A stretch of DNA of 38,463 nucleotides, from assembly GCA_007692645.1 (NCBI GenBank), contig REBR01000125.1:1-38463 (forward strand), given 5' to 3'. Both the position numbers and the translations under genes were made by a program. Under the pieces are notes generated by a model. That model did no database searches and was not told the origin of the DNA. It saw only the letters and a list, made by a program, of their open reading frames with translations. Shown piece by piece: positions 1 through 38,463 of the stretch. The stretch comes from Halomonadaceae bacterium. Lineage in GTDB: Bacteria; Pseudomonadota; Gammaproteobacteria; Pseudomonadales; Oleiphilaceae. How positions within the stretch are numbered: the stretch's first letter is position 1; each line of letters opens with the position of its first letter.

Positions 1-232
1 CCGGGACATCGGCACTGATGACCGGGCGATCGGCGCTACCGGATTGGCTGGCAGTGGTCATATCCGCCGCGCTGAACATCACACCCAGGTCAGACGGGTT
101 GATAGGGGCGGCTTCAATGCGAATGACCACCTGGTTTTCCCCCGGCTGCGGGATCTCGATCTCGCGCAGGGCCAGTTCCAGTTTGTTGTCTTCGGTTATG
201 GTGGAAGTCAGTTGGATGTTGTTATCGGGCAC
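1..232 (-). CDS. Medium-chain dehydrogenase/reductase, N-terminal part (cut by window edge)
   Basis: Only about the first 77 residues are inside the window; the gene continues beyond position 1. The start is a GTG whose reverse complement lies at 230-232, preceded on the minus strand by AGGAG about seven bases upstream. The N-terminus has the GroES-like pattern of zinc-independent quinone oxidoreductases: a strand-rich stretch with PQPGENQVVIRIEAAPINPSD, where the Asn-Pro-Ser-Asp motif is typical of this family. Expected activity is NAD(P)H-dependent reduction of a quinone, enal or similar carbonyl. The Rossmann domain is not visible, so substrate class is open. The downstream isomerase and SDR lie on the same strand upstream of it and may be co-expressed. 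Confidence 0.8.
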   Translation of the reverse strand, partial: MPDNNIQLTSTITEDNKLELALREIEIPQPGENQVVIRIEAAPINPSDLGVMFSAADMTTASQSGSADRPVISADVP

Positions 233-453
233 TTTTTTCTCCTGCAAACGTTAAATGGTCTGATGCGGGGCAAGTCCTTGGCGCCTGCGTGATCCGCGTC
301 GCTGGGCTGTCTGATCCTGGTGATCAATGGGGGTAGAGTAGCTGACTTCTTCGATCAGTTCCCCCTAAGACCTGCAGGCTATTGTCACATACAGGGATGC
401 TCGTATTCGTCTGGTTTCGGTCAGACGTTCCCGCAAGAAAGAGATTGAGCTCT

Positions 454-579
454 ATGAAGCCTAAAGACTCCGACAAAAAGTTTGAGGAAGGTCAGAAAGC
501 CGGGGTTAGCCTGAATAGGATGGGGTTTCATAATTCCTGCAAAAGCAGCGCTTTTTCTACCCAGCCCAGGCGATCCTGA
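454..579 (+). pseudogene. Possible small ORF or gene remnant (41 codons)
   Basis: An ATG at 454 follows a purine-rich AAAGAGA and encodes a charged start, MKPKDSDKKFEEGQKAG, then loses protein-like character and runs into the 3' end of the opposite isomerase gene. The first 17 or so residues resemble the start of a small soluble protein, and the rest looks like read-through of antisense sequence. It may be a truncated remnant. The rest of 233-527 shows nothing clear. No family is recognised. Confidence 0.2.
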
Positions 580-1124
580 CCAAAAAACATGTCGTTATCC
601 ACGAAGCAGGTGGGTGCGCCAAAAGCGCCCCGGGAAACGGCTTCTTCGGTTATCTCTTTGAGCTTTTCCTTCACCGCCGGATCATTGCAGAGTGCCAGCA
701 CTTCGGCTGGATCAAACCCTGCATCAGTGAGCACCTCAGACACAACCTTCGGTTCGTTCAGGTTCTTTTTGTCCACCCAAAGCGCTGTGAAGAGGGTGGT
801 GAGGTAGTCCTGAAAGCGGGGGCTTTCCAGGTAACCAACGGCGCCGCGCATCAGTTGCAGGGTGTTGATCGGGAAGTGTGGATTGAGAGTGAACGGGACG
901 CCGTATTCCTTTGCAAAGCGCATAAAATCCACTGCCGTGTAGCGTCCTTTTGCGGGTGTGGCCATGGGGGACTGATTGCCAGTCGCCTTGAAAACGCCAC
1001 CCAGCAACATGGGCTTCCAGTTGATAGTGGCCTGGTGCCGTTCCGCCAGGGCGGGCAGTTGCGTCCAGGCAAGGTAGCTGGCGGGGCTGCCAAGGTCGAA
1101 GTAAACGTCGATGGTTTTGCTCAT
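528..1124 (-). CDS. 2-hydroxychromene-2-carboxylate isomerase family protein (DsbA fold)
   Basis: A 198-residue thioredoxin-fold protein of the kappa-class GST/HCCA isomerase family. The N-terminal strand YFDLGSPASYLAW carries the conserved Ser (S13) that replaces the DsbA active-site Cys and positions glutathione in characterised members. The C-terminal GAPTCFVDND is the cis-Pro loop region, followed by the FGQDRLGWVE helix usual in the family. Length is typical. Characterised relatives isomerise 2-hydroxychromene-2-carboxylate in naphthalene catabolism, but no naphthalene genes surround it. Here it sits 13 bases downstream of an SDR and upstream of an MDR dehydrogenase on the same strand, so a general glutathione-dependent isomerase role is more cautious. 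Confidence 0.85.
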   Translation of the reverse strand: MSKTIDVYFDLGSPASYLAWTQLPALAERHQATINWKPMLLGGVFKATGNQSPMATPAKGRYTAVDFMRFAKEYGVPFTLNPHFPINTLQLMRGAVGYLESPRFQDYLTTLFTALWVDKKNLNEPKVVSEVLTDAGFDPAEVLALCNDPAVKEKLKEITEEAVSRGAFGAPTCFVDNDMFFGQDRLGWVEKALLLQEL

Positions 1125-1137
1125 TTTTTTGTCCTTG

Positions 1138-1878
1138 TCAGAAAGTTTCCATCCAGGGGCGCAGGTCCAGTTCGTGGGTCCATGTGTCCCGGGGCTGGCA
1201 GTGGATTTGCCAGTACTGCTCGGCGATATGCTCGGGGTTCAGGATGCCGCCCTGTTCCTTGCGGGCGTACATCTCAGGGAAGTTTTCACGGATGAAGTCG
1301 GTATCAATGGCACCGTCGATAATGGGGTGGGCCACGTGTATCCCTTTGGGGCCGAGCTCTCTGGCCATGCTCTGTGCCAGGGCGCGCAGGGCGAATTTGG
1401 CACCTGAAAATGCGCTGAATCCGCTGCTTCCGCGCAGTGAAGCGGTGGCACCGGTGAAAATTATGGTGCCTCTGTGTCGTGGCAGCATGACCTTGGCAGC
1501 TTCCCGGCCGGTCAGGAACCCGGCCAGGGCGGCCATCTCCCAGACCTTTCTGTAGACACGCTCGGTGGTCTCAGTGATTGAAAAGCGGACGTTGGCGCCG
1601 ATGTTGAAGATCACCACCTCGATAGCACCAATCTGCTCCTCAACGTTCCTGAACAGTTCCGCCATGGCGTTCTCATCCCGGGCATCGCACCCAAACCCGT
1701 GAGCCTGACCACCTTCTGCCGCTATGGTCTCTACCAGTGAGTCCAGTGCTTCCCGGCGCCGTCGGGTCACTACCGTGGCGTAACCTTCCCGGGCAAATCG
1801 CCGGGCTATGGCGCCACCGGTGGCATCACCCGCACCGATCACCACCGCGACGGGGTTCGTGTTCTGTGATTCGGTCAT
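1138..1878 (-). CDS. Atypical SDR-family oxidoreductase lacking the catalytic Tyr
   Basis: A 246-residue short-chain dehydrogenase/reductase. The start at 1878 is chosen because GGAGAAGA lies just upstream; a longer frame to 1941 would run through the operators. The Rossmann motif is IGAGDATGGAIARRF (residues 14-28). The active-site segment is unusual: where classical SDRs have Tyr-x-x-x-Lys it has Phe157-x-x-x-Lys161, and no clear catalytic Ser appears in FTGATASLRG. I recall a widespread SDR subgroup with the same signature followed by ALRALAQSMARELGPKGIHV, so this is probably a real divergent clade and not a mutation. It is divergent from an HxlR regulator across two palindromes, which suggests local control. 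Confidence 0.85.
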   Translation of the reverse strand: MTESQNTNPVAVVIGAGDATGGAIARRFAREGYATVVTRRRREALDSLVETIAAEGGQAHGFGCDARDENAMAELFRNVEEQIGAIEVVIFNIGANVRFSITETTERVYRKVWEMAALAGFLTGREAAKVMLPRHRGTIIFTGATASLRGSSGFSAFSGAKFALRALAQSMARELGPKGIHVAHPIIDGAIDTDFIRENFPEMYARKEQGGILNPEHIAEQYWQIHCQPRDTWTHELDLRPWMETF

Positions 1879-1890
1879 TTTCTTCTCCCG

Positions 1891-1935
1891 GGTTCTTTTT
1901 TGGAACTTTATTAGGTTGGGTTCCTTTTTGGAACC
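1891..1935. promoter_or_regulatory. Two tandem palindromic operators between SDR and HxlR regulator
   Basis: A perfect inverted repeat GGTTCC-T5-GGAACC spans 1919-1935. A near-identical copy, GGTTCTTTTTTGGAACT, spans 1891-1907 and matches at 15 of 17 positions. The centres are 28 bp apart. Both lie in the roughly 100-bp gap between the divergent SDR (start 1878) and the HxlR gene (start 1978). Placement and symmetry suggest binding sites for the HxlR dimer controlling both promoters; the binding itself is inferred. Confidence 0.65.
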
Positions 1936-1977
1936 TGTCAAGCTATTCTTTGCTGACAGTTCGGGAAGGTGTGCTCT

Positions 1978-2454
1978 ATGCGTTGGGATGATCTGGACAA
2001 ACAGCCTTGCTCGTTGGCGAGAACGCTATCGGTTGTGGGGGACCGGTGGACAATGGTGATCCTGCGGGATTGCTTTCTGGGCGTGCGGCGGTTTGATGAG
2101 TTTGAAAAGCGCCTGGGGATTACCCGCCATGTTCTGGCCGAGCGCCTCAGGAAGCTGGTTGACCATGGCGTCCTGTACAAGACGCCCTATCAGCAGAAAC
2201 CGGTGCGGGAAGAGTACCGGTTGACAGACAAAGGGCTGGAACTGCACCCGGTGGTCATGGCCCTTGTTCACTGGGGTGACACGCATATGGCAGATGAACG
2301 GGGGGCACCGATTGTTCACGTGCACAAACAGTGCGGACAGGTCATGCAGCCAGTGACTGTGTGTTCCTGCTGCGGTGAGCCGGTGACGGCACGGGATATC
2401 CGGGTTGAGACAGGTTCCGGATGGCAGGATCTTGCGAAGGAGTTGCTACCTTGA
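1978..2454 (+). CDS. HxlR-family winged-helix transcriptional regulator with Cys-rich C-terminus
   Basis: A 158-residue HxlR-type regulator. ATG at 1978 is chosen because GGGAAGG ends nine bases upstream; a GTG at 1969 overlaps that site. The N-terminus has the family hallmark Cys (C11) before LSVVGDRWTMVILRD, then the winged-helix DNA-binding segment (RRFDEFEKRLGITRHVLAERL and YRLTDKG). Beyond the usual domain there is an extension with C119, C129, C131 and C132 in a CG...CSCCGEP arrangement, suggesting metal or redox sensing. It is divergent from the SDR across paired palindromes, so it most likely represses or senses a substrate for that operon. The effector is unknown. Confidence 0.88.
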   Translation: MRWDDLDKQPCSLARTLSVVGDRWTMVILRDCFLGVRRFDEFEKRLGITRHVLAERLRKLVDHGVLYKTPYQQKPVREEYRLTDKGLELHPVVMALVHWGDTHMADERGAPIVHVHKQCGQVMQPVTVCSCCGEPVTARDIRVETGSGWQDLAKELLP

Positions 2455-2500
2455 TCACTCCGATCGATAGAGCTATCGTAATACCAATTCCTTATCGATA
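2451..2500 (+). promoter_or_regulatory. Putative vapBC promoter with dyad operators
   Basis: A -35-like TTGATC at 2451-2456 and a -10-like TATCGT at 2474-2479 are 17 bp apart. A dyad CGATAG-AG-CTATCG at 2465-2478 overlaps the -10, and a related palindrome TATCGATA lies at 2493-2500. This is the expected layout for autoregulation by a VapB-type antitoxin. Promoter boxes are only moderate matches. Confidence 0.45.
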
Positions 2501-2509
2501 GATGCCGCC

Positions 2510-2716
2510 ATGACCTCAGTAACCGTTTCTCCCAAGTATCAGATTGTTATTCCTAAAGAAATTCGTGAATCTATGGGGATTCTGCCAGGCCAGAAAGTCC
2601 AGATTACCTCCTACCAGGGGCGAATTGAGGTGATTCCTCTTAAACCCATGAAGGAGATGAGAGGCTTTCTGAAAGGCATTGATACCACCGTTGTTAGAGA
2701 AGAAGACCGGGTATGA
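2510..2716 (+). CDS. vapB: VapB-type antitoxin, AbrB/MazE swapped-hairpin domain
   Basis: A 68-residue protein whose first 45 residues form a SpoVT/AbrB domain: VSPKYQIVIPKEIRESMGI followed by PGQKVQITSYQGRIEVIPL. This fold binds DNA as a dimer. The short C-terminal tail (MRGFLKGIDTTVVREEDRV) is the part that normally wraps the toxin. It overlaps the toxin gene by four bases (ATGA), which indicates translational coupling. It should neutralise the PIN nuclease and repress its own promoter through the CGATAG dyads just upstream. No strong ribosome-binding site precedes the ATG at 2510. Confidence 0.88.
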   Translation: MTSVTVSPKYQIVIPKEIRESMGILPGQKVQITSYQGRIEVIPLKPMKEMRGFLKGIDTTVVREEDRV

Positions 2717-3093
2717 ATGTCGTGGATTCGTCAGCTTGGCTGTCGTATTTCGCCAGCGATGGCAATGCTTCTGTCTTTGCGCAACCCATTGAAAACCTGC
2801 CAGAGTTGCTGGTGCCCAGTATCACAATCACGGAAGTGTTCAAAAACGTATTGCGCCAACGTGGCGAAGAAGCCGCCCTGATAGTCACTGCTCATATGGA
2901 ACAGGGTAAGGTCATTCCGCTGAATGCGGAGCTTGCCAAGGATGCCGCAAAATGGGGTGTTCTCCATCAATTGCCCCTGGCCGATAGCATTATTTTCGCC
3001 ACTGCCCAGAAATTTTCTGCTGTGCTCTGGACTCAGGATCGCGACTTCGAGGGCTTGGTGAATGTGAACTACCTGTCCAGGAAAAGCCCATAA
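2713..3093 (+). CDS. vapC: VapC-type PIN-domain ribonuclease toxin
   Basis: A 126-residue PIN-domain protein, the usual toxin length. The acidic metal-binding residues expected of the family are visible: D5 in VVDSSAW, E41 in TITEVFK, D91 in LADSIIFATA, and D109/D111 in TQDRDFEG. Known VapC toxins cut tRNA or rRNA when the antitoxin is degraded; the RNA target here cannot be read from sequence. The gene overlaps the antitoxin stop by four bases. The acidic set is intact, so the toxin is probably functional. Confidence 0.9.
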   Translation: MNVVDSSAWLSYFASDGNASVFAQPIENLPELLVPSITITEVFKNVLRQRGEEAALIVTAHMEQGKVIPLNAELAKDAAKWGVLHQLPLADSIIFATAQKFSAVLWTQDRDFEGLVNVNYLSRKSP

Positions 3094-3134
3094 CAATCAT
3101 CGGCAAGCGTCGCTATCAACCCAGGAAAACAACC

Positions 3135-4106
3135 ATGCAGGCAATCGTGACCCGACGCCAGGGATGGAAGGCCCAACTGGCGCTTCAGGAGGTGGCGGCA
3201 CCCGGTGAGCCGGGGCCCAAGGAGGTGCTGGTGCAGGTGCAGGCCGCCTCTGTGAATCCCAAAGACTGGAAACTGAACCTCCCCATGGCACGCCTGACCC
3301 AGCCGGTGCTGGGCAAGCGCCAGCGGCCTCTGTTTGGGGATGATCTGGCGGGCACGGTGGTGGCGGTGGGTGACCAGGTGACAGACCTGGCCATTGGCGA
3401 CGCCGTGTATGGCATGGATATGCGCCTGCGCACGGCCTCCCTGGCCGAGCAGACGCTGATTCACCACCAGTGTGTGGCCCGAAAGCCGGCGTCCCTGTCC
3501 TTTACCCAGGCCGCCGCCATGCCCCTGGCTGGACTGACCGCGTTGCAGGGGCTGCGCAAGGGCCAGGTGAAAGCGGGCAGCCAGGTGCTGATTATTGGCG
3601 CCTCCGGTGGCGTTGGCCACTTTGCAGTGCAAATTGCCAAGGCCCTGGGGGCCCATGTCACCGGTGTTTGCAGTGCCCGCAACCTGGGGTTTGTGCAGGA
3701 AATGGGGGCTGATGCGGTGATTGATTACACCGCCGGTGACTACCGCCAGAGCGCCGGCCCCTTTGATCTGGTGTTTGATGTCACCTCCTTTGAATCACCC
3801 CGCAGCTGCGCCGCCCTGCTGGCCCCTGGCGGCTGGTTTATTTCCACCGGGGGTGATGCCTTCTCCATGCTGGCAACACCGCTGTATCGCCTGGGCGGCA
3901 AAAACGCCGCCAGCCTGGTGGTGAAGCCCTGGCGGCAGGATCTGGAGGCGCTGACAGCGCTGGTGGAGGCGGGCACACTGCGTCCGGTGATCGAGAGTGA
4001 ATTTGCCTTCGTCGATAGCGATCAGGCCTACCAACGCAGTCGCAGCGGCCGTTGCCGTGGCAAGGTGGTGATTCGGGTCGGCTCTGACGTTCACCCGGTG
4101 GATTGA
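3135..4106 (+). CDS. NAD(P)-dependent medium-chain alcohol dehydrogenase/quinone reductase
   Basis: A 323-residue zinc-independent MDR enzyme of usual length. The N-terminal GroES-like domain includes AASVNPKDWKLN and FGDDLAGTVVAVG; the cofactor domain starts with LIIGASGGVGHFAVQIAKALGA (GxxGGVG near residue 155). No structural-zinc Cys cluster is seen, consistent with the quinone oxidoreductase/enoyl reductase branch. It probably reduces an activated double bond or quinone with NADPH. It lies alone between two toxin-antitoxin modules; AGGA sits 13 bases before the ATG. It is a different subgroup from the partial MDR at the window start. Confidence 0.88.
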   Translation: MQAIVTRRQGWKAQLALQEVAAPGEPGPKEVLVQVQAASVNPKDWKLNLPMARLTQPVLGKRQRPLFGDDLAGTVVAVGDQVTDLAIGDAVYGMDMRLRTASLAEQTLIHHQCVARKPASLSFTQAAAMPLAGLTALQGLRKGQVKAGSQVLIIGASGGVGHFAVQIAKALGAHVTGVCSARNLGFVQEMGADAVIDYTAGDYRQSAGPFDLVFDVTSFESPRSCAALLAPGGWFISTGGDAFSMLATPLYRLGGKNAASLVVKPWRQDLEALTALVEAGTLRPVIESEFAFVDSDQAYQRSRSGRCRGKVVIRVGSDVHPVD

Positions 4107-4109
4107 ACG

Positions 4110-4209
4110 GGTTCACTGCATGGCGCAGGCCATAGGCGCTTTCCGCCGCTTCCCAATACCAGATCGGTGTGTAAAAGGGCGTCAGGAGGCTCCTGAGGTC
4201 GCGCCCCTG
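4110..4209 (-). pseudogene. Possible minus-strand coding remnant beside the MDR gene
   Basis: Between the MDR stop and the YefM promoter, one minus-strand frame reads LLTPFYTPIWYWEAAESAY and continues GLRHAV. This is a protein-like, aromatic-rich stretch with no acceptable start, bounded upstream by a stop near 4210. Downstream it enters the antisense of the MDR gene and loses meaning. It may be the tail of a lost gene. A perfect dyad TCAGGAG-G-CTCCTGA lies inside it at 4182-4196. Family unknown. Confidence 0.2.
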
Positions 4210-4236
4210 CTACAAGTCTTATGTATAACGTTCGTC

Positions 4237-4264
4237 TTGACGTACGTGCTCAATGGCGTACACT
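4237..4264 (+). promoter_or_regulatory. yefM-yoeB promoter with paired GTAC operators
   Basis: TTGACG (4237-4242) and TACACT (4259-4264) form a sigma70-like promoter with a 16-bp spacer. ACGTACGT (4240-4247) and GCGTACAC (4257-4262 core) place two GTAC dyads 16 bp apart across the -35 and -10. E. coli YefM binds paired TGTACA-type palindromes at its promoter, so autoregulation by the antitoxin is a reasonable inference. Confidence 0.5.
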
Positions 4265-4296
4265 TGATCAAAAGTTAACCGCGCAAGAGGTGCGTC

Positions 4297-4539
4297 ATGA
4301 CCGGAATTACAGCAACAGAGGCGCGCAGCAACCTTTATCGGTTGATTGACGAAACTGCCGAATCCCACCAACCGATCGTCATCATGGGCAAGCGCAACAA
4401 AGCTGTCTTGGTAGCCGAAGAGGATTGGTCGGCCATCCAGGAAACCCTTTACCTGCTCTCTGTACCGGGTATGCGGGAGTCTGTTCGTGAGGGGATGGAC
4501 ACCCCCGTGGATGAATGCGATGAGGGACTGGACTGGTGA
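4297..4539 (+). CDS. yefM: YefM/Phd-family antitoxin
   Basis: An 80-residue Phd/YefM antitoxin. The N-terminal dimerisation and DNA-binding domain reads TATEARSNLYRLIDETAESH then IVIMGKRNKAVLVAEEDW, and is followed by the ETLYLLSVPGMRES helix and the acidic disordered tail that neutralises YoeB. It overlaps the toxin by four bases (ATGA). AAGAGG sits upstream of the ATG. It should hold YoeB inactive and repress the operon through the GTAC-containing promoter. Confidence 0.92.
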   Translation: MTGITATEARSNLYRLIDETAESHQPIVIMGKRNKAVLVAEEDWSAIQETLYLLSVPGMRESVREGMDTPVDECDEGLDW

Positions 4540-4799
4540 CATGGAAGTTGGTTTACACCAGGCAAGCCCAGAAAGATGCAAAGAAGCTGGCCTCCAGCGG
4601 CCTCAAGCCAAAAGCCCAGGAATTGTTGGCGCTGATTTCAGAAAACCCTTACCGCAAGCCACCTCCGTTTGAGAAGCTTATTGGGGATCTTGCGGGGGCC
4701 TGTTCGCGCCGCATTAATTTTCAGCATCGTCTGGTCTACCAGGTGCTGGAAGAGGAGCAGGTGGTGAAAGTTCTGAGGCTCTGGAGCCACTACGAATAA
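4536..4799 (+). CDS. yoeB: YoeB-family ribosome-dependent mRNA interferase
   Basis: An 87-residue RelE-superfamily toxin that matches the YoeB pattern closely: NPYRKPPPFEKLIGDL, SRRINFQHRLVYQV and the C-terminal LRLWSHYE. Catalytic residues expected from E. coli YoeB are present: E46, R65, and the terminal His85-Tyr86. YoeB enters the ribosomal A site and cleaves mRNA during translation. Length is close to the E. coli protein and no truncation is seen, so the module appears intact. It is the second complete toxin-antitoxin pair within 2.3 kb. Confidence 0.93.
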   Translation: MTWKLVYTRQAQKDAKKLASSGLKPKAQELLALISENPYRKPPPFEKLIGDLAGACSRRINFQHRLVYQVLEEEQVVKVLRLWSHYE

Positions 4800-4846
4800 G
4801 GCATAACCAGCCGCTGTTGCCGCCGCTTCCCTTGCGGAGTATTGAC

Positions 4847-5326
4847 TCAGTGATGACCACCCGGCCCATGGGCATGCCCGTGGGCAATCTCTTCCGCATC
4901 AGCAGCCCGCACCTCAAGAATGTCGATATTGAAAGTCAGGGTTTTACCCGCCATGGGGTGGTTGGTGTCCACATCGGCAAACTTCAGGCCGACTTTGGCG
5001 ATGACCACGTGGCGCGGGCCCTGTTCGGTTTTCACTTGGGCGATCATGCCGGGCTTCCAACGTTTGGCACCCATCAAGTGCTTGACCGGCACGCGCTGCA
5101 CGGCATCCGCCTTGCGCGGGCCATAGGCTTTTTCCGCAGGGATGGTAACGCTGAAACTGTCGCCAGCGTTGCGCCCCTCCAGTGCTTCTTCCAGGCCCGG
5201 GACAATACCGCCGTGGCCGTGCAGGTAGGCGTTCGGTTCGCCGCTGCGGGAGTCTTCAATGGCGTTGCCCTGCTCATCACTGACACTGTAGTGAAACAAC
5301 ACGACCTGATTCTTTTCGATGGGCAT
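4847..5326 (-). CDS. slyD: FKBP-type peptidyl-prolyl isomerase SlyD
   Basis: A 159-residue SlyD-type protein. The FKBP half includes NQVVLFHYSVSDEQGNAIED, GIVPGLEEAL and PAEKAYGPRKADAV, with the insert-in-flap domain after the latter. The C-terminus is His-rich (HGHAHGPGGHH), shorter than in E. coli but consistent with metal binding. SlyD acts in the cytoplasm as a prolyl isomerase and chaperone and supplies nickel in hydrogenase maturation; no hydrogenase genes are in view. It stands alone between yoeB (convergent) and the methyltransferase gene (divergent). Confidence 0.92.
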   Translation of the reverse strand: MPIEKNQVVLFHYSVSDEQGNAIEDSRSGEPNAYLHGHGGIVPGLEEALEGRNAGDSFSVTIPAEKAYGPRKADAVQRVPVKHLMGAKRWKPGMIAQVKTEQGPRHVVIAKVGLKFADVDTNHPMAGKTLTFNIDILEVRAADAEEIAHGHAHGPGGHH

Positions 5327-5533
5327 AGGGTTCTCTGCAAGGTTTGAAAGGGGTTCATTATAACCAGCAGTGGCGCTGACTGCAGCAGCGCAGTGGGCGG
5401 GGTTACAATTGCAGTAGAGTTCGGGTTTTTACTTTGGCGGTCATGGTACATCGGTTCGCGATGACTGTACCTGCTGCGATCCTGCGGGTATGGTTCAGGG
5501 CTATTCCACAGGCTTAAAGGAGCCGACACCGAA

Positions 5534-6430
5534 ATGACAACTGTTGCACTGCTTGATGGTGGTCTCGGCCAGGAGATATACCGGCGTGCGCCGGATGTCA
5601 GCTCACCGCTGTGGTCTGTGGCGGTGATGCTTGAACGCCCGGATATTGTTACGGAGGTACACCGGGATTTCATTCTGGCGGGGGCGAAAACCCTGGCTCT
5701 GAATACCTATCCTGCCACGCCCACCCGCCTGAAAAGGATGGGGGTATATAAGCAGATGGCGACCATCCATCAAAGAGCCTTTCAGGCATTGGAAGAGGCC
5801 GTTCAGGATACGGGCGCCCAGGTGGATATTGCCGGTTGTCTGCCACCCCTCTTCGCCAGCTACCAGGGCCGGCCGGCCCGCACCTTTGCCGATCTGCTGG
5901 CGGAGTACAGCACCCTGGTCCGGTTGCAGGAAAGGGCTGACGTTATCCTCATTGAAACCATGACGAATACCCTGGAAGCCAGGGCGGCCTGTGAGGCGGC
6001 CCGGGCACTGGGGAAACCGTTTGGCGTGTCGTTTCGTGTTGAGGTCAACGGCGACCTGAGATCAGGGGAGACCCTGTCGGAGGCGATCGCAGCAGTTGCC
6101 GGCTATTCGCCCACAGCCATTATGCTGAATTGCTGTGACCCCGAAATAATGACGGCTGCCATGCCGCAACTGGTTAGAATGTACCCGCAGGTCGGCGGCT
6201 ATGCCAATGCGTTTGAGTCGGTTGAGGAAATGGCCAACGGCGGCTCGGTGGATGCGCTGGAGGCAAGGTCCGACATTTCTCCGGAGACCCATACAGCGCT
6301 GGTTCGGCAATGGCTGGCAGACGGCGCCCGCGTTGTGGGGGGGTGTTGTGAAATCACCCCAGCGCATATTCAGCACCTGGCGCAAAGCCTGGAGAAGGAT
6401 TTTGAACTGATCCGGTTTTCGCAGCTTTGA
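5534..6430 (+). CDS. Homocysteine S-methyltransferase family protein
   Basis: A 298-residue protein of the Pfam S-methyl_trans type, a TIM barrel that uses zinc-bound homocysteine. The zinc ligands are visible as C200-C201 (MLNCCDP) and C271-C272 (VGGCCEITPAHI). The N-terminal LLDGGLGQEIYRR and the ETMTNTLEAR motif also fit. Relatives transfer a methyl group from S-methylmethionine or a betaine to homocysteine. The N-terminal region and length are close to MmuM, but the donor cannot be fixed. AAAGGAG lies 11 bases before the ATG. No methionine gene is adjacent. Confidence 0.88.
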   Translation: MTTVALLDGGLGQEIYRRAPDVSSPLWSVAVMLERPDIVTEVHRDFILAGAKTLALNTYPATPTRLKRMGVYKQMATIHQRAFQALEEAVQDTGAQVDIAGCLPPLFASYQGRPARTFADLLAEYSTLVRLQERADVILIETMTNTLEARAACEAARALGKPFGVSFRVEVNGDLRSGETLSEAIAAVAGYSPTAIMLNCCDPEIMTAAMPQLVRMYPQVGGYANAFESVEEMANGGSVDALEARSDISPETHTALVRQWLADGARVVGGCCEITPAHIQHLAQSLEKDFELIRFSQL

Positions 6431-6551
6431 TGCCCGGGTTTTATTGCTGGTTACTCGCCTGTCCCTGCTCACGTGCTGCAAAAGTCTCCAGCTCAACGCC
6501 CAGAAACAACACAACCATGTACCGGGTGCGCACTGCAGCGCGGTAGTGGTG

Positions 6552-6579
6552 GGGGATAACACGTAACCGGCGTTACCCC
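6552..6579. terminator. Weak hairpin at the radD 3' end
   Basis: GGGG-a-TAAC pairs with GTTA-CCCC across a 12-base loop at the radD stop. There is no T run on either side, so a simple intrinsic terminator is not certain. Confidence 0.25.
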
Positions 6580-8342
6580 TCATACGCCTTTCGGTAGCTC
6601 CCCTGATAATCAAACACCCGCTCTTGCACCTGCCAATAGTGCTTCTGCTTACGGGCAATGACAAAATCCGGCGCGGGGAGCAATGCCTGACGCTCCAGGA
6701 CCTCATCCGCAGTGCTGAACGTGGTCGGCGCTTGGCCTTTCGCAAAACGGCGGCCGAACAGGTTGTTAAAGACGGTGCGTTGCGCGGGCTTGCTGAAATC
6801 AAACGACTCCGCCAATTCCTCCCCATCCTCCCCGTGGTAGACCATTTTCAGCTTGCTGCCAGCCACACTCAGGGTGATTCCGGCGCAACGGATGACCATG
6901 GCATCCTTGAGTTTCAGGGCATCCCTTAGCTGGTCATCCGGGTCGATGAGGGTTTCCTGGCACTGCCCGCAGCGGCGGGCCGCAATATCGTTCTCGCCAC
7001 CGCAGTGTGGGCACTCCTTGAAGCGAAACCGGTAATCGCACTGTTGCGGGCGCGGGTTCTGCACGGCCGGTTGATCCTCTTGCACCGCCCCCAGCAGCCC
7101 CTGGCAACGGCGGCCGTAGTGCTCGATCACACGGCCTTCCCTGTCGGTGATGCCCCAGAAGATATTGGCAAAACCACAGCCCGGGCAGAACACCTGCACC
7201 GGCTCGCTGTCCGGGTTCGGTTTTGCCTCCCCCACCTCCGGGTGATGCAGGTTCACCCGGTTACCCGCGTAATCCATCACCAGGCAGTCTTTCTTACCTT
7301 CGTCCAGGCGCAGGCCCCGGCCCACCATCTGCTGATACAGGCTGACCGACTGGGTAGGGCGAAGAATGGCGATCATATCCACATGGGGTGCATCAAAGCC
7401 GGTGGTGAGCACCGACACATTCACCAGGTACTTAAGCTGCTTTTGTTTGAAGCGCTGGATCAGCAAGGTGCGTTGATTCTGATCGGTGGCGCCGGTCACC
7501 AGGGCGGTGTGCTGTGGTGGCAGATAACCGGTGATTTCCCGGGCATGATCCACGGTGGCCGCAAAGATCATCACCCCCTGGCGCTCAGCGGCCAGGGCCA
7601 CCACCTGCTCAATAATGGCCCGGGTGACCCGCTGGTGTTTGCCCAGTAGCTGGTTGACGTCTTTCTCGGCGACTTCACCAAAGCGGTTTTGAGCGAGGGC
7701 AGAGAAGTCGTATTGCGCCACCGCTGCATCCACAACCTCCGGGCGGGTGAGGTAGCCCCGGCTGATCATATAGCGCAGGGGCAGTTCATAAATGCAGTGC
7801 ACAAAGGGCTTGTCTTCGTCACTGCGCACAAAGCCCCGGTAGTGGTAGCGATAGATCCAGCCCATGGCCAGCCGGTAGGGGGTGGCGGTAAGGCCGAGCA
7901 CTTTGAGGGCGTGATTCTGCTGGCGCAGCCCCTGGATGATGCGCTGATACTGACTGGTGTCCTCACCGCTCACCCGGTGGCACTCATCGATGATGAGCAG
8001 GGAGTATTCATCCCGGAACTGCGCCAGATTCGCCGCCACGGACTGCACACTGGCAAAGGTCACCTGATGGCGGTTTTCCCGACGCTTGAGCCCGGCGGAG
8101 AAGATGCCGCCGGTGAGCCCATAACTCTGGTATTTGGCGTGATTCTGCTCCACCAGTTCTTTCACGTGGGTCAGTACCAGAATCCGGCGCCGGGCCAGAC
8201 GGGCCAACTCGGCAATCACCAGGCTTTTACCGGCGCCGGTGGGCAGCACGATAACGGCAGACTCATCCGTGCGGCGAAAATGCCGCAAGGTGGCATCCAC
8301 CGCTTCCTGTTGGTAGGGGCGCAGGGTAAAAGGCGCGTTCAT
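6573..8342 (-). CDS. radD: RadD (YejH) superfamily 2 helicase
   Basis: A 589-residue SF2 ATPase close in length to E. coli RadD. Helicase motifs run in order: Walker A PTGAGKS (34-40), DECH (119-122), LTATPYR (151-157), TTGFDAP near 313 and QMVGRGLR (338-345). A Cys-rich region follows with CPGC (386-389), CPHC (444-447) and CGQC (458-461), the zinc-binding part. RadD helps repair double-strand breaks and stalled forks with RecA and SSB. The gene starts seven bases after trpC with no clear ribosome-binding site, so it probably depends on translational coupling to trpC and is transcribed with the trp genes. Confidence 0.92.
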
Positions 8343-8349
8343 TGATTGA

Positions 8350-9159
8350 TCAGGCAGCAGGGAAAAACAGTGCCTGCAGTTTCTGCCCCGGGCTCTCGGC
8401 GCGCATCATGGACTCACCCACCAGGAAGGCGTGAATGTTCTGCTCACGCATGGTCTGTACATCTTCCGGGGTGTGAATGCCGCTTTCGGTGACGATCAGC
8501 TTATCCTTTGTCACCTCCCGGCTCAGGGTCAGGGTGGTCTGCAGTGACACCTCAAAGGTGTGCAGGTCACGGTTGTTGATGCCAAGCAGGGGGGTGTCTA
8601 CCTGCAGACCCAGGGCCAGCTCTTCACGGGAGTGTACCTCTACCAGCACATCCATCCCCAGCTCCTGGGCGAGGCCGTTCAGGTGCTGCATCTGGGTGAG
8701 GCTCAGGCAGGCGGCGATCAGCAGAATGCAGTCGGCGCCGACGATGCGGCTTTCATGAATCTGGTACTCATCCACCATGAAATCCTTACGGATCACCGGC
8801 AGGGTGCAGGCGCCCCGTGCGGCCTGCAGGTCGGCTTCGCTGCCCTGAAAGAAATCCCTGTCCGTGAGCACCGACAGACAGGTGGCGCCGCCACGCTGGT
8901 AATCCTCGGCAATCGCCGCCGGTGTAAAGGGGTCCCGCAGAACCCCCTTGCTCGGGGAGGCTTTCTTGATTTCCGCGATCACTGCGGGCTCTCCCCGGGC
9001 TATCCGGGCCTGCATGGCGGCGGTAAAGCCCCGGGTCTCCGGCTGGTCCAGGGCCTGTGCGCGGCACTCTGCCAGCGGGCGCTTGGCTTTGCGCTGGGCC
9101 AGTTCCTGCCATTTGCGCTCAACAATGTTGCGCAGGATAGTGGGGGTCTGTTCGCTCAT
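8350..9159 (-). CDS. trpC: Indole-3-glycerol phosphate synthase
   Basis: A 269-residue TIM-barrel enzyme that closes 1-(2-carboxyphenylamino)-deoxyribulose phosphate to indole-3-glycerol phosphate. Family signatures are [11 protein letters not shown], the lysine-bearing [26 protein letters not shown] and VTESGI. The start at 9159 gives the family-typical N-terminus [20 protein letters not shown]; the frame could extend upstream but would run into trpD. It lies 19 bases after trpD and seven before radD. It is not fused to TrpF, unlike the enteric enzyme. Confidence 0.96.
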
Positions 9160-9178
9160 GCATGTAATCCTGTGGGGT

Positions 9179-10210
9179 TCAGTCCAGGCAGCGGGTAAAG
9201 TCCGCCAGTTCCTGCATTTTGGCCGAGGCAAGACCACTGCCGATGGCATCGGCGGCCATGGCCACGCCGTCTTTCAGATTGTGGGCCAGGTCGGCGCAGT
9301 AAATGGCGGCACCGGCATTCAGGGCAATCAGGTCACGGGCTTTTTCCGTGCGCGGCTCATGGCCACGGCCAAAGGCGGCCTTGATCAGCGCCAGGGATTC
9401 ATCGGCGCCGTTTACGGTAAGGCCTGCCAGTGTCTGTGATTCCAGCCCCACATCTTCCGGTGTCAGGGTGTACTCATGGATCTCGCCGTTTTTCAGCTCC
9501 GCCACATGGGTACGTCCCGCCAGGCTGATTTCATCCAGCCCGTCGTCACTGTGCACCACCATAATGTGCTCTGAGCCCAGGCGCTTGAGCACCTCCGCCA
9601 TGGGCCGGCACAGGGCACTGTTGAATACGCCAATGAGCTGGTGCCGGACCCCTGCCGGGTTGGTCATGGGCCCGAGAATGTTGAACAGGGTGCGCATGCC
9701 CAGCTCCTTGCGCGGGCCAATGGCGTGTTTCATGGCGCTGTGGTGGGCCGGGGCAAACATAAAGCCGACACCGATCTGCTCCACCGCCCGGGCCACCTCC
9801 TCAGGGGAAATGCCCAGTTTGATACCGGCGGCTTCCAGCACATCGGCACTGCCACTGCTGGAGGATACCGACCGGTTGCCATGCTTGGCCACATGGCCAC
9901 CGGCTGCGGCCACCACAAAGGCGGCGGCGGTAGAGACATTGAACAGGTTGGCGCCATCGCCACCGGTGCCGACGATATCCACCAGGGGGTGAGCCTTGAT
10001 GGTCACCGGGGTGGCCAGCTCCCGCATCACCATGGTGGCGCCGGTAATCTCATCGATGCTTTCGCTTTTCATGCGCAGGGCCACCAGAAAGGCGCCAATC
10101 TGCGCATCGGTGGCCTCACCCTTCATGATGATACGCATCACCGACTGCATCTGTTCCGTGCTCAGGTCCAGGCGGTCCACCACCCGGGCCAGTGCGGCTT
10201 TCATATCCAT
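9179..10210 (-). CDS. trpD: Anthranilate phosphoribosyltransferase
   Basis: A 343-residue TrpD of usual length, transferring phosphoribose from PRPP to anthranilate. The PRPP and magnesium site is visible as [18 protein letters not shown], followed by the anthranilate-site segment [21 protein letters not shown] and [17 protein letters not shown]. The N-terminal helix bundle precedes them ([21 protein letters not shown]). It stands alone, not fused with TrpG as in enterics. It sits 61 bases after trpG and 19 before trpC. Confidence 0.97.
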
Positions 10211-10271
10211 TGCAGGTTGCCTCTGTTGTCAGTGCTGGGTTTAACGTGGCCTGATCCCGGTTAACATCGGG

Positions 10272-10880
10272 TCAGGCGCTACGGGCCGGCGCCTGGGGCT
10301 GCGGGGTAGCCAGAAAGTTCTGCAACAGCTGGTGACCCTGCCGGGTCATAATGGACTCCGGGTGAAACTGCACCCCTTCCACCGCCAGGGTACGGTGACG
10401 AAAGCCCATGATTTCCTCCAGGGCGCCATCCTCGGTTTCCGTCCAGGCGGTCATTTCCAGCACCTCAGGCAATGCGGTCTTATCCACCACCAGGGAATGG
10501 TAACGGGTCGCCTCAAACGGCTGGTCCAGCCCCTGGAACACCCCCTGACCCCGGTGATGAATGGGGGAGGTTTTACCGTGCATGACCTTGCCCGCACGAA
10601 TCACCTTGCCCCCAAACACCTGGCCAATGCACTGGTGCCCGAGACAGACCCCCAGCAACGGCACCCGCCCGGCAAAGTGGCGCACCACCTCCAGGGAAAT
10701 ACCCGCCTCATCCGGCGAACAGGGGCCCGGGGAAATCACGATCCGCTCCGGGTTCATGGCTTCGATATCCGCCACCGTGAGGGCATCATTACGCCACACC
10801 TCCACCTGTGCCCCCAGCTCGCCAAAGTACTGCACCAGGTTGTAGGTGAAGGAGTCGTAGTTATCGAGCATCAGTAGCAT
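10272..10880 (-). CDS. trpG: Anthranilate synthase component II (glutamine amidotransferase)
   Basis: A 202-residue class I glutamine amidotransferase. It shows [19 protein letters not shown] at the N-terminus, the nucleophile Cys in [17 protein letters not shown] and the His-Glu pair in [11 protein letters not shown]. It passes ammonia to TrpE for anthranilate, and proteins of this type often also serve PabB. In many relatives it lies next to or close behind trpE; here about 2.35 kb of repeats and a lipase cassette separate them, so it may need its own promoter in the 240 bases upstream. Confidence 0.95.
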
Positions 10881-11006
10881 AACGCGGGGCCCTTGTTGCC
10901 GGTCAGGGGTTCCGGGGGAAACCCTTGTAAGGGCGCATTATCGCAGGCTGGGGGGCTGCACTCAATTTTCTGTTGCCGGGCGACAGCGGCCATTCGGGAG
11001 CTACTC

Positions 11007-11093
11007 GGGGACAGGCCACGTTAAATGGGGACAGACCACGTTTTTAGCACTTCAAAAAACGTGGTCTGTCCCCATTTAACGTGGCCTGTCCCC
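11007..11093. repeat. 39-bp perfect inverted repeat (GTGGTCTGTCCCC family)
   Basis: Arms at 11007-11045 and 11055-11093 are perfect reverse complements around a 9-base loop. Each arm contains two variants of the same core: GGGGACAGGCCACG and GGGGACAGACCACG. It sits just after the lipase stop and before trpG. I recall this GGTCTGTCCCC core as a widespread gammaproteobacterial intergenic repeat, possibly mobilised by REP-associated transposases. The stem could also act as a strong transcriptional or mRNA-stability barrier. Confidence 0.9.
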
Positions 11094-11120
11094 AATTAAA
11101 CCCATGGAGCAGAGGCAGGG

Positions 11121-12290
11121 TTATAGCTGATTCAAGGTCTCTTTGGCGATGCGGTAAAGTGCCCCCAGAGTCTGATCAAACACCCAGCGGATAAAGCGGT
11201 AACTCAGTTCCCCCACCGTGATTGCGGTTTTACCGGCAAAAACCAGCATATGACCCAGTAAGCCACGGGTTTGCTCAGCGAAGTGAACGGAGGCCTTGGC
11301 AACGTTCTCCAGGGTGCGGGCCAACATGTCGTAAAAGGTCAGTGAGGTGCCAATGCCGGCCTGGGCCACCACCAGCGTGTAATAGCCCGCATCTTTAAGC
11401 AGGGTGACGAGGGCTGCGTTGAGCCGGTCAGCCCAGTAGCCGCTGAAGGATGCCTGGTGCCGGCGGTCATAACTCAGACGCACCGGCTGGTTCAAAAAGT
11501 CGCTGGATTGCTTTTGCAATCCTGACCAGTCACTGCCTTTTGCGGTGTTACGGTAGCCCGGGTTACCGGTCACCCCCATGGAATGAGCACCCAGGCTCAT
11601 GCCTTGACCACTGTCGAGACGGTATTCCAGGGCGCCCTGGTTGGGAGCGTGAATAAAAGGCCACAACGGCAGCTTGGGAACAACATCAGCGCCATGGGTG
11701 CAGCGGTAAATCTTGTGGCTGCTGCCGGTGGACTGGGTGGCGAAACCTTCCAGGCCGACCCGGGGCGCACCAAAGGTATATAGATTAACGGGACGCTGAT
11801 ACCTGGCCTTTATCCAGTCAGCAGCGAGGGATGCCAGGGCACCCCCGAGACTGTGGCCAACGCAGTGAACCAGACCGGCACTGTCGGAGCGTAACTGCGG
11901 GTTTAGCTGCTTTTCCAGCAGTGGCTTCATGGAGCTGAAGGTGGTGTTGAAACCGGCATGTACCGAGGGGCCGCCATGGGAGGGGCTGAGGCCGAAGTTG
12001 GCATCGGTGAGTTTGTCGTTGAGGGTTTTGGTGCCACGCAGAGCAACTACATGGTGCCCCTGATAGTGCGCTTTTCCCTGACCGATAACGGCAAAACCAG
12101 AGGTTCTACGGTAGAGCCCAAAAAAGCCGCCTGTTGACCCACGTATGGGGCCATTATTGAGGTCAAAGTTGAAAATAGCGTTTAATTCAGGGGTTCTTGG
12201 GAAATTGTAAATGCCGGTTTCACTAGGTTCCATGACTTCGTAAACCGCCTCGGCCAACTCTGCTGCGATAGCAGGGGTAAGAGGTAACAT
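11121..12290 (-). CDS. Class 3 lipase-family protein, possible toxic phospholipase effector
   Basis: A 389-residue alpha/beta hydrolase of the Lipase_3 type without a signal peptide. The triad is readable: S147 in VGHSLGG, D202 in THGADVVPKLP and H236 in SLGAHSMGV; YTFGAPRVG is also family-typical. After about residue 270 there is a helical, partly hydrophobic C-terminal region (TLVVAQAGIGTSLTF and LLGHMLVFAGKTAITVG) that could contact membranes. It lies 33 bases after a small membrane-anchored protein on the same strand, resembling lipase effector and immunity pairs of type VI secretion. No secretion genes are in this window, so this role is inferred. It interrupts the trp cluster. AAGGA precedes the ATG. 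Confidence 0.82.
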   Translation of the reverse strand: MLPLTPAIAAELAEAVYEVMEPSETGIYNFPRTPELNAIFNFDLNNGPIRGSTGGFFGLYRRTSGFAVIGQGKAHYQGHHVVALRGTKTLNDKLTDANFGLSPSHGGPSVHAGFNTTFSSMKPLLEKQLNPQLRSDSAGLVHCVGHSLGGALASLAADWIKARYQRPVNLYTFGAPRVGLEGFATQSTGSSHKIYRCTHGADVVPKLPLWPFIHAPNQGALEYRLDSGQGMSLGAHSMGVTGNPGYRNTAKGSDWSGLQKQSSDFLNQPVRLSYDRRHQASFSGYWADRLNAALVTLLKDAGYYTLVVAQAGIGTSLTFYDMLARTLENVAKASVHFAEQTRGLLGHMLVFAGKTAITVGELSYRFIRWVFDQTLGALYRIAKETLNQL

Positions 12291-12323
12291 AAGAAAATCC
12301 TTTTCCTGTTACAGATCTTTGCG

Positions 12324-12860
12324 CTATTCCCAGCGGCAAATACTTGAAATGTTATGGGTAAATGAGGGGTGCTCATGTCTCACAAAATGCTGCTGCTTCT
12401 CAGGGGTATCAAGATCACAGTGCATGGATGCCAGTTTATTTTTCACGGTAAGTTCAGGTTCTATACTGTCTGTGACTGCATACCACAGGACAAATTTTTC
12501 CCCCCCTGTTTCCGCATAAATGATTTGTCGGTTGCGTGTTTCGTCGAGCAAACGCCCGGGGATACGTGAGCGGATCCATTTCTCTTGGAAGTGAAATTTC
12601 CCTTGAGCATCGGTGGTGGTTTTTTCGATGTTTTCTTTACCGTAAGTCAGAGAGCGAAATACATTTATCCCTGCCTGGGGCTTACCTTGTTGCATGATTT
12701 GCCCATGCACTTCAGGAGATAAGTGGACATCGTAACGTTTAAGAATCCAGAACATCCCCGCTATTCCCTGTGTTGAGAAGCTAAGTAAAATAAATCCAAG
12801 CAGAAGCTGCGCTAATTTCTTTCGTAAGCGCCAGGTATGAGTATCAGCAGGAGAAGACAT
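12324..12860 (-). CDS. Membrane-anchored beta-sandwich protein, candidate immunity partner of the lipase
   Basis: A 178-residue protein from the ATG at 12860; the frame could extend upstream but the added residues look non-coding. It has a single hydrophobic segment near residues 16-38 (KLAQLLLGFILLSF), then HLSPEVHGQIMQQGKPQAGI, RSLTYGK and TTDAQGKFHF, a pattern like carboxypeptidase-regulatory or transthyretin-type beta domains. I recall DUF6795-type domains with similar VxLSPxVxG openings near lipases, but this is unverified. Placed immediately upstream of the lipase, it could be periplasmic immunity. Base composition looks more AT-rich than the trp genes, consistent with acquisition. Confidence 0.65.
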   Translation of the reverse strand: MSSPADTHTWRLRKKLAQLLLGFILLSFSTQGIAGMFWILKRYDVHLSPEVHGQIMQQGKPQAGINVFRSLTYGKENIEKTTTDAQGKFHFQEKWIRSRIPGRLLDETRNRQIIYAETGGEKFVLWYAVTDSIEPELTVKNKLASMHCDLDTPEKQQHFVRHEHPSFTHNISSICRWE

Positions 12861-13016
12861 AACGAACCCGTTCCTTGTTCGAGAAATACCCAGACGGGAC
12901 AAGAATTGCCTTCCTGGCATCTGCGGGAAAACTAACCGAGGCTATCAAAAGGGTCAAGAAGCGCCCCCACAAATTGACAGGGGCGACCTGAAATGAGCTC
13001 AAGGGTCGGGGCAGGG

Positions 13017-13223
13017 ATGGTCTGTCCCCTTTCCTAGCCAATGGCTTCCTGCACTGCGGGTTTTATCTGTGGGAGCGGCCATGGCCGCGATGAAGCCACT
13101 CCGCTACAGGCGTTCTGGCAGGGGTTTTGGAATGACCTCGACAGTCATCGCGGCTATAGCCGCTCCCACAGGTATGGCTTGAGTAAGTGCCATTCTGGTC
13201 TGTCTCCGCTTAACTCTGTCCCC
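13017..13223. repeat. Degenerate GGTCTGTCCCC repeats on the right of the cassette
   Basis: A short copy ATGGTCTGTCCCCTTT lies at 13017-13032. A longer degenerate copy at 13197-13223 aligns with the right arm of the 11007-11093 inverted repeat but has lost four bases. Together with that repeat they bracket the lipase cassette. A REP pair (13067-13171) lies between these two copies. The 12861-13234 interval otherwise shows no gene. Confidence 0.6.
13067..13171. repeat. Paired REP elements in inverted orientation (BIME-like)
   Basis: Two 26-bp elements at 13067-13092 and 13146-13171 are reverse complements with two mismatches. Each carries an internal palindrome (GCGGCCATGGCCGC or GCGGCTATAGCCGC) next to a CTGTGGGA head. 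They are 53 bases apart. This matches Pseudomonas-type REP pairs. A third copy lies at 38287-38311. Confidence 0.85.
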
Positions 13224-13234
13224 AAGCACACCTA

Positions 13235-14731
13235 TCAGTCCCGGAACGCGTCATGGAAATCACTCAGGGCCATATCCGCCGCCCGGAAGATGGCACGGCC
13301 CTTGTTCTTGGTTTCTTTCCACTCCAGCCGCGGCACCGAGTCTGCCACCACGCCGGCGCCGGCCTGGATATGCAGGACCTGATCCTTGATCACGGCGGTG
13401 CGGATGGCGATGGCGGTGTCCATCTTGCCGGTCCAGGACAGGTAGCCCACGGCGCCGCCGTAGACGCCCCGCTTTACCGGTTCCAGTTCGTCGAGGATTT
13501 CCATGGCGCGGATTTTGGGGGCACCGCTTAGGGTGCCTGCGGGCAGGGTGGCCCGCAGCACGTCCATGGGGGTCAGGTCGGCCCGCAGCTGGCCGCTGAC
13601 GTTGGATACGATGTGCATGACGTGGGAGTAGCGTTCAACGGCCATTTTATCCGTGACCTTTACCGTGCCGGTGTCACAGACCCGGCCGATATCGTTGCGG
13701 CCCAGGTCGATGAGCATCAGGTGTTCTGCCAGTTCCTTGGGGTCTGCCAGCAGCTCTTCTTCCAGGGCCTGGTCCTGGGCCCGGGTGGCACCCCGCTTGC
13801 GGGTACCGGCCAGGGGGCGCACCGTCACTTCGTTGTCTTCCACCCGGGCGAGAATTTCCGGTGAGGAACCGACAATGTAAAAATCCCCCAGGTTCAGGTA
13901 ATACATATAAGGGGATGGGTTCAGGCAGCGCAGGGCCCGGTACAGGTTCAGGGGCGGTGCGGCGAAGGGCACGGACATGCGCTGGGACAGCACGGTCTGC
14001 ATCACGTCCCCATCCAGCACGTACTCGCGGATTTTCTCCACTGCCGCCTCAAATTCCGTCTGGCTGAGACCGGAGTGGAAGTCTTCCTCCCGGATCGGCG
14101 GGTGGTCCACCGGGCTTACCGGGCCGCGGGCGGTGCTCTGGCGCAGCATCTGCTCCAGCTCATCCAGCCGGGCCAGGGCCTGATTGTAGGCGTCTGGCAG
14201 TGCCGGGTCGGTCTGTACGATCAGGCTCAGCTTGCCCCGCAGGTTATCAAACACCACCACTTCATCGGACAGCATCAGCAGGATATCCGGGTTGCCCAGG
14301 GGGTCGTCCACCGGTGCCTTGCCCGCCAGGCGGGGTTCGATATAGCGCACCGTGTCATAGCCGAAATAGCCCACCAGGCCGCCATTGAAGCGGGGCAGCT
14401 CCGGCAGGTCAGGGGCCCGGTAGCGGGCCTGGAACTGCTCGATGTAGGCCAGGGGGTCCCTGACTTCCTCGCTACTGAGCTGCTGGTCATCCCGTTCGTG
14501 GATCACCTGGTGGCCAATTACCCGCAGCCGCTCCCGGGCCGGCAGACCGATAATGGAGTAGCGGCCCCATTGCTCGCCCCCCTGTACGGACTCCAGCAGA
14601 TAGGAGTAGGGGCCGTCAGCCAGCTTGAGATAGGTGCTCAGGGGGGTGTCGAGATCGGCGAAGACCTCCCGGTAGACGGGAATACGGTTGTAGCCTTCAC
14701 CGGCATAGGCGGCAAATTGTTCGGGGCTCAT
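13235..14731 (-). CDS. trpE: Anthranilate synthase component I
   Basis: A 498-residue chorismate-utilising enzyme that makes anthranilate with TrpG. The start at 14731 follows AGGAAACCCTT on the minus strand. The N-terminal LLES motif with [11 protein letters not shown] is the tryptophan feedback site of known TrpE proteins. Catalytic blocks are [50 protein letters not shown] and [12 protein letters not shown]. It is preceded by a leader peptide gene and hairpin, implying attenuation. It is cut off from trpG by an inserted cassette. Confidence 0.97.
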
Positions 14732-14743
14732 AAGGGTTTCCTG

Positions 14744-14784
14744 AAAAAAGCATGGGCAAAGGGCAGTGTGCCGACAGCACACCC
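14744..14784 (-). terminator. Candidate trp attenuator hairpin
   Basis: On the minus strand GGG-TGTGC pairs with GCACA-tg-CCC (plus 14761-14784), and a run of six T follows at 14749-14744 after a 10-base spacer. It starts 18 bases after the leader stop codon and ends shortly before trpE. The order leader peptide, hairpin, T run, trpE is the attenuation layout. The competing antiterminator pairing was not resolved by eye. Confidence 0.55.
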
Positions 14785-14802
14785 GGTATCAGTGGCCGTG
14801 CA

Positions 14803-14877
14803 TTACCATCGCCAGCGCGGATTTGCCCGGGTTGCAGGGTGCAGGTTCAGAGTGGCTTTTTTCAGTCCGGTGGTCAC
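14803..14877 (-). CDS. trpL: trp leader peptide (24 residues, ends RWRW)
   Basis: A minus-strand GTG at 14877 follows a consensus AAGGAG with seven-base spacing. The frame encodes 24 residues beginning MTTGLKKATLNLHP and ending RWRW before a TAA stop, with TGG codons at positions 22 and 24. Two near-adjacent Trp codons directly before the stop are the hallmark of a ribosome-stalling trp leader. It lies between a candidate promoter and the hairpin upstream of trpE. Stalling at the TGG codons when charged tRNA-Trp is scarce should favour read-through into trpE. Confidence 0.8.
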   Translation of the reverse strand: MTTGLKKATLNLHPATRANPRWRW

Positions 14878-14927
14878 ACCCGGTCTCCTTGTGATTCCGG
14901 TAGGGAAGCGTGTTGATTCAGAGGTAA

Positions 14928-14956
14928 AGATTACCTAAGGCCCTTGTGGTTCGCAA
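14928..14956 (-). promoter_or_regulatory. Candidate trp promoter
   Basis: On the minus strand TTGCGA (14956-14951) and TAATCT (14933-14928) are separated by 17 bases. They lie about 50 bases upstream of the leader start codon. The match to the consensus boxes is modest; the call rests mainly on position. Confidence 0.35.
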
Positions 14957-15105
14957 CAAAAGCCCAGCATTCAGGGCGGTTTCCCGATGTTTCGGGGTTT
15001 GGCCCCTGAAGACGCGAACCTGAACACATCCTGGGAGTTTGGGGCTGCCATGGGGGCAGGGAGGAAATTACATTGAAGTAATAACAACGAATAAGGAGTT
15101 ACCCC

Positions 15106-16503
15106 ATGGGCTTCCCCCGTTATCTGTCCGTCTCTTTTTTAGTGGCCAGCCTGCTGTTGGCCATCAGTCTTCCCGCCCAGGCGGAGCCCGGTGATTACCG
15201 GCTGCTGCAGACCCTTCGCCACCTGGTGTCGCCACCCAAAGCGGATAACCCGGTGACCCCGGCACAGCGTCAGGACGACTACCCCCTGATCAGCAATCCC
15301 CGGGGGTTCAAGGATGGTTTCTCCCCGGGCCGTTACAGCCAGTGGCAGACGGTGCACCTGGCCCCGGAAACCGGCGCGGTCTGTGGTAATGGTAGTCCTT
15401 ACAAATTTTTTGTTAACCGGGTGCCGGGCACCAGTAACACCATCCTGTATATGGAAGGGGGTGGTGCCTGCTGGGATTATGAAAGTTGCACCGGACAGAC
15501 CGGCATTCGCGGCGCCCGCAATCCCAACGGGGTGCCGGATGATTATATGAGCATCCTGAATCCGGAAGGCAGTTTTGTCAGTCCCTTTGTCGCCCGCTAT
15601 CACCCCTTTGACCGGGTTAAAACCCAGGCGTGGAACATGGTGTATGTGCCTTACTGCACCGGGGATGTGTTCTCCGGTGACCGGGTGGCGGTCTATGAAG
15701 ATCCCACTGGCGAGAAAGAGCCCCTGGTCTGGCACCACAATGGCCTGCGCAATGGCCGGGCAGTGGTGGCCTGGATGAAGGATAATCTGCAGCGGCCCAC
15801 CCAGTTACTGTCTACCGGCTGCAGTGCCGGCGGTGTCGGCAGCCTGAATAACTATTACCCCAACCGCCGGGACCTGGCGCCGGAGTATGGTTATCTGATC
15901 AATGACTCGGGCCCGGTTTTCCCGGCGCCGGTGAGTGGGAACAAGGCCACATACCCCTCCTTACCCCTGCACCAGAAAATCCGTGCCGTATGGGGTCTGG
16001 ATGACGGGGCGCTGGATTATATCCGCCAGGAAATGCCCCTGTTCAACGAACAGGATCTGGGCTCCATTAATCCTGCCCTGGCTACGGCCTTTCCCCGGGA
16101 CCGCCTGGGCCACACCCATTTCTGGCAGGACCTGAACTTCTCCGCCTATTCCTATGAACGCTTTCACGATGAGACTGACCAGGCCCCGGATCAGGCCACC
16201 CTGGAGCAGGGGCTGCATCAGCGCTGGCATCAGGATACGGGAGCGCTGATAACCCAGCTGGCGGGGCTGGATAACTTCGGCTATTACCTGCCTGCTTTCC
16301 GTAACATCAATGAAAGTCATTGCAGCACCATTATTGATTTCAAAAACGGGGATATTCCTGAGATGGGCCTGACCCTGAAGGACTTTATTAATGATGTGCT
16401 GGATGGGTCCGGGAGTGTTATGCAGGCTGCTGCCAGCGACCCCAAAACTGATGAAAACCCCCGCTTTAACCTGCTGTACTGGATTGTGGATGGATTGCTT
16501 TAG
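15106..16503 (+). CDS. Secreted pectinacetylesterase-family hydrolase
   Basis: A 465-residue protein with a clear signal peptide: a hydrophobic core at about residues 8-22 and cleavage after AQA26. The pectinacetylesterase/NOTUM-type features are ILYMEGGGACWDY (residues 113-125) as oxyanion-hole region and STGCSAGGVGS (236-246), with S240 as nucleophile. Several Cys (C93, C122, C128, C184) could form disulfides. Bacterial members are poorly characterised; some act on pectin acetyl groups or polyester-like substrates, so substrate is open. AAGGAG lies eight bases before the ATG. It is divergent from trpE and convergent with a membrane-anchored helical protein. Confidence 0.85.
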   Translation: MGFPRYLSVSFLVASLLLAISLPAQAEPGDYRLLQTLRHLVSPPKADNPVTPAQRQDDYPLISNPRGFKDGFSPGRYSQWQTVHLAPETGAVCGNGSPYKFFVNRVPGTSNTILYMEGGGACWDYESCTGQTGIRGARNPNGVPDDYMSILNPEGSFVSPFVARYHPFDRVKTQAWNMVYVPYCTGDVFSGDRVAVYEDPTGEKEPLVWHHNGLRNGRAVVAWMKDNLQRPTQLLSTGCSAGGVGSLNNYYPNRRDLAPEYGYLINDSGPVFPAPVSGNKATYPSLPLHQKIRAVWGLDDGALDYIRQEMPLFNEQDLGSINPALATAFPRDRLGHTHFWQDLNFSAYSYERFHDETDQAPDQATLEQGLHQRWHQDTGALITQLAGLDNFGYYLPAFRNINESHCSTIIDFKNGDIPEMGLTLKDFINDVLDGSGSVMQAAASDPKTDENPRFNLLYWIVDGLL

Positions 16504-16522
16504 GGATCTGTTGCGGGGTAAC

Positions 16523-16553
16523 GGCAGGCCCTGGGTTTAATCAGGGTCCTGCC
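16523..16553. terminator. Bidirectional hairpin between convergent genes
   Basis: GGCAGGCCCTG pairs with CAGGGTCCTGCC across an 8-base loop with one bulged base. It overlaps the stop codon of the minus-strand gene and lies 20 bases after the hydrolase stop. No strong T run follows, so termination in either direction is plausible but not assured. Confidence 0.5.
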
Positions 16554-17259
16554 GGTAAATTCTTTCCCGGGCCAGTTGCAGCTGTTTTTGCAGGTAGCGG
16601 TCCCGTTTCTGGCGGCTGGTAAAATCCTCTCTGGCCATAACATCTGCCACGATCCGTTGCTGCTGTTCCCGATAGCTGGCCAGTTGCGGCGCTGCTGCCG
16701 CCTGCCAGCGGGCCATGGCCTGGTCATACTGCTCCTGGTAGTGCTGTTTTAAGGTCAGCCGGGCGTCTTCCCGTTCGGCCTCGTTTTCCAGGGTCAGTGG
16801 CAATAGCGCCAGCTCCACCAGCAGGCGTTCCCCGGCACTGGCGTGACCTTCCTCTGTAGCCTTATTCAGATCTTGCCGGATCTGCTCTGCCTGTTGCTGA
16901 CGTTGTTCCAGGGTCATGCTCTCAGCCTCAGTAAAGAACTGCTGGAGGGACTGTTGCAGGGCGAGTTGTTGCACATACTGGCGTGTCGCCGGGTGTTCCA
17001 GCAGGGCCGCTTTTTCTGCGGACAGATGGGTGTGCAGTGGCTCAAGGAAGGTGCTTCCAGGCTGCCCCGGCACGGTCTGCTGTACCCGGAAAGGTTGGTA
17101 AAATCCCGGTTGCGGTAGTGTGGCTGTGGTTCTGCTGGGGGGGGGAGGAGCCAGCCAGGCCTGGGCAATCCAGACACTGACCCCGGCCAGAGCGCCGGTA
17201 AAAAGTAGCCAGGGCAGCCAGTTAGACAGATTTCTGGGGGGTGGGACGGAGTGTTTCAA
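16537..17259 (-). CDS. Membrane-anchored helical protein, possible lipase/phospholipase-chaperone relative
   Basis: A 240-residue protein with one N-terminal transmembrane helix (LPWLLFTGALAGVSVWIA), a proline-rich linker (APPPPSRTTATLPQPG) and a long Gln/Glu/Arg-rich helical body. Architecture and the closing pattern ARERIYRQDPD recall the steric lipase chaperones (LifO) and the PlcR accessory protein. The LifO signature RxxFDY is absent and the protein is about 100 residues shorter, so that assignment is weak. It faces the secreted hydrolase tail to tail. It could assist folding or export of a hydrolase; this is inference from layout. Confidence 0.6.
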   Translation of the reverse strand: MKHSVPPPRNLSNWLPWLLFTGALAGVSVWIAQAWLAPPPPSRTTATLPQPGFYQPFRVQQTVPGQPGSTFLEPLHTHLSAEKAALLEHPATRQYVQQLALQQSLQQFFTEAESMTLEQRQQQAEQIRQDLNKATEEGHASAGERLLVELALLPLTLENEAEREDARLTLKQHYQEQYDQAMARWQAAAAPQLASYREQQQRIVADVMAREDFTSRQKRDRYLQKQLQLARERIYRQDPD

Positions 17260-17406
17260 CCTAAGCTCCTGTACGGGTTTGACCGCATGCCGGAATTACC
17301 GGCAAGACAGGGCTTACGCTAACAAGCTCAGGGTTGAAGAATGTGAATCAGGTTCACGGAATCAGATAAAGAATGTGTCACCAGGTAAAATCTGCCGTGC
17401 CCCGTT

Positions 17407-18084
17407 TTATACACTGCCCCCAAGGCTGATCTGTTTGCGCATGTCGGCAATCACCTGCTGGTAATCCGGCGCATTGAAAATGGCTGAGCCGGCCACAAAA
17501 GTATCAGCCCCGGCGGCGGCGATTTCCCGGATATTGTTGGTCTTGACCCCACCGTCCACTTCCAGACGAATTGGCAGCCCACTGCTGTCGATGAGCGCGC
17601 GGGTCTTGCGCAGCTTATCCAGAGTGCCGGGAATAAATGACTGGCCACCAAAGCCCGGGTTTACTGACATCAGCAGAATCAGGTCCAGCTTGTCCATCAC
17701 GTGTTCCAGCACATGCAGTGGCGTGGCCGGGTTAAACACCAGGCCAGCCTGGCAGCCGCCATCCCGGATCAGTTGCAGTGAGCGGTCGATATGGGCAGAG
17801 GCTTCCGGGTGGAAGGTAATGGAGCTGGCACCGGCGTCGATAAACATGCGAATCAGGTCATCCACCGGCTGCACCATGAGGTGCACATCAATGGGGGCGG
17901 TTACGCCGTGCTTGCGCAGGGCCTCACACACCAGGGGGCCGATGGTCAGGTTAGGCACATAGTGATTGTCCATGACATCGAAATGCACCCAGTCAGCACC
18001 GGCGGCCAGCACATTATCCACCTCCTCACCGAGGCGGGCGAAATTGGCAGATAGAATGGAAGGGGCGATCAGGGCCTGATTCAT
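17407..18084 (-). CDS. rpe: Ribulose-phosphate 3-epimerase
   Basis: A 225-residue TIM-barrel epimerase interconverting ribulose-5-phosphate and xylulose-5-phosphate. Motifs: [59 protein letters not shown] and [12 protein letters not shown]. The start at 18084 follows AGGAA and gives the usual N-terminus; the frame extends eight codons further upstream. In related genomes rpe is followed by gph and trpE. Here the next genes are a helical membrane protein and a secreted hydrolase, and gph is not found in the window. Confidence 0.96.
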
Positions 18085-18209
18085 GGGAATTCCTGTGGCT
18101 GAGAACAAAGGAGCTATAGTTTAACGGAAGCGGGCGGGGTACCAAAGCCATGGTGTTTAATGGTGCCCGGAAAATGGCAGCGGATATTGGGAAAGGACAG
18201 AAGCGGACT

Positions 18210-19175
18210 ATGGCTAGTTGTGGTGTTATCAGCCCGGGGCTGAGGGGGTACTGGATCTGTCTGTGGCTGTTGCTGCCAATGGCGGTCCTGGCTGAGGAAA
18301 ACGGCGATGAAAAGCCACCTCAGCAAGCCACTGAGGGGCCCCGGATTACCCTGGCGCCGGGGATTGCCGATCAGTCCCTGGGGGAACGGTTTCCCGAGCA
18401 GGCGATACTGCTGGAGTCAGGGGGGGCGCCTTTTACCGCGCTGCAATTGCGGGAAACCACCCCCCGCCGCCAGGGGGCTGCACTGATTGTGGCCGACGCC
18501 GGTGAGTCACCGGCGGCGGGGCTGGCGGGCAGTCTGCGCCGGTATTTGCCGGCAGCGGGTTGGCGCACCCTGGCCATGGCCTTGCCCATTGACCGGGTTG
18601 AGCCGTTACCGGCCCGGGTGTTCCCCTTGGCGGACCCGCCAGGGGGCGGCAACGACCCAGACAGTGCCCCTGAGGATCGGGGTCTGGCCATGGAAGTCAT
18701 GACCCGGGAGCCCCTGGATAAAGACACCCTGGCGGATTACCAGGGGCAATCCCTGGAACGGGTGGCTGCCGGCGTCGCTCATTTGCGCCAGGCCGGTTAC
18801 CAGAACATGGTACTGATCGGCATCGGCGCCGGGGCGGATACCGTGACCCGGTTTGTTCAGCAGGACACGCAGCAGCTGCCGGACGGAGGGGTTGGGCTGG
18901 TGTGGCTGTACCCGCAGTTTCAGGCGCCCCTGAACCGGGATCTGGATGCGGTGTTTGGCCGGGAGTGGGCTATTCCGGTGCTGGACCTGGTGGACTCACG
19001 GCGCCACCGGGAGGCGGCGGCTGCCCGTCGGGCAGAGGCGGGCAGGGGGCGTTTTGAACGCTACCAGCAGCAGGTCGTACCCTTGAACAATCTGACCAGC
19101 GAGGCCAGCCAGAAGCGGGTTGCTTATCGGATTCAGGCCTGGCTGGAAAAGCACATGCTGGGGATGGAGTTGTAG
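18210..19175 (+). CDS. DUF3530-like exported alpha/beta-hydrolase-fold protein
   Basis: About 321 residues. The start at 18210 gives a signal peptide (hydrophobic YWICLWLLLPMAVLA then EENG); in-frame ATGs at 18150 and 18174 are alternatives. The fold is suggested by ALIVADAGESP, LRRYLPAAGWRTLAMALP and NMVLIGIGAGADTVTRFVQQ. At the nucleophile elbow the sequence is G-I-G-A-G, with Gly where Ser is normal, so a classical esterase is unlikely. DUF3530 members share this feature as I recall. It ends six bases before the convergent J-domain gene. Function is unknown; a periplasmic role is likely. Confidence 0.7.
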   Translation: MASCGVISPGLRGYWICLWLLLPMAVLAEENGDEKPPQQATEGPRITLAPGIADQSLGERFPEQAILLESGGAPFTALQLRETTPRRQGAALIVADAGESPAAGLAGSLRRYLPAAGWRTLAMALPIDRVEPLPARVFPLADPPGGGNDPDSAPEDRGLAMEVMTREPLDKDTLADYQGQSLERVAAGVAHLRQAGYQNMVLIGIGAGADTVTRFVQQDTQQLPDGGVGLVWLYPQFQAPLNRDLDAVFGREWAIPVLDLVDSRRHREAAAARRAEAGRGRFERYQQQVVPLNNLTSEASQKRVAYRIQAWLEKHMLGMEL

Positions 19176-19181
19176 GGCCCC

Positions 19182-19952
19182 TCAGGCGTCCGGGTGCCGC
19201 TTGCTGATAATATCCCAGGCTTTCTGTAACTGATCCAGTTTAAGCCGGGCTTCCTGCTCAGGGATGCCGGTGTGCAGAACCCGGTCCGGGTGATAGCGGC
19301 CCCGCAGGCGGCGGTAATTTTGCCGCAGGCTCTGCAAAGAATCATTGCTGTGACCACCCAGTACCTGGCAGGCACCACTGAAACTGGAAATCGCCGGCGG
19401 CGGCCCATCACCGCCACTGTTAGGCTGGGTAATCCAGACCTTACTGGTGTAGCTGGCCAGGATGCGCTGGCTGGCAGCAGTGGACAAACCCATGGCCTCG
19501 CTGGCACTGCGGTAACGGCTGGCCCGGGCCGGGGTTGGCGGACCCTCATGGTGGCAGGCATGCCCCAGAGCAATGGCCAGGCGCAGCGTTGTGCCAGGCC
19601 AGCGACGGGTCAGCAGGCGCAGCCACCAGGGGCAGCTGGCGGCGAGCAGGGTTTTGCCTTTATGGAAGCGGCGGATCAGGTAGCGGCGCTGGTAATGCCC
19701 GGCTCCCAGGGCCCGCAACAGGGCCTCCCCATAGCGCACATCCAGCTCGGTCACCCGGCCGTCGGAGCGGGATAAAAAACCCAGTAAGCGAAACAGCTGT
19801 GGCCGGCTCCACAGGGGCAGACCACTGCGCTCCAGCAGCCGCGCCCCGTGGTGGCCACTGGCATCCAGCAAACGCAGCAATTCTGGCAGCTCCAGGGGCA
19901 TCTGCCCCTGGTCACTGTTGTGGTCCTTGGTCTGCTGCCGGCGTGCTGTCAT
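19182..19952 (-). CDS. DjlA-like J-domain co-chaperone with TerB-type region
   Basis: A 256-residue protein. The middle resembles the TerB/DjlA helical domain (LFRLLGFLSRSDGRVTELDVRYGEALLRALG), and the C-terminal 60 residues form a J domain with the HPD motif in RYHPDRV, which stimulates DnaK ATPase. Unlike E. coli DjlA there is no obvious N-terminal transmembrane helix. It overlaps the murU stop by four bases, so it belongs to the amgK-murU operon. Pseudomonas genomes carry a DjlA-type gene at the same place, as I recall. A clear DnaK client is not known. Confidence 0.82.
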   Translation of the reverse strand: MTARRQQTKDHNSDQGQMPLELPELLRLLDASGHHGARLLERSGLPLWSRPQLFRLLGFLSRSDGRVTELDVRYGEALLRALGAGHYQRRYLIRRFHKGKTLLAASCPWWLRLLTRRWPGTTLRLAIALGHACHHEGPPTPARASRYRSASEAMGLSTAASQRILASYTSKVWITQPNSGGDGPPPAISSFSGACQVLGGHSNDSLQSLRQNYRRLRGRYHPDRVLHTGIPEQEARLKLDQLQKAWDIISKRHPDA

Positions 19953-20638
19953 GAGTGTGGGTCCTGCTGGCGTAACTGCCGGTCCAGGTTGGCCAGGCGC
20001 TCAGGGGTGCCGATATCCTGCCATTGCCCCTGGTGGTGCAGACCGCTGACCAGCCCCCGGGTCATGGCGGTTTTGAGCACGGGAGCCAGGCGGTTTTCCG
20101 CCAGTGGTGCCTGTTCAATCAACTGCCGGTGCAGCAGGCTGATGCCGGCAAAGGTCAGTTGGTCAGGCCCACTGCCATGCACCTGTCCCTGCTTGTCCAG
20201 GTGGAAGTCCCCCTGTGGGTGTTGCCCCGGGTTATCCACCAGCACCAGTCTGGCCAGGCAGTGTTGCGGGTCTGGCAGGGGCCACAGGGTGTGGAAGTCG
20301 AAGTCGCTCCAGATATCACCGTTAACCACCAGTATCCAGTCACCGTCATCGAATAACGGCAGGGCATTGCGCAGGCCACCCAGGGTTTCCAGGGGTTCCG
20401 GCTCCCGGGAATAGCGAATACCCAGACCAAAGTCAGCCCCGTCCCCCAGGGCCTGCTCAATCTGCTCCCCCAGCCAGGCGGTATTGATCACCAGGTGGCG
20501 GATGCCGGCAGCAGCCAGGCGCTGAAGTTGATGCACAATTAATGGCTGCCCCGCTGCGGGTAGCAGTGGCTTGGGAGTGGTAAGGGTCAGGGGGCGCATA
20601 CGCTCACCGCGCCCGGCGGCCAGTATCAGTGTATTCAT
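19949..20638 (-). CDS. murU: N-acetylmuramate alpha-1-phosphate uridylyltransferase
   Basis: A 229-residue nucleotidyltransferase. The N-terminus TLILAAGRGERMRPLTLTTP with PKPLLPAAGQPLIVHQL is the UTP-binding signature of this family, and VNGDIWSDFDF carries a metal-binding Asp. MurU turns MurNAc-1-phosphate into UDP-MurNAc in the peptidoglycan recycling route found in Pseudomonas and relatives, which bypasses de novo synthesis and can confer fosfomycin tolerance. It overlaps amgK by four bases upstream and the J-domain gene by four downstream, which strongly supports the assignment over a sugar-1-phosphate transferase of other function. Confidence 0.9.
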   Translation of the reverse strand: MNTLILAAGRGERMRPLTLTTPKPLLPAAGQPLIVHQLQRLAAAGIRHLVINTAWLGEQIEQALGDGADFGLGIRYSREPEPLETLGGLRNALPLFDDGDWILVVNGDIWSDFDFHTLWPLPDPQHCLARLVLVDNPGQHPQGDFHLDKQGQVHGSGPDQLTFAGISLLHRQLIEQAPLAENRLAPVLKTAMTRGLVSGLHHQGQWQDIGTPERLANLDRQLRQQDPHS

Positions 20639-21651
20639 GGGGCATTGCTGTCCAGTGCGTGCAAATGCGGCCAGACCCGGTGTGTCAGCCAGTGGCCAAA
20701 GGGCTGCAGGGCTGGCTGACCCTGGCTGGCTTCAATCAGGTAGTTCACCGTGCGCGGCACATCTGCCAGATAACCGGCCTTACCGTCGCGTTTCGCCAGG
20801 CGGGCAAAAATCCCGGCAGCTTTCAGGTGGCGCTGCATCCCCATCAGTTCAAACCACTGGGTAAAAGTGGCGCTGTCTGCCTGGTGCAGCCCCTGAGCCT
20901 GGCTCTGCTGACGATACTGTTCCACCCACCGGGCTACCGCTTCCACAGGCCAGCGCACATAACAGTCTTTTAGCAGGGAAACCAGATCATAAGTTACCGG
21001 GCCGATCACTGCATCCTGAAAATCGATAATGCCGGGGCTATTGGCGCCGGTCACCAGTAGATTGCGGGAATGATAATCCCGGTGCACGGTGGCCCGGGGC
21101 TGCTCCAGGGCGGCATCCCGCAGCAGGGCAAAGGTGCTGGCCAGCAGATCCTGCTCCTGGTCAGTCAGGCTCAGGCCGAGTTGTTCCTTCAGCAACCAGT
21201 CCGGGAACAATTGCATCTCCCGTTCCAGTAGCCCAGCGTCATAGGCGGGCAGGGGCAGATCCTGGGGCAGGGTCTGAATCCGTACCAGGGCGTTAATGGC
21301 CTGGCCATAAAGGATGTCGGCACGGGCTTCCTGGGTCAGGGCCTGGCTGTACAGCTGGTCCCCCAGATCTTCCAGTAACAGAAATCCCTGCTGCCGGTCC
21401 TCTGCCAGTATCTCAGGCACATGCAATCCCTGGGCTTGCCAGTGCCGGGCAATGGCTACAAAAGGGGCGCAGTCTTCGTGCTCCGGCGGGGCATCCATAA
21501 CAATCCAGGACAATGGCCCGGAGGCAGTTTCCGTATGGGCACGGAAATAGCGGCGGAAGCTGGCATCGCCGGCAACTTTTGCCACCTCCTGGGGGGCGGC
21601 GGGAAGGACCTGGTGAAGCCAGTCCAGCAGGCTCTGGTAACGCTTATCCAT
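20635..21651 (-). CDS. amgK: Anomeric MurNAc/GlcNAc kinase
   Basis: A 338-residue aminoglycoside-phosphotransferase-like kinase. Catalytic motifs are VHRDYHSRNLLV and IIDFQDAVIGPVTYDLVSLL; the N-terminal GDASFRRYFRA matches the AmgK nucleotide region. The start at 21651 (MDKRYQSLLDWL) fits the family length; an upstream in-frame ATG at 21711 would add 20 low-complexity residues. AmgK phosphorylates MurNAc at C1 for MurU, which overlaps its 3' end by four bases. It is divergent from lptD, with a shared intergenic region of about 170 bases. Confidence 0.9.
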   Translation of the reverse strand: MDKRYQSLLDWLHQVLPAAPQEVAKVAGDASFRRYFRAHTETASGPLSWIVMDAPPEHEDCAPFVAIARHWQAQGLHVPEILAEDRQQGFLLLEDLGDQLYSQALTQEARADILYGQAINALVRIQTLPQDLPLPAYDAGLLEREMQLFPDWLLKEQLGLSLTDQEQDLLASTFALLRDAALEQPRATVHRDYHSRNLLVTGANSPGIIDFQDAVIGPVTYDLVSLLKDCYVRWPVEAVARWVEQYRQQSQAQGLHQADSATFTQWFELMGMQRHLKAAGIFARLAKRDGKAGYLADVPRTVNYLIEASQGQPALQPFGHWLTHRVWPHLHALDSNAP

Positions 21652-21823
21652 AAAGTTCTCAGGTAACGGGAAGGGCATTGGTGCCGGAGTGGTTGTGGCA
21701 TTATTCTGCATCAGCGACCGGGTCTATGCCAGAGTCGTTAACAAGGCTGAGGTCGACGTGTAAACTGTGCCTCCCTGGCAAGCGGCTCTTTACCCAACCG
21801 TCGCGGCTGTCGGGGTCAAGGGG

Positions 21824-24190
21824 ATGACATCTGTGGGCACTGCTGTGATTAACGCGTTTACCCGACTGGCGGGGCTTGCCCTGGCGGTTGCCCTGGCAAT
21901 GCCGGCCCAGGCCCAGCGGCCTGTAGCCGCAGACCTTGACTGGGTGCCTTTTGCGGATATGGATGAGGCAGCCAGGGCCCGGGTGCCCGGTTACTGCGGG
22001 GGCGGTTATCAGGAGCCGCAACAGATTCCTTTGCTGACCGCCACCGACGACAGCGTCTTTATTACCAGCGACCATGCCCGCTACCGCATGGAGGAATCCC
22101 TGCGCCTGTCCGGAGATGTGAACATTGCCCAGGGCCCTTTTCAGGCCCGCAGCGACAGCGCCGAATTTGATCAGTTCAGTGGTGAAGCCCGCCTCAGTGG
22201 CTCCGTGGTCAGCCGTGGCCAGGGTTTTCTGGTCACCGGTGACTCGGCGTTGTTTGACACCGCCAGCGGTGATATCACTCTTAATACCGCCAGCTTTCTG
22301 CTCCATGAGGCCCACATGCGGGGTGAGGCGGATCAGCTGGCCAGGACTGGTGCAGCGGCGGTGCGCATCAGGGGGGCTAACCTGACCACCTGTCAGCCCG
22401 GTAACAACGCCTGGTCTTTGGTGGCCTCACGGGTCAATCTGGACCAGGATGAAGGCTTTGGCAGTGCCCGCCATGTGCGCCTGCAGGTTAAAGATGTGCC
22501 GGTGTTTTATATTCCCTGGATGACCTTCCCCATTGATGACCGTCGCCGCAGTGGCCTGCTGTACCCCTCTTTCGGCTCCTCCAGTGCCGGTTCCGGGTTT
22601 TTTCTGGCGCAACCGTATTATTTTGATCTGGCACCCCATTATGATGCGACCTATACCCCCCAGGTCATTCATCGCCGGGGGCTGTTCAATGAGCTTGAGT
22701 TGCGTTACCTGAGCCCCTGGGGGCAGACCGATCTGGGGCTTGGGTATATTGATCGGGACTCGGAGTATGGGGATGAATTTTCCGGGCGCAGTTCCAATCG
22801 TTGGGGCCTGGCCCTCAACAGCGAGGCGCAATGGACGTCCCAGTGGCGCTCTTCAGTGAATTACAACGTGGTGAGTGATGATGATTACCTCACGGATCTG
22901 GTGCAGACCCTGGATCTGGACCGGGCTACCCATCTGCCGCGCACCGCCACCACCCGTTACCAGGATCAGGATCTTGAATTCAGCGCCACCCTGCGGGGCT
23001 TTCAAACCCTGGATGGGGATATCGCCGATGCGGACCGGCCCTATTCCCAACTGCCCGCCCTGGCCCTGAACAGCCGCGGGCAGGCCGGGGACCTGGACTG
23101 GCAGGGGCGGGGGCAATACGCTTATTTCTGGCGGGACAACGATAATATCCAGGGCCGGGACCGGGCCATTGGCAGCCGGTTGCGGCTGCAGCCGAGCCTG
23201 TCCGCGGGGCATCAGGGGCTGGCAGGATTTGTGCGTAGTTCAGTGATGCTTGATCATACCCAGTACCTGCTGGAAGATGTACCCCAGGATGACCGCTTCA
23301 GTCGCACCGTGCCCTTTGTGGATATGGATGCAGGGTTGTTTTTTGATCGGGAATTACGTCTGGCTGGCCAGGATTTCACCCAGACCCTGGAGCCGCGCCT
23401 GTATTATGTGTATTCCCCGTTCCGGGAACAGGACGAGATCCCGTTGTTTGATACGGCAGTGACCTCGTTCAACTTTTCCCAGTTGTTCGCCAGGGACCGT
23501 TTTGTGGGTGGCGATCGTATTGGTGATAACAACCGCATAACCGGGGCCGTGACCACCCGCTTCCTGGATGCTGCCAGGGGCGCTGAGCGGGCCCGTTTCA
23601 GCATTGGCCAGCTGTACCAGTTCGACGATCAGCGGGTCTCCGTTGATGGACGGGGCGCGGCAGATAAGGGCGAGTCGCCACTGGCGGGCGAAGCCATGCT
23701 GCGGCCCCTGGATAATTTCAGCCTGTCGGTGGCGGGGCAGTGGGATCCCCGGGAAAACACCACGTTGCAGGGGCGCAGCCAGGTACGCTTCCATAGCGAG
23801 GATTTTCGCACCGTGGCAAGTGTCGGGCATACCTACGATGCCACCGCGGTGGAGCGGCTTGAGCAAAGTGATATTGGCCTGGTGTTGCCTACCAGTGAGC
23901 AGACCCGCCTGATTGGCCGCTGGGTCTATGACCTGGAGCGCAATGCCACCGCCGGCAGCCTGGCAGGCCTTGAATACACCACCTGTTGCTGGAGTATGCA
24001 GCTGGTGGCACAAACATTCCGTACCCGGGATGATGGACTGGACCGGCGCGTGCTGTTCCAGATCCAGCTTCGGGGGCTGGGGGGTGGTGGCAGTGCTGCT
24101 GCCAATATTGCCGAGTCCATTCCGGGTTTTGAACAGCACCAACCCTGGCAACAGCCGGGTACCGGGCGTCGCAGTCAGGGGCGCCTGTAG
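21824..24190 (+). CDS. lptD: LPS-assembly outer-membrane protein LptD
   Basis: About 788 residues. An N-terminal signal peptide ends near AMPAQA30, followed by the OstA/LptA-like jellyroll (SVFITSDHARYRMEESLRL and GFLVTGDSALFD) and a long beta-barrel domain rich in alternating aromatic strands. Cysteines C58, C190 and the C721-C722 pair match the four-Cys arrangement whose disulfides activate E. coli LptD. The protein inserts LPS into the outer leaflet with LptE. The start is ambiguous: ATG at 21824 sits right against AAGGGG, and GTG at 21833 has better spacing. surA follows after 25 bases, and SurA is a chaperone for LptD assembly. Confidence 0.95.
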   Translation: MTSVGTAVINAFTRLAGLALAVALAMPAQAQRPVAADLDWVPFADMDEAARARVPGYCGGGYQEPQQIPLLTATDDSVFITSDHARYRMEESLRLSGDVNIAQGPFQARSDSAEFDQFSGEARLSGSVVSRGQGFLVTGDSALFDTASGDITLNTASFLLHEAHMRGEADQLARTGAAAVRIRGANLTTCQPGNNAWSLVASRVNLDQDEGFGSARHVRLQVKDVPVFYIPWMTFPIDDRRRSGLLYPSFGSSSAGSGFFLAQPYYFDLAPHYDATYTPQVIHRRGLFNELELRYLSPWGQTDLGLGYIDRDSEYGDEFSGRSSNRWGLALNSEAQWTSQWRSSVNYNVVSDDDYLTDLVQTLDLDRATHLPRTATTRYQDQDLEFSATLRGFQTLDGDIADADRPYSQLPALALNSRGQAGDLDWQGRGQYAYFWRDNDNIQGRDRAIGSRLRLQPSLSAGHQGLAGFVRSSVMLDHTQYLLEDVPQDDRFSRTVPFVDMDAGLFFDRELRLAGQDFTQTLEPRLYYVYSPFREQDEIPLFDTAVTSFNFSQLFARDRFVGGDRIGDNNRITGAVTTRFLDAARGAERARFSIGQLYQFDDQRVSVDGRGAADKGESPLAGEAMLRPLDNFSLSVAGQWDPRENTTLQGRSQVRFHSEDFRTVASVGHTYDATAVERLEQSDIGLVLPTSEQTRLIGRWVYDLERNATAGSLAGLEYTTCCWSMQLVAQTFRTRDDGLDRRVLFQIQLRGLGGGGSAAANIAESIPGFEQHQPWQQPGTGRRSQGRL

Positions 24191-24215
24191 CAGATCAGCC
24201 AACACCGAGGTTTTC

Positions 24216-25559
24216 ATGGCATTTTTGACAGGACACAAAACAAACCGCGCTTTAACGCTGATCACGGCTTTGCTGTTGGCACTGGGCGTGGCAGCCAATG
24301 CCCAGGCCAACCGGCAGCCCCTGGATCGGGTGATTGCGGTGGTTGAAGACGATGTCATCCTGCAGTCTGAGCTGGAAAGCCGGGTGCGCACCATCCAGTC
24401 CCGGCTGAACGCCCAGGGCACGCAGATGCCCCCTGCCGGTGTACTTGAGCAGCGGGTACTTGAGCAGCTGGTGCTGGATTCGGTGCAACTGCAGATGGCA
24501 GAACGGGTGGGTATGCGGGTCAGTGATACCGAACTGAACGACACCATGCGCAATATTGCCCAGCGCAATGAGATGACCCTGCAACAGTTTGAGCGTGCCC
24601 TGGCTTCAGAGGGGCTGACGTTCCAGCAGGCCCGGGAACAGATTCGCCAGGAAATGCTGGTGAGTCGGGTACAGCAACAACAGGTGGGCCAGCGTATCCG
24701 GGTTACGGACCGGGAAGTGGACAATTACCTGCGCTCAGCGGAAGGTCAGGATCGTTCCGGGGTAGAGCATCTGCTGGGTCACATTCTGGTGTCAGTGAGC
24801 AATTTCAACAACCGGGATGAAGTGGCTGCTGCCCAGGCCAAGGCAGAGTCATTGCGCCAGCAGATTCTCGAGGGTGAGGATTTTCGCCAGGTGGCCGTGG
24901 CTGAATCCGATGGCCGTAATGCCCTTGAAGGGGGTGAGCTGGGTTGGCGCCGTAGCGAACAGCTGCCGTCTCTGGCCGCCAATGTGATCCCCCAGCTGTC
25001 CGTGGGCCAGCCTTCGGAAGTATTGCAGAGCGGCAGTGGCTTTCACATTGTGACACCCCTGGACCGCCGTGGTGGTGCCGCCCGTGAGGTGGAGCAGAAC
25101 CGGGTACGGCATATCCTGCTGGCTGCAGATCCTGCCGGTGATAATGAGGCGGTTGAAGCCCGAATCCGTGAACTCAAGGAACAACTGGAAGCAGACGGCG
25201 CCGCCTTTGGTGCCCTGGCCCGGGAGTTATCCGATGATCCCGGTTCCGGGGCTGACGGTGGCCGCCTGGGCTGGGTGAACCCCGGTGAAATGGTGCCGGA
25301 GTTTGAAGAAGCGGTGCAGGGTGCCGCTGTGGGGGAAATCACCGGTCCTGTGCGCACTCAGTTTGGCTGGCACTTGCTGCGGGTAGAAGAGCGCCGTACC
25401 CGGGATATCGGTCAGGATATCCAGCGTAACGAAGCCCGCCAGACTTTGCAGCAACGGCAGTTTGAGCTGGAGCTTGAGAACTGGCTCAACGAAATCCGCG
25501 CAGAAGCCTATGTGGAAGTGAAAGCCGTGGTAGGTGGGATGATGAGCACTGGTCGATGA
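24216..25559 (+). CDS. surA: Periplasmic chaperone and prolyl isomerase SurA
   Basis: A 447-residue protein. The start at 24216 follows GAGG and opens a signal peptide (LITALLLALGVAANAQA). Next is the SurA N-terminal chaperone region (LDRVIAVVEDDVILQSELESR). Two parvulin domains follow: the first begins at HLLGHILVSVSNF and contains GGELGWR; the second begins at VRHILLAADP and contains DGGRLGWVNPGEMVPEFEEAV. A short C-terminal helix closes the chaperone module. SurA escorts outer-membrane proteins, LptD among them, through the periplasm. It overlaps pdxA by four bases. Confidence 0.96.
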   Translation: MAFLTGHKTNRALTLITALLLALGVAANAQANRQPLDRVIAVVEDDVILQSELESRVRTIQSRLNAQGTQMPPAGVLEQRVLEQLVLDSVQLQMAERVGMRVSDTELNDTMRNIAQRNEMTLQQFERALASEGLTFQQAREQIRQEMLVSRVQQQQVGQRIRVTDREVDNYLRSAEGQDRSGVEHLLGHILVSVSNFNNRDEVAAAQAKAESLRQQILEGEDFRQVAVAESDGRNALEGGELGWRRSEQLPSLAANVIPQLSVGQPSEVLQSGSGFHIVTPLDRRGGAAREVEQNRVRHILLAADPAGDNEAVEARIRELKEQLEADGAAFGALARELSDDPGSGADGGRLGWVNPGEMVPEFEEAVQGAAVGEITGPVRTQFGWHLLRVEERRTRDIGQDIQRNEARQTLQQRQFELELENWLNEIRAEAYVEVKAVVGGMMSTGR

Positions 25560-26560
25560 GCAGGGCAGCACGTCTGATGTTGACCCCGGGGGAGCCGGCA
25601 GGGGTCGGTCCTGATTTATGCCTGCAGTGGGCTATGGGTGAGCGCAGCGCTGAAGTGGTGGCCGTGGCAGACCATACCATGCTGACAGAACGGGCCCGGC
25701 AACTGGGGCTGGATTGCACCTTGGTGGATTGGCAGCCGGGCCAGCCGGTCAGCCGCAGCGGTGGCCAACTCAGTGTCTGGCATCTGCCCTGCGGCGCGCC
25801 AGTGACGGCGGGAACCCTGAACCCCGCCAATAGCGCCTATGTGCTGGCAACCCTGGAGCGGGCCACCCGGGCCTGCCAGGAAGGGGAGGCTGATGCCCTG
25901 GTCACAGCCCCGGTACACAAAGGGGTGATCAACGAGGCAGGTATCGCCTTCAGTGGCCATACGGAATTCCTCCAGGCCCAGTGTGGAGTGGAACGGGTGG
26001 TGATGATGCTGGCCACGGAAGGGTTGCGGGTTGCTCTGGTGACCACCCATCTGCCCCTGAAGGATGTGCCGGCGGCTATCACAGCGCAACGTATTACCCA
26101 GGTCACCCGTATTCTGCACCGGGACCTGACCCGGTTCTTTGCCATTGCCAAGCCCCGCATTCTGGTAGCCGGGCTCAATCCCCATGCCGGTGAAGGGGGC
26201 CACCTGGGGCGGGAAGAGCTGGACGTGATTATTCCTACCCTGGAGCAACTGCGCTCAGAAGGCATTCAGTTACAAGGGCCACTGCCGGCAGATACCCTGT
26301 TTACCCCGCACCATCTGCAAGACGCCGATGCCGTGCTGGCCATGTACCACGACCAGGGGCTACCAGTGCTCAAGTACAAAGGATTTGGCGCTGCCGTGAA
26401 TATCACTCTGGGGCTGCCCATTATTCGTACCTCTGTGGACCATGGTACCGCCCTGGATCTGGCCGGTAAGGGCAGTGCCCATGGCGGCAGCCTGAACACC
26501 GCCCTGGCCTATGCGTCCCTGATGGTGCGCCGCCGGGCCCAGGCGGAGAAGCGCTCATGA
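25556..26560 (+). CDS. pdxA: 4-hydroxythreonine-4-phosphate dehydrogenase
   Basis: A 334-residue PdxA of normal length, oxidising 4-phosphohydroxy-L-threonine in pyridoxal 5'-phosphate synthesis. Motifs include MLTPGEPAGVGPDL, the metal-binding His in FSGHTEFLQ, VAGLNPHAGEGGHLGREE, AMYHDQGLPVLKYKGF and RTSVDHGTALDLAGKG. It overlaps surA by four bases at its start and rsmA by four at its end, an order common to many gammaproteobacteria. Confidence 0.97.
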   Translation: MSRAARLMLTPGEPAGVGPDLCLQWAMGERSAEVVAVADHTMLTERARQLGLDCTLVDWQPGQPVSRSGGQLSVWHLPCGAPVTAGTLNPANSAYVLATLERATRACQEGEADALVTAPVHKGVINEAGIAFSGHTEFLQAQCGVERVVMMLATEGLRVALVTTHLPLKDVPAAITAQRITQVTRILHRDLTRFFAIAKPRILVAGLNPHAGEGGHLGREELDVIIPTLEQLRSEGIQLQGPLPADTLFTPHHLQDADAVLAMYHDQGLPVLKYKGFGAAVNITLGLPIIRTSVDHGTALDLAGKGSAHGGSLNTALAYASLMVRRRAQAEKRS

Positions 26561-27375
26561 GCCGCCAGGGACCCCCGGTGCATCAGGCCCGGAAACGGTT
26601 TGGTCAGAATTTCCTCCACGATGCCGGGGTTATCGACCGTATCGTCCGGGCCATCAGCCCCAAAATTGACGATAACCTGCTGGAAATCGGCCCCGGTATG
26701 GGGGCACTGACCGAATCTCTGGTGCTGAATAACCCCTCCATGACGGTGCTGGAGCTGGACCGTGACCTGGTGCCCGGGTTACGTACCCAGTTCTTCAGTT
26801 ACCCGGAGTTTACTGTGTTGCAGGGGGATGCCCTGCGCTTTGATTACAGTGAGCTGGTGGCAGAAAAGCCTCTGCGCATTGTGGGTAACCTGCCTTACAA
26901 CATCTCTACGCCGTTGATTTTTCATTTGCTGAACTATGCAGATCGCATCACGGACATGCATTTTATGCTGCAGAAAGAAGTGGTGCAGCGCATGGCGGCG
27001 GTACCCGGGGACTCCCAATGGGGCCGGTTGGCGGTAATGACCCAGTACCAGTGCCAGGTGCAACCGTTGTTTCCGGTGGGCTCCGGTGCCTTTAAACCGG
27101 CCCCCAAAGTGGAGTCCGCCATTGTCCGGTTGATGCCTTACGACACCCCGCCGATTCCGGCCAAAGACCGGGCCCTGCTGGCGAAGGTGGTGCGCACCGC
27201 GTTCAGTGCCCGGCGCAAAACGTTACGCAAGGCCATGGCGGTTCTGCTGAACGATGACGACTGGCCGCAACTGGGCATTGACCCGGGGTTGCGGCCACAG
27301 AACCTGACCTTGGCCAACTTTGTGGCTATCGCTGACTACCTGTATGAACGCCCCGCGGGAGACCTGCATGAGTGA
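26557..27375 (+). CDS. rsmA: 16S rRNA dimethyladenosine transferase
   Basis: A 272-residue KsgA/RsmA methyltransferase that dimethylates two adjacent adenosines near the 3' end of 16S rRNA. Motifs: KRFGQNFLHD, the SAM loop LEIGPGMGALTESL, and the catalytic VGNLPYNISTPL. FSARRKTLRKAM near the C-terminus is typical. It overlaps pdxA upstream and runs eight bases into apaH. In Pseudomonas apaG normally sits between rsmA and apaH; it is absent here. Confidence 0.97.
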   Translation: MSRQGPPVHQARKRFGQNFLHDAGVIDRIVRAISPKIDDNLLEIGPGMGALTESLVLNNPSMTVLELDRDLVPGLRTQFFSYPEFTVLQGDALRFDYSELVAEKPLRIVGNLPYNISTPLIFHLLNYADRITDMHFMLQKEVVQRMAAVPGDSQWGRLAVMTQYQCQVQPLFPVGSGAFKPAPKVESAIVRLMPYDTPPIPAKDRALLAKVVRTAFSARRKTLRKAMAVLLNDDDWPQLGIDPGLRPQNLTLANFVAIADYLYERPAGDLHE

Positions 27376-28168
27376 ATATGCCATAGGCGATATTCACGGC
27401 TGTTACAACAGCCTGCGGCGCCTGCTGGACCAGCTGCGGTTCGACCCCGGGCAAGACCGGCTCTGGCTGGTGGGGGACATTGTAAACCGGGGTCCTGATT
27501 CACTGCGGGCGTTACGCTTTGTACGGGATCTGGGTGATGGGGCACGCACCGTGCTGGGTAATCACGACCTGCACCTGTTGGCGGTGGCCATGGGGGACCA
27601 TACCAGCCGCCGCAAGGACACCATGACGGGGATTCTCACCGCTCCGGATAAAGACGAACTGATGCACTGGCTGCGGCACCAGTCCATGGCCTGTTACGAC
27701 AGTGAGCGGGACTTGCTGATGGTGCATGCGGGAGTGCCGGCACAGTGGTCCGTGGCCCAGACCTGTTCACTGGCCGCGGAGCTTGAGGCGGTGTTGCAGG
27801 GAGAGCAGGCAGAGGGTTTTTTCCGTGGCATGTACGGTAACCAACCGGCCTGTTGGTCTTCCCAATTAGAGGGCATTGAACGTTGGCGGAGCATTACCAA
27901 TTACCTGACCCGGATGCGCTTTGTGGCTGCTGATGGCACCCTGGATCTGGCCACGAAAGATGACACAGCGGCGGATGGGTTTGCCCCCTGGTTCAGTTAT
28001 CCCCGCCAGGAGGCCACCGGCATTATTTTTGGGCACTGGGCGGCTCTGGAAGGTAAGGCGCAGACTCCAGGCATCTATGCCCTGGATACCGGTTGCGTCT
28101 ACGGCGGTACCCTGACAGCCCTTAACATGGATACCCGGGAGCGCATCAGTATCCCTTGTAGTGAGTGA
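27368..28168 (+). CDS. apaH: Symmetrical diadenosine tetraphosphatase
   Basis: A 266-residue metallophosphatase. Signature blocks are YAIGDIHGCYNSL, WLVGDIVNRGPDSL, VLGNHDLHLLAVA, VHAGVPAQWS and IIFGHWAAL. It hydrolyses Ap4A symmetrically to two ADP and can remove Np4 caps from RNA. The ATG at 27368 lies inside the rsmA 3' end (eight-base overlap), so translation is probably coupled. Upstream in-frame codons would extend further into rsmA and are not favoured. Confidence 0.96.
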   Translation: MSEYAIGDIHGCYNSLRRLLDQLRFDPGQDRLWLVGDIVNRGPDSLRALRFVRDLGDGARTVLGNHDLHLLAVAMGDHTSRRKDTMTGILTAPDKDELMHWLRHQSMACYDSERDLLMVHAGVPAQWSVAQTCSLAAELEAVLQGEQAEGFFRGMYGNQPACWSSQLEGIERWRSITNYLTRMRFVAADGTLDLATKDDTAADGFAPWFSYPRQEATGIIFGHWAALEGKAQTPGIYALDTGCVYGGTLTALNMDTRERISIPCSE

Positions 28169-28209
28169 ACCAGCTTGGCGAAGGGCCTGGTTCAGGTGGC
28201 CTGGCCCTT
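28167..28209 (+). terminator. Alternative hairpins after apaH
   Basis: GAACCAG (28167-28173) can pair with CTGGTTC (28187-28193), and AAGGGCC (28181-28187) with GGCCCTT (28203-28209). The two stems are mutually exclusive and neither is followed by a T run. It is either a weak terminator or a leader structure before thiS. No TPP riboswitch core is present. Confidence 0.25.
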
Positions 28210-28286
28210 GAAGCGGGACCTGATAATCGCCATGTTATTCTTAGCAGCCAATCCATTCTGATTTTTTCCTGTCGAGGACATACCCC

Positions 28287-28487
28287 ATGCAATTGCAGGT
28301 CAATGGTGAACTCCACACCGTGGCAGACCAACTGACGGTAGCCATGCTGCTGGAAGAGCTTCAGTTTACCGGGCGGCGGATCGCTGTGGAGGTGAACGAA
28401 GCCATTGTTCCCCGCAGCCAACATGACCAGCATCAGTTACAGGGCAACGACCGGGTGGAAATCGTCCATGCCATTGGCGGCGGCTAA
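28287..28487 (+). CDS. thiS: Sulfur carrier protein ThiS
   Basis: A 66-residue ubiquitin-fold protein ending in Gly-Gly-Gly, the C-terminus that is adenylylated and then thiocarboxylated to carry sulfur for the thiazole ring of thiamine. The N-terminal [12 protein letters not shown] and the [12 protein letters not shown] ending are typical. thiG follows 40 bases downstream, which supports the call over MoaD. Confidence 0.92.
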
Positions 28488-28527
28488 TAATGCCGCTGAC
28501 CCACCGACCTTATTCACGAGAGACGCT

Positions 28528-29322
28528 ATGAATCCAGAGCAACAGGACCAGCCATTGATCATTGCCGGCCAGCAGTTCCAGTCACGCCTGTTGGTTGGCA
28601 CCGGCAAATACAGGGATCTGGCAGAGACCCAGGCGGCCATTGAGGCCAGTGGTGCACAGATCATTACCTTTGCGGTGCGCCGCAGCAATATTGGCCAGGA
28701 CCCCAATGAGCCCAACCTGCTGGACGCGCTGCCCCCGGAGCGTTACACCATGCTGCCCAATACCGCCGGCTGCTACACCGCCAAAGACGCCATTCGTACC
28801 TGCCAGCTGGCACGAGAGCTGATGGATGGTCACAAGCTGGTGAAGCTGGAAGTGCTGGGAGATGAGAAAACCCTGTACCCGAACGTGACCGAAACCCTGG
28901 CTGCAGCAGAAGTGCTGGTCAAAGACGGCTTTGATGTCATGGTCTATACCACTGACGACCCCCTGATTGCCCGGCGCCTGGAAGAGATTGGCTGTATTGC
29001 GGTGATGCCCCTGGGGGCGCCGATTGGTTCCGGTCTGGGTATTCAGAACCGTTACAACATCCGTACGATCGTGGAAAACGCCAGGGTGCCGGTACTGGTA
29101 GACGCCGGCGTGGGTACCGCCTCTGATGCCACTGTGGCTATGGAGCTGGGCTGTGACGGGGTGTTGATGAATACCGCCATTGCCCAGGCCAGAGAGCCGG
29201 TGAGAATGGCCCATGCCATGCGACTGGCGGTGGAAAGTGGTCGTCAGGCATTGCTTGCCGGGCGGATGCCAAAGAAGGCCTATGCCAGCGCTTCCTCACC
29301 CATGGATGGTCTGTTCTTCTGA
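28528..29322 (+). CDS. thiG: Thiazole synthase
   Basis: A 264-residue TIM-barrel enzyme that joins DXP, dehydroglycine and ThiS thiocarboxylate to make the thiazole phosphate of thiamine. Characteristic segments are [12 protein letters not shown], the Schiff-base Lys region [27 protein letters not shown] and [11 protein letters not shown]. The start at 28528 is chosen over upstream codons that overlap thiS. The thiS-thiG pair is the standard arrangement. Confidence 0.97.
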
Positions 29323-29419
29323 GTTTAAGGAATTTGACACGTCATTTGAGGCCACAATGGTCTAATGCGTAACCGCCACCGTATGGTTAATTTCAAACCA
29401 ATAAGTGTGAGAGGCAGTT

Positions 29420-30022
29420 ATGGCTGAGGGTCGCGTAAACAGACGTGAAATGATCCTGCAAACTCTGGCGCAGTTGCTTGAGGATACGCCGAATCAACGT
29501 ATTACCACTGCAGGATTGGCTAAACAGGTAGGGGTTACCGAAGCAGCGTTGTATCGCCACTTCCCCAGCAAGCGCAAAATGTTTGACGGACTGATCAATT
29601 TTGCTGAAGACGCGGTATTTGGACGCTGCCCGCAAATTCTGGAGTCTGAGCCTGATGTGCGGGAAAGGTTAGCCCTGTTAACCCGTCTGCTGCTGGTGTT
29701 TGCTGAGCGCAACCCCGGTATTGTGCGGGTGTTGAATGGTTCTGCCCTGAATGGTGAAGATGACCAGTTACAGGCCCGGGCCTCACAGTTTTTCGAGCGC
29801 TTTGAACTGCAGGTGCGCCAGGTACTGAAGCTGGGTGATATTGAACAGCAACAGACACCCCAGGGCAGCTATGGCCAGGGTGCTGCTTTTATCATGGCCC
29901 AGCTGGAAGGGCGCATTCAGCGCTTTACCCGTTCCGGCTTTCGCCACAAGCCTACCAGCGACTGGGACCGGATCTGGCCCCAGGTGCTGGAAGTGGTTTA
30001 CGAAGAGCTGGAAGTGGCCTGA
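29420..30022 (+). CDS. slmA: Nucleoid occlusion factor SlmA (TetR family)
   Basis: A 200-residue TetR-fold protein with clear SlmA features beyond the DNA-binding domain. The helix-turn-helix reads RITTAGLAKQVGVTEAALYRHFPSKRKMFDGL. The body has LLLVFAERNPGIVRVLNGSAL and QFFERFELQVRQVL, which resemble the E. coli SlmA ligand-free core (FGERNPGLTRILTGHAL). SlmA bound to its chromosomal sites blocks FtsZ ring formation over the nucleoid. A consensus TTGACA lies at 29334-29339, but its best -10 is too far away to call a promoter. It is followed by a convergent phosphatase gene. Confidence 0.9.
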   Translation: MAEGRVNRREMILQTLAQLLEDTPNQRITTAGLAKQVGVTEAALYRHFPSKRKMFDGLINFAEDAVFGRCPQILESEPDVRERLALLTRLLLVFAERNPGIVRVLNGSALNGEDDQLQARASQFFERFELQVRQVLKLGDIEQQQTPQGSYGQGAAFIMAQLEGRIQRFTRSGFRHKPTSDWDRIWPQVLEVVYEELEVA

Positions 30023-30049
30023 GGGTTTCTCTGGTCCAAAGCCCATGCC

Positions 30050-30844
30050 TCAACTGGTCAGTAGCGCCCGCATCCCCTGATACAGGCCGGGCGTACTGAT
30101 CAGAATATCCTGCCCCCATAAATCTTCCGGGTAGCCTTCCGGCACGTCTGAAAAATGTCCCGCCATGGCCCCTGCTTCCAGGGCGATCAGCCGTGCAGCG
30201 GCAAAATCCCATGGACTCACGGATTCGTAATAGGTGTCCAGCCTGCCTGCAGCAACCCAGCAGATATCCAGTGCCGCCGAGCCATTGCGACGAATGTCAC
30301 GGCAGTGGTGCAAGACTTTATCCAGCCGTCTGATGATGGGTGCCAGCTGATCTTTCCGGTAAGGAAAGCCGGTGGCCACCAGTGACTGGCGTAAGTTGGT
30401 GCAGCCAGTCGGCGCAATGGCACTGTCATTGAGAAAGGCGCCTTGGCCCCGGCTGGCACGGAAGGTTTCCTGCTGAAAGGGCGCGTGCACCACGCCGGTC
30501 TGTACCCGGCCTTTTTCCGCATAGGCAATGGAGATGGCCACCTGATCATGGCCGTAGGCGTAGTTTACCGTGCCATCAATGGGGTCGATAATCCATAAGG
30601 GTTGCTCAAGCTCCTGTGCTTGTCGCAGGTCCGGCATGGCTTCTTCAGACAGAATGCGGTGGTCAGGAAAACGGGCACGAATGGCATCGCCAATCAGCCG
30701 GTCTGCTTTCAGGTCCGCCTGGGTGACCAGTTCCTGTCCGTCTTTGTAGTCATGTTCCAGCCCCTGGGCCCGTTCCCGGATAATCAGCTCTCCGGCTTCC
30801 CGGGCAGTGGCCAGGGCAAATTCGGCAATGGTGTTGATATTCAT
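30050..30844 (-). CDS. Inositol monophosphatase family protein (SuhB-like)
   Basis: A 264-residue lithium-sensitive-type phosphatase. Metal-ligand motifs are visible: E67-E68 in ILSEEAM, D87-x-x-D90-G-T in WIIDPIDGTVNY and D213 in SPWDFAAARLIALEAGA. Length suits SuhB or a close paralogue; E. coli SuhB also acts in transcription antitermination. No CysQ-specific features were seen. Identity between inositol phosphatase and a broader sugar-phosphate phosphatase is open. It stands alone, convergent with slmA. Confidence 0.85.
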   Translation of the reverse strand: MNINTIAEFALATAREAGELIIRERAQGLEHDYKDGQELVTQADLKADRLIGDAIRARFPDHRILSEEAMPDLRQAQELEQPLWIIDPIDGTVNYAYGHDQVAISIAYAEKGRVQTGVVHAPFQQETFRASRGQGAFLNDSAIAPTGCTNLRQSLVATGFPYRKDQLAPIIRRLDKVLHHCRDIRRNGSAALDICWVAAGRLDTYYESVSPWDFAAARLIALEAGAMAGHFSDVPEGYPEDLWGQDILISTPGLYQGMRALLTS

Positions 30845-31029
30845 AGGGCCTCCGTAAGGGATTTATTCCATCATACATTACCCTGGCGGGAGCTACTGAG
30901 CTCGTATGGGGGCAACGGTATGCATTGTCAGGTGGTTACTACGAAGATCACCGGCACATGGTGTTAGCAACTGGGATTCCCGGGGACCTCAGGTATACTC
31001 CCTGAACAACGCCAGGTGGAATTGTGTCT

Positions 31030-31500
31030 ATGCAACTGATTTTAGGTCTGGCCCTGGCTGTGCTGGTGTTTGTGTTACTGCGCCAATGGCAGCAGGCTAG
31101 CCCGGAGCAGCGCCAGCGAGGGGTATTTTATGGCCTGGTGGCCAGTGCCGCCATGGCCAGCCTGGTGCTGGTGGTCACCGGGCGCATCCATGTGGTGGCA
31201 GGGGTTTTGCTGGCACTATTGCCCTGGGTGCGCCGCAGCCTGATGTTGCGGCGGCTTTGGCAGCTACTGTCCGGAAAGAGCAGCACCCAGGGGGATAACA
31301 CCCGGCCAGATACCGCCAGCCATCAAAGGATGACCGTTGCTGAAGCCCAGGAACTGCTCGGTGTCAGCCCCCAGGCGACCCGGGCAGATATCGTAATGGC
31401 ACACCGGCGGCTGATGCAGAAGGTACACCCGGACCGGGGCGGTGATAACGCTATGGCAGCCAGGGTAAACGAAGCCAAGGCATTGTTGCTGGGCAAGTGA
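31030..31500 (+). CDS. Small membrane-anchored J-domain protein
   Basis: A 156-residue protein. Two hydrophobic segments lie at the N-terminus ([15 protein letters not shown] and [16 protein letters not shown]), with a third possible ([13 protein letters not shown]). The C-terminal 55 residues form a compact J domain, [24 protein letters not shown], with HPD in KVHPDRGG. Similar short proteins recruit DnaK to the membrane, like the mitochondrial TIM14 type. A GTG six bases upstream is less well spaced from AGGTGGA. No neighbouring client is evident. Confidence 0.82.
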
Positions 31501-31513
31501 ATATGCCAGGACG

Positions 31514-32266
31514 CTAGTCCAGTAAATCCAATTTTATTTGCCAGCTACGGTCACTGGCAGAGCCGGTGCTGATAACCCGCTGGTCCTGCTGGGTTTCCTG
31601 TACCCGGCTTTCTTCTCCAAGGGTAATCCACTCCCCGGGGCTAACCCGGCGCATGGTCACCACCGCAGCGGTTTTATGCCCCGGCATGCCCACGATGGGG
31701 TCGTTTTTCAGGGCGGTAATCTGCAACTCCACCTGCTGATTGCTGATCACATTGGCCTGTACCAGAAAGCCACTGGACTGGTCCACCTGCTCAAGTAGCG
31801 CTACCGGGTCAGTGCCGCCACGCACCGCTACCGGTAGCTGGTTCAGCTGTCCAGAACGGATGCTGGCCACCTGACCATCCTGCATCGTCAGAGTCTGCTG
31901 GCGCTGGCTGCTGGTGCTAAGGGTTCTGCCCCTGTCGTTACTGCCAGTGCGGGTACCGGTAACCTCCCGCAGACTGACCCGCAATTGCCGGGCTGCCACA
32001 TCCAGGGTCCGCAGTAACTGGTCAATCTCTGCCAGCTGTTCTGCCTCTGCACGTACCATCAGTTTCTGGCCATCCGGTGAAAACACCACACCAGTGTCCT
32101 GGTAGAGAGCTTGCAACTGCCCTAAAACGGACTCCGCACGGCGGTTTTCCAGCTCAAACACATGCACTTCCGGCGCGGCCATGGTCGCGGTGCTTAGCAG
32201 GCAGGTAATCAACAGTGCCGCCAGTGACGATAGGGGTGAGAAACGCGGAGAGAATCGGCTATGCAT
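31514..32266 (-). CDS. Exported secretin-domain protein, short form
   Basis: About 250 residues from the ATG at 32266; a longer frame to 32314 is less likely. A signal peptide (SLAALLITCLLSTATMAA) is followed by a secretin N1-like module, HVFELENRRAESVLGQLQALYQ with DGQKLMVRAE and LLRTLDVAARQLRVSLREV. This is the ring-forming repeat of GspD and PilQ. The second half, with QLPVAVRGG and TAAVVTMRRVSPGEWITLGE, resembles the start of the secretin barrel but the full pore domain is missing. It may be a periplasmic scaffold and not a channel. No secretion genes adjoin it. Confidence 0.65.
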   Translation of the reverse strand: MHSRFSPRFSPLSSLAALLITCLLSTATMAAPEVHVFELENRRAESVLGQLQALYQDTGVVFSPDGQKLMVRAEAEQLAEIDQLLRTLDVAARQLRVSLREVTGTRTGSNDRGRTLSTSSQRQQTLTMQDGQVASIRSGQLNQLPVAVRGGTDPVALLEQVDQSSGFLVQANVISNQQVELQITALKNDPIVGMPGHKTAAVVTMRRVSPGEWITLGEESRVQETQQDQRVISTGSASDRSWQIKLDLLD

Positions 32267-32493
32267 GGTTTCGCCTGCAGTAGTTCGGTAGTGGTTAAAG
32301 GAGTATAGGCGCAATGCTCATAGAGCACCCCTATGGCGCTGATGAAAATTGCTGTTCCTGGGGTTAACAAACCCGGGGTATTCTTGGTTATCCTGTCAGC
32401 TATAGATGCTATTGTGCCATTACAGCATATATCACCGGGATCATCTGACGTATCACGAGACGGTCCCACTTTATATTTCAAAAGGAGTGCTCC

Positions 32494-32967
32494 ATGTCCA
32501 AGAACATGATCGGCCTGGATACCGCCAAAACCGCGAAACTGGCTGAAGGCCTGAACGACCTGCTGGCAAATTACCAGGTGTTTTACATGAATGTCCGGGG
32601 TTACCACTGGAACATCAAGGGGGATAAGTTTTTCGAACTGCACCTGAAATTCGAGGAACTGTACGACGACCTGCTGATGAAAATTGATGAAATTGCCGAA
32701 CGGGTGCTGACCCTGGGTCACCGGCCACTGCATACCTACAGCGCCTACACCAGTAAGTCGGTGATCCCTGAGCGTCAGGATATCAGCGACGGCCCAGTGT
32801 GCATGGGTTATATCCTGGAAAGCTTTTCCACACTGCTGGAAAAGCAGCGCAAGCTGCTGCTGGAGTCTGCAGAGGCGGACGATGAAGGCACCAATTCCCT
32901 GATGAGCGATTACATCACCGAGCAGGAAAAAACCGTCTGGATGTACCGCAGCTTCCTGGGAAAATAA
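32494..32967 (+). CDS. dps: Dps-family ferritin-like protein
   Basis: A 157-residue Dps. Ferroxidase ligands fit the E. coli spacing: H38 (GYHWN), H50, E54, D65 and E69, across the segment KFFELHLKFEELYDDLLMKIDEIAER. Dps dodecamers oxidise Fe(II) with peroxide and store iron, limiting hydroxyl radicals. The N-terminus lacks the long Lys-rich tail of E. coli Dps, so DNA binding may be weak. AAAGGAG precedes the ATG. The gene shares a GGGTTAACAAA element with katG in its upstream region. Confidence 0.93.
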   Translation: MSKNMIGLDTAKTAKLAEGLNDLLANYQVFYMNVRGYHWNIKGDKFFELHLKFEELYDDLLMKIDEIAERVLTLGHRPLHTYSAYTSKSVIPERQDISDGPVCMGYILESFSTLLEKQRKLLLESAEADDEGTNSLMSDYITEQEKTVWMYRSFLGK

Positions 32968-32970
32968 CCC

Positions 32971-34113
32971 TCAGGTGCTCCCCAGGGCCGGCACATGCTC
33001 GTGCAGGAACCAGCGCTGGGTAACAATTTTGCGGGTAAACCAGTGGCTACGCATCAGGGCGGGTGCCACATGGGCCTTGGCCCAGGCGGGCAGCTCAAGA
33101 CTTCGCTGACCCGGCTGTTGGCGTTGGCCGTAACGGGCCTGCAACTTTTGCCCATAAGGCGCCAGCCCGTCCCGGCTGTAATCTTTCGCCTGGCAAATCA
33201 CGTCACTGGCCATCAGGGCTGACTCTACTGCCGGGCGAATGCCTTCACCGCTCTGGGTATAGGCCAGCCCCGCCGCATCCCCGATAACCAGCAGGCCATT
33301 ATCCAGTAATGGCCGGGGGGCGTGGTCGTACAACAGGTACGCATGACCCTGGAAGCGCCCGGGCAAATCCGTGGGAATGCGTCCGGCGTCCTGCATGGAG
33401 CGCACAAACTCCTGCAGGTGATCCCCCAGGCGGTGGCTGTCCTCCCGGCCAAGGCCAATATTCAGGTAATGCCCTTTGCGAAACACCCAGGCGTAACCCC
33501 GCAGGTCCTGGCAGAACCAGAGCTCAGGAGTGTCTCCCCGCACCATACAGCTGCGGGTCTGCTCCGGGGTCATGGCAAATTCCACTTCCTTGGCCACCAC
33601 GGCGGTTTCATGGCGTCCTGGTCCGTCTCCCATGCGTGCAGCAACCGGGCAGAAGTGGCCCCCGGCACCCACCACCAGTGGTGCCTGGTAGCGCCCATTC
33701 ACTTGCCACTGCCCCTGACTGACGGGTTCCAGCCGGCTGAGCTTTTCCCCCAGGGCCAGGGTGGCGCCACTGCGGCGTAGCAGGTAATCATCGAATTCAC
33801 AGCGGCGGATACCGTAGCTGACCGGGGTATCGCCGTGGTCATTTTCCACCGCTTTGTGCCCCATCATACCGATGCGAAAGCGGTAAATGGGCTGCATCAC
33901 CCGTTCCAGGCTGTATTGTGAGGGCTTGATCTGGAGGGCATCCAGAACCGCCGGGGTGACCCAGCCGGCACAGGTTTTATCCCTGGGGAAGTTCTGTTTA
34001 TCCAGCACCAGGGTGCGCAGCCCCTGGTGAGTCAGAGAGCGGGCCAGGGTGGAACCGGCGGGGCCACCGCCGATGATAATGGTGTCAAAGCGTTCCATGG
34101 CGACGGCAGGCAT
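32971..34113 (-). CDS. FAD-dependent oxidoreductase of the geranylgeranyl-reductase family
   Basis: A 380-residue flavoprotein. The FAD-binding GxGxxG is IIIGGGPAGSTLARSL (residues 12-27), and the C-terminal GDAAGLAYTQSGEGIRPAVES is the second FAD contact typical of geranylgeranyl-reductase-like enzymes, which reduce isolated double bonds in lipids. FPRDKTCAGWV is the family's Cys-bearing motif. Its ATG overlaps the upstream methyltransferase stop as TGATG, so the two are translationally coupled. An ATG at 34098 is an alternative start. A shared lipid substrate is inferred. Confidence 0.85.
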   Translation of the reverse strand: MPAVAMERFDTIIIGGGPAGSTLARSLTHQGLRTLVLDKQNFPRDKTCAGWVTPAVLDALQIKPSQYSLERVMQPIYRFRIGMMGHKAVENDHGDTPVSYGIRRCEFDDYLLRRSGATLALGEKLSRLEPVSQGQWQVNGRYQAPLVVGAGGHFCPVAARMGDGPGRHETAVVAKEVEFAMTPEQTRSCMVRGDTPELWFCQDLRGYAWVFRKGHYLNIGLGREDSHRLGDHLQEFVRSMQDAGRIPTDLPGRFQGHAYLLYDHAPRPLLDNGLLVIGDAAGLAYTQSGEGIRPAVESALMASDVICQAKDYSRDGLAPYGQKLQARYGQRQQPGQRSLELPAWAKAHVAPALMRSHWFTRKIVTQRWFLHEHVPALGST

Positions 34114-35486
34114 CAGAAGGTCTCCCGGGAGCTGGGGTGAAACAGGGTTTTGCGGTGGCGGGGTACCCGGTTGTTCTCCGGGTGGGCCAGTACCATCTGA
34201 AACAACTGCAGGGCGCTGCAGCGGAAGCTGGCAATAGACCCTGCCAGGTATAACTGCCAGGCCCGCACAAAGCGTTCACCGTACTGCCCCTGAATGGTTT
34301 CCCGCTGCTGTTCAAAGCGTTCCAGCCAGTGCTCCAGGGTTGCCGCGTAATGCAGCCGCAGGTTTTCAATGTCCAGCACGGAGAATGGACCGGCTTCTGC
34401 CAGTGCCGTCAGTTCGGCAATACTTGGGGGATAGGCCCCGGGAAAGATGCGTTTTTCGATCCAGGCATTGGTGCGGGCAGGGCGGTTGCGACCGATGCTG
34501 TGGATCAGTGCCAGACCTTCCGGCTTCAGGTGTTTGCGGATCACACCAGCCAGGGTGGCGTAATGGGCGGTACCCACATGCTCCAGCATGCCCACGGACA
34601 CAAAGGCATCGCAGGAGCCGCTGATATTGCGGTAATCATCCAGCAGGTATTCCACCTGATCATCCAGGCCCTCCTGGCGGGCCTGTTCCCGGGCGTAAGT
34701 CACCTGCTCCCGGGAAATGTTATAGGCCCGCACCGTCACCTGATACTCCCGGGCCATATACCGGGCCAGCCCGCCCCAGCCACAGCCGGCTTCTACTACG
34801 GTCTGCCCGGGCTGCAGCTGCAGCTTGCGGCAGACCAGTTCCAGCTTGGCCCGCTGCGCCTGCTCCAGGGTCATGGCCGGCTCCTCATAGTAGGCGCAGG
34901 TGTACTGCATATGGTCACGATCAAGCCACTGGCGGTAGAAGTCGTTGCCCAGGTCATAGTGGTGGTGAATGTTGCTGCGGGCCTGTTTCAGGCTGGTGGA
35001 GCGGGGGCTGTGGTTGCGCCATAACAGATCCAACCACTTGGGCCATTGCTGGCGGGCCTGTTCCGTAGACTGGTTCAGTGCCGTCAGCATGTCTGCCAGT
35101 GAGTCATCGGTTTCCAGCCGCCCGGCGCTATAGAGATCACCAAAGGCCAGGTTGGGATTACTCATCAGCTCATAGAGAGCACGGCGGTCGGCAACCCGCA
35201 GGGTAAACTGAACCGGTTGCCCGGGCGCTTGCACCTGATCCCGGTCCCACAGGTTCAGGGCCAGTGGCGGGTTGCCTGCCAGAGCAAGAAATTTCTCCGC
35301 CATCCAGCGCTCTGGCAGCAAGGGTTGCCGAGCCCTGTTTCGGGGCTGAACGTCTGGGTGGGCGGTTGCTTCAGGGGGTGATTGGGCAGCAGGCTCTCTT
35401 GGGAGAGCTGCATCCTGGGTCTGGAGCACAGGGGCTGCCCCCGGGTGCCTGGCTGATACACTGTGTCGGGTTTCCTTGATATTCAT
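34113..35486 (-). CDS. Cyclopropane-fatty-acyl-phospholipid synthase-like methyltransferase
   Basis: A 457-residue protein. After a Pro-rich N-terminal extension of about 55 residues the CFA synthase domain begins. It shows NIHHHYDLGNDFYRQWLD (173-190), the MQYTCAYY motif with C197, the SAM site VEAGCGWGGLARYM (231-244) and GMLEHVG. Late motifs IFPGAYPPSI and LHYAATLEHWLERF are also present. CFA synthases methylate unsaturated phospholipid chains in place. It is coupled to an FAD reductase of the GGR type, so the product could be a methyl-branched or otherwise reduced chain instead of a cyclopropane. GGGAGA precedes the ATG. Confidence 0.88.
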   Translation of the reverse strand: MNIKETRHSVSARHPGAAPVLQTQDAALPREPAAQSPPEATAHPDVQPRNRARQPLLPERWMAEKFLALAGNPPLALNLWDRDQVQAPGQPVQFTLRVADRRALYELMSNPNLAFGDLYSAGRLETDDSLADMLTALNQSTEQARQQWPKWLDLLWRNHSPRSTSLKQARSNIHHHYDLGNDFYRQWLDRDHMQYTCAYYEEPAMTLEQAQRAKLELVCRKLQLQPGQTVVEAGCGWGGLARYMAREYQVTVRAYNISREQVTYAREQARQEGLDDQVEYLLDDYRNISGSCDAFVSVGMLEHVGTAHYATLAGVIRKHLKPEGLALIHSIGRNRPARTNAWIEKRIFPGAYPPSIAELTALAEAGPFSVLDIENLRLHYAATLEHWLERFEQQRETIQGQYGERFVRAWQLYLAGSIASFRCSALQLFQMVLAHPENNRVPRHRKTLFHPSSRETF

Positions 35487-38171
<2,685 letters not shown>

Positions 38172-38217
38172 GCCTTGATGGGTGAATGCCGGGGAGCTAT
38201 TGCCCTCCGGCAGACAT

Positions 38218-38260
38218 AAAAAAGCGGCGCCTCAGCTATTGTCTGGGCGCCGCTTTTTTT
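38218..38260 (+). terminator. Intrinsic terminator of katG
   Basis: GCGGCGCC pairs with GGCGCCGC around a 15-base loop. An A run precedes the stem and eight T follow it, so it can work in both directions. It begins 47 bases after the katG stop. Confidence 0.9.
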
Positions 38261-38286
38261 GTTTCACCGATTAACCGCAGTTGCCT

Positions 38287-38311
38287 CATCGCGGCCATGG
38301 CCGCTCCCACA
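38287..38311. repeat. Single REP element
   Basis: The same element as at 13067-13092, in reverse orientation, with the GCGGCCATGGCCGC palindrome and the CTCCCACA tail. It is unpaired within the visible sequence. Confidence 0.8.
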
Positions 38312-38337
38312 CAGACCTCCCACCCTGTGCAAACTGC

Positions 38338-38463
38338 CACATTGTGGGAAGCTGCACTCTGCAGGAGCTTGCACACTGAGGGACACTACACACTGTGGGA
38401 GACAAGCACACTGCGGGAGACAAGCACACTGCGGGAGACAAGCACACTGCGGGAGACAAGCAC
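38338..38463. repeat. Tandem array of 17-18 bp units, open at the window edge
   Basis: Seven adjacent units begin with CAC. The first three are diverged and 17 bp long (starts 38338, 38355, 38372). The fourth is 18 bp with one change, and the last three (38407, 38425, 38443) are identical CACACTGCGGGAGACAAG. The array continues past 38463. Units are contiguous with no spacers. The GTGGGAG core resembles the REP head nearby, which suggests local expansion from a REP fragment. Confidence 0.92.

Follow-up and report, generated by a model that had tools for sequence, protein, structure and literature searches.

A tryptophan-sensing trpE leader and its putative translational lock on the trpE ribosome-binding region

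The trpE locus and its leader

In the window, by which we mean the whole 38,463-nucleotide stretch of DNA analysed here, trpE, encoding anthranilate synthase component I (Pfam Anth_synt_I_N and Chorismate_bind), occupies positions 13235-14731 of the minus strand, with its ATG at 14731 and, by sequence reading, a Shine-Dalgarno (SD) sequence AGGA at 14739-14742 (minus strand). According to Pfam, trpG, trpD, and trpC lie farther along from trpE, and two further genes, one for a class-3 lipase (Lipase_3) and one with DUF6795, are located between trpE and trpGDC (window 11121-12920). By eye, the gap between the lipase gene and trpG contains a long near-perfect inverted repeat of GGGGACAGRCCACGTT units (11007-11093, minus strand), which resembles a mobile or REP-like element. 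No trp leader was seen ahead of trpG in a reading of positions 10881-11120.

Upstream of trpE and likewise on the minus strand, the list of open reading frames and the comparison with relatives gave a trp leader ORF of 24 codons (14803-14877) with a GTG start (14877), the deduced peptide MTTGLKKATLNLHPATRANPRWRW, and a TAA stop codon (14805-14803). Its SD sequence AAGGAG (14885-14890), read from the sequence and supported by relatives, lies 7 nt 5′ of the GTG and is itself preceded by a promoter-like pair (14928-14956), composed of TTGCGA (14956-14951) and TAATCT (14933-14928) with a spacer of 17 nt. Codons 22 and 24 of the ORF specify Trp and its end reads CGC-UGG-CGA-UGG-UAA, so that the putative sensor codons UGG-CGA-UGG (codons 22-24, 14806-14814), which also stand out by the conservation of their CGA, adjoin the stop codon. 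The promoter-like pair, the AAGGAG, and the 24-residue peptide with Trp at positions 22 and 24 before the stop had been described in the original prediction, and all of them were found in their places. A local hairpin, GUGUGC-UGUCG-GCACAC (14766-14782, arms 14782-14777 and 14771-14766), which was obtained from the inverted-repeat listing and by folding, follows 3′ of the leader stop, and a TTTTTT tract (14749-14744, minus strand) is located directly 5′ of the trpE SD sequence.

By eye, the same promoter layout (TTGnnn, 17 nt, TAAyCT) recurs in several relatives, with TATCCT as the second element in L006. A generic promoter scan of the window did not list the leader's promoter-like pair (0 sites found versus 0.3 expected). 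A palindrome AGGTAA-TCT-TTACCT (14922-14936) overlaps the −10 element of the leader promoter and is not obvious in the sister genus. Loci of the large genus (e.g. L007, L009, and L131) appear by eye to carry the leader promoter, TTGATT-17-TAATCT/TAACCT, inside the apparent end of the upstream gene, which we take to be gph, and in such loci the leader −10 element overlaps the apparent stop codon of that gene.

The genus of the window is represented by one genome, its own. The search of its family, which is presumably Marinobacter-like, covered 151 genomes, 149 of which gave a match, and 146 trpE upstream regions were used, omitting G016 and G038 (no match) and G080, G085, and G122 (weak, paralogue-like matches). 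A rule-based search found a WRW/WWRW leader in 109 of these 146 regions, in agreement with the original prediction, which had named the conservation of RWRW in related trpE leaders as a check. The remaining regions comprised 17 leaderless ones, 17 with other Trp patterns (e.g. RWR or RWC ends), and three that were left unresolved (L118, L126, L130). Within the family, the helix tests described below cover the set of WRW-type leaders. An example from the sister genus is MTAGLKEATLIVHPARWANPRWRW, and in the largest genus the leaders have RATRWWRWRTG endings. Outside the family, 140 loci were compared, 80 of them among the matches listed and 60 hand-chosen from 194 genomes of the order, two sources that may share identical or close organisms; some of the loci we assume to be Pseudomonas. 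By rule, 61 of these 140 loci from other Gammaproteobacteria possessed a W[RL]W leader, 59 of which were distinct. Judged by its sequence, the ORF ahead of trpE is a Trp-sensing leader peptide whose Trp codons are conserved.

The CGA codon between the Trp codons

Arg between the two Trp residues (14809-14811 in the window) was encoded by CGA in each of the 109 leaders of the family, which represent 89 distinct ORFs, and at 45 of 60 non-family sites. For Arg directly after Trp, CGA was used in only 2/102 cases in the family and in 3/20 cases outside it. Since CGA is common elsewhere in the family leaders (68/216 of the other Arg codons, and 95/111 of the Arg codons before the first Trp), the contrast with Arg after Trp is the only sharp one there. 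In the non-family leaders the codon between the Trp codons was CGA in 42 of 57 leaders, compared to 6 of 62 other Arg codons in these leaders (Fisher, 4e-13), and Arg before but not after a Trp was encoded by CGA in 6 of 31 cases. In ten genes of the window, CGA accounted for 7 of 351 Arg codons.

As for the reason for this conservation, a base-pairing function of the conserved TGGCGATGG was considered and rejected, as a complementary 6-mer was present in the spacer of only 10/109 family and 4/59 non-family leaders; because of this rarity we prefer a reason at the level of the codon. An out-of-frame ORF starting from the ATG within CGATGG was also discarded, being short or unlike between genera in the five loci inspected. 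A study on the Salmonella his leader describes CGA as slow in vivo (PMC4046918). In the leader described here, CGA may sharpen the response to Trp.

Long-range and local pairing upstream of trpE

The leader start and the region directly upstream of trpE form a perfect 11/11 inverted repeat, termed helix A, in which leader codons 5-8 are complementary to the T-run/CAG stretch before the trpE SD sequence. The 5′ strand CUGAAAAAAGC (14855-14865, minus strand) lies within these codons, and the 3′ strand GCUUUUUUCAG (14741-14751, minus strand) consists of the T run and the first bases of the SD sequence; both strands were delimited from the inverted repeat, swap tests, and shuffles. An 11-nt repeat at this place occurred in 0 of 2000 dinucleotide shuffles and anywhere in the sequence in 5 of 2000. 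This rarity and the presence of WRW/WWRW in 109 of the 146 family upstream regions indicate that the leader is more than a chance arrangement. For the window alone, a 60-nt duplex statistic was unremarkable against composition shuffles (z −0.22), so that the support for its helix comes from the exact 11-mer and from homology with relatives.

Other genera mostly lack a T run at this position, yet complementarity between the two sites is maintained in different letters, such as CUGAAUCUGACUGC with GCAGAUCAGAUUUCAG in many relatives, CUGAAUUUGAC with GUCAAAUAACAG in L009 and L013, CUGAAAACGACU with AGUCUUUUCAG in L128, and CUGAAGCGAACUGC with GCAGUUCAGACUUCAG in L162. This complementarity was analysed by a partner-swap test, in which strands are exchanged between genomes, so that composition is preserved and only the match is broken. 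For the 87 distinct pairs among the 109 family leaders, the mean pairing energy was −17.6 kcal/mol for a genome's own partner and −15.4 kcal/mol for swapped partners (z −10). With 22 hand-picked divergent sequences the values were −16.1 and −11.0 kcal/mol, respectively, and none of 20000 permutations was as good; the own partner ranked first in 10 of the 22 and poorly in L113, L206, and L014. In the 59 non-family leaders, pairing of positions −20 to +40 of the leader with positions −32 to −5 of the own trpE gave z −9.8 (p ≤ 5e-5), as opposed to −0.25 and −1.4 for control stretches upstream and downstream. After removal of look-alikes (n = 50) a z of −8.7 was retained, and after additional removal of the ten strongest leaders one of −5.1; in the look-alike-filtered set, the controls leader start versus trpE coding sequence and leader start versus −62 to −34 (n = 39) gave −0.5 and −1.1. 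Complementarity to the trpE ribosome-binding region was maximal at about nucleotides 0-35 of the leader and intermediate just upstream.

A two-dimensional scan with every second sequence showed the strongest covariation for helix A and for the local hairpin after the leader stop, both with z −6.7. In the predicted duplexes at least half of the trpE SD sequence was paired in 96/99 family and 51/57 non-family leaders. At the level of single loci, a z below −1.5 was reached by 95 of the 109 family leaders and by only 24 of the 59 distant ones. The trpL leader of E. coli, included as one classical attenuator for comparison, showed no pairing of leader start and ribosome-binding region (z +0.56). 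By eye, L029 has apparently retained the helix and newly extended it by GAACGG/CCGUUC, but in a displaced position, some 20 nt 5′ of the trpE SD sequence.

Column counts in a hand-chosen alignment of 46 sequences gave a weaker signal. While 87.1% of the cells were paired compared to 20-37% when the strands were slid, reshuffling of the 3′ letters still left 86.1% paired, and 13 of 500 reshuffles were as high as the real alignment. The corresponding numbers were 14/500 for the covariation score, 39/500 for pairs changed on both sides, 181/500 for pair types, and 1/500 for cells changed on both sides. The support from the alignment is only modest because the helix strands shift within a sequence alignment. 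Together with the relatedness of the family sequences and the inconspicuous duplex statistic of the window, these counts are what could be expected if the complementarity were a functionless by-product of base composition or common ancestry. We consider such an origin very improbable, as the partner swaps, which keep composition, were strongly significant in the 59 distant leaders even without look-alikes and their controls were near null, and as none of the shuffles had the 11-mer at its place. The region of leader initiation and the ribosome-binding region of trpE are thus, as far as sequence comparison can tell, connected by a long-range helix that is conserved by covariation, with less weight from column counts. 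A conserved covarying helix at the trpE ribosome-binding site points to translational control, and the control of trpE is probably translational.

A further comparison was provided by 17 family genomes without a leader (L026, L149, L154, L164, L165, L176, L180, L183, L187, L189, L191, L203, L210, L214, L218, L220, and L221), in which an apparent stop codon of the upstream gene is directly followed by the trpE ribosome-binding stretch. The 3′ strand of helix A was altered in 16 of them and retained in L183. The energies of pairing with the consensus strand ranged from −10.8 to −15.5 for these 16, which is weaker than the mean of −18.8 for leader-bearing genomes (n = 83), although the ranges overlap (worst leader-bearing value, −11.6). 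As the leaderless genomes are related to each other, they represent few independent losses.

The original prediction had described a hairpin followed by a T run before trpE as part of a complete trp attenuation leader. Both elements exist in this order; the hairpin GTGTGC/GCACAC and the TTTTTT are, however, 16 nt apart in the window, and a terminator scan of the window revealed no terminator-like site, so that they do not form a terminator unit. Folding, which had been suggested as a means to distinguish terminator and antiterminator, gave structures no better than those of shuffled sequences for either the 190-nt leader (z −0.46) or the 72-nt spacer (z +0.28). An Rfam search found no Trp_leader and no T-box match; its single hit was a sub-threshold 5S. 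With a relaxed rule requiring a hairpin plus a U tract, 9/109 family leaders were positive, the window among them through weak pairs, and 13/59 non-family leaders. We therefore set aside the textbook terminator/antiterminator reading, for which the 16-nt gap, the lack of a scored site, folds like those of shuffles, and hairpins with U tracts in only 9 of 109 family leaders leave little support. What stands of the predicted attenuation leader is the Trp-sensing leader with conserved Trp codons, and what lacks support, with no terminator-like site scored in the window, is its mutually exclusive terminator and antiterminator.

Classical transcription attenuation could also operate through another helix. 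The inverted-repeat listing contains a helix B, whose 5′ strand GGGCAAA (14822-14828, minus strand) lies just 5′ of the Trp codons and whose 3′ strand UUUGCCC (14754-14760, minus strand), located with the help of the sister genus, adjoins helix A. Either helix B or the GTGTGC hairpin would then be a terminator ending at TTTTTT, and a ribosome stalled at W22, which by position would cover GGGCAAA, would block helix B and permit read-through. The places of helix B are occupied by UGGGCG/CGCCCA in three of four sister-genus genomes, a double change from A:U to G:C in agreement with this scheme, and the T6 is present in the window and in three of the four as well; Trp-codon leader genes are, moreover, typical of attenuators, the window satisfies the relaxed rule, and trpE of Pseudomonas putida is reportedly regulated "by attenuation", going by the title of Olekhnovich and Gussin 2001. 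Against it, L005 is mismatched in helix B and L003 interrupts the T run, which also lies 4 nt from helix B, farther still from the hairpin, and directly before the trpE SD sequence. The Trp-codon region had no strong covarying partner in the two-dimensional scan, in which the long-range covariation fell on helix A, and helix B can be proposed for just two genera. Considering also the negative terminator scan and the rarity of hairpins with U tracts in the family, we regard classical attenuation as unlikely, though termination at the T run may occur in the genus of the window and its sister genus. From its pairing, the T run reads as the 3′ half of the long-range helix rather than as a terminator tail.

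Ribosome positions and comparison with known systems

The influence of ribosomes on helix A was modelled by folding the RNA with the footprint of a ribosome held unpaired and calculating the cost of opening positions −15 to +4 of trpE (in kcal/mol). For 29 hand-picked family leaders, the mean cost was 8.1 for the free RNA, 7.9 with a lone ribosome stalled at the first Trp codon, 4.7 with one queued behind it, 4.2 with a ribosome at the leader start, and 8.0 with a ribosome at the stop. The corresponding values for the window were 12.3, 11.9, 6.2, 5.4, and 12.3, and those for 57 non-family leaders 10.9, 9.7, 6.9, 6.9, and 10.5. In the window, some 40 nt separate the end of the 5′ strand of helix A from the first Trp codon, so that this strand would be out of reach for a lone stalled ribosome but would be masked by a queue or by continued loading. 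As the mean predicted cost hardly responds to a lone stall, queueing must be added to the model; with a queued ribosome the cost fell by over 1 kcal/mol in 23 of the 29 family leaders and did not do so in the other six. In some short distant leaders, such as L033, L063, and L076, the predicted cost was clearly lowered by a lone stall.

We lean, if only slightly, towards a Trp-sensing leader that places a translational lock on trpE through pairing of its own initiation region with the ribosome-binding region of that gene. The sensor would be the UGG-CGA-UGG end of the 24-codon ORF, and the output ribosome access to trpE. With plentiful Trp, ribosomes would clear the leader and leave its start region free, so that helix A closes and shuts both trpE and re-initiation at the leader. 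When charged tRNA-Trp is scarce, ribosomes would stall at the slow Trp-CGA-Trp end, and followers would queue or occupy the leader start, with the consequence that helix A cannot form and trpE is translated; untranslated trpE mRNA may be cut short, for example by Rho. We infer the formation of the helix in vivo, its block of initiation, its opening by stalling or queueing, and the shortening of the mRNA. The step in which a queue of ribosomes opens the lock, a product of the folding models, is tentative.

In the models a ribosome at the leader start lowered the predicted cost as much as a queue did, which would also fit a plain translational lock that reports leader translation in general, with a Trp response arising by re-initiation or coupling from the leader stop 71 nt upstream. 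Leader stop and trpE lie close together, at 48-128 nt for most of the 109 family leaders and at a median of 64 nt for the 59 non-family ones, which is compatible with this alternative. It leaves the conserved Trp codons and the intervening CGA unexplained, and we consider it improbable. The Trp-sensing lock might, more speculatively, represent a widespread class of trpE control in Gammaproteobacteria, in which leader and trpE ribosome-binding regions of one mRNA are locked by mutual pairing and opened by a ribosome queue behind a slow UGG-CGA-UGG, the signal being ribosome traffic and not the switching of a terminator.

The trp attenuator is the textbook example of how a ribosome can control transcription, and if a large share of the Gammaproteobacteria run a Trp sensor into a translational lock, many trp "attenuators" may be misfiled by mechanism. 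If the lock is true, the slow CGA conserved within the sensor would be a testable tuning element, and the leaderless genomes would offer a natural comparison.

Like the E. coli trpL-trpE attenuator (Rfam Trp_leader), the locus places a short ORF with a cluster of Trp codons ahead of trpE. In E. coli K-12, however, a GC hairpin and a subsequent T8 lie between trpL and trpE, and the leader start shows no pairing with the ribosome-binding region (z 0.56), whereas the window has no evident terminator and no Rfam match. In P. putida, which probably belongs to the same order as the organism of the window, trpE would be under leader regulation as well. In translational attenuation of the ermC/cat type, a ribosome stalled in the leader frees a sequestered ribosome-binding site and the stall site overlaps the 5′ strand, unlike in the window, where the 5′ strand ends some 40 nt short of the first Trp codon. 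The parts of the open-licence literature that we consulted yielded no description of a pairing between leader start and ribosome-binding site at trpE or of a conserved CGA between leader Trp codons. In E. coli toiL-topAI (PMC12121999), ribosomes that stall in an upstream ORF disrupt the pairing at the downstream ribosome-binding site, which in turn leads to Rho termination. This resembles the output proposed for trpE, in which pairing at the downstream ribosome-binding site would likewise be opened by stalling in an upstream ORF; toiL-topAI differs in sensing ribosome-targeting antibiotics and controlling a toxin-antitoxin gene, compared to an amino acid and a biosynthetic gene here. The LEU element of actinobacterial leuA (PMC1262725) also combines a leader with regulatory codons and a stem involving the SD sequence of an amino acid gene, but in that element the SD sequence is bound by the run of regulatory codons, with a pseudoknot, while in the window it is the leader start and not the codon run that pairs with the SD region. 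This comparison suggests a variant of known attenuation-type control in which the sensor is ordinary and the output, by the mechanism proposed here, would be unusual.
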